Source: Psychromonas sp. Urea-02u-13
Lineage (GTDB): Bacteria; Pseudomonadota; Gammaproteobacteria; Enterobacterales; Psychromonadaceae
Direction: 5' to 3'
Assembly: GCF_002835995.1 (NCBI RefSeq)
Contig: NZ_PJBZ01000039.1
Span: forward strand, 124,001 to 188,000
Length of the DNA: 64,000 bases
This document shows, one piece after another, positions 1 through 64,000 of the stretch. A model generated the notes under the pieces. The model ran no database searches. It was not told the origin of the DNA and worked only from the letters and a program-made list of their open reading frames with translations. The stretch's first letter is position 1. The number at the start of each line of letters is the position of its first letter. A program made the translations under genes and the position numbers.

Positions 1-10
1 CAATATTAGA

Positions 11-34
11 AAGAGCGCTTAGGCGCTCTTTTTT
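11..34 (+). terminator. Rho-independent terminator of the gene left of the window
   Basis: An 8-bp perfect stem (AAGAGCGC/GCGCTCTT) with a TTAG loop is followed by a run of T. It probably ends a rightward gene lying just outside the window. No coding sequence is seen before it here. Confidence 0.8.
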
Positions 35-70
35 GGGTCTATAGAAAAGTAAAAGCTTCGAGAGTATTAG

Positions 71-248
71 CTTCGAGCTTCGACAACAAGCTTTTCGTCG
101 CTATTAGCTCGCTACTCGTAGCTTTAGTAACTTCGAGCTTCGACAACAAGCTTTTCGTCGCTATTAGCTCGCTACTCGTAGCTTTAGTAACTTCGAGCTT
201 CGACAACAAGCTTTTCGTCGCTATTAGCTCGCTACTCGTAGCTTTAGT
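71..248. repeat. 60-bp tandem repeat, about three identical copies
   Basis: Copies lie at 71-130, 131-190 and 191-248 and are identical wherever they overlap, so the expansion is recent. Each unit holds the palindromic-looking TTCGAGCTTCGA. The last copy runs into the tapT stop codon (TTA at 244-246 on the plus strand), so the repeat supplies the 3' end of that gene. No coding role is seen. Confidence 0.9.
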
Positions 249-957
249 CGTTTGATTTCAGCTTATAATAACTCGCATCTGTAGGCAGTTGTTTACGTTC
301 TTTACCTAATAGGTAATTCTCTTTGAACACTTCAAAAAGCAACGCGAGTTGCGCCGCGTTTTTTGTTTCCCCAATATATTCCAATGCCAGTGCGGCTACT
401 TCTGCTGTCGCAAGTTGATTATCTTTTACGGCTTTTCGCACTAAATAGCGTGAGATGTTTTCAGGCGAAAAAGAAAGAACCGGTAGGCTGTCCAAATAAG
501 GACTTTTACGGAACATTTTTTTTGCTTGTGCCCAACTACCATCTAATAAGATAAACAGTGGTTTTTTTCCTGAGATAGGATTATTGTCTTTGTTAATTAG
601 ACGTTCAGGTTCGCTATACTCAGCAGGAAATATCACCATAGGTTGCCACTGAGGATCATTTAATAAGGCGAGCATGTCGCTGTTTGGCTCAGTACGAGAC
701 CAAATATAAGCAAAGGTATCTGGCACTAAGTCAGCAATTAATCGCCCTGTATTACTTGGCTTCAAAATTTCATCATCATACATCAGCAGTAAAAACGCAC
801 TGTTAGTTTGAGCCGTTTTTTTAAGCGGGCAAATACAAAGGTAAGGTAATAACATGCAATTTACACAGCGTGTTATACGGCCTCCTCGCGCTAAAAATGG
901 GCGTGTTGATTGGCTTAAACGTAAATCGTAAAGTTTATGTAGAGCATGGATTCGCAT
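244..957 (-). CDS. tapT: tRNA-uridine aminocarboxypropyltransferase (DTW-domain protein, TapT/YfiP)
   Basis: Cytoplasmic enzyme that in E. coli transfers the 3-amino-3-carboxypropyl group of S-adenosylmethionine to uridine 47 of tRNA, giving acp3U. The 237-aa product aligns by eye with E. coli YfiP over its whole length: an N-terminal cysteine cluster (C31, C34, C41, C43), the PSNTGRLIADL segment near residue 67, and the family motif as DGSW (139-142) followed by KKMFRKSPY. Serine replaces the usual threonine of the DTW signature, a mild change. It is divergent from the RecQ-like gene with only 42 bp between them. I see no strong ribosome binding site. Its stop codon falls inside a tandem repeat copy. 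Family assignment is firm; the exact modified site is taken from the E. coli homologue. Confidence 0.92.
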   Translation of the reverse strand: MRIHALHKLYDLRLSQSTRPFLARGGRITRCVNCMLLPYLCICPLKKTAQTNSAFLLLMYDDEILKPSNTGRLIADLVPDTFAYIWSRTEPNSDMLALLNDPQWQPMVIFPAEYSEPERLINKDNNPISGKKPLFILLDGSWAQAKKMFRKSPYLDSLPVLSFSPENISRYLVRKAVKDNQLATAEVAALALEYIGETKNAAQLALLFEVFKENYLLGKERKQLPTDASYYKLKSND

Positions 958-999
958 CGTATTATCATTTTTTAAAATTTAGTTATACAGGGTAAAGTA

Positions 1000-2919
1000 A
1001 TGAAAAACTTATTACAGCAATATTTTGGATTCAGTGAGTTTCGCAAGGGCCAAGAGCCTGTTATTTCGGCTTTGTTAAATGGGCAGAGTGCCGCCGCTAT
1101 CTTCCCCACGGGTTCAGGGAAATCACTGTGTTACCAATTACCGGCTTTACAGTTGCCTCACCTTACTTTGGTGGTTTCCCCATTACTTGCCTTGATTCAA
1201 GATCAACTCGATTTTTTACGTAAAAAAGGCATAGCAGCTGCCAGCATTCAATCGATGCAAAGCGCGGCAGAGTCTTCTGCTGTTTATAAAGCCGTTGCGG
1301 ATGGTGAGATTAAAATATTATTCATCTCCGTTGAGCGACTGAATAGCGAACGTTTCCGTCAATTCTTAAAACAAGTCCCTATCTCTTTGCTAGTGGTGGA
1401 TGAAGCGCATTGTATTTCTGAATGGGGACATAATTTCCGCCCCGATTACCTCAAACTCGCTTTTTATCGCCAAGAATTCAATATTCAACAAGTCTTATTA
1501 TTAACAGCAACTGCGACCACTCAAGTGATCGAGGATATGGCCAGTAAATTTTCCATCGATAAACAGAACATTACAGTGACAGGCTCTTATCGTAGTAATC
1601 TTAACCTTTCGGTGGTTGGCACGACTGAAGCGAATAAGATGGGCCATTTAGTGCCCTGGCTTGAGCCTAAAAAGCAGTCTGCAGGCATTGTTTACGTTAC
1701 CTTGCAACAAACGACAGAGCGCGTTGCAAAAGCGCTTACAAGTGCGGGTATTTACGCACAGGCATATCATGCAGGTATGCCTAGTGAGCAACGTACGGAT
1801 ATTCAACAGCGTTTTATGTCTGGTGAATTACAACTGATTGTCGCCACCATTGCCTTTGGTATGGGTATTGATAAAAGTGATATTCGTTTTGTAGTGCATT
1901 ACGATTTGCCTAAATCGATAGAGAACTACGCGCAGGAGATTGGTCGCGCAGGGCGAGATGGTCAATCAGCTGAATGTTTAGTATTGGCCAATAAAGACAA
2001 CCTTAATGTCTTAGAAAACTTTGTTTACAGTGATACCCCAGAGCCAAGTGCGATTGATTATATTATCAATGAAGTGGTCAACAGTGGTGGGAACTGGGAA
2101 GTCTTGATGAATAGTTTGTCTAGCCTGTCGAACATTCGTTTACTGGCGTTAAAAACCTTGTTGGTATATTTAGAATTAGAAGACGTGTTAAAGCCTGCTT
2201 ACAGTTATTACGCGGAGTATAAATACAAATTATTAGTACCTGAAACTGAGCTGTTAGGGCGCTTTAAAGAAGAGCGTTACCATTTTGTACAAGCAGTTCT
2301 ACAAAGTTCAGATAAAGCACGGACATGGGCCTCGGTAAACTTTGATAAATTACAAAACTTCTATCCGAGTGATCGTAGCCGTGTGGTGAGTGCCCTTGAT
2401 TACTTGGATCAACAAGGGTTAATGGAGCTTCAAACCAAGCAGATGACTAATGTGTATAAAACCTTTCAGGAACGCATTTCGCCAGATTTAGCGGGAAAAT
2501 TAGCACAACGCTTTAGTGATAAAGAGCAGAGTGAGATTACTCGTATTCATTTTTTATTAGACTTTTTTGCTAGCAAAAGCTGCCTTAACTGGCAATTGGC
2601 TTATTATTTTTCTGATGCCAATTTACAACAACCCTGCGGTCACTGCAGTGTTTGTGCTGGCGCGATCACCACTTTCCCTGAGCGAGAAGGGTTAATGCCA
2701 TTAGTTGATTATGATTTTGTGCAATTAACAGGGCAAATATCAGACAAGCTAGGTAAGCATAAAAGTGATGCTCTACTGGCGCGTTTTTTATGTGGCTTAA
2801 CCACACCAATATTTACACGTTTAAAGGTACGTCAATTACCCGGTTTTGCGACGTTAGAAAAGTATCGTTTTGGCGAGGTATTACATTGGGTCCAAGAAAA
2901 CGGGACAAGCGTCAGCTAA
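1000..2919 (+). CDS. RecQ-like ATP-dependent DNA helicase
   Basis: Superfamily 2 helicase of 639 aa. Walker A is GSGKS (38-42), the Walker B box is DEAH (134-137) followed by CISEWGHNFRPDY, the typical RecQ motif II and aromatic loop. Motif VI (QEIGRAGRDG) lies near residue 313, and a zinc-binding stretch with CGHCSVC lies near 545-552. It is RecQ-like rather than clearly RecQ itself: I cannot recognise an HRDC domain, and the C-terminal 90 residues do not resemble E. coli RecQ. Likely role is unwinding DNA during repair or recombination. The start ATG is the first in frame and lies 42 bp from the divergent tapT. No operon partner follows; the next gene begins 148 bp downstream. Confidence 0.88.
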   Translation: MKNLLQQYFGFSEFRKGQEPVISALLNGQSAAAIFPTGSGKSLCYQLPALQLPHLTLVVSPLLALIQDQLDFLRKKGIAAASIQSMQSAAESSAVYKAVADGEIKILFISVERLNSERFRQFLKQVPISLLVVDEAHCISEWGHNFRPDYLKLAFYRQEFNIQQVLLLTATATTQVIEDMASKFSIDKQNITVTGSYRSNLNLSVVGTTEANKMGHLVPWLEPKKQSAGIVYVTLQQTTERVAKALTSAGIYAQAYHAGMPSEQRTDIQQRFMSGELQLIVATIAFGMGIDKSDIRFVVHYDLPKSIENYAQEIGRAGRDGQSAECLVLANKDNLNVLENFVYSDTPEPSAIDYIINEVVNSGGNWEVLMNSLSSLSNIRLLALKTLLVYLELEDVLKPAYSYYAEYKYKLLVPETELLGRFKEERYHFVQAVLQSSDKARTWASVNFDKLQNFYPSDRSRVVSALDYLDQQGLMELQTKQMTNVYKTFQERISPDLAGKLAQRFSDKEQSEITRIHFLLDFFASKSCLNWQLAYYFSDANLQQPCGHCSVCAGAITTFPEREGLMPLVDYDFVQLTGQISDKLGKHKSDALLARFLCGLTTPIFTRLKVRQLPGFATLEKYRFGEVLHWVQENGTSVS

Positions 2920-3067
2920 ACAATAAGAGGCTGATTTTTGCTCGCATATTGAGTTGCTTTGTTAGTGATAATTCCGCTGTGTTAAATGATGAAAAAATAT
3001 TAATTTAGCGCAATGTAATCGTGAGATTTAGTCCATACTCTTAGCGAAAATAATTGAATAGGCAAAA

Positions 3068-4075
3068 ATGATGAAAAAACGTATTTATATCGCTTACACG
3101 GGCGGTACTATCGGCATGAAACCTTCGGCATCGGGCTTTGTGCCTGTTGAAGGTTATTTAACTGAAACTATCGCTAATATGCCCGATTTTTATCATGATG
3201 ATATGCCTGAGTTTGTGATTAACGAATATTCACCTTTGATTGATTCAGCTAATGTTTCGCCTGAAGTTTGGCAAACTATCGCGCATGATATAGAGGAAAA
3301 CTACGACGCTTTTGATGGTTTCATCGTATTGCATGGCACAGATACTATGTCTTACACCGCCTCTGCGTTGTCTTTTGTTTTTGAAAATTTAACTAAGCCG
3401 ATTATTATTACCGGCTCGCAGATTCCACTTTCTCAATTACGCACAGACGCACGTATTAATCTGCTCAATTCGCTTTATATTGCCGCGCATCATCCTATTA
3501 ACGAAGTCTGCCTATTCTTTAATAATCAGTTATTCAGAGGGAATCGCACCACTAAGCAATATGCCGATGGGTTTGATGCCTTTGTATCACCTAATGTTGC
3601 GCCACTGTTAGAAGCGGGTATTGAGATTAAAAAACTCAGTAAATTACCTAATGTAATGCCTAAAGAAGCGCTAAAAGTGCATTCAATTAAAGTGCAATCG
3701 ATCGCTATATTACATTTGTTTCCAGGGTTGAATTGGCTGGTATTAGATAACCTATTAAAAAGCCCATTACAGGCATTGGTAATATTGACCTATGGCGTGG
3801 GTAACGCACAGCAAGACGAACAATTATTGGATACGTTAAAACGTGCCAGTGAACGAGGCATTGTCATTGTTAACTGTAGTCAATGTTTAAAAGGGGCGGT
3901 TAATATGCAGGGTTATGCAACAGGACATGCATTGAGTGAAGCGGGTGTGATTAGTGGTGCGGATATGACCACAGAAACCGTGATAGCAAAATTGTATTAT
4001 TTGTTGAGCCAATCGTTACCGTATAAAGAATTGGTGACGTTATTTCAACGTGATTTAAGAGGAGAGTTAGGCTAA
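3068..4075 (+). CDS. ansA: Cytoplasmic L-asparaginase I
   Basis: Hydrolyses L-asparagine to aspartate and ammonia. The 335-aa length matches E. coli AnsA (338 aa). The two catalytic threonine motifs are visible: TGGTIG (11-16) and HGTDTM (89-94). There is no signal peptide, in keeping with the low-affinity cytoplasmic type I enzyme rather than periplasmic AnsB. Two ATG codons stand together at the start (3068 and 3071); either could be used. The gene is monocistronic and convergent with the solute-binding protein gene, 29 bp away, with a hairpin (4093-4117) across the junction. Confidence 0.95.
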   Translation: MMKKRIYIAYTGGTIGMKPSASGFVPVEGYLTETIANMPDFYHDDMPEFVINEYSPLIDSANVSPEVWQTIAHDIEENYDAFDGFIVLHGTDTMSYTASALSFVFENLTKPIIITGSQIPLSQLRTDARINLLNSLYIAAHHPINEVCLFFNNQLFRGNRTTKQYADGFDAFVSPNVAPLLEAGIEIKKLSKLPNVMPKEALKVHSIKVQSIAILHLFPGLNWLVLDNLLKSPLQALVILTYGVGNAQQDEQLLDTLKRASERGIVIVNCSQCLKGAVNMQGYATGHALSEAGVISGADMTTETVIAKLYYLLSQSLPYKELVTLFQRDLRGELG

Positions 4076-4092
4076 CTAACTCCCCCCATAAT

Positions 4093-4117
4093 GTTGCTAC
4101 TGATCTATGGTAGCAAC
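4093..4117. terminator. Possible shared hairpin between convergent genes
   Basis: An 8-bp perfect inverted repeat (GTTGCTAC/GTAGCAAC) spans the 3' ends of ansA and the solute-binding protein gene. It has no clear T run, so a terminator role is uncertain. Confidence 0.4.
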
Positions 4118-4926
4118 TCTAACCAGCCTGGGCTGTTAAACCATTTGTTATGCAACTCTTTGAGCGCGCCTGATTTACTTAATTTGCGTAGTTGCGCAGA
4201 TAAATGAGCCTCTAAAAGCGGTTCATCTTTCTTTATCGCAAGACCTATCTCTTCGACTGCTAAAGGCTTTTGTAATGTTGTTAGCTCCTTTGCAGTCTCA
4301 CGAATAACAGCAAGTTCACATATCGCTAAATCCGCAACCAACGCATCTGCTTCACCCGAACGTAATGCCATTAACGCATCTTCGTAATGTTTAATGGTGG
4401 TTAATTTCGCTTTTTCTAAACGATTCTCCGCCAAGGTTTTACTGGTTGAGTTTTCAAGCGCCATTAAATGCACTTTTTCATGATTAAAACCGGTTGATGC
4501 TTTTATCTCTTTTAATCGTTTTTTAGTGATTAACAGTGACTTTCCAGAAAGCGCATAAGGTCCAACAAAGGTGATCTCTTTGCTACGTTCTTCAGTAAAA
4601 GCAAAACCTGAAATGATGATATCTATTTTTCTATCTTCTAATGCTTCCATGAGTTCAGAAAAAGGCATTAATTCAATACGTACTTCTGCACCCACTGATT
4701 TTGCAAGGGCAGTGGTGAGATCAACATCATAACCAATAACAGTTTCAAGATTTGAAACAAAGTTAAAAGGTGGTTGCTCGCCTGACATACCTACCAGTAA
4801 TACGCCGTCTTTTTTAATTCGCTCAAAGGTACTATTTGTTGCGCTAACAACTTGGCTACAAAATAGCGACAATACTAAGCTAATAAACAGGGGCATGAAG
4901 GTGATTTTTTGCTGAAGTTTTAACAT
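4105..4926 (-). CDS. Periplasmic solute-binding protein, family 3 (amino-acid type)
   Basis: Predicted secreted binding protein of 273 aa. The start at 4926 was chosen because AAGGA lies just upstream and it opens a classic signal peptide (MLKLQQ, a hydrophobic stretch, then VVSA); a longer open frame reaching 5046 adds 40 residues that look non-coding. The mature part has the SBP_bac_3 pattern: FERIKKDGVLLVGMSGEQPPF, GYDVDLTTALAKSVGAEV and FTEERSKEITFVGPY. Such proteins bind polar amino acids for an ABC importer or act as a sensory input. No permease or ATPase gene is adjacent, so the ligand and partner are unknown. Confidence 0.85.
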   Translation of the reverse strand: MLKLQQKITFMPLFISLVLSLFCSQVVSATNSTFERIKKDGVLLVGMSGEQPPFNFVSNLETVIGYDVDLTTALAKSVGAEVRIELMPFSELMEALEDRKIDIIISGFAFTEERSKEITFVGPYALSGKSLLITKKRLKEIKASTGFNHEKVHLMALENSTSKTLAENRLEKAKLTTIKHYEDALMALRSGEADALVADLAICELAVIRETAKELTTLQKPLAVEEIGLAIKKDEPLLEAHLSAQLRKLSKSGALKELHNKWFNSPGWLELLP

Positions 4927-5132
4927 GGAATTCCTTTTGATGTTACAAACAAAAACCGAGGGTAATCGCGACATTCTAAAATGTCTATCAGCAGAGTAGA
5001 TAAGTGGTAAGGGGATCATGTAGATTAAATTTAGTTGCTGAACCAATAGTTATTGTTGCTTTTATTTTGATGTTGTTGATGACTTGTTGATTATTCTCAA
5101 TGTTATTGTTAAATCTAAGTAAAAGGGCTGTT

Positions 5133-5752
5133 ATGAAATTTAAAGGTGCTGTAATAACCTCAATGTTATTCTTCTGTTCTTTAGCGAGTGCCGAGTGGGT
5201 TGATTTTGAAGATCTCGTGGTCGGCAAAGAATTTAATTATAAACCTTACTCATCACAGGAATTTGAATTTAAAGCGAGTCGTTATTTTAAAGGAGGATCA
5301 CTCTTTTATTACGATTTCAAAATCGCAGCTAATTTGGGCGACAGCAATAATAATGAGAATTTCTTATCCATCGACTTTGGCAGTAATAGTTGTTTGCCGG
5401 GTATTGCCATAAAACATAAAGAAAAACAGGACTTCGATTTACACGCCTTTGATATCGGAAAATTTATGATCATGATGGTGAGTTTAGTATTTCATTATTA
5501 GCGCTAAACAGCGAAGGCGAGGTGATTAAGGAGGAGCAGTTTGTTATTTCCGAAGCGTTAACACGTATTGAATTAGGTGAGAAATTTCAAAATATGCATG
5601 AATTATTAATTAATGCTGTTTATGTTGATGATATTGATAACAGTGTTGCCCGTTTCGCCCTCGATAATATAGATCTTAGTGTGAGCGGTAGTCACCGAAA
5701 AGCCCCGATGGAAAGCCAATCTAAAAGTGCCAAAACAGCCATGCTGAACTGA
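5133..5752 (+). pseudogene. Secreted hypothetical protein interrupted by a one-base frameshift
   Basis: The first frame (ATG at 5133, after AAAAGGG) encodes a signal peptide ending SLASA and a mature start EWVDFEDLVVGKEF, and stops at 5501. From about 5462 the next frame reads on smoothly as IYDHDGEFSISLLALNSEG and ends at 5752. The two parts join if one A is restored in the A run at 5459-5462, giving about 206 aa. This suggests a recent inactivating deletion, or a sequencing error in a homopolymer. I do not recognise a characterised family. A repeat block starts about 25 bp after the gene. Confidence 0.65.
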
Positions 5753-5778
5753 TTGTAGCTTTCCTGTTGTCCTCTTAG

Positions 5779-6720
5779 TCATTCCCAAGTTATGCCCTCC
5801 GTCATTCCCGAGTTGTTTTATCGGGAATCTTAGTTTGGTTAAGCGACATTATTTGTAGCCACGCAGAAAGCTGTTCGTCTGCGCTCATCACTCTCAAGTT
5901 ATGCCCCCCGTCATTCTCGAGTTGTTTTATCGGGAATCTCAGTTCGGCTAAGCGCCATAATTTGTAGCCACGCAGAAAGTTGTTCGTCTGCGCTCATCCA
6001 GTCAGTGGTTTAACTTAGGTTTTGTAGTTTTCGCCTTTTGAGCGAGTTACTTTCCTTTAAACGGCGAAAGGAAAGTAACCAAAGGAAATGCCGCCCCTGC
6101 CATTTTTTAATCTCGCACGGTCTAGCAGATTTACACGCACCAGCTCAAACAGCACATCCTTGTGCTGACTGAGCTTACGACTGACGTCCTGTCAGTCATT
6201 GCTAAATCTGCCATACCTTAGCAAGAAAAATGGAAGGGGATCCGCGCAGCCACGTTATGCGGTGTCACCTCGTCATTCCCAAGTTATGCCACTCGTCATT
6301 CCCGAGTTGTTTTATCGGGAATCTCAGATCGGCTAAGCGCCATAATTTGTAGCCACGCAGAAAGCTGTTCGTCTGCGTTCATCCAGTCAGTGGTTTAACT
6401 TAGGTTTTGTAGTTTTCGCCTTTTGAGCGAGTTACTTTCCTTTAAACGGCGAAAGGAAAGTAACCAAAGGAAATGCCGCCCCTGCCATTTTTTAATCTCG
6501 CACGGTCTAGCAGATTTAAGCGCACCAGCTCAAACAGCACGTCCTTGTGCTGACTGAGCTTACGACTGACGTCCTGTCAGTCATTACTAAATCTGCCATA
6601 CCTTAGCAAGAAAAATGGAAGGGGATCCGCGCAGCCATGTTGTGCAGTGTCCCCTCGTGATTCCTAGTTATGCCACCCGTCATTCCCGAGTTGTTTTATC
6701 GGGAATCTTATTTTATTTAA
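5779..6720 (+). repeat. 385-bp structured direct repeat: two full copies and two partial copies
   Basis: This otherwise gene-free stretch consists of a 109-bp partial copy (5779-5887), two full copies (5888-6272 and 6273-6657, spacing exactly 385 bp) and a final partial copy (6658 to about 6720). Each copy opens with a short hairpin, ATTCCCGA/TCGGGAAT (for example 5801-5830 and 6295-6324). Full copies contain a 13-bp stem, GTTACTTTCCTTT paired with its complement (6046-6058/6067-6079), then a nested fold: outer stem 6100-6107/6226-6233, middle stem 6125-6133/6203-6211 and two inner hairpins (6142-6175 and 6179-6197). The first partial copy lacks this core. No ORF explains it. It may be a non-autonomous mobile repeat or a structured RNA. 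Confidence 0.85.
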
Positions 6721-6800
6721 ATTATAAATTTGCAGTTCGGCTAGCTCATTCCATTTGTTGTGTTGTTTACTAGGAAAAGGCAAAATCTCTGATCCTTTAG

Positions 6801-7637
6801 TTACGGATCTAATAATGCGGGAATTTTCAATCTATTGTCGTCAAAATAGCTATATCTGCTAATTAAATTTTTAAGTTCAGTATCTTCTTCTAATTCTGTG
6901 CTGATATAAAGCATTTCTAAATAACCTCCTGGGAAGGTGGATTTTAAAATACTTGCGTAACGAGCTTCATTTATCGATAGGAGGTCATGTTCAACGTTAT
7001 AATGGCTATTTCTAATGAAGTTTAATACTTCCGATACAATAGAGGTACTTTCAATTAATGCTTCATAACACCTCTCGTTAGCCTTTAAGCGTTCTAAATT
7101 GTCTAATGTGTGCAATATATCTGGGGAGTTGTGGAATGAATAAGTACATAAAGTTCCAATATCAGAATCTCTTTGGTCTGTGCGACTTATTGTTAGATTT
7201 TGCAACCTGCGCTCGCTAACACTTAGCAAATTAAAAAAAGTACTTTCAAACTGTTGCTGTTTAACAATATCCCCCTGTTTTTGCATTAACTGGCTTTGTA
7301 ATTTCATGCTCTCTTGACTAGCTTCTTGAGCTGTTGCGGAACGTTTTAACTCTTCTTTCGTAGCTTGTAACTCTTCTCGAGTTAATCTTAGCTCTTCAAG
7401 TTGAAGGTAGATTGTATATAACAAAGCAAGTAAGGCTAAAAATGCATATACAGGGCCCAGTGTGCCACCTACAAAACTGCCAATCGCTCCCCAATCGCCT
7501 TGTTCATTACTAACAGCACCATTGAAGTGAGAAAGAAACAAGTAATAGACGTATAAAAAAGGGGCTGTTGCTACAACAATAAATCCCACAATAACTCGTT
7601 TAAAATCAGATTTTTTTTTACTAGTATTTTCTTGCAC
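6801..7637 (-). CDS. Putative phage abortive infection membrane protein (putAbiC-like)
   Basis: A 278-aa protein with two N-terminal membrane segments (about 14-36 and 48-75). The second holds a GSFVGGTLGPVYAFLALLALLYTI motif-like stretch, here split as GSFVGGTLGP and YAFLALLALLYTI. A charged coiled coil rich in EEL/KEEL (about 78-120) follows, then FESTFFNLL (about 133-141) and a helical C-terminal half. This order is typical of proteins annotated as putative phage abortive infection proteins (putAbiC). The start is GTG, with AAGGG six bases upstream. It stands alone between two repeat blocks carrying the same hairpin in opposite orientation, a common setting for acquired defence genes. Function is inferred from family resemblance; no mechanism is visible. 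Confidence 0.72.
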   Translation of the reverse strand: MQENTSKKKSDFKRVIVGFIVVATAPFLYVYYLFLSHFNGAVSNEQGDWGAIGSFVGGTLGPVYAFLALLALLYTIYLQLEELRLTREELQATKEELKRSATAQEASQESMKLQSQLMQKQGDIVKQQQFESTFFNLLSVSERRLQNLTISRTDQRDSDIGTLCTYSFHNSPDILHTLDNLERLKANERCYEALIESTSIVSEVLNFIRNSHYNVEHDLLSINEARYASILKSTFPGGYLEMLYISTELEEDTELKNLISRYSYFDDNRLKIPALLDP

Positions 7638-8035
7638 TCATTGCCCTTAATTCCTATTATTTATGATCATAAAATATTGTACTAGAGGACATACACTAAT
7701 CTACTCTGCATCATATAGTAAATACCGCACAAATAAAGTACAGCAGAACTTATGCGTGTCCTTGTTGGCTGGTAGGTTAAAAACAGTGCATGGGTTTACT
7801 GTTTGAATCGATGCGTTTAGAAGTGATAGATTGGACAAGATTAGAAAACGTCATGGGCGGATTTCTTTTGGTTCTGTTTTCTTTATCCGTTCAAAGAATC
7901 TTGCTACTTCACACTGCGAAACTGCGTTTCGGTTGTTCATCCACTACTCGCTCAAAAGGCGAAAACTGCATAATCCAATTTAATTATCCGACTGGATGAG
8001 TGAAGACGAGCTATTAATTATACCGTTCTAACCAC
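7638..8035. other. Intergenic stretch with a degraded inverted repeat remnant
   Basis: No convincing gene is present; a 69-codon open frame at 7790-7999 runs into repeat remnants and has no good ribosome site. At about 7940-8000 the sequence matches, in reverse complement, pieces of the 385-bp repeat found at 5888-6657 (the GCTCAAAAGGCGAAAACT and GACTGGATGAG segments). The stretch before 7900 shows nothing I recognise. Confidence 0.5.
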
Positions 8036-8478
8036 AATGAGATTCCCGATAAAACAATTCGGGAATGACGGTGTGTGTTTTGATTTTACTGACGGTTGAC
8101 GACTCTATCTGTGATGAGATTCCCGATAAAACAACTCGGGAATGACGGTTTGTGTTTGATTTTACTGACAGTGACAGATTCTATCCGTGCTGAGATTCCC
8201 GATAAAACAATTCGGGAATGACGGTTTGTGTTTGATTTTACTGACAGTTGACGACTCTATCCGTGCTGAGATTCCCGATAAAACAACTCGGGAATGACGG
8301 TTTGTGTTTGATTTTACTGACAGTTGACGATTCTATCTGTGCTGAGGTTCCCGATAAAACAACTCGGGAATGACAGTTTTTTGTTTTGATTTTACTGACA
8401 GTTGACAGTTCTATCTGTACTGAGATTCCCGATAAAACAATTCGGGAATGACGGTTTGTGTTTGATTTTACTGACAGC
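8036..8478 (-). repeat. Tandem array of six 76-78-bp units, each with a hairpin
   Basis: Six units begin their hairpin at 8040, 8117, 8193, 8269, 8345 and 8423. Each has ATTCCCGA/TCGGGAAT arms, then a spacer that is also repeated (TTTGATTTTACTGACAG). The hairpin is the reverse complement of the one that opens each 385-bp repeat left of the abortive-infection gene. Because the spacers are repeated, this is not a CRISPR array. Confidence 0.9.
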
Positions 8479-8531
8479 TGATAGCTAACAACCGATAGCT
8501 AACAGCTGAGTGCTCTTTTATCCCCAGAAAC

Positions 8532-8560
8532 AAAAAAACCAGCACAAGGCTGGTTTTTTT
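8532..8560 (-). terminator. Terminator of ssb
   Basis: A 12-bp stem (A run, CCAGC / GCTGG, T run) with a 5-base loop lies 20 bp after the ssb stop codon. The flanking A and T runs would let it work on both strands. Confidence 0.85.
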
Positions 8561-8579
8561 AACGCTTAAATATTCCGAT

Positions 8580-9233
8580 CTAAAACGGGATATCGTCATC
8601 AAAGTCCATTGATGGCTCGTTATATTGAGCTGGCGCTTGAGGAGCTTGCTGTTGCTGCTGTGGAGCAGGCGCTTGTTGTGGCGCAGGAGCTTGCTGTGGT
8701 GCAGGAGCTTGCTGTGGTGCTGCTTGGTATGCTGGAGCCTGTGGCGCCATTTGTGGTGCTGCTTGCTGTTGCGGAGCATTACCCCAAGACTGTTGTGCTT
8801 GTTGCTGTGGTGCTTGTTGTTGCTGCTGACCGCCACCTTGGAACTGCTGGTTTTGTCCGCCTTGGAACTGTTGTCCACCTTGACCGCTGTTATTTGAATC
8901 CATCATTTGTAATTCAGAAACGATGATATCTGTCGCGTATTTATCTTGGCCAGTGGTTTTATCCTGCCATTTACGTGTTTTCAATTTACCTTCAGCGTAA
9001 ACTTTTGCGCCTTTTTTAAGGTATTGGCCACACATTTCGCCGAACTTGCCATATACCGTTAGGTTATGCCATTCAGTTTGATTTTCGTATTCGCCTGTTT
9101 GCTTGTTCTTCCAGCTCTCAGTGGTTGCGATTGAAAAATTTGCTACCGCATTACCATTTGGCATGTAACGCATCTCAGGATCTTTACCTAGGTTACCCAC
9201 TAATACAACTTTGTTTACACTACGGTTAAACAT
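8580..9233 (-). CDS. ssb: Single-stranded DNA-binding protein
   Basis: Binds single-stranded DNA in replication, recombination and repair. The N-terminal OB fold (about 1-110) starts [20 protein letters not shown] and includes the conserved [12 protein letters not shown] region. A long Gln/Ala/Pro-rich linker (about 118-205) follows, then the acidic tail MDFDDDIPF that recruits partner proteins. At 217 aa it is longer than E. coli SSB (178 aa) because of the linker. The start overlaps the end of the upstream transporter gene by 8 bp, so the two are probably cotranscribed. No uvrA is adjacent within the window, unlike E. coli. Confidence 0.97.
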
Positions 9234-10608
9234 CTTTTCTCTCCGCTTGAACTAAAATTTGTTTGGCTGCTTGTAGGGCAAATATTTTATTATTTACCTT
9301 AATATAAACAGTCTGCTCTTCAATAATTATTACAACTTCTAACACGCCATGCAAATCAATCAACTGCTCAGTTAACTGCGTTGCATGACGTTCATTTTTA
9401 ATGGTTGCGGTTAATGTATGTGTGCGAATTTTACTTGGGTTTTGCATACCCCATGAGATAAAAAACCAAACTAACATTAAGCTCGCTAAAAATAGAAATA
9501 GGCCACTATTACCGAGTAGTTTATAGGAAACACCCCCTAAGATACCACCAAAAAATGCGCCTAAAAATTGATACGTGCTATAGATCCCCATTGCACTGCC
9601 TTTTGCGCCAGCAGGAGAAAGCATGGAAATAAATGCGGGTAGTGACGCCTCTAAAAAGTTAAAGGCAGTAAAGTATAATAATACACAGAAAAACATCATG
9701 GTAAGTGATTGTTCAGTAAGCGCCATCGCCACTAAGCTGCTTGCCATCAGTAAAATCGCAAACAGATAAAACTGTTTGTTTTTTTCTTTTTTGGCTGCCA
9801 CGATGATCATCGGGATAATTAATATAAATGATATTAATAGTGCAGGAAGATAAAGGTGCCAATGGTTTTGTGGTGCAAGGTGCATGGATTGCAACTGTAA
9901 CGGCAACGAGATAAACATGGCTGTTAATGCCATATGTAAAATGAAGATGCCTAAGTTCAAACGTAATAACTGTGGATTTTTTGCTAACTGACCAAGTAGC
10001 GCGGGTATGGCAACGGTTTCACCTCGTGGGGCTTTGGTTACAATATGTGGCACCATAAAGTGCACAATCGCGATGCCTGTCAAGGCGCCAAGGGCGGTGA
10101 TTAAAAACAAGCCCTTCAAGCCGATGATAGGCGCAAGAACGGGGCCTGCGACCATTGATACCGCAAAGGCTAGGCCAATACTAATACCAATCATGCCCAT
10201 TGCTTTAGGGCGTTGTTCTTCGCGGGTAACATCGGCAGCTAATGCAAGTACGGCACTGGCTATTGCCCCTGCGCCTTGTAATGCACGGCCTAATGTTACG
10301 CCATAAACACTTTCTGAATAAGCTGCGACTAAACTACCTAGCGCAAAAATAAACAGGCCAATGTAGATAATCGGACGACGACCATATTTATCAGAGAGCA
10401 TACCGGCTGGAATCTGTAATAGTGCTTGTGTTAAGCCGTATGCACCAATCGCAAGGCCCACCCACATTGGTGAGTAGCCGACCAAGTCTTGCCCATAAAT
10501 GGCAAATACCGGCATGATCATAAACAGACCAAGCATGCGTAAAGCAAAGACTAATGACAGTGATATTGCGGTGCGTTTTTCCAGTGGATTAAGGGAATCA
10601 ACGTGCAT
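9226..10608 (-). CDS. yajR: MFS transporter, YajR-like, with C-terminal YAM domain
   Basis: Twelve-helix major facilitator of 460 aa. Features match E. coli Yaj[17 protein letters not shown] in helix 1, motif A as [31 protein letters not shown] in helix 4, and a soluble C-terminal domain (about 395-455) with [20 protein letters not shown], resembling the YAM domain. The substrate is unknown; an efflux role is inferred from the family. The start [12 protein letters not shown] at 10608 was chosen because it aligns with YajR; an open frame to 10653 adds 15 unlike residues. It overlaps ssb downstream, and a MITE-like element begins about 45 bp upstream. Confidence 0.85.
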
Positions 10609-10653
10609 AAATGTTCCAGGTCTGCAAAATAATTTGGGCGAAGATAGTAACAC

Positions 10654-10926
10654 ATACCCATGTTACCTCAAGGAGCTTTGTCAGGCGCGAGCTCGTAGAG
10701 CAGGTCAAGGCACAATATGAGGTAATTGTTATTCACTTTTTGAGTGTTGTAACGCGGGACTGTCATGGTTGCAGAATAAGGAGCTCGCGCCCCGAAGGGC
10801 AAGACAACTTGCACCAATCTACGTCGTTATAAAATTTCGATGTAGGCTAACTATACTTCAATTTTATGCCTAGTATTTCGGCACAATTTGTATTACTGAC
10901 TTTGCACCTTGAAGTATCATGGGTAT
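10654..10926 (+). mobile_element. MITE-like element, copy 1 (273 bp)
   Basis: The ends are imperfect terminal inverted repeats of about 31 bp, beginning ATACCCATGTTACCTCAAGG and ending in its near complement CTTGAAGTATCATGGGTAT. No transposase is encoded. The interior aligns with the reverse complement of 19032-19370, which carries about 66 extra bases. Short open frames here are not genes. No clear target duplication was established. It fills the gap between the transporter gene and rlmJ and may carry their promoter sequences. Confidence 0.8.
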
Positions 10927-10989
10927 ATTTAACACTATTACAAAAAATTCATTATACTGCGCTTATTATTTTTGTTTTGGGATCAACCT

Positions 10990-11832
10990 ATGCTTAGCTA
11001 TCGCCACTCTTTTCACGCAGGTAATTTTGCCGATGTATTAAAACACACGGTTTCTGTTTCTATTTTGAATCACATGCTTAAAAAAGATAAACCTTTTTGT
11101 TATTTAGATACCCATGCTGGTTGTGGCGCATATTCGCTTAGCTCTGAACAGGCATTAAAAACGAAAGAGTTTAACAACGGCATTACACGTTTATGGGGTC
11201 GTAAAGACTTACCTTTACCTGTGGCTAACTATGTTGAGCAGGTTGTTGAGTTTAACGCTCAATCTCAATTGAAACATTACCCAGGTTCGCCAAGCATCGC
11301 GCGTCAAATGTTACGTGAAGATGACCGTATGTTCTTGTTTGAGTTACACCCAAATGAATTTACTAGCATGCGTGAAAACTTTGCGGGTGATAGACAGATT
11401 AAAATGTCTAAGAGTGATGGCTTACAAGGTTTGGTTGCTAATCTACCGCCGAAAGAACGTCGTGGTTATATTTTAATTGATCCATCTTATGAGATTAAAA
11501 CTGAATATACTGAAGTGATTGATACTTTAATCGATTCTGTAAAACGTTTCGCAACGGGTACCTATGCACTTTGGTACCCAGTTGTTAACCGTATCGCCAT
11601 TAAAAAAATGGAACGTGCGTTGATGGATTCAGGTATTAAAAATATTCAATTATATGAATTAGGTATCGAAGCGGATTCGGGTGAAAGAGGCATGACATCA
11701 AGCGGTATGATTGTTATTAATCCGCCTTGGACATTAAGAAAAGATATGCAGGCTTCACTGCCATTTCTTGCTAAAAGCTTAGCAAAAGATGATAAAGGTT
11801 TTTATCGCATTGAAACGTTAGCTGGCGAATAG
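10990..11832 (+). CDS. rlmJ: 23S rRNA (adenine2030-N6)-methyltransferase RlmJ
   Basis: Methylates N6 of A2030 in 23S rRNA using S-adenosylmethionine. The 280-aa product matches E. coli RlmJ (280 aa) from MLSYRHSFHAGN onward; an open frame to 10972 adds only six unlike residues. Visible motifs are LDTHAGCGAYSL (SAM binding), YPGSPSIARQ, RFATGTYALWYPVV and GMTSSGMIVINPPW. The catalytic motif IV, DPPY in E. coli with D164 as catalytic residue, reads DPSY here (D164 kept, second proline replaced by serine). That is unusual and could affect activity. It lies downstream of a MITE-like element and is followed by two hairpins. Confidence 0.94.
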   Translation: MLSYRHSFHAGNFADVLKHTVSVSILNHMLKKDKPFCYLDTHAGCGAYSLSSEQALKTKEFNNGITRLWGRKDLPLPVANYVEQVVEFNAQSQLKHYPGSPSIARQMLREDDRMFLFELHPNEFTSMRENFAGDRQIKMSKSDGLQGLVANLPPKERRGYILIDPSYEIKTEYTEVIDTLIDSVKRFATGTYALWYPVVNRIAIKKMERALMDSGIKNIQLYELGIEADSGERGMTSSGMIVINPPWTLRKDMQASLPFLAKSLAKDDKGFYRIETLAGE

Positions 11833-11890
11833 GATAACCACTATCCTATTCAATCAGCATTAAGTGAGCCTATCTAGGCTCAACTTAATG
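11828..11890. terminator. Two successive hairpins between convergent genes
   Basis: The first has a 9-bp stem, AATAGGATA/TATCCTATT (11828-11850), over the rlmJ stop codon. The second is a longer inverted repeat (11858-11890) with CATTAAGT and GAGCC arms. Neither has a strong T run, but the position between convergent genes fits transcription ending. Confidence 0.5.
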
Positions 11891-12106
11891 TTTGTCTTTA
11901 TTACGCTGATAGCTGTTTGCAATTAAACCAATAACAGATTGTAAGACTAAGGTCAGCATCGCCATAAAGAAAAATAGTTGTATTAGTGTTTGCTGAGAAA
12001 TGTCATCAACAAACACTGAAATGCTGACCGTTAATAACAGCAAATATAATAGGCTGATTAAATAACGTTTCATTGAGAATGCGTAAGTTGCTTTTTTATT
12101 TGTCAT
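11885..12106 (-). CDS. Small two-helix membrane protein, unknown
   Basis: A 73-aa protein with two predicted membrane helices (about 15-32 and 41-63), and lysine-rich ends suggesting that both termini are cytoplasmic. I do not recognise a family. Its start overlaps the end of the upstream 499-aa gene by 11 bp, which indicates translational coupling and a shared transcript. It could be a small partner of the larger membrane protein, but that is inference. Confidence 0.65.
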   Translation of the reverse strand: MTNKKATYAFSMKRYLISLLYLLLLTVSISVFVDDISQQTLIQLFFFMAMLTLVLQSVIGLIANSYQRNKDKH

Positions 12107-13595
12107 TTTCGGTGTTCTTTTTTTTGGTGTTTTTAAAGTTATATTTTTTAAAGTGTAAAATACTCTTCAATTTCGAATAACGATCATATTTGCTACGGTC
12201 TTTTTTAGACGCCTCGCCTGATTTTTCAATATCAATAATACCGGATCGATTAAGCGTTATTTTATAGCGTTCGAACTCTTCAATGTATTGCCCTTGATCA
12301 AGTGCAACCACAATATTAATTTGATAACGACGTTCAATCGAAGTGCTTTGAATCTTCTCTCGATTTGAATCCGGCGTATTTTGTTCATAAACCTTACCGG
12401 TACCACGCTCTAAGTAACGTGCAAAAGGGCGTAAGCTAAATAAAATGGTCTCATCTAAACTATCATAACCGGCTTGAAAGCCCTGTGTGTTTACCTTGGT
12501 CTCGATACGGTAGTGTAAAACCTCTGCGCTTTGTTTGTTTTGCGTATGACGTTGCGCGAGTAACTCGATAGCTTGAGGGGGTAATTTGGTCGACTTAATA
12601 TAATCAAGCCACACGCGTTGGGTAGCTATCTCATTTTTGCTTGTGGAGTCTTTTAAGGTACGAGACCACTTGGGTTTACCTTTGCGAATCCAGCGCCAAA
12701 GCATATTTTTAAAGTCGTCTTTAAAAACTTCACGCACGCCATAAATAACCGCCAAGATAAAAATCATTAAGGCACTTAATTTACTAAAGGCACCCTGTGT
12801 TTTGATGATTAAAATCAGTACCACGCTCATGATCAACGCCGTTGCCACACCGGTGACCACTTTACGGGTGATGTTACCAAGTGCGTGTGTATCGCTTTTA
12901 AAGATCACCCCATATTCAATAAGGCGACGTAACAAGCGCATTTTATTCGATATTCGGTTCGCGTCACTGAGCGTTGCGCCGGTATTGTAAGCTTTCTTTT
13001 TGCGGTAACTGCTTTCCTCTTCGCAGATAGCCAGTAAGGCTAAACGTGTTTCGGAAAACTCTGAGTGGCGTGGTTTTTTAGCTAACATGCGCAGAATAGA
13101 CTGCTCGGTATACCATGACAGGTAATTGTCTACATTTTCAAAGATAGCCAATAGCTTTGCATCGCTAGGTATATGAGAGCGATGCTTTTTCAGGATTGTT
13201 AAACATTGATCCGTAACATCAGTGGCTGCATGATAAAAATCACGCATGCCTTCGCTATCATCAATATTCAGTGTTTCTTCGGTATCGGTATCCAGTGCCA
13301 CAATATATTGGTAAGCAAAAAGATTAAGGTTACTTTTGTATTCTTCGGGGGAGCGTTTCATACGGCTTGCAAAGCGGGTATGTAATAAAGGAAGGTGTAA
13401 CCCTTCGGTAAAATAAGCACGTCGGCCTTTAATCGCCGCGTTGAAATATTCAGTTTCAGGTAGCGTATTTTTATTAATACCCATCTCTTTAGGCAGAGAA
13501 AAATAAAGATCCAGGCGCTTGGATTCACCACGCTTAACTTGGTGGGTCAGTTTTATTGCTAATTTTTCCTGCTGTTTAACTTTAAATTTACGCAA
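12096..13595 (-). CDS. Uncharacterised membrane protein, 499 aa
   Basis: I do not recognise the family. The first 240 residues are soluble and charged, with features such as EGLHLPLLHTRFASRMKRSPEE. Two membrane helices follow (about 249-268 and 273-290). The next 200 residues are soluble and include IERRYQINIVVALDQGQYIEEFERYKI. The C-terminus is very lysine-rich. The start is TTG, with a strong AAGGGGG ribosome site about 5-7 bases upstream. It is the first gene of a two-gene unit with the 73-aa membrane protein and is divergent from the MazG-like gene. Confidence 0.75.
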   Translation of the reverse strand: MRKFKVKQQEKLAIKLTHQVKRGESKRLDLYFSLPKEMGINKNTLPETEYFNAAIKGRRAYFTEGLHLPLLHTRFASRMKRSPEEYKSNLNLFAYQYIVALDTDTEETLNIDDSEGMRDFYHAATDVTDQCLTILKKHRSHIPSDAKLLAIFENVDNYLSWYTEQSILRMLAKKPRHSEFSETRLALLAICEEESSYRKKKAYNTGATLSDANRISNKMRLLRRLIEYGVIFKSDTHALGNITRKVVTGVATALIMSVVLILIIKTQGAFSKLSALMIFILAVIYGVREVFKDDFKNMLWRWIRKGKPKWSRTLKDSTSKNEIATQRVWLDYIKSTKLPPQAIELLAQRHTQNKQSAEVLHYRIETKVNTQGFQAGYDSLDETILFSLRPFARYLERGTGKVYEQNTPDSNREKIQSTSIERRYQINIVVALDQGQYIEEFERYKITLNRSGIIDIEKSGEASKKDRSKYDRYSKLKSILHFKKYNFKNTKKKNTENDK

Positions 13596-13742
13596 TTTAT
13601 CCCCCTTTTCTTTAGTATATAATTAACCGGTTGATTTGACAGCATAAAAGCGAGTGTTTTTTTACCTATAGAATACTGGCGGGCGCAGGCAAATTTTGTT
13701 AACTTAGTTCCTCTTTTTTTCTTGATTATTAAAGGCTTTTTC

Positions 13743-14315
13743 ATGCAACTTTCACTTCTTACGCAAACACTTTTTGACCATCTTTATAACGACATTAGCC
13801 AGTTTCGTGAAACCTTTGATTTACCGTGTAATGATGCGGATTCATTAGATGAAAAAGCGGATCAATTACATAGCTCTTTAATTATTGAAGAACTGACAGA
13901 ACTTGCTGAAGCGGATTGTAAAATAGAACAAGCTGATGCGATTGTAGATAGTGTTTATGTATTAATGGGCCGTTTAGTGCACCTTGGGCATAACAAAGTT
14001 GCGGATAATATCGCGATTAGTTATTTACTGGATCTTTTTTTAAATGTCGCGAAGCAGCGAGACATTAACTTTTTACCGTGTTGGAATGAAGTACACGCGA
14101 GTAATATGAGTAAGGTTTGTCGTAACCAAGCTGAATACCAAGAGACACAAGCATTTTACGCTAAACAAGGTGTAGAGCTTGTGGATAGTATTAAAGGCGA
14201 CTTTGTTATTGCTAAGTGTGCTAAAGATGTACAGATGGAAGGAAAAATCGTACGTCAGGGTAAAGTATTAAAATCAGTGTATTACCGTCCTGCAGATTTA
14301 GCGCCTCTAGTATAA
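13743..14315 (+). CDS. MazG-like / phosphoribosyl-ATP pyrophosphohydrolase-fold protein
   Basis: A 190-aa cytoplasmic protein of the all-alpha NTP pyrophosphatase type. The metal-binding pattern is visible as IIEELTELAEAD (about residues 45-56) followed by QADAIVDSVYVLMG (about 62-75), giving the EExxE plus D arrangement of the family. Members cleave nucleoside triphosphates or related substrates to the monophosphate; the substrate here is unknown. The C-terminal part ends KSVYYRPADLAPLV. The start at 13743 (MQLSLLTQ) is preferred over the frame's earlier codon at 13722, which adds residues unlike the family. It is divergent from the unknown membrane operon. Confidence 0.7.
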   Translation: MQLSLLTQTLFDHLYNDISQFRETFDLPCNDADSLDEKADQLHSSLIIEELTELAEADCKIEQADAIVDSVYVLMGRLVHLGHNKVADNIAISYLLDLFLNVAKQRDINFLPCWNEVHASNMSKVCRNQAEYQETQAFYAKQGVELVDSIKGDFVIAKCAKDVQMEGKIVRQGKVLKSVYYRPADLAPLV

Positions 14316-14334
14316 GGCCCAACAAAGCAAGACG

Positions 14335-14412
14335 ACCACGAAGCCACTGCGTTACACAGAGAACACGAAGAAAAAGACTTTCAACCTTCTTTTCTCTTCG
14401 TGCCTTCGTGGT
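14335..14412. repeat. Dispersed ACCACGAAG palindromic repeat, copy 1
   Basis: About 78 bp bounded by ACCACGAAG and CTTCGTGGT, with an inner GAGAACACGAAGAAAAAG segment. A close copy lies at 27382-27461. It sits between two convergent genes and could act as a terminator or be a small mobile repeat. Confidence 0.8.
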
Positions 14413-14433
14413 GAATTGCTCTTAAATTTATGC

Positions 14434-15951
14434 TTACTCGGGTAATGTAATCGGGCAACTAATTAAAAAGCCAGCCCCGCCTAGTTGTGAATCAAAATAG
14501 CTTAAGTTACCGCGTAATAAAAAGTGCACTAAATTAAACACCACATTTAAGCCTAAGCCTTTTCGACCCGATGAACGTAGGGTGGTCATAAAGGGGTTAA
14601 AGATGCGTTTTTTAATATCCTCTTGCACGCCTTGTCCATTGTCTTCAATGTAAATAAGCAGTTGTTGTTGGTCTATTTTTAAGGTCACTCGAACACGGTT
14701 ATCTTCAGCGCAATTACTGTGTAGATAACTATTGAGTAATAACTCTTGGAAAATCTGCACAAATACATCTGACTGAATAATCACTTCGCTAATATCGGTA
14801 TCAATATTGGTGTAAATATTCAGGTTCTTAGTATTCACTTCATAGGTTGATACACACAGTAGAATATTATTAAGCCACTTCTGTAAGTTAATTTTTTCGT
14901 CGGGAATAGATTCCACATCAAGTGTTGATAAACGTTTAAATTCAGAGATTAAAGAAGCGGTATTGTCTAAGTTTCGCTGTAATAATGTACCTGCGTCTTT
15001 GGCATTATTAATTAAATTGGTGAGTAGACTATTTTGGTTAGCAGATATTGTCTTTTCTATTTCCTCTATGACATAGAGAAAATGTGAGGAAGCAGTAATG
15101 GCACAGCCGAGTGGTGTATTCACCTCGTGGGCAATACCTATCACTAAGTCATTCATGGCCACGTAAGCTTGCGCATGGTGAAGTTCTGTTTGTGTGCTTT
15201 TTAATTGCTCTATGGTATTGGCTAATTCAGTATTGTTCGCCTTTAGACTAATAGTGCGTTGTTTTACTTTTAACTCTAAATTTTGATTGGCTATCTGCAG
15301 TTCATTTTGTGCTGCTAGCAATTCACTAGTACGTTTTTGTACTTTTAGTTCCAGTGTTTTATTGAGGTTTTCCACTTTTTCTTGGGCAAGGAAACGTAAT
15401 CGATATTCACTAATAACGGATCCAAAGAGGCGTAAAATATGCGAGATATAGCGTTTGAAAGGTTGGTGATTTATCAGGTTGTCACAGGCCACCCAACCAA
15501 TAAGCTGGTCGTTTTCCCATAACGCGATGGCGCCATTCCAGCCAAAACCAACAATAGAAGTGCCGCCTTTTTGATCTGCATCGAACTCATAGAGATCTTG
15601 GTCCTGCCAAATACACACTTTGCCCTGATTATTAATGATATTACGGAACTCTTCGACCACCGGTGATCTTAAACGATGCTCCGCATGTACATTGCCTTTT
15701 TCATCAGTCCCCCATGTTCCTTGGATCTCTTTGTGCTCTTCATCGATTAATAAAATACCGATGCGATCAATTTCTAATAACTCAATCGCACTCTCTACTG
15801 CAACACGATAAAGATCATCCACAGAACTTGCCTGAGACATTAATAAGGTAGCTTGATTGAGGTTATACAGCAGGCGATAGAAGCTTTTGATATCAGTAAT
15901 ATCATCAACCTCTTCAAAATCGGTGCTATCAAAAATACTGAGTGTAGGCAT
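14434..15951 (-). CDS. GAF-domain sensor histidine kinase
   Basis: A 505-aa kinase without membrane helices. A GAF domain covers about 35-190 (VESAIELLEIDRIGILLIDEE, then IVGFGWNGAIALWENDQLIGWVACD). A coiled coil of two KVQKRTSEL/KVKQRTISL repeats covers about 200-260. The dimerisation and phosphorylation helix has IAHEVNTPLG (histidine near 275), and the ATPase has the N box LNSYLHSN, the G1 box IEDNGQGV and the G2 region GRKGLGLNVV. The input is unknown and probably cytoplasmic. No response regulator is adjacent, so the target is unassigned. It is convergent with the MazG-like gene across a palindromic repeat. Confidence 0.9.
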   Translation of the reverse strand: MPTLSIFDSTDFEEVDDITDIKSFYRLLYNLNQATLLMSQASSVDDLYRVAVESAIELLEIDRIGILLIDEEHKEIQGTWGTDEKGNVHAEHRLRSPVVEEFRNIINNQGKVCIWQDQDLYEFDADQKGGTSIVGFGWNGAIALWENDQLIGWVACDNLINHQPFKRYISHILRLFGSVISEYRLRFLAQEKVENLNKTLELKVQKRTSELLAAQNELQIANQNLELKVKQRTISLKANNTELANTIEQLKSTQTELHHAQAYVAMNDLVIGIAHEVNTPLGCAITASSHFLYVIEEIEKTISANQNSLLTNLINNAKDAGTLLQRNLDNTASLISEFKRLSTLDVESIPDEKINLQKWLNNILLCVSTYEVNTKNLNIYTNIDTDISEVIIQSDVFVQIFQELLLNSYLHSNCAEDNRVRVTLKIDQQQLLIYIEDNGQGVQEDIKKRIFNPFMTTLRSSGRKGLGLNVVFNLVHFLLRGNLSYFDSQLGGAGFLISCPITLPE

Positions 15952-16272
15952 ATTTTTTATTGTCTATTCTTCTCAAGTGGGGCTAAACCATAATTCCTTT
16001 CATTATTTATAGCTAGTCACATTGAGTAAAGATTGACGCTGATCTCACGGTCTTTATATCTCTTCTTTATGTTGATTGTTGCGTGCCTTATTGTTGATCT
16101 TTATGCTTGTTTATTGGTCGCTTTGTCGAAGGGTTTGGTCTTTTATGGGGGAAATTAAATTCGCTAATGCGAAAGGGGCGCTGTAAATTCTGGGGCTGGT
16201 TTTTTAATAAACTAACTGAGATAGGGCTAGCAATCGTATGTTTGCTAGCCCTTATCGCTATTTGATAACCTG
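15952..16272. other. Intergenic region between the sensor kinase gene and mutS
   Basis: This 321-bp gap has no credible gene. It must hold the promoter of the leftward kinase gene (right of 15951) and the 3' end of mutS. The only clear element is the hairpin at 16223-16252. Confidence 0.6.
16223..16252 (-). terminator. Hairpin after mutS
   Basis: A 10-bp perfect stem, AGGGCTAGCA/TGCTAGCCCT, with a 10-base loop lies about 20 bp after the mutS stop. No T run follows on the minus strand, so strength is uncertain. Confidence 0.55.
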
Positions 16273-18840
16273 TTAAATGTTCGCTTCTTTGAGTTGATAA
16301 AGCATTGCGAGTGCTTGTTTAGGGCTTAACTCATCAGGGTCAATGCCTTCGAGCATTGTTAATGCAGGGTTAATTTCTGGCTCAACAATTGGCGTGTTAA
16401 GTTGCAACGTTTGATTGGCCATTTTATGTTCTGAACCACGCTCTAATTGCTGTAATTTATGTTTTGCATTTTTAACCACTTCACTGGGTACACCTGCTAA
16501 TGAAGCCACTTGCAAACCATAACTTTTATTGGCTGCGCCTTCCTGTACGGCGTGTAAAAAGGCAATACTATCCCCATGTTCTACGGCATCAAGATGCACA
16601 TTAACCAATTCTGGAATCGTTTCTGGCAGTGACGTTAATTCAAAATAATGGGTGGCAAAAAGAGTGTAAGCCTGAATCTTTTTAGCCAGTTCTTCGGCAC
16701 AGGCCCAAGCAAGTGACAAGCCATCAAACGTACTGGTACCACGGCCTATTTCATCCATTAATACCAAACTGTTCTGTGTTGCATTATGTAGAATATTCGC
16801 GGTTTCAGTCATTTCTACCATAAAGGTAGATCGCCCACTGGCAAGATCATCCGAGGCACCAATACGTGTAAAGATACGATCAACAGGGCCTATTTTTGCA
16901 CTTTGTGCAGGAATGAAACTACCGATATGTGCCATCAATACCATTAAGGCAACTTGGCGCATATAGGTGGATTTACCACCCATATTCGGGCCGGTAATAA
17001 TAAGCATTCTACGCTGGTCATTCAGTGAGACGGGGTTCGCAATGAAAGGTGTTTTATTCACTTGCTCAACAACAGGATGACGGCCTTCTTCAATGATAAT
17101 GCCACGTTCACTCTGTAAAACAGGGCGCACATAATTCAGCGTTAATGCACGCTCTGCTAGTGTATTAAGTACGTCTAATTCCGCTAGAGATTGCGCTGTA
17201 AATTGTAGTTTTTGTAAATAAGGCATTAACTGTTCAATCAATGCTTCATAGAGTTTTTTCTCAAGCGCCAGTGCTTTTCCTTGGCTAGAAAGTACTTTAT
17301 CTTCGTGCTCTTTAAGCTCTGCAATAATGTAACGCTCTGTATTTTTCAGTGTTTGGCGGCGTACATAATGCGCAGGTACTTGGTCGGCTGCACTACGGCT
17401 AGTTTCAATATAATAACCATGCACACGGTTGTAACCGACTTTCAGCGTGACAATACCCGTTGCTTCACGTTCACGTAACTCTAGTTTTTCAAGGTAATCG
17501 GTCGCCCCTTTGGCAAGGTTACGCCATTGGTCTAACTCGGCGTTATAACCGGCTTTAATCACGCCACCATCACGAATGATGACTGGCGGGTTATCAATCA
17601 CCGCGGTTTCTAATAACGCTAATAATTCAGGATAATTACCCATCTCTTTACTGAGTTGGCTGACTAGCTCATTAGGTAATTCACTAATCAGGTTTTGTAA
17701 TTCAGGTAACAATGAAAAGGCAGTGCGTAAACGCGTTAAATCACGAGGGCGCGCTGAACGTAGGGCTAATCGCGCAATCACACGTTCAATATCGCCAATC
17801 TGTTTAAGCGGCTCAGCCAGTGGACCATTAAGATCTAAATCAATTAAGGTTTGGATCATGGTTTGGCGGTAATTAAGAATATTGACGTTACGAATTGGCT
17901 GATGAATCCAGCGCTTTAATAAACGGCTACCCATTGGTGTGACGGTAAAATCTAACACTTCAGCGAGGGTATTATCAAAACCACCCGATAGATTTTGTGT
18001 TAATTCTAAATTTTTACGTGTGGCAGCATCCAAAATAACGCTATCGATGTTTTGCTCTAAACGAATCGATTGCAGATGTGGCAGGCTAGTACGTTGGGTA
18101 TCTTTAATGTATTGCAATAATGCACCGGCAGCACAGAGTGCCACTTCAGCTTGCTCGACACCAAAACCAACCAGATCTTTTGTACCAAATTGCTGATTAA
18201 GCGTATTACGTGCCGTGCTTAATTCAAATTCCCACTCTGGACGGCGGCGAATCGTTTGTAGGTGCTCAATTAAGTTTATATGCTCAAAGGTATCAGGATA
18301 AAGTAGCTCTGCCGGATTTAAGCGTTGTAATTCCGCTTGCAGTGTTTCTTCATGTTGAAACTGATTGATAATAAAACGGCCACTACCAATATCCAGTGAC
18401 GCGATGCCAAAGCTATCTTGCGCTTGGTAAACGGCACATAACAGGTTATCGTGTCGATCATCAAGTAATGCTTCATCAGTAATTGTGCCGGGGGTAATAA
18501 TACGCACAATCTTTCGTTCAACAGGGCCTTTACTGGTCGCTGGGTCGCCAATTTGCTCAACAATCGCAACGGACTCTCCCAGTGCAATCAGCTTCGCTAA
18601 ATAGCCTTCGATACTATGATAAGGCACACCCGCCATTGGAATTGCGTTGCCGCCTGTTTTGCCACGTTGGGTTAAGGAAATGCCCAGTAATTGTGAAGCC
18701 TTACGTGCGTCATCAAAAAACAGCTCATAAAAATCGCCCATGCGGTACAGCATTATAGTGTCGGGAATTTCGCTTTTGATGGTCAGATACTGTTGCATCA
18801 TTGGCGTATGTTGTTTTAATTGTTCTGCAGTTGGTTTCAT
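16273..18840 (-). CDS. mutS: DNA mismatch repair protein MutS
   Basis: Recognises base mismatches and small loops and starts methyl-directed repair with MutL. The 855-aa length matches E. coli MutS (853 aa). The mismatch-reading motif is in the N-terminus (RMGDFYELF, about 32-40, with the phenylalanine that stacks on the mismatch). The ATPase Walker A is GPNMGGKST (near 620), followed by [12 protein letters not shown] and FATHYFELT. The C-terminal tail ends in a MutS-type tetramerisation helix ([15 protein letters not shown]). The gene is monocistronic; a MITE-like element lies about 190 bp upstream of its start. Confidence 0.98.
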
Positions 18841-19031
18841 AATATACCTGTGTGATCTCTAGGTGTTTTGTCTGACGTTAGTTTGCACGCTTGCAATCGC
18901 TAACTGAATCATTTTTTGATGGTTGTTTATTAGCAGAGTAAGGCTGCTAATCTGCTTTTTACATGGCCTAAATACAAGTCTTTAAGCAATGCACATAAAA
19001 TCTCAATGTAGAATAACGAGACTATAACTTT
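18841..19031. other. mutS upstream region
   Basis: About 190 bp with no gene, between the mutS start and the MITE-like element. It presumably contains the mutS promoter. I see no clear operator. Confidence 0.5.
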
Positions 19032-19370
19032 ATACTCATGCTACTTCAAGATGCAAAGTCAGCAAGGAAAATTGTGCCAAGATACTAGGCATAAAATTGA
19101 AGCCTAGTCATTCTAAGTCGATATTTTATAACGACGTAGATGGGTGCAAGTTACCTTGCCCTACGGGGCGCAAGCTCGCTTATTATTCAACCATGCCAGC
19201 CCAGTGTTACAACAAGCGAAAAGTGAATAACAATAAGGGATTAACGTCTTTTTTTAATCCCACCGTTAGAAGGTTTACGTAGTTAACCGTTCGATAGGTT
19301 ACCTCATGTTGTGCCTTGCTCTGGTTATCGAGCTTGTGCCTGACAAAGCATCTTGAGGTAGTATGGGTAT
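19032..19370 (-). mobile_element. MITE-like element, copy 2 (339 bp, inverted)
   Basis: This is the same element as at 10654-10926 but in reverse orientation. Its terminal inverted repeats read ATACTCATGCTACTTCAAGA at the left and end GTAGTATGGGTAT at the right. It carries about 66 bp, roughly 19222-19287, that copy 1 lacks, including a possible hairpin with GGGATTAA and TTAATCCC arms. No transposase is encoded. It sits between mutS and pncC. Confidence 0.8.
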
Positions 19371-19457
19371 ATGTCTAGCATCTCGCACTATTTGCCTTGC
19401 TGACTTTGTTTGTTGCTATACACTTAAATCATTATCGTTGAGCTTGTGGAGAAACTT

Positions 19458-19949
19458 ATGTTTACTGAAAAAACAGTACAAGAATTAGCGCAATTATTAG
19501 GTGATAAATTAACTCAAGCAGGATTAATCGCTGCTACTGCAGAGTCTTGCACGGGTGGTGGTGTTGCTTATGCGATCACAGAAATTGCAGGCAGTTCTTT
19601 GTGGTTCGATCGTAGTTTTGTGACTTATAGTAATGATGCAAAAATGCAGATGTTATCGGTTGATAAGGCACGTATTGATAAATTTGGCGCGGTCTCAGAG
19701 CAAGTTGTTGAGCAGATGGCGAGCCATGCGGTTAAATATTCAGAAGCCGATATTAGTGTCGCAATCAGTGGTATTGCCGGACCTGGTGGTGGCAGTGCTG
19801 AGAAACCTGTAGGTACCGTCTGTTTTTCTTGGTATAACGCTCACGGTAAGAGTAAAACTGAAACCTATATTTTTGTCGGTGATCGTCGCGAAGTACGCTG
19901 TCAGGCTATTCGTTTGGCATTAACTGGGTTAATCGAGATCATTGAGTAA
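19458..19949 (+). CDS. pncC: Nicotinamide-nucleotide amidohydrolase (CinA C-terminal type)
   Basis: Deamidates nicotinamide mononucleotide to nicotinate mononucleotide in pyridine nucleotide salvage. The 163-aa product corresponds to the stand-alone CinA C-terminal domain, as in E. coli PncC (165 aa). Visible motifs are TAESCTGGGVAYAIT with the catalytic serine (about 26-40), FVTYSNDAK, and AISGIAGPGGGSAEKPVGTVCF. ATG at 19458 was chosen because GGAG lies six bases before it; a GTG at 19446 is in frame but overlaps that site. It is upstream of recA in the same direction, 138 bp apart, a common gammaproteobacterial arrangement. Confidence 0.94.
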   Translation: MFTEKTVQELAQLLGDKLTQAGLIAATAESCTGGGVAYAITEIAGSSLWFDRSFVTYSNDAKMQMLSVDKARIDKFGAVSEQVVEQMASHAVKYSEADISVAISGIAGPGGGSAEKPVGTVCFSWYNAHGKSKTETYIFVGDRREVRCQAIRLALTGLIEIIE

Positions 19950-20013
19950 AAACTGAAATAATTTTTATAGTTAGTCTTAGCAACACATAAATTTAAATAA
20001 CATTAAATATAAC

Positions 20014-20041
20014 TTGATACTGTATAAATCAGCAGTATACT
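20014..20041 (+). promoter_or_regulatory. Likely recA sigma-70 promoter
   Basis: A -35 box TTGATA (20014-20019) and a -10 box TATACT (20036-20041) are separated by 16 bp. The boxes overlap the LexA sites, as expected for an SOS-controlled recA promoter. Confidence 0.75.
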
Positions 20042-20057
20042 GTTTGCATACACAGTT
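20018..20057 (+). promoter_or_regulatory. Two abutting LexA boxes upstream of recA
   Basis: Box 1 (20018-20037) reads TACTGTATAAATCAGCAGTA, one base off the CTGT-N8-ACAG core. Box 2 (20038-20057) reads TACTGTTTGCATACACAGTT, a perfect core. The two 20-bp operators touch end to end, which would place two LexA dimers side by side over the promoter and start region. The established role is repression of recA until DNA damage triggers LexA cleavage. Confidence 0.85.
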
Positions 20058-20087
20058 AAATGAAATAATTAATTATCTGGAGATAAT

Positions 20088-21140
20088 ATGAGTCAGGATA
20101 AGAATAAAGATAAAGCATTAGCAGCGGCACTTGGTCAAATTGAAAAACAGTTTGGTAAAGGCTCTATTATGCGTTTGGGTGATGGCTCCGCTTCAATGGA
20201 GATTGAATCTGTATCTACTGGCTCATTGGGTCTGGATGTTGCTCTCGGTATAGGTGGTTTACCATACGGTCGTGTTGTAGAGATCTACGGTCCAGAAAGT
20301 TCAGGTAAAACAACATTAACATTACAAGTCATTGCAGAAGCACAAAAACAGGGTAAAACCTGTGCCTTTATTGATGCTGAGCATGCTCTTGATCCTATCT
20401 ATGCTAAAAAACTTGGTGTAAATATTGATGATCTACTTATCTCTCAGCCTGATACGGGTGAGCAAGCGTTAGAGATTTGTGACATGTTAGTACGCTCTGG
20501 CGCCGTTGGTGTTGTGATTATCGATTCTGTTGCTGCATTAACACCAAAAGCGGAAATTGAAGGCGATATGGGGGATTCTCATATGGGTCTACAAGCACGT
20601 TTAATGTCACAAGCACTACGTAAATTGACTGGTAACATCAAACAAACTAATACCATGGTTATCTTTATCAACCAAATCAGAATGAAAATTGGTGTTATGT
20701 TTGGTAACCCAGAAACAACAACCGGTGGTAATGCACTTAAATTCTACGCGTCAGTACGTTTAGATATTCGTCGTATCGGTGCTGTGAAAAATGGTGATGA
20801 GATTGTTGGTAATGAAACGCGCGTAAAAGTAGTGAAAAACAAAGTTTCTCCTCCTTTCAAACAAGCTGAATTCCAAATTCTATACGGTGAAGGAATCAAC
20901 TCACATGGTGAGATGATTGACCTAGGCGTTAAGCATGAATTAGTTGAAAAAGCGGGTTCTTGGTATTCTTATAACGGTGCTAAAATCGGTCAAGGTAAAA
21001 CTAATTCATGTAAATATTTTGCTGAGCATCCAGAACAAGCTGCTGAGTTAGATAAAAAACTACGTGATATTCTGTTAACAAAACCAGAAGAAGAAGCGCC
21101 AAAAGATAAAGCCGCAAAAGAAATTACTGAAGAATCGTAA
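20088..21140 (+). CDS. recA: Recombinase RecA
   Basis: Forms filaments on single-stranded DNA, drives strand exchange and stimulates LexA self-cleavage. The 350-aa length fits (E. coli 353). Walker A is GPESSGKT (68-75). [18 protein letters not shown] is the Walker B region, and the L2 DNA-binding loop region [17 protein letters not shown] is present. The acidic C-terminus ends KEITEES. GGAG precedes the ATG by six bases. Expression is probably SOS controlled through the two LexA boxes. No recX follows; the next gene is convergent and unrelated. Confidence 0.99.
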
Positions 21141-21190
21141 TAACAGTATTTTCTGAGTGCTAACAATAGTGCACTCAAGAATGACTAACC

Positions 21191-21218
21191 AAAAGGCGTG
21201 AATATTCACGCCTTTTTG
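21191..21218 (+). terminator. recA terminator
   Basis: A 12-bp perfect stem (AAAAGGCGTGAA/TTCACGCCTTTT) with a two-base TA spacer, followed by T residues, lies 50 bp after the recA stop codon. Confidence 0.92.
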
Positions 21219-21229
21219 CTTTCTGTAAC

Positions 21230-21262
21230 AGCTATCAGCTAACAGCTAACAGCTAACAGTTA
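21230..21262. repeat. Short AGCTAACAGC repeat patch
   Basis: About four degenerate units of CAGCTAACAGCTATC type lie in the intergenic gap. The same motif family appears at 8476-8510, 35529-36104 and 62560-62650. Confidence 0.75.
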
Positions 21263-21292
21263 ATCTCCTATCTCAAAGCATCTAATGATCTT

Positions 21293-24154
21293 CTATAAAT
21301 ACTGATTAATATCCAGATCATCTATTTGATCTTCCATTAAATAAGCTTTTGCGTATTGCATGTATACACCCGAGGTTAAAAACAACTTAAACAGTTCGCC
21401 ATCAATATGATCGTCTTTGACCATAAAGCTCATTATTTTTATCGATTGGCTTAATGTTTTTCGTTCTTTATAGGGTCTATCTGATGCGGTCAGTGCTTCA
21501 AAAATATCTGCAATAACCATAATTCTGGCGGTGGTAGGCAACTCCCCTGCATTAACTTTACGTGGATAACCTGTGCCATCCATTTTTTCATGGTGTCCGC
21601 CAGCAATGATAGGCACTTGTTGTAGGTGATCAGGGAAGGGTAGTTTTGATAACATCACTATGGTGTGCACCATGTGGCCATTAATAATAAATCGGTCTTC
21701 ATCGGTTAACGTACCGCGCTTAACAGAGAGGTTATAAAGCTCACCACGGTTAAAGCGATATTCAGGAGTCTGCATATCAAAGTTCCATTGATTACCCGCT
21801 TCAGTTAGCTCCGCATGTTCCCTTTCTATTAAATGCTCTACTTTGTCTACGAGTAAGTGTTCCTGTGTTGGTAAAGTGCATTCAGCTATTTTAGCTGTTT
21901 GATGAGGGGCAATGCCTATTTTATTACTGAGTGTTCGAGTCCAAGTACGTTTTGCGATCTCTTGTAGGCGTTCAATCTTGTCATCAGACATAAACTCACC
22001 ACCGATATTACATTCAGCGACAAACTCAAATTCTTCATCGAGCTGTTTGAGTAATTGATCTCGCTGCGATGTCAGTTGCTGTTTATCACCTTGTTCTGCG
22101 AGTCCTTGCCAGTAATTTTTATGTGCTTCATTTTTTAATAATTCGAAACGCATTCTGACTTCGTTAAGACGATCATAGATAGTTTCAAGTTTAGTGGCTT
22201 TATCAACGACATATTCTGGTGTGACAATTTTTCCACAGTCGTGCAACCAAGCTGCAATATGTAACTCTTCCCATTGATCTTCAGACAACTCAAAGTTTTT
22301 ATAGTTACCTTGCTGATCATCACAAGCTGCTTTACTGAGCATTTTAGTCAGTTCAGGCACTCGCGCACAATGCCCGCCAGTGTAAGGGGATTTACTATCG
22401 ATCGCGCCTGCAATTAGCAGAATGAAGCTTTCTAATAACTGTTTTTGTTCAGATAATAATTGTTGGCTTTGGATGGATAAAGCTGAGAAGCTTGCGATTG
22501 CTTGTGCGTATTGTAATTTACCTTCATTGAGTGGTGCTTGCTGTGATTCTAAAACGGCAATAACCCCTAAATTTTGACCATCACGGTTTTTCATTGGCAC
22601 TAATTTCCAGTGCTGTGTTGCTGCCATTTTGGGGTGGTGACTAATAATCTCATTAAGCTCAGCGGGCAAGATTTGGTTATGTATACCTCTCTCTAACTCA
22701 GTGCATGAGAAGGTTGATTTTGACAGTTGTAATTGTAACTGTTCATTTTCCGCGTTATCGAGTGCAATTAAATGACAGTGCTTTATGGCACACTTATTTC
22801 TCTCATTGAGGAGAATAATCGTGCCTTGGCTATTAGGGATGTTATTACATTCCAAGCTGATTTTAGTGAGTAATTGCTGATAACTTTGTTTGCTTACTAA
22901 TGACGCCGATAGGTCCTGGAAATGTGAAATGGTTTCTTTCATGCTATTAGTCACAGCAATCAGGTCTGCAATCTCTTTAATCGGTGTTTTGCTGTTAATG
23001 CTCTGGCTAAAATCGAAATCTTTTATCTTCTCTAATTCTTTGGTTAAACCACTGATTGGCGCTGTTAATAAACGTGCAAAATACCAAGCGATAGGCAGGG
23101 TTGTTAAAATTATTAGCAAAGTAATCAGCATGCTTTTATAACGTAATTTGTAAGCGTCTGATAATAGCTCTTTGGTTTTAACAACTTGAAATAAGAGTAA
23201 GTTACCTTTTGCTGAAACTGCAGAGACTTTACCTAACCAATCTTCGCCATTAAAAGAAAATAAGATACTGCCTTTTTGTCCTTTGTAATGCTCAAACATG
23301 TGCGCTAATACAGGTAACTCTAGTGATTCAACAGATTTAAATTTATTGAACTTGCCGTTTTTAGATAATAATTTTTCAGTGTCTTGATAGGCAATCACTT
23401 GCCCGGCTTGATCAACGACAATACGTTGACTACTTGGGTAAGCCTTAAATTCTTGCAGTAATTTGGATAAATTACTGAGCGTATAATCGGCACCAATGAC
23501 TGCGCCATTATCTTTATCTTCAACAGCGAGAGTTACACCAAACTCTTGGCTGGCATGAAAGAGGTAGGCTTCGGTGATGATATATTTCTCGCTGTTTTTT
23601 GCTGTTTGATACCAAGGACGCTGGCTTATTTGAAGATTATAATCAGAATCAGCCACTATCTTAAGTAACTGACTTTGTTGATCGTAAAAGCGATGTTTAG
23701 TTTCCCCCGATTGACGCAGCGTTAACATAAAATAACTATTTTCTGGTGCGCTGTATTGCTTTAAAACTGTGCTAGAAGGTGTTTTTTTATAGAGGAAGAA
23801 GTCGTCATTTGGGTAGGCCACAAAAAGTGCAGAAAGGCTGGGGGTATTCTTGAGCATTTCAGACAAGACCGGTAATACATTTATTTTCTTTTGTGCGCTA
23901 GTGAGTTGGGTTATGTGTGAGGCTTTAAGTATTTTGAGCATAGTATGTATGTGGTCGCTTTCCCTATTTATTCTGGTGACCACTTTGACGCTTGATTTAG
24001 TAAATAATGATTTCCCATCATTAAGCATACTTTGGCTAAGTTGAGAATAGCTATACCAGCCGAGGGAGATACCTGAAATGATAATTAAAATAGTAAATAA
24101 TATAATGATATGAATCTGTAGGCTGAATTTTTTTCTAGACAAAGAAAAGTGCAT
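21293..24154 (-). CDS. Membrane HD-GYP phosphodiesterase sensor (Cache-HAMP-GAF-HD-GYP)
   Basis: A 953-aa inner-membrane sensor. Helix 1 (about 14-36) and helix 2 (about 342-362) flank a periplasmic Cache-type sensor (YNLQISQRPWYQTAKNSE is typical). HAMP lies at about 363-415 and a GAF-like domain at about 430-565. The HD-GYP region starts with GGHCARVPEL, the catalytic HD is in WLHDCGKIVTPEYV, and GYP is in HHEKMDGTGYPR. The expected activity is hydrolysis of cyclic di-GMP. About 140 residues are inserted between the HD motif and the conserved RGTLTDEDR segment, much longer than in typical HD-GYP proteins. The gene is convergent with recA. Confidence 0.9.
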   Translation of the reverse strand: MHFSLSRKKFSLQIHIIILFTILIIISGISLGWYSYSQLSQSMLNDGKSLFTKSSVKVVTRINRESDHIHTMLKILKASHITQLTSAQKKINVLPVLSEMLKNTPSLSALFVAYPNDDFFLYKKTPSSTVLKQYSAPENSYFMLTLRQSGETKHRFYDQQSQLLKIVADSDYNLQISQRPWYQTAKNSEKYIITEAYLFHASQEFGVTLAVEDKDNGAVIGADYTLSNLSKLLQEFKAYPSSQRIVVDQAGQVIAYQDTEKLLSKNGKFNKFKSVESLELPVLAHMFEHYKGQKGSILFSFNGEDWLGKVSAVSAKGNLLLFQVVKTKELLSDAYKLRYKSMLITLLIILTTLPIAWYFARLLTAPISGLTKELEKIKDFDFSQSINSKTPIKEIADLIAVTNSMKETISHFQDLSASLVSKQSYQQLLTKISLECNNIPNSQGTIILLNERNKCAIKHCHLIALDNAENEQLQLQLSKSTFSCTELERGIHNQILPAELNEIISHHPKMAATQHWKLVPMKNRDGQNLGVIAVLESQQAPLNEGKLQYAQAIASFSALSIQSQQLLSEQKQLLESFILLIAGAIDSKSPYTGGHCARVPELTKMLSKAACDDQQGNYKNFELSEDQWEELHIAAWLHDCGKIVTPEYVVDKATKLETIYDRLNEVRMRFELLKNEAHKNYWQGLAEQGDKQQLTSQRDQLLKQLDEEFEFVAECNIGGEFMSDDKIERLQEIAKRTWTRTLSNKIGIAPHQTAKIAECTLPTQEHLLVDKVEHLIEREHAELTEAGNQWNFDMQTPEYRFNRGELYNLSVKRGTLTDEDRFIINGHMVHTIVMLSKLPFPDHLQQVPIIAGGHHEKMDGTGYPRKVNAGELPTTARIMVIADIFEALTASDRPYKERKTLSQSIKIMSFMVKDDHIDGELFKLFLTSGVYMQYAKAYLMEDQIDDLDINQYL

Positions 24155-24222
24155 AATAACCCCTAATGATAACTTTATATTGGTATTGTCTATTTTAAGT
24201 CACACTCTGATTTTTGCGTATA

Positions 24223-24249
24223 AAAAAACCGCAACAAGTGCGGTTTTTT
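24223..24249 (-). terminator. crp terminator
   Basis: An 11-bp stem (AAAAAACCGCA/TGCGGTTTTTT) with a 5-base loop and flanking A and T runs lies 23 bp after the crp stop. It could act on both strands. Confidence 0.88.
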
Positions 24250-24272
24250 GTTATCAATTTGATTGTTGTGAT

Positions 24273-24911
24273 TTAGCGCGTGCCAAATACTACAATTGTT
24301 TTACCGTGTGCTGAAATAAGACCTTGTTCTTCAAGCATCTTAAGAATACGACCCACAGTTTCACGTGAACAACCAACGATCTGACCAATTTCTTGACGTG
24401 TAATTTTAATCTGCATACCGTCTGGATGAGTCATCGCATCAGGCTGTTTAGCTAGATCTAATAATGTGTTTGCAATACGACCTGTTACATCTAAGAATGC
24501 TAAGTTACCCACTTTCTGACTAGTAATCTGTAGACGATTAGCCATTTGGTTAGAAAGACGCATTAAGATTTCAGGGTTTACTGTGATTAACTGTTGGAAT
24601 TTCTTGTATGAAATCTCAGCTACTTCACATGGTGATTTTGCTTTAACAGAAGCACTACGGATAGGCTCATCAGCTTTATCAAATAAGCCTAATTCACCTA
24701 AAAAGTCGCCTTGATTCAGGTAAGACAAGATCATCTCTTTACCTTCTTCATCTTTAATAACAACAGCAACAGAACCTTTCACGATGAAGTATAAAGTATC
24801 TGCTTTTTCGCCCGCATGGATCAACATACTTTTTGCCGGATACTTATGCGTATGACAATGTGATAAAAACCATTCTAATGTTGGATCTGTTTGTGGTTTA
24901 GTGATGATCAT
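24273..24911 (-). CDS. crp: cAMP receptor protein
   Basis: Global transcription regulator activated by cAMP. The 212-aa protein closely resembles E. coli CRP (210 aa): the cyclic-nucleotide pocket with [18 protein letters not shown] (about 72-89), the long dimer helix, and the helix-turn-helix [21 protein letters not shown] (about 169-188). The position of the pocket arginine and the following serine is kept. It is monocistronic with its own terminator. cpdA, encoding the cAMP phosphodiesterase that lowers its ligand, lies at 49455 in this window. Confidence 0.98.
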
Positions 24912-25181
24912 GGTACTTCCTTAATCTGTGTTGAATAGCTAAAAGGCTATCTCTCGTTGTTATTTTTGCAACAGGAGCTAAATGACTTTGCTGCTATTAA
25001 TAAGTTCCCCAATTGTATCTCTTTTTACGTGTTGCCGATAACATTAATGGGTCGATGTTTTATTAGAAATTAGATCTTTGTCAAAAAGCAACAAAATTTA
25101 GCAGACGAAATGATTATTTTAATCTAAATCTATTATATTTTAATGAAGCTAGTATCAACGGATTGTGTGAATACTGAACAG
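24912..25181. other. crp upstream region
   Basis: A 270-bp AT-rich gap between crp and yheU with no gene. It should hold the crp promoter. I found no convincing palindromic CRP site, only half-site-like TGTGA near 25165. Confidence 0.45.
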
Positions 25182-25412
25182 CTATTGCATTGTTTGTGCA
25201 TTAAACTGCTCTTTGGCGATAAGCGTAACGCTTTCTGAAAGCTCGGAGTAGAGGATCAGTACTGCACCACTTTCTATTTGTAGACGTACTTTTTGGCTTT
25301 TTTCATTCAATGAGATTTCTGCTTCACCATAGTCCGTTCCTTCACGTAATATAAAAGATTCGATTAAGTTATGCAGTGTTTCGTTATCAAGTGATTGGTA
25401 TGGAATAAGCAT
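25182..25412 (-). CDS. yheU: YheU family protein (UPF0270)
   Basis: A 76-aa cytoplasmic protein of unknown function. The first 30 residues (MLIPYQSLDNETLHNLIESF, then LREGTDYGE) match E. coli YheU almost exactly. In E. coli, yheU also lies in the crp neighbourhood, which supports the call. It is divergent from the carbonic anhydrase gene with 32 bp between starts. Confidence 0.92.
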   Translation of the reverse strand: MLIPYQSLDNETLHNLIESFILREGTDYGEAEISLNEKSQKVRLQIESGAVLILYSELSESVTLIAKEQFNAQTMQ

Positions 25413-25444
25413 GGTATTTAAGGCTTTTTAAATAGAGAAAGAAG

Positions 25445-26096
25445 ATGAGTTTATTGGATGAATTATTAAAAAACAATGAGAAGTGGGCAATTGAGATCAG
25501 TAAGGAAGATCCTGAGTTCTTTGCGCGCTTGGCGAACCAACAATTACCTGAATATTTGTGGATAGGTTGTTCAGATAGTCGTGTACCTGAAAATCAACTT
25601 TTAGGTCTGTTACCCGGTGATGTTTTTGTGCATCGTAATATTGCTAACTTAGTGGTTCACACTGATTTGAATTGTATGTCTGTGATTAAATATGCGGTCG
25701 ATGTTTTAAAAGTAAAACATATTATTGTGACCGGCCATTATGACTGTGGCGGTATTAAAGCTGCGATGCAGAAACAGTCTTTTGACCTAATTGATGGTTG
25801 GTTACGTAATATTAAAGACGTTTATGTGCAATATTAAAGATGTTTATGTGCAATATAGTGATCGCTTTACCGATGAGATGAGTGAACAGCAACGTTTGAA
25901 CTATTTAACTGAGCTTAATGTTATCGAACAGGCTAAAAATGTCTGTCATACCACTTGTGTACAAAAAGCGTGGGCGAATGGCCAAGCATTAACAGTGCAT
26001 GGGTTAATCTATTCAGTGAAAGATGGTTTGTTAAAAGATCTGAAAATTAGCTTCGATAGTTTAGACAATATTAATGCGCTGTATCATATTCGTTAA
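25445..26096 (+). pseudogene. can: Beta-carbonic anhydrase, frameshifted by a 22-bp tandem duplication
   Basis: The enzyme interconverts CO2 and bicarbonate. Zinc and active-site residues match E. coli Can position for position: C42, D44, R46, H98, C101. The frame stops at 25837, yet the remainder continues in another frame to 26096 (SDRFTDEMSEQQRLNYLTEL onward). The break lies exactly at a tandem duplication: 25808-25829 and 25830-25851 are the same 22 bp apart from one C/T difference. Removing one copy restores a 209-aa protein (E. coli 220 aa). The truncated product has the zinc site but lacks the last third. It may be a null allele or a reversible slipped-strand switch. Confidence 0.88.
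25808..25851 (+). repeat. 22-bp tandem duplication within can
   Basis: Two adjacent copies of AATATTAAAGANGTTTATGT plus GC differ at one base. Because 22 is not a multiple of three, the second copy shifts the reading frame of can. Confidence 0.95.
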
Positions 26097-26180
26097 GGCT
26101 ATTTTTAATATTACTGTTTCATTAAAAATGAAGAGGTTACAATAAATTAGAATTTTTTATTTTTAACCAAAGGAGTTGTT

Positions 26181-26489
26181 ATGAAGAAATTATTGATCGC
26201 ATCACTTATTCTGGCTTTGCCAAGTTTTGCATTTGCAGCAGGAGATGCGGTTGCTGGTAAAGCAAAAGCTGCAGTGTGTGCTGCTTGTCATGGTGCAGAT
26301 GGGATTTCAGCAGTACCTATTTACCCGAATCTAAAAGGGCAAAAAGAAGCTTACTTAGTCTCGTCATTAAAAGCGTATAAGTCTGGGCAACGTAAAGGTG
26401 GTATGTCTGCGATTATGACGCCACAAGCAACCGCGCTTTCTGATCAAAATATGGCTAATATCGCTGCATATTATGCATCATTGAAGTAA
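26181..26489 (+). CDS. Small periplasmic cytochrome c (c553/c5-like)
   Basis: A 102-aa secreted monoheme cytochrome. A signal peptide ([19 protein letters not shown]) precedes the mature [21 protein letters not shown]; the haem motif is C33-A-A-C36-H37. A distal methionine ligand lies in the [11 protein letters not shown] region (about 72-82). The C-terminal helix, [16 protein letters not shown], is typical of class I cytochromes. It would carry electrons in the periplasm, for instance to a terminal oxidase; the partner is not shown by the context. AAAGGAG lies seven bases before the ATG. A strong shared terminator follows. Confidence 0.92.
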
Positions 26490-26504
26490 CTAAAAAAATA
26501 AGCT

Positions 26505-26536
26505 AAAAAAAAGACCTCATTGAGGTCTTTTTTTTT
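26505..26536. terminator. Bidirectional terminator between cytochrome c and peroxiredoxin genes
   Basis: A long stem (A run, GACCTCA / TGAGGTC, T run) lies between the two convergent genes, with A and T runs on both sides. Confidence 0.92.
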
Positions 26537-26552
26537 AGCTGTTAGCTGATTC

Positions 26553-27155
26553 TTATAGATCGTCAGCGTTAGCCGCTAGGTATTTTGCAACACCTTCTGG
26601 AGAAGCGTCCATACCAGCTTTGTCTTTAGCCCATTGTGCAGGACAAACTTCACCGTGCTCTTCGTGGAATTGAAGTGCATCAACCATACGTAACATTTCA
26701 TCTACGTTACGGCCTAGTGGAAGATCGTTAACTACTTGATGACGAACAACGCCGTTTTTGTCGATTAAGAAAGAACCACGTAATGCAACGCCAGCTTCTT
26801 CAAATTCAACGCCGTATGCTTGACAAATTGTGTGCTTAACATCAGCAACTAGTGGGTATTGAACTGCGCCAATGCCACCGTCGTTGATTGCAGTGTTACG
26901 CCATGCGTTATGAGAGAATTGTGAATCGATTGAAACACCAATTACTTCAACACCACGTGCTTGGAATTCACCAAAACGTTTATCGAATGCGATTAATTCA
27001 GAAGGACATACAAAAGTGAAATCAAGCGGGTAGAAAAAGATAACTGCTTCTTTACCTTTAGTGAATTCAGAAAAGTTAAAGTTATCTACGATTTCGCCAT
27101 TGCCTAGTACTGCTGCAGATGTAAAATCAGGTGCTTGTTTTGTTACTAATACCAT
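26553..27155 (-). CDS. ahpC: Two-cysteine peroxiredoxin (AhpC/Prx1 type)
   Basis: Reduces hydrogen peroxide and organic hydroperoxides. The 200-aa product has the peroxidatic cysteine in FTFVCPSE (C50) and the resolving cysteine in GEVCPAQW (C171), typical of Prx1/AhpC enzymes. The GGIG segment near residue 93 corresponds to the overoxidation-sensitivity loop. No ahpF is adjacent, so thioredoxin may be the reductant; this is inference. A good OxyR-type site lies about 100 bp upstream, suggesting peroxide induction. Confidence 0.94.
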   Translation of the reverse strand: MVLVTKQAPDFTSAAVLGNGEIVDNFNFSEFTKGKEAVIFFYPLDFTFVCPSELIAFDKRFGEFQARGVEVIGVSIDSQFSHNAWRNTAINDGGIGAVQYPLVADVKHTICQAYGVEFEEAGVALRGSFLIDKNGVVRHQVVNDLPLGRNVDEMLRMVDALQFHEEHGEVCPAQWAKDKAGMDASPEGVAKYLAANADDL

Positions 27156-27257
27156 GAGTATTTCCTCTTAATAAAGAATAGTTTAACAATAGTTGGTTAA
27201 ATCTAAATTATGCTTATTTATGTCCGACAGCATGCGGGAAATTATAGTCAGAATCGA

Positions 27258-27294
27258 ATTGTTTATACCGATTAGATCCATAGTTTTTATCTAT
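27258..27294. promoter_or_regulatory. Probable OxyR binding site upstream of ahpC
   Basis: Two 15-bp half sites are separated by exactly seven bases. The right one, ATAGTTTTTATCTAT (27280-27294), fits ATAGNTNNNANCTAT perfectly. The left one, ATTGTTTATACCGAT (27258-27272), has two mismatches. The spacing matches the published OxyR tetramer consensus. It lies about 103 bp before the ahpC start codon. Confidence 0.75.
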
Positions 27295-27381
27295 TGATAA
27301 GAGAGGAATACAAGGAAAGTCGATTAAACTATCATGCTTTCTTAAATAATAATGAAATGACTAATTAAAATTAAAAATACA

Positions 27382-27461
27382 ACCACGAAGTCGCTGCGCT
27401 ACACAGAGAACACGAAGAAAAAGGGATGAGTGTTATAACCTTCATCCCATGCCTTCGTGGT
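27382..27461. repeat. Dispersed ACCACGAAG palindromic repeat, copy 2
   Basis: Bounded by ACCACGAAG and CTTCGTGGT, with the inner CACAGAGAACACGAAGAAAA shared with 14335-14412. An internal hairpin GGGATGA/TCATCCC is special to this copy. It lies just after the menB stop and may end the men transcript. Confidence 0.82.
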
Positions 27462-27474
27462 TAATTATTTTAAA

Positions 27475-28314
27475 TTATGGGTTACGGCCAAATTTAGAAA
27501 AATCTGGTTTACGTTTTTCATTGAATGCGTTACGACCTTCTTGGCCTTCTTCACTCATATAAAAAAGCATGGTTGCGTTGCCGGCTAATTCTTGTAAACC
27601 TGCCTGACCATCACAATCTGCGTTTAATGCCGCTTTTAAGCAGCGTAATGCCATTGGGCTGTTTTGTAGAATTTCACGACACCATTTAACGGTTTCTTTT
27701 TCAAGATCTGCTAAAGGCACCACTGTATTGACAAGACCCATATCAACGGCTTCTTGTGCATCATACATACGGCATAAGAACCAAATTTCACGTGCTTTCT
27801 TCTGGCCGACTATACGTGCCATATAACTCGCACCCCAGCCACCATCAAAAGATCCCACTTTAGGACCGGTTTGGCCAAACTGCGCGTTGTCTGCTGCTAT
27901 GGTTAAGTCACACATCATATGTAAAACATGACCGCCACCCACCGCATAACCTGCCACCATTGCAATGACTGGTTTCGGGCAAGTACGGATTTGGCGTTGA
28001 AAATCTAAGACATTAAGATGATGGCCACCACCAAACTCATCTTTATAACCTGAATCGCCACGAATACTCTGATCACCACCCGAACAGAAGGCGAGATCTC
28101 CTTCACCGGTTAATATAATCACGCCAATGCTTTCGTCATAACGGGCATCGTTCATGGCTTGCATCATCTCATTCACCGTTTGCGGGCGAAATGCATTACG
28201 AACCTGTGGGCGGTTAATGGTGATTTTGGCAATATCATCGGCTTTTAGATAAGTGATATCGGTAAATTCTAATTTACTGTTTAACCAAGTAATCGGGGCG
28301 TAAAAATCAGTCAT
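27475..28314 (-). CDS. menB: 1,4-dihydroxy-2-naphthoyl-CoA synthase
   Basis: Crotonase-fold enzyme that cyclises o-succinylbenzoyl-CoA to 1,4-dihydroxy-2-naphthoyl-CoA in menaquinone synthesis. The 279-aa length is close to E. coli MenB (285 aa). Visible features are [18 protein letters not shown] near the N-terminus, [19 protein letters not shown] for the oxyanion hole and substrate loop, [20 protein letters not shown], and [19 protein letters not shown]. The C-terminal end KRKPDFSKF matches the family. It is the last of four co-directional men genes here, 61 bp after menH. menC and menE, often next, are not in this window. Confidence 0.97.
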
Positions 28315-28375
28315 AAATAATCAACTCTATTGTCTTTATGAAGCCGTCATTAAGGTTCAAACCTCGACGATGGCA

Positions 28376-29155
28376 CTATTTTAAGTTTTGTAATATATAT
28401 TGGGCAAATTGTAGCGCATCGTGTTGATGGGTATTATGCCCAGCAAGGTCAAATTTAACGATGTTAATGTGTTTAAAGCCCTCTAATTGTGCTGAGAAGG
28501 CTTTGAATTTTTTATCTTTACCACCAAAACAATAATGCACCGCAAGTTTTGTTTGTTGTAAATAAGGCAGGGCATCTATTTGTTTACCCAAGCTGGTCGC
28601 TAATAACATGTTGGCTAATGGCACACCAAAATTATCTTCACGCTTGCTGATAATCATCTCTTTTTTTCTATCACTAAGATCGCTAAATATCGATTGGTCA
28701 TACCATTCGTATAATGTTTCTACGATGCTTTCAGTCGCAAATTTCTTCGCCCAGCTATGGTCTTGCATAAAGCGACGTTCTTTAGTGTCTTGATCTGTTA
28801 AACCGGTATGGCTTGATTCAAGTAACAAGGCAGTTAAGCGGGTATCGTTTTGAGTACGCGCGTAATCCAATGCAATGCGTCCACCAAGCGAATAACCAAT
28901 CAGTGTGTAGCTATTAACTTCAAGGTCATCAAGGGCATTCTTGATTAATTGATGGCAATGATTAAAACCATCTTTTAATGAACCTGCTGTCGCAACTGAA
29001 GCGCCGTGTCCAGGAAGATCAATGGTGACACAATGAAAATGCTCTTTGAGCAAATCGATAGTTTCATGCCAATCACTGCTACTGCCTAAAAATCCGTGTA
29101 AAAAGACTAAAGTAGGTTTACTGCGACAACCCTGTTGATGTTTATATAGTGGCAT
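28376..29155 (-). CDS. menH: 2-succinyl-6-hydroxy-2,4-cyclohexadiene-1-carboxylate synthase
   Basis: Alpha/beta hydrolase that removes pyruvate from the MenD product in menaquinone synthesis. The 259-aa length matches E. coli MenH (252 aa). Features are FLHGFLGSSSDWHETI (oxyanion region, about 19-34), the nucleophile elbow GYSLGGRIAL (serine near 89), and histidine in DLAGHNTHQHD near the C-terminus. It starts 14 bp inside the end of menD, so the two are translationally coupled. Confidence 0.94.
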   Translation of the reverse strand: MPLYKHQQGCRSKPTLVFLHGFLGSSSDWHETIDLLKEHFHCVTIDLPGHGASVATAGSLKDGFNHCHQLIKNALDDLEVNSYTLIGYSLGGRIALDYARTQNDTRLTALLLESSHTGLTDQDTKERRFMQDHSWAKKFATESIVETLYEWYDQSIFSDLSDRKKEMIISKREDNFGVPLANMLLATSLGKQIDALPYLQQTKLAVHYCFGGKDKKFKAFSAQLEGFKHINIVKFDLAGHNTHQHDALQFAQYILQNLK

Positions 29156-30869
29156 ATTGAATCTGCTCTTTTAATTGTTGCAATTGAGTCGCGCTTTGCT
29201 GATTTTCAAGCGTCACCTCAATGAGTGAGTGTTTGCCCTGTAAGCATTGATTATAAGACGCTTCAAAATCAATAAGTTGATTTGGATTGTAATAATCAAT
29301 ACAAAATTGCTCACAGCTTGCTTTAAAGTTAAGGCCATGGGGTAGTTGATAAAAAATTTCTTTTTGTAGTTCGGGTACGGGTAACTGATTGAAGATTGAA
29401 CCTCCATCATTATTAATCACAATAATAATGAAGTGACTGTGAAGCTGTTTAATCATTGCTAATGAATTCAAATCATATAAAAAAGAATTATCACCAATGA
29501 GTAGGGTGGTTATTTTTTGATTGTGTTTGGCAACGCCAATCGCGGTTGCTAACAAGCCATCAATGCCGCTCGCGCCTCTATTCGTATAAATAGGACACTT
29601 ATTTTTAAGCATAAACATATCGGCCAAACGGATCGGCATGCTATTACCTATAAATAGTTGGCTAGTGCTAGGTAATTGTTTATCTAGCTGCTCAACCACT
29701 TTCATTTCACTATAAGGTTGAATGCTCAAGAAGGGCTGGATGACCTGATGTGCAATTTGCTGATGGCATTGCTGTAGAGCATTATGCCAATCGTTATTCG
29801 TGTCAGAAGGTTCAATGATTTGCGCATCAATCCACTGCGTCGCATCGCAACTAAAACGTTTGTCGACTTGATGATGCGGGTCTATACGTGTTTCGCCGGG
29901 AGCAACTTGCTGTAATTTACCTTTAAAGTTATTGATAAAGGTCGCTAAACGTTTACTGATTAACTGCTCGCCAAACTGAATAACAATATCAGCCTGCTGT
30001 AACAAAGCATTAAAGTTATCGTTAATAAGTAATAAGTCGTAATAAGGCAGATTGTTAGTCGCACTGCATTGTGAAGACTGAATATCACTAAAGAGCAATA
30101 TATTGTTCTTTTCACAGAATTGGCTCACTGCCGTTTCCTGTTTCTGATCGGCTATTTTAGCCATGATGACCAGTACTTTTTTTCCCGTTAACGGATTCGA
30201 TTTAGGTAATGTTAGGGTTTTGTTTCTGACAAACTGAGTAAAAGGTCGGTTATTTGATGGCCATTCTTTCAAGCTAGTTAAATAGCCTTGATAATTTGTC
30301 ATCTCTGCCGTTGGATAGAGAGGCTCAGCAAAGGCGATATTAAAATGGATAGGGCCAGGTTGGTTTTGTTGTTTATTAAGGCCGTGATCAATGGTTGTTA
30401 ATAGGTAGTTTGCTTTTATGTCAGTGCTAGGTTGTACTATTTGAGCAAAAAAAACAGGATAACGTGCAAAAATATGTTGCTGCTCAATCGCTTGGTTTGC
30501 GTCACAATCAATTAATGAGGCGGGTCTGTCGGCAGAGATAACAATTAAAGGCAGACCACTCTGTTTAGCTTCAATCACCGCGGGGTATAAGTTAGCCACT
30601 GCAGTACCTGAGGTGGTGATGATAACCACGGGTTTTTGACTTGCTTGGCTCAGGCCTAATGCTAAAAATCCGAGCCCGCGTTCATCAAAGTGTATATGTG
30701 TTTTTGCGCAGGGGTGATTGGCAACCGCAAGTGTTAAGGGGGTTGAGCGTGAGCCTGGCGCAATGCAAAAATCGCTAATACCATGGCGTATTAACTCTTC
30801 AACAAAAAGTGAAGCCCATAACAAATTGATATTGCTTGCGTTAGCTGAAAATACGTCACTTACTTTCAT
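29142..30869 (-). CDS. menD: 2-succinyl-5-enolpyruvyl-6-hydroxy-3-cyclohexene-1-carboxylate synthase
   Basis: Thiamine-diphosphate enzyme joining isochorismate and 2-oxoglutarate, the first committed step to menaquinone. The 575-aa protein has the N-terminal pattern RHGISDFCIAPGSRSTPLTL and HFDERGLGFLALGLSQ (with the cofactor-activating glutamate), and the C-terminal diphosphate motif GDNSFLYDLNSL ... NNDGGSIF. Its start overlaps the menF stop by one base (TAATG), which indicates coupling. It lies between menF and menH in the usual order. Confidence 0.96.
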   Translation of the reverse strand: MKVSDVFSANASNINLLWASLFVEELIRHGISDFCIAPGSRSTPLTLAVANHPCAKTHIHFDERGLGFLALGLSQASQKPVVIITTSGTAVANLYPAVIEAKQSGLPLIVISADRPASLIDCDANQAIEQQHIFARYPVFFAQIVQPSTDIKANYLLTTIDHGLNKQQNQPGPIHFNIAFAEPLYPTAEMTNYQGYLTSLKEWPSNNRPFTQFVRNKTLTLPKSNPLTGKKVLVIMAKIADQKQETAVSQFCEKNNILLFSDIQSSQCSATNNLPYYDLLLINDNFNALLQQADIVIQFGEQLISKRLATFINNFKGKLQQVAPGETRIDPHHQVDKRFSCDATQWIDAQIIEPSDTNNDWHNALQQCHQQIAHQVIQPFLSIQPYSEMKVVEQLDKQLPSTSQLFIGNSMPIRLADMFMLKNKCPIYTNRGASGIDGLLATAIGVAKHNQKITTLLIGDNSFLYDLNSLAMIKQLHSHFIIIVINNDGGSIFNQLPVPELQKEIFYQLPHGLNFKASCEQFCIDYYNPNQLIDFEASYNQCLQGKHSLIEVTLENQQSATQLQQLKEQIQYATI

Positions 30870-32137
30870 TATTTATCTTCTGTTTGAGTGAGGATATCTA
30901 AGACTGTGTGTATTTTATTATCCAGTTCTTGCCATTCTTGATCGGCAATAGATCCTGTCACAATACCTGCACCAGCAAATAGTTTTATTTTATTAGCACT
31001 GATTAACGCACTGCGAATCGCCACGCTAAAATCACTTTTATGCTGGCTAATATAACCAACCGCACCCGCATACCAACCACGACAATAGGGTTCTTTATCA
31101 TTAATAAATTGTAATGCGGGTAATTTAGGGGTTCCACCGACAGCCGGTGTGGGATGCAACTTATAAAGTAATTCAGCATCTTTAGTGGTTGTGAGTAGCT
31201 CTGCTTTAATGGGCACACAAAGGTGCTGCACATTATGTAATTGCATTACATGGGGTTGTTCGCAATGAACTTGTGCTTTTAAACTCATCAAATTGGCGAT
31301 GATAAACTCTTGTACTAAGTAGTTTTCACGATCAATTTTTTTATCCGTGAGCAGGCTTTGTAATAATATATTATCTTCTCGGTCATTACGGCCTCGGTTG
31401 ACCGTTCCTGCTAATGCTTCTGTATGTAGTGTTCTGCCTGTACGGCTAAATAATCGCTCAGGGGAACAACCGATAAACACATCGTCTTTATTAAACTGAA
31501 AACTGAAATGGAAGCTGGCTGGATTAGCTTTTTCCCATTGGCAAAGTAAATCACAATGATCAATCGTTTCTGAACAAATGAGTTCCGTTTGGCGAGATAA
31601 GACCACCTTAGGCAGCAGCGCTTTATATTCTATACATAAGTCAACGAGCCCTGACCACTGCTGTTTACCCGGTAGATCACTGCGAGAAATTTGCAGTGTA
31701 TTCATTTTTTGTAAAGTAACGGGAGAACGCAATTTGTGGACCAGGGCGAGTGTGTCTTCGATACAAAAATTACCATCAAAATGACAGGTCAAGGTGAGGC
31801 TATTATTTTCTTCGATAAACTCTAACGCAGGGCGAATAAAGCGTGTTGCGGGGAAACCTGGCCATTGATCCCCTTGCTGTTGGAATGCGAGACCCCCGTA
31901 ATATCGTGCCTCATTACAAACATGCGGAATCGCCAGTTTGTCATCTATCGCGCCAAAACAAACAATACGTTGTTGTAACTCTTTATCTTGCCAATAAATA
32001 GCAGGGAAAATATCTATTTGTGCTTTTAATAAGGTTAACAACATGACAGGTTCAAGTGAGATGCTCAGATTTTTTTTCGGGAAATCGCCTTGCGCATTTT
32101 GAAACGCGAGTAATTGTTTACAAATTTCTTCAATCAT
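30869..32137 (-). CDS. menF: Menaquinone-specific isochorismate synthase
   Basis: Converts chorismate to isochorismate. About 422 aa from the chosen ATG at 32137; a GTG at 32215 in the same frame gives 448 aa, and neither has a strong ribosome site. E. coli MenF is 431 aa, so the shorter form is preferred. The chorismate-binding domain fills the C-terminal half, with SPERLFSRTGRTLHTEALAG, NRGRNDRED, LHPTPAVGGTPK and the final FAGAGIVTGSIADQEWQELD. It is the first gene of menFDHB and divergent from menA. Confidence 0.94.
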   Translation of the reverse strand: MIEEICKQLLAFQNAQGDFPKKNLSISLEPVMLLTLLKAQIDIFPAIYWQDKELQQRIVCFGAIDDKLAIPHVCNEARYYGGLAFQQQGDQWPGFPATRFIRPALEFIEENNSLTLTCHFDGNFCIEDTLALVHKLRSPVTLQKMNTLQISRSDLPGKQQWSGLVDLCIEYKALLPKVVLSRQTELICSETIDHCDLLCQWEKANPASFHFSFQFNKDDVFIGCSPERLFSRTGRTLHTEALAGTVNRGRNDREDNILLQSLLTDKKIDRENYLVQEFIIANLMSLKAQVHCEQPHVMQLHNVQHLCVPIKAELLTTTKDAELLYKLHPTPAVGGTPKLPALQFINDKEPYCRGWYAGAVGYISQHKSDFSVAIRSALISANKIKLFAGAGIVTGSIADQEWQELDNKIHTVLDILTQTEDK

Positions 32138-32237
32138 TGATAAAAACCACGCTTTTCTGGTATCTATATTTATAGGGGATATTTTGCTAATGTAGCGTGA
32201 AAATAACCCTGCCACAATATAGATGTTGGAATATTAG

Positions 32238-33155
32238 ATGAAGAACCTTCCTGTTTGGCTAAGCGCCCTACGTTTACGCACCTTACCACTTGCAGCCGCT
32301 TCCATTATTGTGGGTGCAGGTATCGCCGTACATCACCAGGTTTTTGACCTGTCTATCTTTTTACTGTCGCTGACGACCGCTTTGTTATTACAAATTCTTT
32401 CTAATCTAGCGAATGATTATGGCGATGCACTTAGTGGCGCGGATGATGAAAACCGAGTTGGTCCAATACGCGCCATGCAGACAGGCTTAATCACTGCGAA
32501 GGCGATGAAAAATGCCATTATAATAACCATTGCTTTGACGCTGGTCAGTGGATTGAGTTTATTATTGCTGGCATTAAATGATGACCTATTTAGTTGGTTA
32601 GTTTTCTTAGGTTTAGGTGTGCTCGCTATTATCGCCGCTATTACTTATACCCTCGGAAAGTTGCCCTATGGCTACCGTGCTTTGGGTGATGTTGCAGTAT
32701 TTTTGTTTTTTGGTTTATTAGGCGTGATTGGTAGCTTTTATCTCTACGCATTAAGTTTTGATTGGTTATTAGTCTTACCTGCATCCAGTATTGGTTTGTT
32801 ATCGGCTGCGGTTTTAAACATCAATAATATCCGTGATATCGAAAATGACCGTAAACACAATAAAACTACCTTAGTGGTGTTACTTGGCCGAGCCGCTGCT
32901 TTTAAATATCATTTGTGTTTAATCTCATTAGCGCCACTGCTTGCAGGTTATTACTTGTTTAACCTTGAAAGCACGCAAACTTGGCAATATCTGTTTTTAC
33001 TCGCGATGAGCCCATTGATTAAAAGTTGTAATGCATTAAATAGTGCCATTCATGAAAACCCATCATCGGGTGATCAATTTAATGAACAGTTAAAAAATAC
33101 TGCGATTGGCACTTTCGTTTTTGCGATGTTATTTGCACTGGTTTTAATTACTTAA
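32238..33155 (+). CDS. menA: 1,4-dihydroxy-2-naphthoate polyprenyltransferase
   Basis: Integral membrane UbiA-type prenyltransferase that attaches the polyprenyl tail in menaquinone synthesis. The 305-aa protein has about nine membrane helices and the aspartate-rich motif NDYGDALSGADDENRVGP (near residue 57), binding Mg2+ and prenyl diphosphate, plus NNIRDIENDRKHNKTTL as the second motif (near 196). It is divergent from menF, with about 100 bp between the chosen starts, so a shared regulatory region is likely. Confidence 0.96.
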   Translation: MKNLPVWLSALRLRTLPLAAASIIVGAGIAVHHQVFDLSIFLLSLTTALLLQILSNLANDYGDALSGADDENRVGPIRAMQTGLITAKAMKNAIIITIALTLVSGLSLLLLALNDDLFSWLVFLGLGVLAIIAAITYTLGKLPYGYRALGDVAVFLFFGLLGVIGSFYLYALSFDWLLVLPASSIGLLSAAVLNINNIRDIENDRKHNKTTLVVLLGRAAAFKYHLCLISLAPLLAGYYLFNLESTQTWQYLFLLAMSPLIKSCNALNSAIHENPSSGDQFNEQLKNTAIGTFVFAMLFALVLIT

Positions 33156-33172
33156 TAAAAAATCGTCTGCCC

Positions 33173-33189
33173 AAGACGACACTTTTAAT
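33173..33189 (+). terminator. Weak hairpin after menA
   Basis: A 6-bp stem, TCGTCT/AGACGA, with a 5-base loop, followed by CACTTTT, lies about 18 bp after the menA stop. The stem is short, so the call is tentative. Confidence 0.4.
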
Positions 33190-33305
33190 GAGATCTTCTC
33201 TAATAATTTGCTGTTTTTACCTATTTCAAGTGAAATTACGGTGAAAAAAACAACATATTTTCAGTTTTTTGCAATTTCTGTGTTCTGTTTAACAGTAACG
33301 TTAGG

Positions 33306-33311
33306 TATAAT
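33306..33311 (+). promoter_or_regulatory. Likely -10 box of the EF-G gene
   Basis: A perfect TATAAT lies 49 bp before the start codon. The -35 at the right distance (TTCTGT, 33283-33288) is weak. The GC-rich stretch GCGCGCGG directly after could be a stringent-response discriminator, which is inference. Confidence 0.5.
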
Positions 33312-33360
33312 GCGCGCGGAATATTGACCACAATTTTATTACTAATACAGAGTATAAAAA

Positions 33361-35457
33361 ATGACAGATTTAAGTAAATACAGAAATATCGGTATTTTCG
33401 CGCACGTTGATGCGGGTAAAACTACTACTACAGAGCGTATCCTAAAACTTACTGGCCAGATCCACAAAACTGGTGAAGTACATGACGGCGAATCTACAAC
33501 TGACTTCATGGAACAGGAAGCTGAGCGCGGTATTACTATCCAGTCTGCTGCTGTAACTTGTTTCTGGGACGATCACCGTTTTAACGTTATCGATACTCCT
33601 GGACACGTTGACTTCACTGTTGAAGTATACCGTTCTCTTAAAGTACTTGATGGTGGTATTGGTGTATTCTGTGGTTCTGGTGGTGTTGAACCACAATCAG
33701 AAACTAACTGGCGTTACGCGAATGACTCACGAGTAGCTCGTATTATCTTCGTAAACAAATTAGACCGTATGGGTGCTGATTTTTACCGCGTTGTTAAGCA
33801 AACTCAAGACGTTCTTGGTGCTAACCCACTAGTAATGGTTCTACCAATCGGTATCGAAGATGATTTCGTTGGTGTTGTTGACCTGCTTACTCGTAAAGCA
33901 TTCATCTGGGATGACTCTGGTCTTCCAGAAAACTTCAAAGTTGAAGATGTTCCTGCGGACATGGTTGACAAAGTTGAAGAATACCGTGAAATGTTGCTTG
34001 AAGAAGCACTAGGTCAAGATGATGAGCTTCTTGAAGCATATCTTGAAGGCGAAGAGCCATCTTTAGCAGACATTAAACGTTGTATCCGTATGGGTACTCG
34101 TACAATGGACTTCTTCCCAACTTACTGTGGTTCTGCATTCAAGAACAAAGGTGTTCAAAACATTCTTGACGCTGTTGTTGATTACCTACCTTGTCCAACA
34201 GATGTTGATCCACAACCGCTTACAGATGACGAAGGCGAGCCAAACGGCGAATACGCAATCGTTTCTACTGAAGAATCTTTCAAAGCACTAGCATTCAAAA
34301 TCACTGATGACCGTTTTGGTTCATTAACTTTCGTACGTATCTACTCAGGTACGTTGAAGAAAGGCGATACAATCATGAACGCTGCAACAGGTAAAACTGA
34401 GCGTGTTGGTCGTATGTGTGAAATGCAAGCAGATGATCGTAACGAACTTCAATCAGCGCAAGCGGGTGATATCATCGCTATCGTTGGTATGAAGACTAAC
34501 GTTCAAACTGGTCACACATTATGTGATCCAAAGAACCCAATCGTTCTAGAAGCAATGGTATTCCCTAACCCAGTAATCTCTATCTCTGTTACACCAAAAG
34601 ATAAAGGTTCTACTGAGAAAATGGGTATTGCTATCGGTAAAATGGTTGCAGAAGATCCTACGTTTAAAGTTGAAACTGATATCGATTCAGGCGAAACAAT
34701 CTTGTCTGGTATGGGTGAGCTTCACTTAGACATTAAAGTAGATATTCTTAAGCGTACATATGGCGTTGAGCTATTAGTTGGCGAACCTCAAGTTGCTTAC
34801 CGTGAAACTATCACGCAAGAAACTGAAGATTCTTACACGCATAAGAAACAATCTGGTGGTTCTGGTCAATTCGGTAAGATCGATTACCGTATCAAGCCTG
34901 GCGAACCTGGTTCTGGCTTTACGTTCAAATCTATCGTTACTGGTGGTAATGTACCAAAAGAATTCTTCCCAGCGATTGAGAAAGGCTTCAAAGGCATGAT
35001 GGATACTGGTGTTTTAGCTGGTTTCCCTGTACTTGACGTTGAAATTGAACTTTACGATGGTGGTTTCCACGCCGTGGATTCATCTGCAGTAGCATTTGAA
35101 TTAGCAGCACGTGGTGCATTCCGTCAGTCTATCCCTAAAGCGGGCGCACAACTTCTTGAGCCAATCATGTCTGTAGACGTGTTTACTCCTGATGACCATG
35201 TTGGTGATGTAATCGGTGACCTTAGTCGTCGTCGTGGTATGATCGCTGGTCAAGAGCCTGGTGCTTCTGGTGTTCGTATTAAAGCTGACGTACCTCTTTC
35301 AGAAATGTTTGGTTACATCGGTTCACTACGTACAATGACTTCAGGCCGTGGTCAGTTCTCTATGGAGTTCAAAAACTACATGCCTACTCCTTCTTCTGTA
35401 GCTGAAGCAGTTATTGCTAAAGTTAAAGAAGAAAAAGAAGCGGCTAAAAAGAAATAA
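33361..35457 (+). CDS. fusA: Translation elongation factor G, stand-alone copy
   Basis: GTPase that moves tRNAs and mRNA through the ribosome. The 698-aa length and the motifs [15 protein letters not shown] (P loop, about 15-29), RGITIQSAA (switch I), DTPGHVDFT (about 79-87) and [10 protein letters not shown] (about 134-143) are standard. It is not in a str operon: there is no rpsL, rpsG or tuf nearby, and menA and a repeat array flank it. Several marine gammaproteobacteria carry a second EF-G gene of this kind, so it may be a paralogue (FusA2-like); that cannot be decided without the genome. Third-position choice differs from neighbours, with many optimal-looking codons, suggesting high expression. 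Confidence 0.92.
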
Positions 35458-35482
35458 TATTTCTTAATTAGCTCGTTCTTAT

Positions 35483-35517
35483 AAAACCCTAATAGTGAAA
35501 ACTGTTAGGGTTTTTTT
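35483..35517 (+). terminator. EF-G terminator
   Basis: A stem with AAAACCCTAA and TTAGGGTTTT arms and a loop of about 12 bases, followed by T residues, starts 26 bp after the stop codon. Confidence 0.88.
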
Positions 35518-35528
35518 GTATCTGTAAT

Positions 35529-35706
35529 AAAGCTGTCGGCCGTTAGCTATCAGCTGTTAGTTAAAATCTATCAGAAAGCTGTTAGCGATCAGTTGTCAGC
35601 TGTCAGTTAAAACCTATCAGAAAGCTGTTAGCGATCAGTTGTCAGCTGTCAGTTAAAACCTATCAGAAAGCTGTTAGCGATCAGTTGTCAGCTGTCAGTT
35701 AAAACC
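35529..35706. repeat. 46-bp tandem repeat array
   Basis: At least three near-identical 46-bp units (boundaries at 35574, 35620 and 35666) with the core GCTGTTAGCGATCAGTTGTC, preceded by a diverged unit. It is built from smaller AGCTGTTAG/AGCTGTCAG pieces, which pair with each other as hairpins. Confidence 0.9.
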
Positions 35707-35733
35707 TAAAACCTAAAACCTAAAACCTAAAAC
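35700..35733. repeat. TAAAACC heptamer microsatellite
   Basis: Four to five uninterrupted TAAAACC units join the 46-bp array to the array on the right. Slipped-strand change in copy number is likely. Confidence 0.88.
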
Positions 35734-35750
35734 ACTAAACCTACCGCTAA

Positions 35751-36104
35751 CCACTGCTTTTGAACTTACTGATAGCTGACCGCTGAAGGCTAATAGCTTG
35801 TCCCACTGCTTTTGAACTTACTGATAGCTGACCGCTGAAGGCTAATTTCTTGTCCCACTGCTTTTGAACTTACTGATAGCTGACCGCTGAAGGCTAATAG
35901 CTTGTCCCACTGCTTTTGAACTTACTGATAGCTGACCGCTGACCGCTGAAGGCTAATTGCTTGTCCCACTGCTTTTGAACTTACTGATAGCTGACCGCTA
36001 ATAGCTTATCCCACTGCTTTTGAACTTACTGATAGCTGACCGCTAATTGCTTGTCCCACTGCTTTTGAACTTACTGATAGCTGACAGCTGAAGACTAACA
36101 GCTT
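35751..36104. repeat. 52-bp tandem array with length-variant units
   Basis: Seven units start with CCACTGCTTTTGAAC at 35751, 35803, 35855, 35907, 35966, 36011 and 36056. Spacings are 52, 52, 52, 59, 45 and 45 bp; the differences are steps of 7 bp, reflecting gain or loss of a GACCGCT-like heptamer. This region and the array to its left fill the long gap between the EF-G gene and endA; no gene is present. Confidence 0.92.
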
Positions 36105-36138
36105 GGTTTCCTGATGATTTAGTGAGTTTTATTTAATT

Positions 36139-36186
36139 AAGCGAGTTGTTGCTGTACTGGTAAACTCGCTTTTTTATTTTATCGCT
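36139..36186 (+). terminator. Hairpin with T run upstream of endA
   Basis: Stem AAGCGAGTT/AACTCGCTT with a large loop, followed by TTTTTATTTT. It stands just before the endA signal-peptide region and could end transcription from the left or attenuate endA. Confidence 0.55.
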
Positions 36187-36195
36187 GGATTTATC

Positions 36196-36933
36196 ATCAA
36201 ATATTTCATTTTACTGCTTTTATTACCGCTTTCTGTTTTTGCCAATCAAGGTAACGAAACAAACAACTCTTTTAGCAAAGCAAAAAAAATGCTTGAAAGG
36301 GATGTTTATAAAACTGACCAAGAGCGTAAAACAATTTATTGCGAAGCGGATTTTGATGCTAAAAAGAAGGTGACTTTCCCGAGCGGTTTTAGCACGACAA
36401 AATATATAAAACGTGCAAAAAAAGTGGAATGGGAACATGTCGTTCCTGCGGAAAACTTTGGGCGTAATTTTAAAGCATGGCGTGAGGGTGATGACAGTTG
36501 TATTAATAGTAAGGGTAAAACCTTTAAAGGAAGACGCTGCGCGGAAAAGACCAATCAGCAATATCGTTTGATGCAATCAGACATGTATAACCTTTACCCT
36601 GCAATTGGCGCGGTTAATGCGAGCCGTAGTAACTATAACTTTGTTTTGTTAAATACAGAGAAAAGTAGTTTTGGTAGCTGTGCAATGAAAATTGTCAAAG
36701 GTAAAGCAGAGCCACCTAAAAATGCACGTGGCATGATTGCCCGTAGTTACCTGTATATGCACCAAACATACGACAGATATACGATGAGCCGCCAACAACT
36801 ACAGCTGATGAATGCGTGGCATAAGCAACAACCTGTTACTCAGTGGGAATGTTTACGTGGACAACGTATTGCAGAAAAACAAGGTAATGAAAGTGAAATT
36901 TTAGAGAAAAGTTGCGCCCTAGCTGGGTTTTAG
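36196..36933 (+). CDS. endA: Periplasmic endonuclease I, apparent non-standard start codon
   Basis: Secreted DNA endonuclease. The core matches E. coli EndA: KVEWEHVVPAENFG, MQSDMYNLYPAIGAVNASRSNYNF split around the H-N-H-like site, ARGMIARSYLYM, and QWECLRGQRIAEKQGN. The first ATG in frame (36289) would leave 214 aa without a signal peptide. Reading upstream in the same frame gives a clean signal sequence, IKYFILLLLLPLSVFA followed by NQGN, but no ATG, GTG or TTG. ATC at 36196, six bases after GGA, is the best candidate and gives about 245 aa (E. coli 235). Either a rare ATC start is used or a point change removed an ATG. Convergent with ypjD. Confidence 0.82.
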   Translation: MKYFILLLLLPLSVFANQGNETNNSFSKAKKMLERDVYKTDQERKTIYCEADFDAKKKVTFPSGFSTTKYIKRAKKVEWEHVVPAENFGRNFKAWREGDDSCINSKGKTFKGRRCAEKTNQQYRLMQSDMYNLYPAIGAVNASRSNYNFVLLNTEKSSFGSCAMKIVKGKAEPPKNARGMIARSYLYMHQTYDRYTMSRQQLQLMNAWHKQQPVTQWECLRGQRIAEKQGNESEILEKSCALAGF

Positions 36934-36953
36934 ATAAGGCGCTGTAAAGGTGT

Positions 36954-37745
36954 TCAGGTAAGGATTATCTCGCGTACAAAGCGACTACCAAAATAAGCAA
37001 GAGTGAGCAGTGAAGAGCCCACGATGGTGATATAAACGGTTAAACGGCCACGCCATCCTTGCTTATAATGGCCCCACAGTAGTACCCCATAAATTACCCA
37101 TGCAATCATCGACAATATCGCTTTATGCGCTTTGCCCTGTGCAAACATATCTTCTAAAAAGATAAAACCTGTCAACAATGTACAACTTAATAAAATAAAG
37201 CCGATAAAAATAAACTGAAAAAGGCTTTTTTCAAGGGTCATTATTGGCGGCATATTAATTTTAGTCAGTGGTAATTTATGATTTTTTAGACGGTGATCTA
37301 AATAAGCAAGCTGTAGTGCAAATAAGCTCGCAATAGTCATGGTTGAATAAGCGAGTAGTGCAATAATAATGTGTGAACCGACTGCTGGGTGTGTTTCTAA
37401 ATGCGTGACAAAGTGGCTTGGCAAATAAGTAACAGCGATAAAATTAATAACAGTGAAACCATAAACAACGGGTAACAATACGCCGGTATTTAAACGTTTG
37501 CTGGCGGCTGTACTGAGTAACGAGATAATAAAGGTGACTAATGAGACCACATTTAAGATTTGTAAGTCTTGTCCACCAAGCATAAATACGTGCTGGTATA
37601 ACCAAGTCGCATGCGTCGACAGCGCTATCACGATAGGAATCAAAAAAGTGCTTGAAAGTGGCTTCTGGGATGAAAGTAGTTGCTTGCTAGCAACAACTGC
37701 CGCGACAAGGTAAAAAATTCCACTTATTAATGCTAAATAGTCCAT
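36954..37745 (-). CDS. ypjD: Inner membrane protein YpjD (cytochrome c assembly / CcsA-like family)
   Basis: A 263-aa protein with about eight membrane helices. The family segment HPAVGSHIIIALLAYSTMTIASLFALQLAYLD (here near 118-150) and a later helix with LLTGFIF mark the CcsA/CcmC-like fold. The precise role is unknown. As in E. coli, it lies directly upstream of and divergent from ffh, which supports the name. The intergenic distance is 138 bp. Confidence 0.88.
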   Translation of the reverse strand: MDYLALISGIFYLVAAVVASKQLLSSQKPLSSTFLIPIVIALSTHATWLYQHVFMLGGQDLQILNVVSLVTFIISLLSTAASKRLNTGVLLPVVYGFTVINFIAVTYLPSHFVTHLETHPAVGSHIIIALLAYSTMTIASLFALQLAYLDHRLKNHKLPLTKINMPPIMTLEKSLFQFIFIGFILLSCTLLTGFIFLEDMFAQGKAHKAILSMIAWVIYGVLLWGHYKQGWRGRLTVYITIVGSSLLTLAYFGSRFVREIILT

Positions 37746-37883
37746 ATCAATCCATTTTCGTATTTACTTAAGTTAGCAATTATATGCAAATTTTAGCGGA
37801 TGAGAAGTTAATACTACTTTGAAAGGCAATGTTGCGTATAATATCTACCATTCTATTTTAATTTCTAGTAACGAGAGCGAAGC

Positions 37884-39293
37884 ATGTTTGAGAATTTAAC
37901 CGACCGATTGTCGAAAACCCTAAAAACGATCAGTGGTAAAGGCCGCTTAACAGAAGACAATATCAAGGGTACGTTACGTGAAGTACGTATGGCGCTATTA
38001 GAAGCCGATGTTGCCTTACCTGTTGTTCGCGACTTTATTCAGGCGGTTAAAAAGCGTGCTGTCGGTCGTGAAGTGACCAAAACACTAAACCCAGGCCAAG
38101 CGTTTCTTAAGATCGTTCAAAGCGAACTTGAATCTGCTATGGGTGATGTTAATGAATCGCTAAACCTAGCGATGCAACCACCGGCTGTTTTATTAATGGC
38201 AGGTTTACAAGGTGCGGGTAAAACCACCTCTGTTGCTAAATTGGCCTTGTTATTAAAAAACAAAGAAAAAAAATCAGTCTTAGTCGTAAGTGCGGATATT
38301 TACCGTCCTGCTGCTATCAAGCAGTTAGAAACATTAGCAGCTGAAGTTGGCGTAGAGTTCTTCCCAAGTGATATCACGCAAAAGCCGATTGATATCGCTA
38401 ATGCGGCCATTGACCACGCTAAAAAGAAATTTATTGATGTCGTGATTGTCGATACGGCCGGTCGTTTACATGTTGATACTGACATGATGAACGAGATTAA
38501 AGATCTTCACGCTGCGATTACACCTATCGAAACACTGTTTGTTGTTGATGCAATGACAGGTCAAGATGCGGCGAATACTGCAAAGGCCTTTAATGAAGCG
38601 TTACCATTAACAGGTATTATCTTAACCAAAGCCGATGGTGATGCACGTGGTGGTGCTGCGCTTTCTATTCGTCATATCACCGGTAAGCCGATTAAATTTA
38701 TCGGTATGGGTGAGAAAATTGATGCATTAGAATCATTCCACCCTGACAGAATCGCGTCACGTATTTTAGGCATGGGTGATGTTTTAACCCTTATCGAAGA
38801 TCTTGAGCAAAAAGTAGATAAAGTAAAAGCGGATAAACTCGCTAAAAAAATCACTAAAGGTAAAGGTTTTGATTTAGAAGATTTCCGTGACCAACTTGTG
38901 CAAATGAAAGGCATGGGTGGCATGGCAGGCATGATGGACAAGCTACCTGGAATGGGTCAAGTTCCTGATGCAATGAAAGATCAAGTGAATGATAAAGCGA
39001 CTAATCAAATGGAAGCCATCATCAATTCAATGACTAAGAAAGAACGTGCAAAACCTGAAATCATTAAAGGTGGCCGTAAGCGCCGTATTGCAGCTGGCTC
39101 TGGTACTCAGATTCAAGATGTGAATAAATTGCTTAAGCAGTTCACTCAGATGCAAAAAATGATGAAGAAGATGTCTGGTAAAGGCGGTATGCGTAAAATG
39201 ATGTCTGGTATGCAAGGCATGATGGGTGGCGCTGGCGGTATGGGCGGCGCAATGGGAATGCCTCCTGGTCTAGGTGGTTTCCGTAAGAAGTAA
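37884..39293 (+). CDS. ffh: Signal recognition particle protein Ffh
   Basis: GTPase that, with 4.5S RNA, brings nascent membrane proteins to the translocon. The 469-aa protein has the N domain (1-90), the G domain with GLQGAGKTTS (about 106-115), DTAGRLHVD (about 190-198), TKADGDARGGAALS, and a methionine-rich M domain (about 325-460) with the RNA-binding RRKRIAAGSGT-like stretch (here GGRKRRIAAGSGT) and repeated GMGG/MMGG near the end. AACGAGAGCGAAGC before the ATG gives a moderate ribosome site. It is followed by a UUCG-loop terminator and then the rpsP operon. Confidence 0.98.
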   Translation: MFENLTDRLSKTLKTISGKGRLTEDNIKGTLREVRMALLEADVALPVVRDFIQAVKKRAVGREVTKTLNPGQAFLKIVQSELESAMGDVNESLNLAMQPPAVLLMAGLQGAGKTTSVAKLALLLKNKEKKSVLVVSADIYRPAAIKQLETLAAEVGVEFFPSDITQKPIDIANAAIDHAKKKFIDVVIVDTAGRLHVDTDMMNEIKDLHAAITPIETLFVVDAMTGQDAANTAKAFNEALPLTGIILTKADGDARGGAALSIRHITGKPIKFIGMGEKIDALESFHPDRIASRILGMGDVLTLIEDLEQKVDKVKADKLAKKITKGKGFDLEDFRDQLVQMKGMGGMAGMMDKLPGMGQVPDAMKDQVNDKATNQMEAIINSMTKKERAKPEIIKGGRKRRIAAGSGTQIQDVNKLLKQFTQMQKMMKKMSGKGGMRKMMSGMQGMMGGAGGMGGAMGMPPGLGGFRKK

Positions 39294-39340
39294 TTATCTA
39301 GCCATTTACGGCAATAGCAGGTAAATAATCAGTTTTAATA

Positions 39341-39370
39341 AAAAGCCAAATCTTCGGATTTGGCTTTTTT
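39341..39370 (+). terminator. ffh terminator with UUCG loop
   Basis: Stem AAAAGCCAAATC/GATTTGGCTTTT closed by a stable TTCG tetraloop and followed by T residues. Confidence 0.93.
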
Positions 39371-39527
39371 GTGCCTATAGTGTTTTTTTTGCTGTTTATT
39401 TTTTATTCGAAAATGTGATTTTGATTGTTATTTTCGTGCAAAAGAGTATGATTCGGCAGCTTTCTACAAAAGCAGGCGGTCAGCATTAGCTGGCCAATTA
39501 TACGTTTAACAATATATAGAGGACGAT

Positions 39528-39776
39528 ATGGTAACTATTCGTTTAGCTCGCGGCGGCCAAAAAAAGCGCCCATTCTACCAAGTAGTAGTAACAGATAGCC
39601 GTAACGCACGTGACGGCCGTTTCCTTGAAAAAGTTGGTTTCTTTAACCCAACAGCACAAGGTAATGCAGAAAAATTACGTTTAGACACAGATCGCATTGA
39701 CCACTGGCTTGGCCTTGGTGCACAGCTTAGTGATCGTGTAGCTAAATTAGTAAAAGACAACGCAGTAGCTGCATAA
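39528..39776 (+). CDS. rpsP: 30S ribosomal protein S16
   Basis: Small-subunit ribosomal protein, 82 aa as in E. coli. [20 protein letters not shown] and [13 protein letters not shown] are the family hallmarks. It is the first gene of the rpsP-rimM-trmD-rplS operon. AGAGGACG lies just upstream of the ATG as a ribosome site. Confidence 0.98.
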
Positions 39777-39800
39777 TTGCAGTTAGGTGAGGAGATTCAG

Positions 39801-40328
39801 GTGAGCAACATAGCAGAGCCAATTGTAATCGGAAAATTTGGTGCCGTTCACGGCATTAAAGGCTGGTTAAAAATTCACTCCTACACCGATGATGCTGAAA
39901 GTATTTTTCAATACAAGCCATTGTTGATGAAGTATCAGGGGCGAATCCAAGACGTGAATATCACTGAATGGAAAACTCATGGTAATACCTTCGTTGCAAA
40001 AATAGATGCATTTGATGTTCGCGAAGAAGCACAAGCCCTTGTTGGTGTTGAACTTCTTGTAAACGCAGGTGAGTTTCCTGAATTGGAAAATGATTTCTAT
40101 TGGCGTGATTTGATCGGGTGTCAGGTAAATACTGACCAAGGTTATCATTTAGGTGTTGTCACCGAAATGATGGAAACAGGCTCTAAAGATGTGCTTGTGG
40201 TTAAAGCCAACTCGAATGATGCTTTTGGGCAGAAAGAGCGGTTAATTCCGTTCATTAAAGAGCAAGTCGTATCTCACGTAGATATTGCTGGCAAACTAAT
40301 TACAGTTAATTGGGAACCTGATTTCTGA
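39801..40328 (+). CDS. rimM: 16S rRNA processing protein RimM
   Basis: Ribosome maturation factor that binds S19 and helps assemble the 30S head. The 175-aa product has the N-terminal RimM domain ([22 protein letters not shown]) and a C-terminal PRC-barrel with [11 protein letters not shown] and [17 protein letters not shown] at 39801 was chosen because GAGGAG lies six bases upstream; a TTG at 39777 is in frame but directly abuts rpsP and adds unlike residues. Confidence 0.96.
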
Positions 40329-40347
40329 TTACCCTAGGAGAAAAGCG

Positions 40348-41088
40348 ATGTGGATTGGGGTTGTAAGCCTCTTCCCGGACATGTTTCGGGCCATTAGCGA
40401 GAACGGGGTAACAGGTCGAGCGATTAAAAATAATCTGCTTTCAATCCAAAGTTGGAATCCTCGTGATTTCACTGCGGATAAACATAGAACGGTCGATGAT
40501 CGTCCCTATGGCGGTGGTCCTGGTATGTTGATGATGGTGCAACCTTTACGGGATGCTATCAACGCAGCAAAACAGGCAGCTAAAGAAGCAGGGCACGAGG
40601 CAAAGGTAATTTATCTTTCTCCTCAAGGCAGACGTTTAGACCATGCAGGCGCACAGCAATTAGCATCAGAGTCACAAGCTTTGATTTTAGTAGCAGGGCG
40701 TTATGAAGGCATAGACGAACGCATAATTGAAAGCTTAGTCGACGAAGAGTGGTCGGTAGGTGATTATGTGTTAAGTGGCGGTGAGCTACCAGCCATGATT
40801 TTAATTGATGCTATGGTGCGTTTCGTACCCGGTGTTTTAGGTCATGTGTTATCAGCTGAGCAAGACTCCTTCGCGGATGGATTGCTTGATTGTCCTCACT
40901 ACACGCGCCCAGAGGTATTAGATGGAGAGTCTGTACCGAGTGTATTATTAAGTGGTGATCATGAAAAGATTCGTCTTTGGCGACTTGAACAATCATTACT
41001 GCGCACGAAACAAAGAAGACCCGATTTATTAAATGATCTAGCTCTGACTGACGAGCAAGCAAAACTGCTTGCTGCTCTGGAAAAGTGA
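40348..41088 (+). CDS. trmD: tRNA (guanine37-N1)-methyltransferase TrmD
   Basis: Methylates N1 of G37 in tRNA, preventing frameshifts. The 246-aa product is slightly shorter than E. coli TrmD (255 aa). Family motifs are [23 protein letters not shown], the knot region [23 protein letters not shown] and [25 protein letters not shown] precedes the ATG. Third gene of the rpsP operon. Confidence 0.97.
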
Positions 41089-41139
41089 CTCCCACTGACC
41101 AGCGATGTTATTAGCTAACTAGATATAAAAGGTATTAAA

Positions 41140-41496
41140 ATGAGCAATATTATACAAGCAATTAACGATGAACAGTTACGTACAGATATCCCAGCGTTCG
41201 CGCAAGGTGATACTGTTATTGTACGTGTTCGCGTAAAAGAAGGTGAAAAAGAGCGTCTTCAAGCATTTGAAGGTGTTGTTATCGCTAAGCGTAACCGTGG
41301 TTTACACTCAAACTTCACTGTTCGTAAAATGTCGAATGCTGAAGGTGTTGAGCGTGTATTCCAAACACATAGCCCACTTGTAGGAAGCGTTGAAGTTAAA
41401 CGTCGTGGTGTGGTTCGCCAAGCTAAACTTTACTACTTACGTGAACTTACTGGTAAGGCTGCTCGTATTAAAGAGAAGCTTGGTAAAAAGAAATAG
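41140..41496 (+). CDS. rplS: 50S ribosomal protein L19
   Basis: Large-subunit ribosomal protein at the 30S-50S interface. The 118-aa length is standard. [37 protein letters not shown] is split here as [18 protein letters not shown] and [32 protein letters not shown] follows. Last gene of the operon, ended by a strong terminator. Confidence 0.98.
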
Positions 41497-41542
41497 TCTT
41501 TTTATCTAATTGTAAGTAATACCAACTCAGTTGGTATGATAG

Positions 41543-41567
41543 AGCACTCTTCGGAGTGCTTTTTTTT
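41543..41567 (+). terminator. rpsP operon terminator with UUCG loop
   Basis: Stem AGCACTC/GAGTGCT with a TTCG loop and eight T residues. Confidence 0.93.
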
Positions 41568-41588
41568 GCTTAATTTTTGGAGTTAACA

Positions 41589-41957
41589 GTGCAGTATATA
41601 AAACGTTATCTATTAATCTGTATTGCCTTTATTTGTATTTTATTAGGTGTGATTGGCATCGTACTGCCTTTATTACCCACTACTCCTTTCTTTATATTAG
41701 CGCTGGCGTGTTTTGCGCGTAGTTCTAAGCGCTTTCACGATATATTATTAACAACCCCTTATATTGGCCCTTTACTCGCTGATTGGGAGTCTGATAAGAG
41801 AATAGAGAAAAAACGAAAAAAGCAGATCATATTATTGGTCGTTGGAAGTTTTGCTATTTCCGTTTTTGTCTTAGGGGATCGAATGTATTTACAGTTAATG
41901 TTAATCGCTATTATGTTTGTTTTATTATTCTTTATTAATCGAATTGATGAGAAATAA
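41589..41957 (+). CDS. DUF454 (YbaN-like) inner membrane protein
   Basis: A 122-aa small membrane protein. The DUF454 signature is clear: LGVIGIVLPLLPTTPFFILA followed by CFARSSKRFH and a GPLLADWE segment. Three helices are likely (about 8-38, 72-90 and 95-115). Function is unknown. GTG at 41589 was chosen since GGAG stands six bases before it; a TTG at 41577 is in frame but overlaps that site. Its 3' end overlaps the convergent kinase gene by 23 bp, which is unusual for unrelated genes. Confidence 0.85.
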   Translation: MQYIKRYLLICIAFICILLGVIGIVLPLLPTTPFFILALACFARSSKRFHDILLTTPYIGPLLADWESDKRIEKKRKKQIILLVVGSFAISVFVLGDRMYLQLMLIAIMFVLLFFINRIDEK

Positions 41958-43863
41958 GCGCAGAACGTTCATTTTCAATATACGCATTAAACACCGGTAG
42001 GGTGATGATAAAACGGGTAAATTCATTTATTTTCGATTCAACCTCAATGCTTCCTGCGTGCCGCTTTATAATTTGTGAGCAAATAGTTAAACCAATGCCT
42101 AAGCCAAAGTTACCTTCACGTTTACTGGTGTAATTAAGCTCAAATATCTTCTCTAAGACGTTTTTTGTCATACCTTCTCCATTATCCTCAATGATCACTT
42201 GCACCTTAGGTGAGTGTTCATAGGGTAAATAAACGGTCGATATAGTTAACTTGCCTTGGCCCTTCGTTGCATCAATGGCATTGGCGATGATATTTGTCCA
42301 AACCTGTTCAAGTTCGATGGGGTGGCACTCTATCTGTGGCAGTTGTTGGTATTCTTTAATCACTTGGTAATTTTTAAGCTTATTTTCAAAAATAACCAGT
42401 GTCTCTTCTAAGCCCTCATGAATATTAGTCGCGCTGAAAGTCGCACTATCTTGCCCAGCATAATGTTTTAGGCTTTTGACTAAGTTCGCAATACGAGTTG
42501 CGCATACATTACTATTGCGCAAAATAGTGCCAGCCTGATGATATTGACTTAACAGGGTAACTGTCTGCGAAAAGTCGTGACCTATTTGTAATGGAATATC
42601 CTCTTTATCAAGTTGCATATTAACCAATTTTTTGGCGATATTTTTGTCACCGACTAAGGGTAATAAGTGTTTAATGCGGTTTCTTGCCTCAGAGGTTGAT
42701 ATTGGCGTAACAGTTAATCCTCGTTGTAAGGTTTGTTGCGCCAGCTGAGAAAATTCACTTTTATTATCATGCCCGAGCAAAGTTGTTATTAAACTAATAA
42801 GCGTATCTGAGCCACGTAGAATAGCTGCAACTGGGTTATTGAGTTCATGTGCGACTCCTGCGACAAGTTGCCCTAAAACCGCCATTTTTTCACTCTCAAT
42901 TAGATGTTGATGGGCTACATCTAATGACTTTAAGGTATCTTGTAGCGCAAGCTCTGTCGATATACTGTGCTGTAAGCGACGATTGAAATTACGTAATAAT
43001 AGGTTGGTAAATGGCGCTAACAAAGCGCTGTGTGAGTGCATTATTTGCGAGAAAATCGCATTATCAACTTTTAAAACCTCGGTATCTACCAGCGCGATGC
43101 CAGTACTGAATGCCACTTCTTCGGTTAAAAAGGACATTCCTCCTACCATACTACCTGCTTGCATTATGGTGATGTCTTGCGTTTCTCCCTGTGCATTGCG
43201 TTTTTTAAGCAGAACTTCTCCTTTGGTAATAAACCATAAAAAACGATTTTTTTGCCCTTCTCGAGTGAGAATATGATTCGCATGATAACGACGACGTACA
43301 TTATGTTCGTCATTGTTTTCTAGTATTTTATACAAAGATTGAATAACCAAATTAGAAAGTTCTGTATCGCTATAAAGTGAATAATCAAGAAACCTGTCCT
43401 GAAATCCAGTGGGCTTGAGTAATCTTGTTTCGTTGAAGGGGGCTGATTGAGCGTGTTCTGCTAATGGTTTTTGTTGATGATGGGTAATTCGATAGTTACT
43501 CATTTGTGTTTCTATTAACTGTGTTAGTGACTTTTTTTGATAGGGTAGGGGGAAGAAATAATCAATGTTACCTTGGTTAATACAGTTCATTAATTGTTGC
43601 GTGCTAGGGTCCTGTGCGTAAACTATTTTTCGAATGATTTGGCATTGAGAATGTGTAAATAAAGACAGCGCATCACCATCAGATAAATATTGAGCGCATA
43701 AGATAAGTGCAAAAGTATCACTATTTTGTACGATAAGTTGACGTGCTTCATAGAGCGTTGTTGCTTCAACAAGCTGCAGTGTTGCGCTTAAGGGAAGCAG
43801 ATCTTGCTTGATTTGTGCAAGACGCTGTAAATCACTGTCCACGCATAACATGGTTAGCATCAT
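41935..43863 (-). CDS. Histidine kinase with N-terminal pseudo-receiver and cyclic-nucleotide-binding domain
   Basis: A 642-aa cytoplasmic kinase. Residues 1-120 have a receiver-like fold (LCVDSDLQRLAQIKQ), but the phospho-acceptor position reads LILCAQYLSDG with no aspartate, so it is likely a pseudo-receiver. A cNMP-binding-type domain follows (about 175-300: REGQKNRFLWFITKGEVLL, GSMVGGMSFLTEEVAFSTG). The kinase core has VAGVAHELNNPVAAIL (histidine near 340), the N box IIANAIDA, IEDNGEGM and NFGLGIGLTIC. The ligand is unproven; the domain lacks an obvious CRP-like arginine-serine pair. It is monocistronic, with hldE divergent. Confidence 0.88.
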   Translation of the reverse strand: MMLTMLCVDSDLQRLAQIKQDLLPLSATLQLVEATTLYEARQLIVQNSDTFALILCAQYLSDGDALSLFTHSQCQIIRKIVYAQDPSTQQLMNCINQGNIDYFFPLPYQKKSLTQLIETQMSNYRITHHQQKPLAEHAQSAPFNETRLLKPTGFQDRFLDYSLYSDTELSNLVIQSLYKILENNDEHNVRRRYHANHILTREGQKNRFLWFITKGEVLLKKRNAQGETQDITIMQAGSMVGGMSFLTEEVAFSTGIALVDTEVLKVDNAIFSQIMHSHSALLAPFTNLLLRNFNRRLQHSISTELALQDTLKSLDVAHQHLIESEKMAVLGQLVAGVAHELNNPVAAILRGSDTLISLITTLLGHDNKSEFSQLAQQTLQRGLTVTPISTSEARNRIKHLLPLVGDKNIAKKLVNMQLDKEDIPLQIGHDFSQTVTLLSQYHQAGTILRNSNVCATRIANLVKSLKHYAGQDSATFSATNIHEGLEETLVIFENKLKNYQVIKEYQQLPQIECHPIELEQVWTNIIANAIDATKGQGKLTISTVYLPYEHSPKVQVIIEDNGEGMTKNVLEKIFELNYTSKREGNFGLGIGLTICSQIIKRHAGSIEVESKINEFTRFIITLPVFNAYIENERSALISHQFD

Positions 43864-44021
43864 TCATACTCCAATAGGCAGAAAAGTGAGTATAGCAAGT
43901 CGCTATTTTGTGTAACCTCTTGTCTTCATTTCTTATGATTTTTATCAATGAGGTGCATCGTTAAATAATAAAAATGTGATAACCTTAGCAGTCAGCAATA
44001 TTTAACAATAAAAGAGATAAT

Positions 44022-45452
44022 ATGAAAACAACATTACCTGAATATGAAAAAGCACAAGTATTAGTTATTGGCGATGTTATGTTAGATCGGTACTGGCATG
44101 GTCCAACGGGACGTATCTCTCCAGAAGCCCCGGTGCCTATTGTTAAAGTTGAACAAATTGAAGATCGCCCTGGTGGCGCAGCCAATGTTGCTTTAAATGT
44201 TGCTGCTTTAGGTGCTAAAGCGCATTTAATTGGCTTAGTGGGTAATGATGAACCTGCACGCACGTTAGCAAAAGGCCTTGAATCGGTACATGTAACGACT
44301 GATTTTGTTGTTGTAGAAGATTTTCCAACAATCACTAAATTACGTGTGTTAAGTCGTCATCAACAGCTTTTACGTTTGGACTTTGAAGAAAGCTTCCATG
44401 ATGTTGATAGCGCCCCTATTCTAGAAAAAATGCAAGCAGGTTTGGTCACTGAAAACAGCGTTGTTATTCTTTCTGATTATAATAAAGGCTCGCTTTCTGA
44501 TGTACAGAAAATGATTCAGCTAGCTAAAAAACAAAATGTGAAAGTATTAATTGATCCAAAAGGATCTGACTTTGAAAAATATCGTGGTGCAACATTGTTA
44601 ACACCAAATCTTTCAGAGTTCGAAGCGGTTGTTGGCCATTGTAAGACAGATCAGCAATTGGTTGAGCGTGCTTTAAAGCTAGTTAAAAAGTTTGATCTAC
44701 AAGCTATATTAGTAACACGTAGCGAGCACGGTATGACATTAGTACGTGAAGGCGCTGAAGCTTTTCACTTACCGACTCAAGCACAAGAAGTTTATGATGT
44801 AACGGGCGCCGGAGACACTGTGATCTCTGTGTTAGCAACCTCATTGGCTGCTGGCAGTTCTTTTGAAGATGCCTGTACGTTAGCAAACGCTGCCGCTGGT
44901 GTTGTTGTTGGAAAAATTGGTACTTCAACGGTTAATACCATTGAACTGGCTAATGCAGTTTATAGCCAACAAGAGATTGGTTTTGGTGCGTTAACTGAAG
45001 AGCAGTTAAAAGTAGCAGTGCAGCTAGCACAGCATCGTGGTGAAAAAGTGGTGATGACTAATGGCTGTTTTGATATTTTGCATGCTGGACATGTTTCATA
45101 CCTTAATACTGCGCGTGAACAGGGTGAACGTTTAATTGTTGCCGTAAATAGTGATGCTTCAGTACGTGGCTTAAAAGGCGCTGGTCGCCCTGTAAATCCT
45201 GTTGATCGCCGCATGGCGGTACTTGCTGGATTAGGCGCAGTTGATTGGGTGATTGAGTTTACTGAAGATACCCCTCAGCGCTTAATCGCTAATATTTTAC
45301 CTGATATGTTAGTAAAAGGTGGCGATTACAAAGTTGAAGAGATTGCCGGTGGCGCCGAAGTTATCGCGAATGGTGGTGAAGTACGTGTTCTTCAGTTTGA
45401 AGAAGGCTGCTCTACAACTGAAATTATTAAAACGATTCGTAACGAACATTAA
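44022..45452 (+). CDS. hldE: Bifunctional heptose-7-phosphate kinase / heptose-1-phosphate adenylyltransferase
   Basis: Makes ADP-heptose for the lipopolysaccharide inner core. The 476-aa protein has a ribokinase-type N-terminal half ([26 protein letters not shown] and the catalytic [11 protein letters not shown], near 260-270) and a nucleotidyltransferase C-terminal half ([16 protein letters not shown] with the HxGH site, near 345-360). The length matches E. coli HldE (477 aa). No other lipopolysaccharide gene is adjacent. Confidence 0.97.
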
Positions 45453-45482
45453 TCATTGAATCTGAGTTAAGTAGACGTGAAA

Positions 45483-45508
45483 AAGGGGCGATAATTTGCC
45501 CCTTATTT
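45483..45508 (+). terminator. hldE terminator
   Basis: Stem AAGGGGC/GCCCCTT with an 8-base loop, followed by ATTTTATG, lies 31 bp after the stop codon. Confidence 0.7.
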
Positions 45509-45526
45509 TATGCTGTTAATTAATGA

Positions 45527-46921
45527 CTAACAGTTAGAAACAAAGCTCCAAACCTGCCATTGACCACTGTTTGTTGAAGGGGATTGACCTTTCGTCCACC
45601 AGTTCGCACGATAAGTTTTTCCATCGATAGTGCTTGTATCACCCGTGTTGTACATTTTTCCTGAATCCCACGCGCCATTACAAGAACCTGTTGGTGGAAC
45701 AGTCACTGTTGTTGGTGTTGTACTGTAACTTGCAGTCAGTTGTACGTTAGCAAAATCAGCATAACCCTGAAGCATTATATGATAAGTGCCCATTGCATTT
45801 TCAATTGGGCAACTTTCACTATTCCCATCTTTATAAGGACGACAATCATAGCTAGTTGCTGATGGTTTACTGCCTTTCTTCACGTAGAGATCTGCATCAC
45901 CACTACCACCTTGAATGTTTACCGTTAAGCGGCTGCTTGCTGGTACTTTGATGGTGTAGAAAACTTGTTCTGCTTTGCTACCTTTGCTTGAAACTGTTTT
46001 GCCATTGACTAAAACATCATCAATCGGATCTGGTTTTGGTGGTGTTGTACCAGTGGGTGTGCCGTAAACCTGTTGCAGTGCTGTAATATCAAGGTCAGTC
46101 AGTTTTGAACGTTGACCAAGTGCTGAACTTGGAACACTAGGGTTGTTCGAGGTGATGGTTGCTTGGCCATTAATACTGAATGCACGAGAGCTATAATGCA
46201 TGATAGATTTAACATCGTAAGGACCGACAGAGGCAGTTACGCTTGCGCCTTTATTGAAGTTACTTTCCTTGCCCTCCTCGATATTTTTCCAATGAATATT
46301 CACATGCTGATCGCGATCGGCGCGTGATTGTTCATGATAAAAACCTAATGCATGTAAAAACTCATGAGCAACAATACCTGTTGTGCCACAACCTGGACCG
46401 ATTGAAACAGGCTGTTTTGAACCTATACGACCGACGTGTGAATAACAGCCATCACCACGTATAATTTCAATGTAACCCACTTCGCTACTGCGCTCTACGA
46501 ACGTTACTTTTGCTGCTTTTTCAAGCCATTTCATGGCATTTAAAATGGTCGTTCTATCGTTGCTTGGTACATTAGATTTGAATGTGTAAGGTACGACACC
46601 ATTTGGCCAAGTCGTTTTACCACCCCATGATGCTTTTGCTGAAAAGTCATCATTAGAAAAATCACTAATGACAAAAGAAGGTACACCTTCTGTTTGCATC
46701 TCTTGGTGATCACCAAGAATAATATCACCCTCATAAACAGCGACTTCCTGGCCGTCTAATGACTTTAATTGGTAATCAACTAATTCGTTCTCGCCTAATA
46801 CCGTTGCTTGCTCCGTGCTTACGCTTTGGTATTGAGTATTAATTTACTCTTCTGTTGTTGCATTTACAGCAAACGGTAATAAACCGAGTGCTAACACTAT
46901 TTTATTTAATTTGTATTTCAT
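45527..46921 (-). pseudogene. Secreted astacin-type metalloprotease with internal stop codon after the signal peptide
   Basis: From ATG at 46921 (AAGGA six bases upstream) the frame encodes a signal peptide (MKYKLNKIVLALGLLPFAVNA), then meets TAA at 46844-46846 (codon 26). The same frame continues open to 45527, so the intact gene would encode 464 aa. The rest has an astacin catalytic domain with zinc site HEFLHALGFYHE followed by SRADRD, and the Met-turn SIMHYSS; a prepeptidase C-terminal (PPC) domain (GSGDADLYVKKGS, about 315-395); and a C-terminal CBM5/12-like chitin-binding domain (WDSGKMYNTGDT, about 415-464). A Met at 46699 could restart translation, but without a secretion signal. Most likely inactive or dependent on readthrough. 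Confidence 0.85.
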
Positions 46922-47108
46922 ATCTTATCCTTAAGAGATTTAATTGTAACTTCCATTGTCAATTAATCGTAACTGACAAGTGATTCTCTCAGGTGATTGA
47001 AAATTAAAAGTTGAAGTAGATCAAAAAAATAGCCGTAAATTCAATATGTTTTAATATATTTTTAACAAAATAGTAACAACAATGAGGTAGATAAAAAATA
47101 GACAAAAA

Positions 47109-47140
47109 AATAGCTAACACCAAAAAAGGAGTTAGCTATT
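47109..47140 (-). terminator. tolC terminator
   Basis: Stem AATAGCTAAC/GTTAGCTATT with a 12-base loop, followed on the minus strand by a T run, 31 bp past the tolC stop codon. Confidence 0.85.
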
Positions 47141-47170
47141 GATTTTAACTTTAAAGATTAAGTTAGTTTT

Positions 47171-48517
47171 TTATTTCTTTTCTACTGGATCAGCCTTCGG
47201 ATCTTGCTCGATAAGGCCTGAAGATACATCCATAATATCCTGTTCAGACAATGTGCCTGCTGAATACTTAAGTTGTAACATGTTAATAATGTAATCGTAA
47301 CGTGCGTTAGCAAGTTGGTTTTCAGATGCATACAAACTACGTGTCGCATCTAATACATCAACGATAGTACGTGTACCTACTTCAAAGCCTGCTTCTGTTG
47401 CTTCAAGTGCACTGTTCGATGAAGTCACTGTTTGCTCATAAGCGGTAATCGAGCTAAGTGATGCGCGAACATTGTTATAACCACTGTTGATTTGTGCTTC
47501 AGTACTACGGAATGTTTGTACTAGATCTTCACTGGCCATTACATAACCGTATTGTGCTTGTTTAACACGTGATGTGATTGCACCACCGGTATAAATTGGC
47601 ACATTTAATTGAATGCCAATCGTACCATTACTCATATCAGTATCACGAGCATCTATATCGTAATCACTGTTGTTGTAACCAATGCCTGCAGTAAAATCAA
47701 GCGTTGGTGAATGGCCTGTCTCTGCTAAATCGATTTGCATTTTAGCCAGCTCTTTAGAGATACGTTTACCGTGTAATTGTAAGTTGTGCTCTAGTGCTTT
47801 ATTACGCCAAAACTTTACATCACCATCAATTTCTTGTGGGTCAAAAGTATCAGTATTAAGGTAAGAAATATTTAATACATCTTCACCCGTTAACTCACGT
47901 AAAACGTAGTAGCTATTAGCCAAAGAGTTTTCTGCAGAGATAAGATCTGCATTTGTTCGGTCATATTCAGCTTGTGCTTCATGTACGTCTGTAATGGCAA
48001 TTAAACCTACATCAAAACGTTGTTTAGTTTGTTCAAGCTGACGTTCAACTGCACGTTTATTGGCTTTAACTGATTTTACTGCTTCATCGGCACGTAAAAC
48101 ATCAAAGTAAGCTTTTGAAGCGCGGAACAATAGGTCTTGTGCTGCATAACCGTAAATAGTGGCGTATTGAGTCGCTTGCTTTTCAGCTAAATCAACCTGT
48201 TGCCAATATGCACCATTGTATAACGATTGTGTTAACGAAAGGTTAGCGCCGTAGTTTGAGTTTGTTGAGTCATTGCCGTTATCATCTTCACTTGTCTGTG
48301 TATAACCAGCATTTAAGCCAAAACCAACTTGTGGTAACAAAGCCGCGTCAGCTTCATTGATTTTTTCATAATAAAAGTCGTATTGTGCTTTGCTTTTAAG
48401 AATAATGGGATCTTTAATTTTTGCTGTTTGATAAACTTGCAATAAAGAATCAGCAATTGCGCTTGAATTAAAAGTAGTTAAAGCAACAATTGAAGCGATG
48501 GAGAGTCGTTTAAACAT
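47171..48517 (-). CDS. tolC: Outer membrane efflux protein TolC
   Basis: Outer-membrane channel serving multidrug efflux pumps and type I secretion. The 448-aa protein has a signal peptide (MFKRLSIASIVALTTFNSSAIA) and two OEP repeats of about 200 residues each, with typical LLQVYQTAKIKDP, QSLYNGAYWQQVDLAEKQA, VPIYTGGAITSRVKQA and GFEVGTRTIVDVLDA. The start at 48517 was chosen for its signal peptide and the AGGAAA site upstream; the open frame extends to 48568. It is divergent from nudF, as in E. coli. Confidence 0.96.
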   Translation of the reverse strand: MFKRLSIASIVALTTFNSSAIADSLLQVYQTAKIKDPIILKSKAQYDFYYEKINEADAALLPQVGFGLNAGYTQTSEDDNGNDSTNSNYGANLSLTQSLYNGAYWQQVDLAEKQATQYATIYGYAAQDLLFRASKAYFDVLRADEAVKSVKANKRAVERQLEQTKQRFDVGLIAITDVHEAQAEYDRTNADLISAENSLANSYYVLRELTGEDVLNISYLNTDTFDPQEIDGDVKFWRNKALEHNLQLHGKRISKELAKMQIDLAETGHSPTLDFTAGIGYNNSDYDIDARDTDMSNGTIGIQLNVPIYTGGAITSRVKQAQYGYVMASEDLVQTFRSTEAQINSGYNNVRASLSSITAYEQTVTSSNSALEATEAGFEVGTRTIVDVLDATRSLYASENQLANARYDYIINMLQLKYSAGTLSEQDIMDVSSGLIEQDPKADPVEKK

Positions 48518-48632
48518 TACAAAGTTTCCTATTAGGCATGCATTATTATGGTTTAAGCAGGCTACCATAATTTTGTGAAAGTGTATTATAAAAAATCAAA
48601 TGGATATCTATAAACAGAGAGGTTAGCAGATA

Positions 48633-49268
48633 ATGAACGAACATTCACTTTTGGGGCAAGCAGAACCCGTTAGTTATGGAAAAGAAGACTTAACGATTTT
48701 AAATAAGCAGCCTTTATATAAAGGTTTTTTCCAGTGTAATAAATATACCCTAAAGCATAAATTATTCGCAGGTGGTTGGAGCCCTGAAATTCAACGAGAA
48801 ATTTTTGAACGCGGACACGCAGCCGCCGTCCTACCCTACGATATCAATAACGATACTGTGGTGTTAATCGAGCAGTTTCGCTTTGGCGCAATAGAAACTG
48901 ATCAGTCTCCTTGGTTATTTGAACTTGTCGCGGGCATTATTGAAGCGGGAGAAGTTTCTGTTGAGGTGGTTAAACGAGAAGCGTTAGAAGAAGCTGGTTT
49001 AACACTGAAATCTACACAATTTATTATGAATTGTTTGTTAAGTCCGGGTGGTTCAACGGAACATGTCGATATTTATATTGGCTCAGTTGATAGTGAGCAG
49101 GCGGGTGGATTACACGGTTTAGAAGAAGAAGGTGAAGATATCCGTGTGCATGTCGTGGCAAGAGAGACTGCTTATCAGTGGATCATGGAAGGGAAAATTA
49201 ATAACTCAGCCACTGTTATTGCCTTGTTATGGTTACAAATAAATAAAAATAAAGGCTTGAAATTATAA
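48633..49268 (+). CDS. nudF: ADP-ribose pyrophosphatase
   Basis: Nudix hydrolase splitting ADP-ribose to AMP and ribose 5-phosphate. The Nudix box is complete: GIIEAGE, seven residues, then REALEEAGL (about 108-130). The 211-aa length matches E. coli NudF (209 aa). It starts the nudF-cpdA-yqiA-parE group. E. coli has yqiB between nudF and cpdA; here that gene is missing, and a 186-bp gap takes its place. Confidence 0.95.
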   Translation: MNEHSLLGQAEPVSYGKEDLTILNKQPLYKGFFQCNKYTLKHKLFAGGWSPEIQREIFERGHAAAVLPYDINNDTVVLIEQFRFGAIETDQSPWLFELVAGIIEAGEVSVEVVKREALEEAGLTLKSTQFIMNCLLSPGGSTEHVDIYIGSVDSEQAGGLHGLEEEGEDIRVHVVARETAYQWIMEGKINNSATVIALLWLQINKNKGLKL

Positions 49269-49454
49269 AAACAAATTCATTTGTTAATTTAGTGTAAAAG
49301 GAAATGAGGTATCACCTACACTTTTTACCATTAGTTCATATTCAACTGCGCACAAATGGTAAAATTTCTCACTTGCATGATGATAAATAGCGTGTTTAAT
49401 TTATAATCATTTTAACTTTTTACTGAATAAATTATTTTTAGATTAATAGGTACT

Positions 49455-50279
49455 ATGAACAGCAAAGCCGTACAATTAAAAGCAGACGCGCAGGGCGACT
49501 TAGCTTTTTTGCAGATAACAGACACTCATCTTTTTGCTGATAGAGAAAAAGACTTGCTTGGCATTAAAACGGTGCAAAGCTTTGAAGCTGTTGTTAAACA
49601 TGCAAGTAAATACAAAAATTGCCAAGCGGTATTATCAACGGGTGATCTTTCTCAAGATCATTCCGCGCAGTCCTATTCAGATTTTAGTAAACACATCAAA
49701 ACGTTAAACCTGCCATGTTACTGGTTACCCGGCAACCATGATATGCAGTCTGTTATGTTACCTAGTTTATTAGCAGAGGGTCTTGCACAAACTAAAGTAA
49801 TTGAAAGTGAGTACTGGCAAGTTATCTTATTAGATTCGCAAGTTGAAGGTGTACCACACGGTTTATTGAGTGCATTGCAACTTGAGTTTTTACAACAAAC
49901 ACTTATAGAAAATCCTAATAAAAACACATTAATTTGTGTCCATCATCATGTTCTACCGGTGGGCAGTGCATGGCTTGATCAGCATATTTTAAAAAATAAT
50001 GATGCTTTCCTTGATCTTATAAAACCCTTTTCCAATGTGGCCGCAGTGCTTTCTGGACATGTACATCAAGCGATAGATACGCTAAAAGACGGTGTTCGAT
50101 TTATTACCACCCCTTCTACTTGCGTACAATTTAAACCTAATAGCGATGATTTTTCCTTAGATAGCGTTGCACCGGGCTATCGTTACCTGCGCTTAACAGC
50201 TTCGGGTGAAATTGAAACTGTGGTTGAGCGTATTAATAAAGATGCTTTTCCAGTGGATGCTGATGCAACGGGTTATTAA
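49455..50279 (+). CDS. cpdA: 3',5'-cyclic AMP phosphodiesterase CpdA
   Basis: Calcineurin-type metallophosphoesterase that hydrolyses cAMP and so damps CRP signalling. The 274-aa protein (E. coli 275 aa) has all metal motifs: QITDTHLF (D near 23), STGDLSQD, LPGNHD, VHHHVLPVG and LSGHVHQ. It overlaps yqiA by one base (TAATG), indicating coupling. Confidence 0.95.
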   Translation: MNSKAVQLKADAQGDLAFLQITDTHLFADREKDLLGIKTVQSFEAVVKHASKYKNCQAVLSTGDLSQDHSAQSYSDFSKHIKTLNLPCYWLPGNHDMQSVMLPSLLAEGLAQTKVIESEYWQVILLDSQVEGVPHGLLSALQLEFLQQTLIENPNKNTLICVHHHVLPVGSAWLDQHILKNNDAFLDLIKPFSNVAAVLSGHVHQAIDTLKDGVRFITTPSTCVQFKPNSDDFSLDSVAPGYRYLRLTASGEIETVVERINKDAFPVDADATGY

Positions 50280-50851
50280 TGGCAAAGGTCTTATTATCAC
50301 TTCATGGTTTTCATAGCTCTCCTGCGTCCCTCAAAGCACGTCAACTTGCGACATTCCTAGCAAAACACCACCCTGAAATAATCTTTGTTTGCCCACAGCT
50401 TCCTTGTTTACCCGGTGAAATGTGGCAATTGATAGCGTCCATTTTTGAGCAATATAAAGATGATGAGATTGCTGTTGTTGGTAGTTCATTAGGTGGATAC
50501 CTGGCTACTCAGGTTGCCGAAACCTATAAAGCTAAAGTTATTTTAGTTAATCCTGCCGTTACCCCTTATTTATTATTAAAAGCGTATGCGGGAGAACAGG
50601 TTCATCCGTATTTAGAAACGCCTTATTATATTAATGAAGACTTTATGACACAGTTAAAGGCGCTTGATGTAAAAATCATCAATAGACCACAAAATAGCTG
50701 GGTACTATTACAGCAAGGTGATGAGGTTTTAGATTACCAGCAGGCAATAACAAAATACCAAGGCTGTAAAATAACCTGTGAAAAAGAAGGAGACCATAGT
50801 TTTATTGGGTTTGAACGCTTTATTCCTGATATAATTAAATTCCTCTTTTAA
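50279..50851 (+). CDS. yqiA: Esterase YqiA
   Basis: Small alpha/beta hydrolase of 190 aa. LLSLHGFHSSPASLKARQL is near the start, the nucleophile elbow is VGSSLGGYLAT (serine near 70), and the histidine is in EGDHSFIGFE near the C-terminus. E. coli YqiA shows esterase activity on model substrates; the natural substrate is unknown. It lies between cpdA and parE as in E. coli. Confidence 0.93.
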   Translation: MAKVLLSLHGFHSSPASLKARQLATFLAKHHPEIIFVCPQLPCLPGEMWQLIASIFEQYKDDEIAVVGSSLGGYLATQVAETYKAKVILVNPAVTPYLLLKAYAGEQVHPYLETPYYINEDFMTQLKALDVKIINRPQNSWVLLQQGDEVLDYQQAITKYQGCKITCEKEGDHSFIGFERFIPDIIKFLF

Positions 50852-50901
50852 GCTACTTTAAACTATATTTAGCTTCTTTCTAATCGTTAACAAGGTGCAT
50901 C

Positions 50902-52791
50902 ATGAGCGAACAATACAATTCCGATTCCATTGAAGTTTTAAACGGACTTGACCCTGTTCGTCATCGCCCGGGTATGTACACAGAAACAAATCGCCCTAAT
51001 CACCTTGCTCAAGAAGTTATAGACAACTCAGTCGATGAAGCACTTGCAGGCCATGCCACATCAATACAAGTTATTCTGCATGAAGATCAATCCTTAGAAG
51101 TTATTGATGATGGCCGAGGTATGCCAGTTGATATTCATCCCGAAGAAAAAATATCCGGTGTCGAACTTATTTTTTGTAAGTTACACGCGGGTGGTAAATT
51201 TTCAGGTAAAAACTATGAAATATCAGGTGGTTTACACGGTGTAGGTATCTCTGTTGTTAATGCTTTATCAACCCGTGTTGATGTCAGTATTCGCCGTGAT
51301 GCAAAAGTTTTTCATATTGCCTTTGAAAATGGTGATAAAGCTGAAGAACTAAGTGAAACAGGCACGTGTGGCCAACGCAATACGGGTACCAGTGTTCACT
51401 TTCGACCAGATCCTAAATACTTCGATAGTTTTAAATTCTCAGTCTCTCGTTTGTTACATTTACTTAAAGCAAAAGCGGTTTTATGCCCAGGTTTAAGCAT
51501 TAAGTTTAAAGATCGCGTTAATAAAAACAGTTATGAATGGTGTTATCAGGATGGTTTGAATGACTATCTGCTTGAAGCTGTTTCTGAAAACGAATTATTA
51601 CCCGCCACACCCTTTATTGGAAAGTTTACTGCAAACAGAGAAACAGCTGATTGGGCCGTTGTTTGGTTGCCTGAAGGTGGCGACTCTATTTCCGAGAGTT
51701 ATGTAAACCTGATTCCTACTTCACAAGGTGGCACACACGTTAACGGTTTTAGACAAGGCCTGCTCGATGCGATGCGTGAGTTTTGTGATATTCGTAATTT
51801 ACTGCCTCGTGGTATTAAAATTAGCCCAGAAGATATCTGGGAAAAGTGTGCTTATATTCTTTCTGTAAAAATTAAAGAGCCACAGTTTGCAGGGCAAACC
51901 AAAGAACGTTTATCTTCTCGTCAGTGTGCTGCTTTTGTTTCGGGTGTGGTAAAAGATGCATTTAGTCTTTGGCTTAATGCTAATGTAAATGAAGCGGAAG
52001 TATTAGCTGAGTTTTGTATTAGTAATGCACAAACACGTACGCGTAAAAGTAAAAAAGTTGCACGTAAAAAAATTACTCAAGGGCCTGCATTACCTGGGAA
52101 ATTAACCGATTGTTCAGGGCAAGATCCTGAGCGTGGAGAGCTGTTTTTAGTGGAAGGTGATTCTGCGGGCGGTTCTGCAAAACAAGCGCGTGATCGTGAA
52201 TTTCAAGCTATTTTACCGCTACGAGGCAAGATTAAAAATACTTGGGAAGATGAGTCAGATACTATTTTAAACTCAGAAGAGATACATAATATCTCTATTG
52301 CGATTGGTATCGATCCAGCTTCTTCTGATTTGTCCGGATTACGTTACGGGAAAATATGTATTCTTGCCGATGCCGATTCCGATGGTCTACATATCGCGAC
52401 ACTGATTTGTGCGCTGTTTGTGCAACATTTCCGTGCGGTTGTAGATGCAGGGCATTTCTATGTTGCCATGCCTCCTTTGTACCGTATTGATGTCGGTAAA
52501 GAAGTTTTTTATGCATTAGATGAATCAGAGAAAGAAGGCATTTTAGATAGAATTGAAGCGGAGAAGAAACGCGGTAAAGTAGGTGTGCAACGCTTTAAAG
52601 GATTGGGTGAAATGAACCCTGATCAGCTTCGTGAAACAACGATGGACCCAAACACTCGCCGTTTAGTGCAATTAACCAGTGTTGATTCTGAAAAAATGCT
52701 AGAGATGATGGATATGTTGCTTGCTAAAAAACGCGCGTCAGATAGAAAAAACTGGCTCGAAAGCAGCGGTGATATGTTATCAGTGGATTAA
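50902..52791 (+). CDS. parE: DNA topoisomerase IV subunit B
   Basis: ATPase subunit of topoisomerase IV, which unlinks daughter chromosomes. The 629-aa length matches E. coli ParE (630 aa). The GHKL ATPase has EVIDNSVDEALAGHA, DDGRGMPVDIH and GGLHGVGISVVNAL. The TOPRIM domain has LVEGDSAGGSAKQARDRE (near 415) and LADADSDGLHI (near 490), and the end has GEMNPDQLRETTMDP. No parC is in this window. The downstream gap of 173 bp has only a weak GAAGAAG/CTTCTTC hairpin at 52826-52849. Confidence 0.98.
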   Translation: MSEQYNSDSIEVLNGLDPVRHRPGMYTETNRPNHLAQEVIDNSVDEALAGHATSIQVILHEDQSLEVIDDGRGMPVDIHPEEKISGVELIFCKLHAGGKFSGKNYEISGGLHGVGISVVNALSTRVDVSIRRDAKVFHIAFENGDKAEELSETGTCGQRNTGTSVHFRPDPKYFDSFKFSVSRLLHLLKAKAVLCPGLSIKFKDRVNKNSYEWCYQDGLNDYLLEAVSENELLPATPFIGKFTANRETADWAVVWLPEGGDSISESYVNLIPTSQGGTHVNGFRQGLLDAMREFCDIRNLLPRGIKISPEDIWEKCAYILSVKIKEPQFAGQTKERLSSRQCAAFVSGVVKDAFSLWLNANVNEAEVLAEFCISNAQTRTRKSKKVARKKITQGPALPGKLTDCSGQDPERGELFLVEGDSAGGSAKQARDREFQAILPLRGKIKNTWEDESDTILNSEEIHNISIAIGIDPASSDLSGLRYGKICILADADSDGLHIATLICALFVQHFRAVVDAGHFYVAMPPLYRIDVGKEVFYALDESEKEGILDRIEAEKKRGKVGVQRFKGLGEMNPDQLRETTMDPNTRRLVQLTSVDSEKMLEMMDMLLAKKRASDRKNWLESSGDMLSVD

Positions 52792-52964
52792 TCTCTACGA
52801 GATAAATCTTCATTATTTACCTATTGAAGAAGCTGCCTGCATCTTCTTCAGTAAAACCTCCTCTTGTTAGTCGCTACTCCCCCTTTTGACCCTGCTTTAT
52901 TAAATCAGGAATAAATGCTGTTTTCTTACTATCGATCCCTTTAAACTGGTCAATTTTTTAATGA

Positions 52965-54236
52965 ATGATTAAAAGGTTTTCTATCTTGCACACTCTATCT
53001 CAATTAAATGCTGGCGAATTAGCGGGTATCAAGCGTCTTTCTCTTTCTGAAAACCTCACAGAATTCCCTCTGGCTATTTTGACATTAGCTGACAGTCTCG
53101 AAACACTTGATCTGTCTAATAACCTGCTTTCTACACTGCCTAGCGAGATCACGCAGTTACATAAATTGAAAATAATCTTTGCCTCAAATAACCGCTTTGA
53201 AACACTACCTGCAGTGCTCGGTGAATGTGAAAACTTAGAGATGGTTGGTTTCAAGTCTAATCAAATAAAGGAAGTGCCAGCCACTTCGTTGCCTAAAAAA
53301 TTACGTTGGTTAATTTTAACCGATAATAAAATTACAACATTGCCTGAGAGTTTAGGGCAGCGCCCTCGCTTACAAAAATTAGCCTTAGCAGGTAACTGCT
53401 TAACAACATTGCCCACTACGATTTCTCAATTAGTTAACCTTGAGCTTGTGCGAATCTCCGCTAACCAGTTAACTGAGTGCCCTGAGTCGTTATTAAATCT
53501 GCCTCGACTTGCTTGGCTTGCCTTTGCAGGTAATCCATTTTGTCAGTCAGAGGTAAAAATCAAGTCGGTACCCAGCATTGAAACCTCAAGTTACAGCTTA
53601 AAGAATGTGTTGGGACAGGGGGCATCAGGTGTTATTTATCAAGCAAGTTGGAATGCGCCACAATCTCAATTCCCTGAGGATATTGCTGTTAAAGTATTTA
53701 AAGGGGAAGTGACAAGTGATGGTTATCCACAAGATGAATTACAGGCTTGTTTGAAAGTGGGTAATCATGAAAATCTAGTACAATCTTTAGCTCAGGTTGA
53801 AACTACAGGTGAACTTGCTTTGATTATGGATCTAATCCCTGCTCACTATAAAAATTTAGGCCTGCCTCCTAGTTTACAAAGTTGCACCCGCGATACCTTC
53901 CCTGCTGAATTTTCTTTGTCGATTGATCACATTGATAAAATAGTAAAACAGATGCAAGCGGTGTTTGAACACTTACATTCTAATCAAGTGTGCCACGGTG
54001 ACCTATATGCGCATAATACTTTGCTGGATGAGCAGGCTAATATTATTTTTGGTGATTTTGGTGCTGCCACTATGTATCACATGTTGACAGCCACTCAACA
54101 GCAAAAAGTGAAACAAATTGAATACCGCGCACTGCAGCATTTTATTGATGATTTATTATCTATTTGTGCCAAGAAAGATAGAGAAAGTGAAGTTTATTTA
54201 TCTTTAGAAAGCATCACTGAAAAGAATATTAATTAA
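52965..54236 (+). CDS. Leucine-rich-repeat protein kinase
   Basis: A 423-aa protein fusing a eukaryote-like kinase to leucine-rich repeats. Residues 20-205 carry about seven LRRs of 22-23 residues (LETLDLSNNLLSTLPSEI, LRWLILTDNKITTLPESL, LQKLALAGNCLTTLPTTI). The kinase domain follows (about 212-405): glycine loop LGQGASGVIYQA, lysine in IAVKVFKG, catalytic loop CHGDLYAHNTL (HGD in place of HRD) and metal motif GDFGAAT. The activation segment looks short. There is no signal peptide or membrane helix, so it acts in the cytoplasm. Similar LRR-kinase proteins occur in other gammaproteobacteria, with unknown targets. No phosphatase lies nearby. Confidence 0.88.
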   Translation: MIKRFSILHTLSQLNAGELAGIKRLSLSENLTEFPLAILTLADSLETLDLSNNLLSTLPSEITQLHKLKIIFASNNRFETLPAVLGECENLEMVGFKSNQIKEVPATSLPKKLRWLILTDNKITTLPESLGQRPRLQKLALAGNCLTTLPTTISQLVNLELVRISANQLTECPESLLNLPRLAWLAFAGNPFCQSEVKIKSVPSIETSSYSLKNVLGQGASGVIYQASWNAPQSQFPEDIAVKVFKGEVTSDGYPQDELQACLKVGNHENLVQSLAQVETTGELALIMDLIPAHYKNLGLPPSLQSCTRDTFPAEFSLSIDHIDKIVKQMQAVFEHLHSNQVCHGDLYAHNTLLDEQANIIFGDFGAATMYHMLTATQQQKVKQIEYRALQHFIDDLLSICAKKDRESEVYLSLESITEKNIN

Positions 54237-54264
54237 CTAACACGCTTTTAATAGGTTCCTATTA

Positions 54265-54311
54265 ACACTTACATAATGGCTAACTAGCCGGTATGTAAGT
54301 GTTTTTTTTTG
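54265..54311 (+). terminator. Terminator of the LRR kinase gene
   Basis: Stem ACACTTACATA/TATGTAAGTGT with a 16-base loop and a run of T. Confidence 0.92.
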
Positions 54312-54461
54312 CCTTTTAAGACGAAAAAACAAGCTAAACGTGGTTATTCTACTTAATTCTAATAATAACCTTTATTAAACAGCAATTTAATGAAGTTAGT
54401 TTGTAAATTTCTTCTATAGTTTATCTATCAAAAATTCAAAATAAATCTAATAGGGAATAAG

Positions 54462-56348
54462 ATGGCCAATTTAAGTTTTTCTCAAAAAATAACAGTCGCT
54501 TCTGCTGTGATAATCACAATAGGTTTGATTATTTTGTCGATTGTAAATTATGAGATCGTAAAACAAAATACTCAGGAAAACCTACAAAGTAATTTACAGG
54601 AAACCTCTAATACAGCATCTATTAATATTGCTAACTGGTTAAATGGGAAATTATTGGCGATTCAGTCTGTTGCGAATGTGACAGAGGGGATTTCGACGGA
54701 CATGGATCGTTCACTGCTTTCTATTGTCCAAAAATCTAATGAATTCATTTCTGTTTATGTTGCGAGTGAGCAAGCGGATATGGTGATGGATGATCCTAAG
54801 GCACTGCTTCCCGCCGATTATGATCCGCGTATTCGTCCTTGGTATATTGCGGCTAAAAAATTAGGGCAGGGTTCTTTCACTGAACCTTATATTGATGTCA
54901 CTACTGGTGGCCTAGTGATTTCTGCTTTAGCACCGATTAAAAATAATGGTCAATTTACGGGTGTAAGCGCTGGCGACATTTCATTAAATTATATTTCTGA
55001 AATGTTAAAACTGGTTAATTTTTCAAATACAGGGCAAGTGTTCTTAGTCTCGAAAGAAGGTCAGATACTAGTTCACAATGACAGCAACATGTATGGGAAA
55101 AACCTCAGAGATATCTACCCTGAACATGATATTAAATTGCAGTCAAAATTAGTGAAGAAGCAGCGCGCAGGCAAAGACTACCTTGTGGGTTATTATGCAA
55201 TAAAGGGTGTGCCCTCACTTGATTGGTATTTAGCTGTTGAAGTTGATGAAAATAAAGCGTTTTCATCAATGGATGATATCCGTAATGGTTCGTTAATATT
55301 AACGCCTGTTGCAGTTATTATGACCATTATTTTATTAAGCCTTTTATTAAGCCGTTTAACAAAACCGTTAAGAGAGTTAAAGGTAGCGATGCAAGACATT
55401 GCGGAAGGTGATGCTGATTTAACACAGCGTTTACAGGTTACTACAAAAGACGAATTAGGTGAGCTCGCTAAACACTTTAATCGCTTTGTAGAAAATATTC
55501 ACTTGATGATGCAAGACTTTAAAGTGCAGTCTGATGATATGACGATTATTGCACAGCAAATGAATGATATTTCAGAGCAAAGTAAACATGAAATGGGGCA
55601 GCAACGACAAGAAACAGAACAAGTTGCAACGGCTGTTGCTGAAATGTCTGCGGCTGCCGCGGAGATTGCACTCAATGCACAGGGCGCTGCCGCTGCTGCT
55701 CATGATGCTGACGAAGAAGGCTTAGTGATAAATCAAGTGGTGGAAGAGGCAATTTCTTCTATCCAAGGGTTAGCAGACAATCTCACTTCAGCAGAAAAAG
55801 ATATTGCCGACTTAGAAGTTGAAGTTGCCGGCATTAGTACTGTTTTAGACGTTATTCGAGGCATTGCGGATCAAACTAACTTATTAGCGTTAAATGCGGC
55901 AATAGAAGCTGCTCGAGCGGGAGAGCAGGGTCGTGGTTTTGCAGTCGTTGCCGATGAAGTAAGAAGCTTAGCGGGTAAAACCCAAGAAAGTACTAAAGTC
56001 ATCAATGCAAAAATTGAAAGCTTACAAAATGGTGCACATCGCGCGGTTGAATCAATGAAGAAAAGCCGAACAACCAGTGATGTTAGTGTACAAAAAGCAG
56101 GAGAAGCGGGCGCTTCATTAGGAAAAATATCAGAATCGGTTTCACGTATTTCAGATATGAATCTACAGATTGCGACTGCCTCTGAAGAGCAGACTAATGT
56201 TACCGAAGAAATAGCGCGTAACGTGACTAATATTTCAGACTCAACGGAAAGAACCTATGAAGGTGCTAATCAAACGGTCAGCACGAGTCAGCAACTGTCT
56301 GGTATTGGTGAGAATATTAATAAAGAAATTAATAAGTTTATTATCTAG
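54462..56348 (+). CDS. Methyl-accepting chemotaxis protein with periplasmic Cache sensor
   Basis: A 628-aa chemoreceptor. Helix 1 (about 10-31) and helix 2 (about 277-299) flank a double-Cache sensor ([20 protein letters not shown], about 120-140; [19 protein letters not shown]), a fold that often binds amino acids or organic acids. A HAMP domain (about 300-355) is followed by the signalling hairpin [20 protein letters not shown], the most conserved MCP tip. No CheR-docking pentapeptide is seen at the C-terminus. The ligand is unknown. Monocistronic, with a good terminator. Confidence 0.94.
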
Positions 56349-56369
56349 TCTGCAATAACAATACCCTCA

Positions 56370-56400
56370 AAAAGCCATTATTAGTTTAATAATGGCTTTT
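56370..56400 (+). terminator. MCP gene terminator
   Basis: A 14-bp perfect stem (AAAAGCCATTATTA/TAATAATGGCTTTT) with a 3-base loop, just after the stop codon. Confidence 0.92.
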
Positions 56401-56768
56401 TATTGTCTAGTTCCTAACCCTATATTTATACCTATACCCTACCCCTTTAGCGCTTTTCTCTTTGTGATTAATAAATTCATTTATCGTACTGCCATAGCCT
56501 ATTACTAATGTTATCACAACACTAAATTCCACTTTTTCGTCGTAAATTTAGGGCGTTAAACTAATTAGTGCCAACTGTCTTGAAAAACACCGGGCATAAG
56601 AACGCCTTCTTGTTATGGCGAGGGAGGGGGCTTTCAAACAGGTTTATAGCGAATGGTATCCGCTCATGCTGCGGATTTATAGGTCGGTATAATAAAGAGA
56701 GTGGAATCGACAAATTAAGTGCAGTGTAAGCTTACGTTGTTAGTAACTAGATAAAAGTGCCAAAAATA
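56401..56768. other. Unexplained intergenic region between the two chemoreceptor genes
   Basis: About 370 bp without an ORF. The stretch 56573-56700 is less AT-rich than its surroundings and holds several short inverted repeats, such as CGCC/GGCG and TCCGC/GCGGA. A longer pair, TGTCTTGAAA and TTTCAAACA, encloses one of them. I do not recognise a known RNA or element. Confidence 0.5.
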
Positions 56769-56795
56769 AAAAAACGGCTCTATGAGCCGTTTTTT
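56769..56795 (-). terminator. Terminator of the second chemoreceptor gene
   Basis: A 12-bp perfect stem (AAAAAACGGCTC/GAGCCGTTTTTT) with a 3-base loop, 18 bp past the stop codon on the minus strand. Confidence 0.93.
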
Positions 56796-56813
56796 GGTGG
56801 GAAAATGGGGGAG

Positions 56814-57977
56814 TTAAGCGAGTGCTTTTGCATGACCACTGATTGTTTCAGCCATTTCAGTCACTTCCTGTAGAACGGTGACAGAGCCTTCAACGACTTC
56901 TTTCACTAATTCTAGGTTTTCATTGATATCGGCTGCAACGGTTGTTTGCTCTTCTGCTGCTGATGCTATCTGGTAGTTCATATCAGAAATATGCGCTACC
57001 TTTTCAACAATACCCGCGAGCTTAGTACCAGCTTGAGTTACTTGATCCACCCCAATATCTGCTTCATTAACACTTTTTCCCATTAAGCTTACCGCTTCTT
57101 GCGCACTTTTTTGTAGTTGCTCAATCATACCTTGTATTTCAACGGTGGCATCCTGAGTACGCTTAGCAAGATTACGGACTTCATCCGCTACCACGGCAAA
57201 ACCACGACCTGCTTCACCGGCTCTTGCCGCTTCAATCGCAGCATTAAGTGCGAGTAGATTTGTTTGCTCTGAAATACTGCGAATAGTATCAACAACGCTA
57301 CCGATACCTTCTACTTTTAATTCAACATTATTAACCGCATCGGCTGATGCACCTATGTTCGTTGATAAGGAGTTAATGGTTTTAATTGTTGCATCAACAA
57401 ATTGGCTACCTTCCTGTGCAACATCTGAAGCTTCTGTTGTTGAGGCTGATGCGCTACCCGCATTACTAGCAACTTCTTTAACGGTGGCTGTCATTTGATT
57501 CATTGCTGTTGCAAGTTGTTCAATCTGCCCAAACTCTTCCTGTATGGCATCATTAATTATCTCCATACAAATGCCTAAATGCTCAGACACTTCAGTTAGC
57601 TCTTTTACTTCTTGCTCTTGGCTTGCTGTTTTTTGCTGCGCAAGGGACGCTTGCTCGCATAACAAATGTAATGTTGCGTTCACTTCGCTGTTAGTCAATT
57701 TTTGTGCGTAATCCGCAAGTGTATTTTCGGAAATTGCTTGAGACACCTGTGTATTGGTATTGTGTAAATGCTTTTTCTGTAAAAAAGCACCGAGGTATAA
57801 AATAATGCTAAAACCACCTAAAAAGAGAATGTTTAACCAAAGATTGTCACTGCTTTTACTAAAGCTACTGTGAATGAGGAAAAGTAATGCACCCAAAACA
57901 ACTAAAAGAGTTACTTTGCTATTAGCTGATAGTTGCGATATTTTTTGCGCTAAATTTGTTAATTTTGATTGAGACAT
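56814..57977 (-). CDS. Methyl-accepting chemotaxis-like protein without periplasmic sensor
   Basis: A 387-aa protein with two adjacent membrane helices (about 20-37 and 45-62) and almost no periplasmic loop, followed by a full MCP signalling region ([20 protein letters not shown] near 240). The input may be within the membrane or through the linker at about 75-130. No HAMP domain is evident. ATG at 57977 is preferred over an in-frame GTG at 57989, though neither has a clear ribosome site. Confidence 0.9.
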
Positions 57978-58183
57978 GTAAATACCCACGTGAATTAAAA
58001 AGTGTTTATTCGCAGTTAGTTATTATTATATTTAGCTGGCGAATAAATTGAAAATAAATTGAAATAGTAGTAACTAAATTTTACATTTATTTACTACTAT
58101 ATGTCGCTAATTTCACAATATAAAACAGAACTGTGAAGTTAGTTTGTATGTGATATTTTCATCACTAAATTGTCGTGTGGTGA

Positions 58184-59692
58184 TTAGCCCTCTGTACGCC
58201 AATAAACGGCCTTCAACAACGCTTGTTGTTTTGATTGCAGTAAAGCGCTGAGTAGTGATTTTTCTTTGCGTTTAACCCATTTTAAATAGTCGTATTGCAA
58301 TGCACTATCTGTTTCATCGAGAGCAATTTCGTTAATTAAGTTAATCATAGAAAATTCGTTTAAGCCTTGTTTTATATCAGCCCAATGTGAATGAAATTGA
58401 TCACGTTTTTTTTCTGGAAAAACATTACCTAAGCTTAAGCCGATTAATAAGTTACTTTCTAACATACCTTGAGAGGCAAGAAACTGTTGTGCCGTGAAGG
58501 TATCACTATTTTTCAGTGAGAGACTGAGTTGTCCCCATGCTTTATTCAAATAGTCACTTGAAAATGTGCTGATACTGGTGCTTTTTTTACCTGAAAAGGT
58601 GTTTTTTTCTATTAAAATTAACCATTGAGTAAACGACAATACAAATTGACAGTATCGGTTAGACGTCAATAACGCGCTAATTGATGCGCTATCCGGCAAC
58701 GCATTTTGCTGTTCTTTTAATGTGCTAACAATGCTTTTATACTTGGGTAGTTTTCGTAAATAATAGGCTTTATCTTCTAATAAACGCGCTTGAGTGAAAT
58801 GTTCATCTAACCATGAGAACGAACGTGCTAACCAATGTAAATCTTCAATCCAAGGGGCTTTGTTGAGTCCTGGAAGCTCATTTTTAAAGATAATAATGTT
58901 TTGATGTAAAAACTTAACGCCCTTTAATAATTCCTGTAGTGCCTCTATCTGTTTATTTTCGATATAACAATTTTCATGGTACTGAAGCTGTTTTAAACCA
59001 TGTTGCATATTAATTAATAAAGCTTGCTGAATTGAGTCATTCTCGCTCACGCTAGAGTGGCTAAGTGGCTTAATTTGGAAGGTGGCATTATCGGCGAGCA
59101 TATAGCCGCGTTGTGCTTTACTGACATTACCAAGGCGTACATCGGGTATTTGTGCTATTTCATGGCCTAAAGTGAATAATTGCTTCTCATCGCCTTTTAC
59201 AAGCTCTAGCTCGACTTCACAAATTGGCATTTTACCTTTGTTCGTTTCAATAAACCCTGTGTCATAAGCGACTTCAATTAATGTGCCATCGGCGATTTCA
59301 ATTAACCACGTTTGGCGTTCAAAATCGGTACTAAAAATAGGTGTCAGTGACTGTTCCAATGCCTGAATATCACAGTTTTCAGGCCAAATCTTATTATTAA
59401 AGCGTGCTAATTTGGGGCGTAACCCTTCAATTGGCTCATTATATTCTGGGCGTTGGTGTAATCCACCAATCACGCGACCGGCCGTTTTAATGGTTTGTAC
59501 TGACTTTTCGTCAATGGTGCGAACACGTAATCCCATGTCAAATTGACGCAAACGGCGTTCTGCTGTATCAAAATACACGTTGTGTAAAAACTGTGTTTTA
59601 TGGGAAATACAGTGAAAATTACTTAATGTGTTGTATAAATCAGCGGCAAACGTTGCATTAAAAATGAACTTTAACTCTATTTCTACTTCCAT
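58184..59692 (-). CDS. ygiF: Inorganic triphosphatase YgiF (CYTH-CHAD)
   Basis: Hydrolyses inorganic triphosphate. The N-terminal CYTH domain (1-200) begins with the signature MEVEIELKF and continues with VYFDTAERRLRQFDMGLRVR and GRVIGGLHQRPEYN, matching E. coli YgiF closely. The CHAD domain (about 215-500) is alpha-helical and possibly binds polyphosphate. It is longer than the E. coli protein (502 against 433 aa). Divergent from the PhoU-like/Pit pair; a polyphosphate or phosphate link is suggestive only. Confidence 0.92.
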   Translation of the reverse strand: MEVEIELKFIFNATFAADLYNTLSNFHCISHKTQFLHNVYFDTAERRLRQFDMGLRVRTIDEKSVQTIKTAGRVIGGLHQRPEYNEPIEGLRPKLARFNNKIWPENCDIQALEQSLTPIFSTDFERQTWLIEIADGTLIEVAYDTGFIETNKGKMPICEVELELVKGDEKQLFTLGHEIAQIPDVRLGNVSKAQRGYMLADNATFQIKPLSHSSVSENDSIQQALLINMQHGLKQLQYHENCYIENKQIEALQELLKGVKFLHQNIIIFKNELPGLNKAPWIEDLHWLARSFSWLDEHFTQARLLEDKAYYLRKLPKYKSIVSTLKEQQNALPDSASISALLTSNRYCQFVLSFTQWLILIEKNTFSGKKSTSISTFSSDYLNKAWGQLSLSLKNSDTFTAQQFLASQGMLESNLLIGLSLGNVFPEKKRDQFHSHWADIKQGLNEFSMINLINEIALDETDSALQYDYLKWVKRKEKSLLSALLQSKQQALLKAVYWRTEG

Positions 59693-59850
59693 AATTTCTT
59701 TGCTAAACCTATATGCTGGGGAATTTAAACAATTAATACGTAATAATTTTGTGAATTATACTAAATTCAGGTTCAATTGTGTTGAAAAGAAAGATAACAT
59801 GCGCCGCATATTTGTTGTTCAATTTGATCATTTAAATAAAAAGGTAAATT

Positions 59851-60531
59851 ATGCCAGTTAATTCAATATTTGGGGTTTTTGCTAAATCTCCAATTAAACC
59901 GATTCAGATGCATATCGATAAAGTTACTGCTTGCAGTGAGTTATTAGTTTCATTTTTTCATGCTAGTGCAAAACCTGATTGGGTTGAAGCAGAAAGAATT
60001 CGTAAACAAATTTCTACATTAGAAAAAGAAGCCGATGAGCTTAAACGTGAATTACGTTTAACGCTGCCTAGAGGTTTGTTCATGCCGATTGATCGCAGTG
60101 ATTTGCTTGAGCTGGTTAATCGTCAAGATAAAATTGCTAACACGGCAAAAGACATTGCTGGTCGTATTTATGGACGTCAGTTACAAATACCAAAAGAAAT
60201 ATTTACTGATTTTATCGCGTATGTTGACCGTAGTGTTGATGCGGTAAAACAAGCACGTAAAGCAATCAATGAGTTAGATGAGTTACTCGAAACTGGCTTT
60301 AAAGGGCGTGAAGTTGATATCGTTACTCAGATGATTGAAGTACTAGAAAGCATTGAAGACGATACGGATTCTTTACAAATTCGTTTACGTCGTAATTTAT
60401 TAGCGATTGAGCAACATTATAATCCCGTGGATGTGATGTTTCTTTATCAAATTTTAGAGTGGGTTGGTCAACTAGCTGATCACTCAGAATTAATTGGTAC
60501 ACAGCTTGAACTCATTCTTGCGCGTTCATAA
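59851..60531 (+). CDS. PhoU-like (DUF47, TIGR00153) Pit accessory protein
   Basis: A 226-aa all-helical cytoplasmic protein. The opening NSIFGVFAKSPIKPIQMHIDKV, the LPRGLFMPIDRSDLLELVNRQDKIAN stretch and the EWVGQLADHSE end are typical of DUF47 proteins encoded next to Pit phosphate permeases. Likely role is control of the transporter encoded 19 bp downstream. AAAGGTAA precedes the ATG. Confidence 0.93.
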   Translation: MPVNSIFGVFAKSPIKPIQMHIDKVTACSELLVSFFHASAKPDWVEAERIRKQISTLEKEADELKRELRLTLPRGLFMPIDRSDLLELVNRQDKIANTAKDIAGRIYGRQLQIPKEIFTDFIAYVDRSVDAVKQARKAINELDELLETGFKGREVDIVTQMIEVLESIEDDTDSLQIRLRRNLLAIEQHYNPVDVMFLYQILEWVGQLADHSELIGTQLELILARS

Positions 60532-60550
60532 TATTCACTAGGAGTTAAAC

Positions 60551-61816
60551 ATGGATATTTTAGCAGTACACGGCGAAACGTTAGTTATTTTTGCTGCCGT
60601 AGTTGGTTTTTTAATGGCATGGGGTATTGGTGCAAACGATGTTGCTAATGCAATGGGAACATCGGTTGGCTCAAAAGCATTAACCATTAAACAAGCAATT
60701 ATTATTGCGATGATCTTTGAATTTGCAGGTGCTTACTTAGCGGGGGGGGAAGTAACTTCAACTATTCGTAAAGGCATCATTGATGCAAGTTTTTATATTG
60801 AACAACCTGAGCTATTGGTATTTGGTATGACGGCCGCGCTATTAGCTGCGGGTACATGGCTAATTATAGCGTCTTATTACGGTTGGCCTGTATCAACGAC
60901 GCATTCTATTGTTGGCGCTATTGTGGGCTTCTCTGCCGTTGGTGTTGGCATGGATAGTGTCACTTGGTCAAAAGTCTTAGGTATCGTGGGTAGCTGGGTT
61001 ATTACCCCGCTTATCTCGGGTATTATTGCTTACTTTATATTTATGAGTTCACAAAAACTTATTTTTAATACTAGTGACCCGATTAAAAATGCTAAACGTT
61101 ATGTGCCTATTTACATGTTTTTAGCGGGTTTCATGTTGTCATTAGTGACGATTGTTAAGGGTCTGAAACACGTTGGTTTACACTTTTCAACGGCTGAAGC
61201 GTTTGCATTAGCTACCATCGCCGGTCTCATCGTTGCGGTTGTAGGTAAATTTTTTGTAAGTCGCGTTAAGATTGATCCACAAGCGGATAAAAAAATGCAC
61301 TTTGCAAATGTAGAGAAAATATTTGCGGTGTTAATGATTGTTACTGCCTGTGCAATGGCATTTGCCCATGGTTCAAATGACGTTGCTAATGCGATTGGTC
61401 CACTAGCTGCAGTGGTTAGTATTGTTGGTCATAACGGTGAAATCGTTGATAAAGCGGCAATTGCATGGTGGATTTTACCACTCGGTGGTATTGGTATCGT
61501 ATTAGGTCTTGCTATCTTCGGTAAGCGCGTAATGGCGACGATTGGCACGGGTATTACGCATTTAACACCAAGTCGTGGTTTTGCTGCAGAGCTAGCGGCC
61601 GCTTCAACGGTTGTTATTGCATCAGGAACAGGTTTACCTATCTCTACAACACAAACGCTTGTTGGTGCTGTTTTAGGTGTCGGTATGGCGCGTGGTATCG
61701 CTGCATTGAACTTAGGTGTAGTACGCAATATCGTTATCTCTTGGGTAGTTACATTACCTATTGGTGCAGGTCTATCGATTGTGTTCTTCTACATCTTAAA
61801 AGGTATATTTAGCTAA
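60551..61816 (+). CDS. pit: Low-affinity inorganic phosphate transporter (Pit family)
   Basis: A 421-aa inner-membrane phosphate permease. The duplicated PiT signature is seen twice: GANDVANAMGTSVGSKALT (about 27-45) and GSNDVANAIGPLAAVVSI (about 274-291). About ten helices are predicted. It is cotranscribed with the PhoU-like gene. TAGGAG lies eight bases before the ATG. Confidence 0.96.
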   Translation: MDILAVHGETLVIFAAVVGFLMAWGIGANDVANAMGTSVGSKALTIKQAIIIAMIFEFAGAYLAGGEVTSTIRKGIIDASFYIEQPELLVFGMTAALLAAGTWLIIASYYGWPVSTTHSIVGAIVGFSAVGVGMDSVTWSKVLGIVGSWVITPLISGIIAYFIFMSSQKLIFNTSDPIKNAKRYVPIYMFLAGFMLSLVTIVKGLKHVGLHFSTAEAFALATIAGLIVAVVGKFFVSRVKIDPQADKKMHFANVEKIFAVLMIVTACAMAFAHGSNDVANAIGPLAAVVSIVGHNGEIVDKAAIAWWILPLGGIGIVLGLAIFGKRVMATIGTGITHLTPSRGFAAELAAASTVVIASGTGLPISTTQTLVGAVLGVGMARGIAALNLGVVRNIVISWVVTLPIGAGLSIVFFYILKGIFS

Positions 61817-61840
61817 TTATTTTCTAAATAACTAAAATCA

Positions 61841-61865
61841 AAAGAGAGCTTCGGCTCTCTTTTTT
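61841..61865 (+). terminator. Pit operon terminator with UUCG loop
   Basis: Stem AAAGAGAGC/GCTCTCTTT with a TTCG loop and a T run. Confidence 0.93.
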
Positions 61866-61941
61866 GTTATTAGGGCTTTTTCTTCGAGATAATTGCTTTA
61901 AACTAACCGCTTATTTTATTATTGGTGACAGGTGAGCTCTT

Positions 61942-62550
61942 TTGAAAATAATTAACACACTACTTACAATGCTTCTTTTAACGTTTTCAATGAATAGTTT
62001 TTCTGAAACGCGTTATATCAGTGATGATGTATTTGTATATCTGCATTCAGGTCCTGGTTTAGACTATCGCATTATTGGAACACTTAAAGTGGGTACTCAA
62101 GTGAATACGCTAAAGTACGATAAAAAAACCAAATTTATGCAGATTAAATCATCGGCAGGAAAAATTGGTTGGATGAAATTAGCAGAACTACAAAAAACAC
62201 TGCCAGCAAAAAACTTACTGCCTACCGTACAGAAAGAATTAAAAGCGTCGCAGGATAAGTTAAAGAACATTGCATCAGAAAACCGTAAAAGTTTGGCTGA
62301 TAAAGAGCAACTTTTTCAAGATCAAATTGTGCTAGTAGAAAATTTAGAGCTGGAAAAGTCATTATTACAACAACAGGTTTTAGATGTTAAAGCACGTAAT
62401 TTAGAATTAGATCTTTTACAAGATACAAAAGATGATCGTGTACAAATGCAATGGTTGCTAAACGGCGGCGGTGTATTGTTTTTGGGTTTACTGATTGGTC
62501 TTGTTATTCCGTTTCTTCCACGTCGTAAAAAGCGTACGAATAACTGGTAA
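61942..62550 (+). CDS. ygiM: SH3-domain membrane protein YgiM
   Basis: A 202-aa protein of the TIGR04211 type. It has a signal peptide (MKIINTLLTMLLLTFSMNSFS), a bacterial SH3 domain (about 22-88: VYLHSGPGLDYRIIGTLKVG), a coiled coil (about 95-160) and a C-terminal membrane helix with a basic tail (about 170-202). The start codon is TTG. In E. coli ygiM also neighbours ygiF, which supports the name. Role is uncertain, probably at the envelope. Confidence 0.9.
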   Translation: MKIINTLLTMLLLTFSMNSFSETRYISDDVFVYLHSGPGLDYRIIGTLKVGTQVNTLKYDKKTKFMQIKSSAGKIGWMKLAELQKTLPAKNLLPTVQKELKASQDKLKNIASENRKSLADKEQLFQDQIVLVENLELEKSLLQQQVLDVKARNLELDLLQDTKDDRVQMQWLLNGGGVLFLGLLIGLVIPFLPRRKKRTNNW

Positions 62551-62559
62551 GAGAAACAT

Positions 62560-62650
62560 AGCTGTCAGTGATTAGCTGACAGCTATCAGCTATCAGCTAT
62601 CAGCTATCAGCTATCAGCTATCAGCTATCAGCTATCAGCTGTTAGCTAAT
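62560..62650. repeat. AGCTATC heptamer microsatellite
   Basis: About eight uninterrupted AGCTATC units (62581-62640) with diverged AGCTGTCAG/AGCTGAC units on the left and AGCTGTTAG on the right. It fills the gap between the convergent genes ygiM and gspB. Confidence 0.93.
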
Positions 62651-62652
62651 AT

Positions 62653-63399
62653 TTAATATCCTTTCCAATCTGTTAATGATTCAACACTAAAGCTTTGTCG
62701 CTCTAAGCGAAATATACTGCGCTGTGGTTGTATTTCTAAGAGCTCAAGTTGCCCTGTACTATCAAACTCACCTTCTTTTAGCGTCTCGCCATTAATACGT
62801 ATCCAGCGGTCATTCACCACGGATGAATACATGTGTGAGTCATAACGAATGAAGGGGACTTTATCTTGAAAAGCACTGCTCATTTCACGAATGTCACTGC
62901 CATCGTTCATACCTTCTTCTTCAGTGAACTCATCCGTCGGATTTTCATTCTGTTCAATATCAGTCAGTAAGAGGGCTAACTCAAAACGTTTCTGTAGATC
63001 CGTTGACGGCTCTTCAGTCGCCATACTTTTCTCGATGCCCTTCTCTCTGCTAGGTGCTATTTTTGCCACCTGTTTGGGTTTGCTTGATACTTTTACCGGT
63101 GCCACTTTCTTCACTTTAGGCACCAAAACGGGCAGCGGTTTTGTTTCAAAAGTGACTTTCACTAAATGATTATTTACCACCGGCTGTACTAAAGCTGTGG
63201 GCGCTGAGTATGTTTGTGCCTCACCGCGAGGATTAAGCAACAGGTATATTAGGGCGCTTAATAACGCGATAATAATAAAAAGGGCTGCCGAGGCGGCTAT
63301 TTTCCAGTGTAGGGCTTTATTGGGCTGTTGAATAACGGGTGGAGGTCCGCCTGCTTGATCAAATTTTCTTTTTTGTAAGGCTTGTAAAATTGTCGACAT
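62653..63399 (-). CDS. gspB: General secretion pathway protein B (GspB/ExeB-like)
   Basis: A 248-aa inner-membrane protein. The N-terminus MSTILQALQKRKFDQ is the GspB signature. One membrane helix (about 33-54) is followed by a proline/lysine-rich periplasmic linker and a C-terminal domain with VNDRWIRINGETLKEGE and ILE-type strands (about 185-248). With GspA it helps insert the type II secretion secretin through peptidoglycan. Its start overlaps the gspA stop by one base. Confidence 0.87.
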   Translation of the reverse strand: MSTILQALQKRKFDQAGGPPPVIQQPNKALHWKIAASAALFIIIALLSALIYLLLNPRGEAQTYSAPTALVQPVVNNHLVKVTFETKPLPVLVPKVKKVAPVKVSSKPKQVAKIAPSREKGIEKSMATEEPSTDLQKRFELALLLTDIEQNENPTDEFTEEEGMNDGSDIREMSSAFQDKVPFIRYDSHMYSSVVNDRWIRINGETLKEGEFDSTGQLELLEIQPQRSIFRLERQSFSVESLTDWKGY

Positions 63400-64000
63400 T
63401 AGTTTGCTTCCTGCAATAATCGAGGTGAATTGGGCGCTGCCAGTTGCATCAGTGGCATTAATGTTCGCGGGCCAACTATGCCATCGTCCATTAATCCTTG
63501 CTCACGTTGAAATGCACTCACTTGCTCCAGTAAACGTAGGTCAAAGCGTGTTTTATTCTCGCTTGGCCATCCCTGTTCTTTGTTTAATTGATTAGCTAAC
63601 CATGCTACCTCCTTGCCCTTCTGGCCAAATTTTATTGCGCCTTTCAAAGGAAAAGGAGCTTTCCAAAGTAGTGTAAAGTCGCCACTCCAATAGGTTTTAA
63701 ACCATGTCTCTGTCACAGTGATTAAATGCCCATCGATTAATAACTGATAATTATCCGCTATTTGATAAACAACGGCATATAAAGCGTTTTCACTGTCTTT
63801 TTCTAAGCGCACCACACCTGGGTAGTTGAGCTGTTTTAGTTTTTCTAGGTTTATTTTTCGTGTGTAACACGTTAATAAGACTGAACGACCTTGCTGACAG
63901 GTTGCCTGCTTGCTCTTCGCTTGATAACCCCATATTGAATACAGATTAGACAAAGCATTCTCGTATCGACTCTGAGAGAGGTCTAATTGCGGATAAGCAT
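63399..64000 (-). CDS. gspA: General secretion pathway protein A (GspA/ExeA), 3' part only
   Basis: The open frame runs off the right edge, so only the last 200 residues are seen. They include a peptidoglycan-binding domain near the end (IKFGQKGKEVAWLANQLNKE, LLEQVSAFQREQGLMDDGIVG), as in ExeA. The N-terminal AAA ATPase part lies outside. A TTG at 63953 is an internal codon, not the start, since ALSNLYSIWGY continues from YENA upstream. Confidence 0.85.
   Translation of the reverse strand, partial: AYPQLDLSQSRYENALSNLYSIWGYQAKSKQATCQQGRSVLLTCYTRKINLEKLKQLNYPGVVRLEKDSENALYAVVYQIADNYQLLIDGHLITVTETWFKTYWSGDFTLLWKAPFPLKGAIKFGQKGKEVAWLANQLNKEQGWPSENKTRFDLRLLEQVSAFQREQGLMDDGIVGPRTLMPLMQLAAPNSPRLLQEAN

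What the first reader, a model, noticed from the sequence alone, without database searches (positions are those of the whole stretch)
5779..8478. Putative abortive-infection gene enclosed by oppositely oriented repeat blocks
A putAbiC-like membrane protein gene lies between blocks that share the ATTCCCGA/TCGGGAAT hairpin in opposite orientation, with an inverted remnant of the 385-bp repeat on the right. This resembles a cargo cassette, where repeats could drive gain, loss or inversion of a defence gene. No phage or transposase gene is nearby. It is the best candidate here for an accessory system.
Basis: partly seen in the sequence, partly recalled or inferred. Interest (0 to 1): 0.6.

Follow-up and report, generated by a model that had tools for sequence, protein, structure and literature searches.

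The report
Defence-gene cassette between RNA-element repeats
A bacterial gene of a phage-linked family sits between two mirror-image copies of a structured repeat whose function was unknown, and related bacteria use the same kind of repeat pair as swappable slots that often hold candidate anti-phage genes.

Summary
The left 385-bp units each contain an element that Rfam calls TwoAYGGAY (RF01731, no function found in what I read), at 5981-6642, minus strand. The 'inverted remnant' on the right (7771-8013, plus strand) is a third, decayed copy. The gene 6801-7637 lies between them.

In nine genomes of the genus (216 places), neighbouring copies in opposite orientation 0.7-10 kb apart are minus-then-plus 21 times and never the reverse. 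At least 11 of 22 such loci hold genes matching known or candidate anti-phage families (retron I-B, AbiH with Shedu, GmrSD-like, SIR2, DUF2971 and others). Between nrdD and nrdG, two species share flanks and both elements but carry different cargo; their similarity stops at the elements' inner ends. Close pairs also occur in two other families.

The gene is a distant putAbiC-like, phrog_8999-type protein found patchily (39 of 295 genomes). In 5 of 20 neighbourhoods its relatives adjoin phage head genes.

I conclude it is cargo of a TwoAYGGAY-bounded cassette. Defence function is likely but untested; what moves the cassettes is unknown.

The parts
5981..6256 (-). TwoAYGGAY-type element, left copy 1 (RNA-sense 5' end faces the gene)
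   Evidence: Genus profile E 5.5e-51, model 4-277 of 279; Rfam RF01731 at 6085-6248, 53.9 bits against gathering 43
6367..6642 (-). TwoAYGGAY-type element, left copy 2, near-identical to copy 1 (98%)
   Evidence: Genus profile E 5.3e-49; RF01731 at 6470-6633, 48 bits; identity
6801..7637 (-). Cargo gene, 278 aa: two hydrophobic stretches near the N-terminus and a likely coiled coil (both by eye), weak putAbiC C-terminus
   Evidence: ORF; putAbiC 17.1 bits, below cut-off; phrog_8999 E 3.5e-20; PDC-S42 E 8.2e-4; all-helical structure model of mean pLDDT 53.5, too weak to use
7771..8013 (+). TwoAYGGAY-type element, right copy, decayed, inverted relative to the left copies
   Evidence: Genus profile E 1.8e-27, model 81-278 of 279; 62% to the left copies; no RF01731 match with Rfam
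5802..5830 (+). Hairpin ATTCCCGA...TCGGGAAT, left outermost copy
5911..5939 (+). Hairpin copy
6296..6324 (+). Hairpin copy between the two left elements
6680..6708 (+). Hairpin copy between left copy 2 and the gene
8040..8451 (-). Six tandem hairpin units with 76-78 bp spacing, outside the right element
5884..6653 (+). Two tandem 385-bp units (hairpin plus TwoAYGGAY element)
8580..9233 (-). ssb, right flanking core gene
   Evidence: PF00436 E 4.4e-38
5100..5752 (+). Left flanking gene in two ORFs (5100-5501, 5522-5752)
   Evidence: no relative found in the stretches around ssb of 14 same-genus genomes

Best explanation
The gene is the single cargo of a cassette bounded by an inverted pair of ~275-bp TwoAYGGAY-type elements. 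In this genus such pairs act as slots in intergenic DNA: the outer element ends lie beside core genes, the inner ends face each other, and the DNA between them differs between species and is often anti-phage-like cargo. Shown: the pair, its fixed polarity, cargo differing at shared sites, close pairs without room for a gene, and conserved base-pairing. Inferred: cargo is exchanged by recombination within the repeated elements, after the pairs themselves spread as MITE-like units with a left and a right end moved by an enzyme encoded elsewhere. Inferred too: the cargo protein is a membrane protein with a coiled-coil sensor that harms membrane or cell function on phage infection (abortive infection).
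For: Window: elements at 5981-6256(-), 6367-6642(-) and 7771-8013(+) enclose 6801-7637. Genus: RF01731 in 20 of 24 genomes, up to 36 copies each, 0 of 14 controls. Polarity in nine genomes, 216 places at E up to 0.1: minus-plus 21, plus-minus 0 at 0.7-10 kb, p 9.5e-7; by my count about 14 independent sites. Polarity is not set by outer genes: left outer gene 11 plus/10 minus, right 18 minus/3 plus in 21 loci. Independent repeat in five genomes of three other families: below 0.7 kb, minus-plus 23, plus-minus 1. Cargo: at least 11 of 22 loci (about 8 sites) hold a match to a known or candidate defence family, e.g. RT_I-B 5.2e-121 with ATPase-Toprim_I-B 2e-173, PDC-M01A 1.8e-208 with PDC-M01B 2.9e-116, AbiH 6.5e-26 with SduA_C 1.5e-17. 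Swap at nrdD-nrdG: homology runs to L209:5665 and L236:4491 (element ends 5666 and 4491), resumes at 8411 and 5594 (element starts 8424 and 5607), with different cargo between. Structure: 36 of 49 predicted pairs have changes on both sides with pairing kept in 24 chosen copies. Gene: relatives beside phage head genes in 5 of 20 neighbourhoods; one beside SIR2 and HerA (E 3.2e-142, 3.1e-243), one beside NsnA (2e-57).
Against: For the other 11 of 22 loci no defence match was assigned; eight of these were scanned only in pooled calls whose lists are capped, and three (L158, L231, L235) had none in Pfam. Some interiors look core or metabolic: apt-dnaX by eye in L230, ribB in L233, a dapF-like ORF in G007. 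Flanking genes also match defence-labelled models (mad3 3 of 78 at best 1e-44, SduA 2 at 7.5e-7, BrxH 1.1e-30), and only 25 of 74 families were listed. Outside the genus, wide pairs are rare: at 0.7-10 kb minus-plus 2, plus-minus 1, and of the two wide pairs read one (L311) had a single small gene while the other (L310) held ordinary-looking ORFs. In the genus two plus-minus neighbours lie below 0.7 kb. The window's two ends are only 62% alike. At ribB the homology runs about 70 bp (left) and about 250 bp (right) past the element ends. No target-site duplication and no shared recombinase was found. The window gene's own defence hits are weak.
Confidence: 0.7

Rival explanations
1. The elements are 3'-end features (terminators or insulators) that settle at gene ends; two neighbours simply look like a bracket, and accessory genes collect there independently.
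For: The right outer gene points at the element in 18 of 21 loci. Hairpin arrays in the stretches of the own genome that I read follow the upstream gene in sense orientation in 12 of 16 evaluable arrays, by my reading. The element ends in a conserved hairpin on its outward side.
Against: The left outer gene is 11 plus/10 minus, yet polarity is 21 of 21. Minus-plus pairs with 70-97 bp between exist. In another family nine of nine pairs read combine one half of each of two subtypes, so the pair behaves as one unit.
Confidence: 0.2
2. The pair is a true two-ended transposable unit (MITE-like when empty), and cargo is carried along by transposition in trans. This overlaps with the best explanation and differs in how cargo changes.
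For: In G381 nine units read (of 12 minus-plus pairs there) have similar outer ends, in two variants, and always one half of each subtype. Genus pairs closer than 0.7 kb have unlike halves in 12 of 12 (p 0.0005). nrdD and nrdG are 16-306 bp apart in 11 of 12 genomes measured.
Against: No target-site duplication was identified, no transposase is shared by the loci read, and cargo-bearing pairs do not have unlike halves more than expected (p 0.29).
Confidence: 0.4
3. The gene arrived with a phage that has since decayed (a Mu-like moron), and the repeats are incidental.
For: Relatives sit beside a head maturation protease and neck-type protein in 5 of 20 neighbourhoods; phrog_8999 is a phage protein family.
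Against: No phage family above cut-off among the ORFs scanned around the gene, no relative in the phage, plasmid or viral-contig collections at the thresholds used, and the gene lies between inverted elements as other cargo does.
Confidence: 0.15
4. The gene is not a defence gene but another membrane protein that shares the putAbiC C-terminal pattern.
For: putAbiC match below cut-off; no function tested; for 11 of 22 loci no defence match was assigned.
Against: Nearly full-length phrog_8999 match, relatives in prophage slots and beside SIR2-HerA and NsnA, and the defence-rich company of this cassette type.
Confidence: 0.35

Closest known systems
TwoAYGGAY RNA (Rfam RF01731)
   Same: Same sequence and structure model; two window copies exceed the gathering score; compensatory changes in the genus
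   Different: Tabled in 2010 as probably an RNA and probably not cis-regulatory, without further description in the passages I read (PMC2864571; Rfam 15 table, PMC11701678). Its pairing into inverted cassette ends and the defence-like cargo are not in those passages.
MITEs and MITE-flanked cargo (integrons flanked by MITEs in Acinetobacter, PMC10969869, passages)
   Same: Short, non-coding, multi-copy, inverted ends, cargo between copies
   Different: Ends are ~275 bp long and carry a conserved multi-hairpin fold; two end types; cargo is often one or a few candidate anti-phage genes; no target duplication found
Minimal mobile elements and dRS3-type repeat arrays of Neisseria (recalled; paper listing and abstract starts only)
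   Same: Different cargo between the same core genes; short ATTCCC...GGGAAT hairpins (recalled)
   Different: There exchange is thought to use the flanking core genes (recalled); here homology breaks at the repeat's inner ends at nrdD-nrdG
Defence hotspots without recognisable mobile elements (PMC10121019, passages)
   Same: Defence cargo varies between core genes with no clear mobile element
   Different: Here a specific repeated boundary is present at the slots read
putAbiC (PF16872) and phrog_8999 proteins
   Same: phrog_8999 aligns over residues 11-266
   Different: putAbiC score 17.1 against a cut-off of 22; no function of any member came out of my calls

Membership tests
TwoAYGGAY RNA (RF01731) | Covariance-model score at or above gathering (43 bits) | tested here: met
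   Left copies 53.9 and 48 bits. The right copy fails: no RF01731 match up to E 10; it matches the genus profile at 1.8e-27
TwoAYGGAY RNA (RF01731) | Conserved secondary structure | tested here: met
   36 of 49 predicted pairs have compensatory changes in 24 chosen genus copies, two of them from the window; no shuffled control was run
putAbiC (PF16872) | Score above Pfam gathering cut-off | tested here: not met
   17.1 bits against 22, residues 203-267
phrog_8999 | Near full-length profile match | tested here: met
   E 3.5e-20, residues 11-266 of 278, profile 8-241 of 270
Abortive-infection system | Reduced phage plating with host death | not testable with these tools
   Needs an experiment
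MITE | Similar inverted ends at many sites | tested here: met
   G381: nine units at nine sites with similar outer ends in two variants; window outer ends resemble each other
MITE | Target-site duplication | tested here: inconclusive
   Outer flanks printed; no clear duplication by eye, and the species are diverged
Composite or unit transposon | Own transposase inside the unit | tested here: not met
   The one ORF of 60 aa or more between the window elements is the cargo gene
Integron cassette | Integrase and attC recombination sites | not tested
   No attC model was run
REP/RAYT system | Y1 transposase near its repeats | tested here: inconclusive
   One Y1 match in the own genome, on C101, with no hairpin in the 12-kb stretch around it; RAYT-like ORFs, by eye, beside elements in L210 and L215

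The most novel reading that the evidence does not exclude
TwoAYGGAY is not a regulatory RNA but the structured end of a previously undescribed class of mobile unit in Gammaproteobacteria. It has two end types and is a long palindrome when empty. An unidentified trans-acting recombinase, possibly one reading folded single-stranded DNA, and recombination among many copies make it a chromosomal socket system for exchanging anti-phage genes, including the window's membrane protein.
Probability: 0.35. Interest if true: 0.9.

Novelty: new variant of a known kind. Interest (0 to 1): 0.72.

Why it matters
Some defence genes sit in hotspots with no detectable mobile element, and how they move is unclear (stated for E. 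coli in PMC10121019, passages). A short, searchable, structured boundary that brackets such genes would let one find defence cassettes by their ends, including cargo of unknown function like the window gene. It would also give a role to an RNA family for which I found none in the passages I read.

Tried and rejected
Hairpin as cassette boundary: rejected. It is a separate dispersed repeat, 58 copies in this genome, 10 in G008 and 9 in all in three others of the 31 searched, often in same-strand arrays downstream of genes. Exact copies also occur in Methyloprofundus, Pseudoalteromonas denitrificans, a Nitrospirae and two other MAG records.

RAYT as the mover: PF01797 matches in 8 of 11 genomes, but the own genome's only match has no hairpin in its stretch. 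Left as a lead because RAYT-like ORFs, by eye, adjoin elements in L210 and L215.

Relatives of the gene by close search: none in genome contigs, phages, plasmids or viral contigs at the thresholds used; profile searches of whole genomes did find them. Structure: the single-sequence model had mean pLDDT 53.5, so no fold search was made.

Empty ssb site: none of the 14 same-genus stretches offered a clean empty site.

Papers: TwoAYGGAY is in 7 papers, 5 listed; I read passages of two. No paper holds putAbiC or the phrase tried. Searches for repeat-bounded defence cassettes gave nothing matching in the listings shown; listings were capped and subscription papers are not held.

Full report
What is in the window. 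The gene of interest is the 278-aa ORF at 6801-7637 on the minus strand. By eye it has two hydrophobic stretches and a long coiled coil. Its C-terminus resembles putAbiC at 17.1 bits, below the Pfam cut-off of 22. It matches the phage protein family phrog_8999 from residue 11 to 266 at E 3.5e-20.

The repeat is a known structured element. Rfam finds TwoAYGGAY (RF01731) inside each 385-bp unit, at 6085-6248 and 6470-6633 on the minus strand, 53.9 and 48 bits against a gathering score of 43; these are the only two gathering-level Rfam matches in the 64 kb. I built a profile from 137 copies of the genus, none from the window (alignment, profile). It finds three copies in the window: 5981-6256 minus, 6367-6642 minus and 7771-8013 plus. 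The third is the 'inverted remnant'; it is 62% like the left copies, which are 98% like each other, and Rfam does not see it. The gene therefore lies between an inverted pair, in 6643-7770. Eight of the ten hairpins lie outside the pair; one lies between the two left copies and one between the left block and the gene.

The element in the genus. RF01731 occurs in 20 of 24 genomes of the genus, up to 36 copies each, in 4 of 17 other genomes of the order, and in 0 of 14 controls. Denser searches of nine genomes gave 216 places at E up to 0.1, some below the gathering score. Neighbouring copies in opposite orientation 0.7-10 kb apart are minus-plus 21 times and plus-minus never (binomial p 9.5e-7). 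Below 0.7 kb the counts are 12 and 2; beyond 20 kb, 0 and 11. Some loci are orthologous across species; collapsing them by shared flanks leaves 14 sites by my count, for which the same test would give about 1e-4. The outer genes do not explain the polarity: in 21 loci the left outer gene is 11 plus and 10 minus, the right 18 minus and 3 plus. The inner element end has a recurrent motif near CAATGTGGCTAC and the outer end near GAGCGCAGACGAAC. Twenty-four chosen copies fold into a shared predicted structure in which 36 of 49 pairs show changes on both sides with pairing kept.

What lies inside. I read 22 loci whose minus-plus pairs are at least 0.5 kb apart: 58 interior proteins, and 78 flanking ones as a control. 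In at least 11 of the 22 an interior protein matches a known or candidate defence family: PDC-S49 (KAP NTPase) in L205; NsnA/PD-T4-2 in L206; Ppl in L209; PDC-M01A and M01B in L210; AbiH and SduA_C in L211; SLATT_5 in L215; DUF2971 in L216, L229, L234 and L236; a retron I-B RT and ATPase in L232; ThsA (SIR2) in L234. Several share sites, so these are about eight sites. Pooled scans of all 58 show four DUF2971 and four PDC-S31 matches, presumably the same proteins. Eight of the remaining loci were scanned only in those pooled calls, which list 25 families of 44 and of 238, so the count is a lower bound. In the flanking set defence-labelled models also match, but the strongest of the 25 of 74 families shown are mad3 (1e-44) and BrxH (1.1e-30), with SduA in 2 of 78 at 7.5e-7; no retron, AbiH, Thoeris or PDC model is in that list. 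Against the model: L230 encloses apt-dnaX (by eye) and L233 includes ribB.

Cargo differs at shared sites. Flank gene names here are mostly read by eye. Between nrdD and nrdG, G019 carries a Ppl-like gene and G020 a DUF2971 gene. DNA similarity (86%) runs through nrdD and the left element and stops at its inner end (L209 5665 against element end 5666; L236 4491 against 4491). It resumes 13 bp inside the right element's inner end. I measured the nrdD-nrdG gap in 12 of the 23 loci found: 11 are 16-306 bp, and the own genome has 380 bp with one lone element. In five other loci nrdD was not found within the ~1.5 kb fetched, one of them with an element. At ribB, G019 and G020 share both flanks and the elements but not the interiors; G003 shares the right flank with both and the left with G020; break points are looser there. 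Beside gyrA-ubiG, G012 has the retron and G019 the PDC-M01 pair, while G000 has a close element pair next to a reverse-transcriptase-domain gene. Beside ssb itself, 14 same-genus genomes have other genes; in G007 two minus copies and a partial plus copy (E 5.8e-6) enclose one ORF that looks like dapF. In G009 two minus copies lie about 6.4 kb from ssb.

Close pairs and other families. Minus-plus pairs 70-97 bp apart occur in G000, G008 and G010. In all 12 genus pairs below 0.7 kb that could be compared, the two halves are less alike than average copies of that genome (p 0.0005); in 20 wider pairs they are not (p 0.29). In 369 genomes of the class, 24 (own included) have RF01731, with stricter filters. 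In five genomes of three other families (85 places), neighbours below 0.7 kb are minus-plus 23 and plus-minus 1, all from two of those families; at 0.7-10 kb they are 2 and 1. In G381, nine of the 12 pairs were read: outer ends are similar, in two variants, and each pair has one half of each of two subtypes. Of the two wide pairs read outside the genus, one holds a single small ORF and the other ordinary-looking ORFs.

The gene family. The phrog_8999 profile is found in 39 of 295 genomes of the order, own included, patchily. I fetched neighbourhoods for 20 of these. Among their 120 neighbours, five match a head maturation protease and five a neck-type protein; by position these are L341, L343, L344, L347 and L348, which I read as a Mu-like prophage slot (Mu likeness recalled). 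One relative adjoins SIR2 and HerA (E 3.2e-142, 3.1e-243) and one an NsnA-like protein (2e-57). That fits a mobile anti-phage gene but does not prove it.

Reading. I hold that the window shows a TwoAYGGAY-bounded cassette with one probable defence gene (confidence 0.7 for the cassette, less for the function). How cargo enters is inferred: recombination within the many element copies is the simplest account of fixed ends and changing interiors, and transposition of the pair as a unit the simplest account of its spread. G006 and G019 have one and two contigs, so the genus pattern is not an assembly artefact; the window's own locus lies on a 198-kb contig of a 320-contig assembly and was not checked with reads.

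Noticed in passing
window 8040-8451 and G000 contigs C246, C287, C90, C310: The ATTCCCGA...TCGGGAAT hairpin forms same-strand tandem arrays, mostly just downstream of genes in sense orientation (12 of 16 evaluable arrays by my reading); 58 copies in the own genome, 10 in one array of G008.
   Followed up: partly
L245-L252: The exact 29-base hairpin occurs in Methyloprofundus, Pseudoalteromonas denitrificans and Nitrospirae records, far beyond the genus.
   Followed up: no
L210:7756-8775 and L215:3056-4108: RAYT-like ORFs (by eye) lie next to TwoAYGGAY elements in two genomes; a possible mover.
   Followed up: partly
L332:6256-7071 and L336:6189-7004: Relatives of the window gene are immediately preceded by a similar-looking 271-aa gene in two genomes, perhaps a two-gene version of the system.
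   Followed up: no
L171:5460-6743: A 427-aa protein with a reverse-transcriptase domain (RVT_1 E 3.4e-15) sits beside a close element pair in the window's own genome.
   Followed up: no
L255 and L258 (G003, G012), nrdD-nrdG gap: The short gaps between nrdD and nrdG hold what look like two inverted outer element ends without the middle, a possible scar of a lost unit.
   Followed up: no
window 65-248: Three tandem 60-bp repeats (97% identical) near the start of the window, just downstream of the DTW-domain gene.
   Followed up: no
L316, L317, L319, L321 (G381): A second short repeat (TGGATGGCATGAATGCAGATTTTGCAGGAGCAAAAATCTGC, varying) lies beside or inside TwoAYGGAY units of G381.
   Followed up: no
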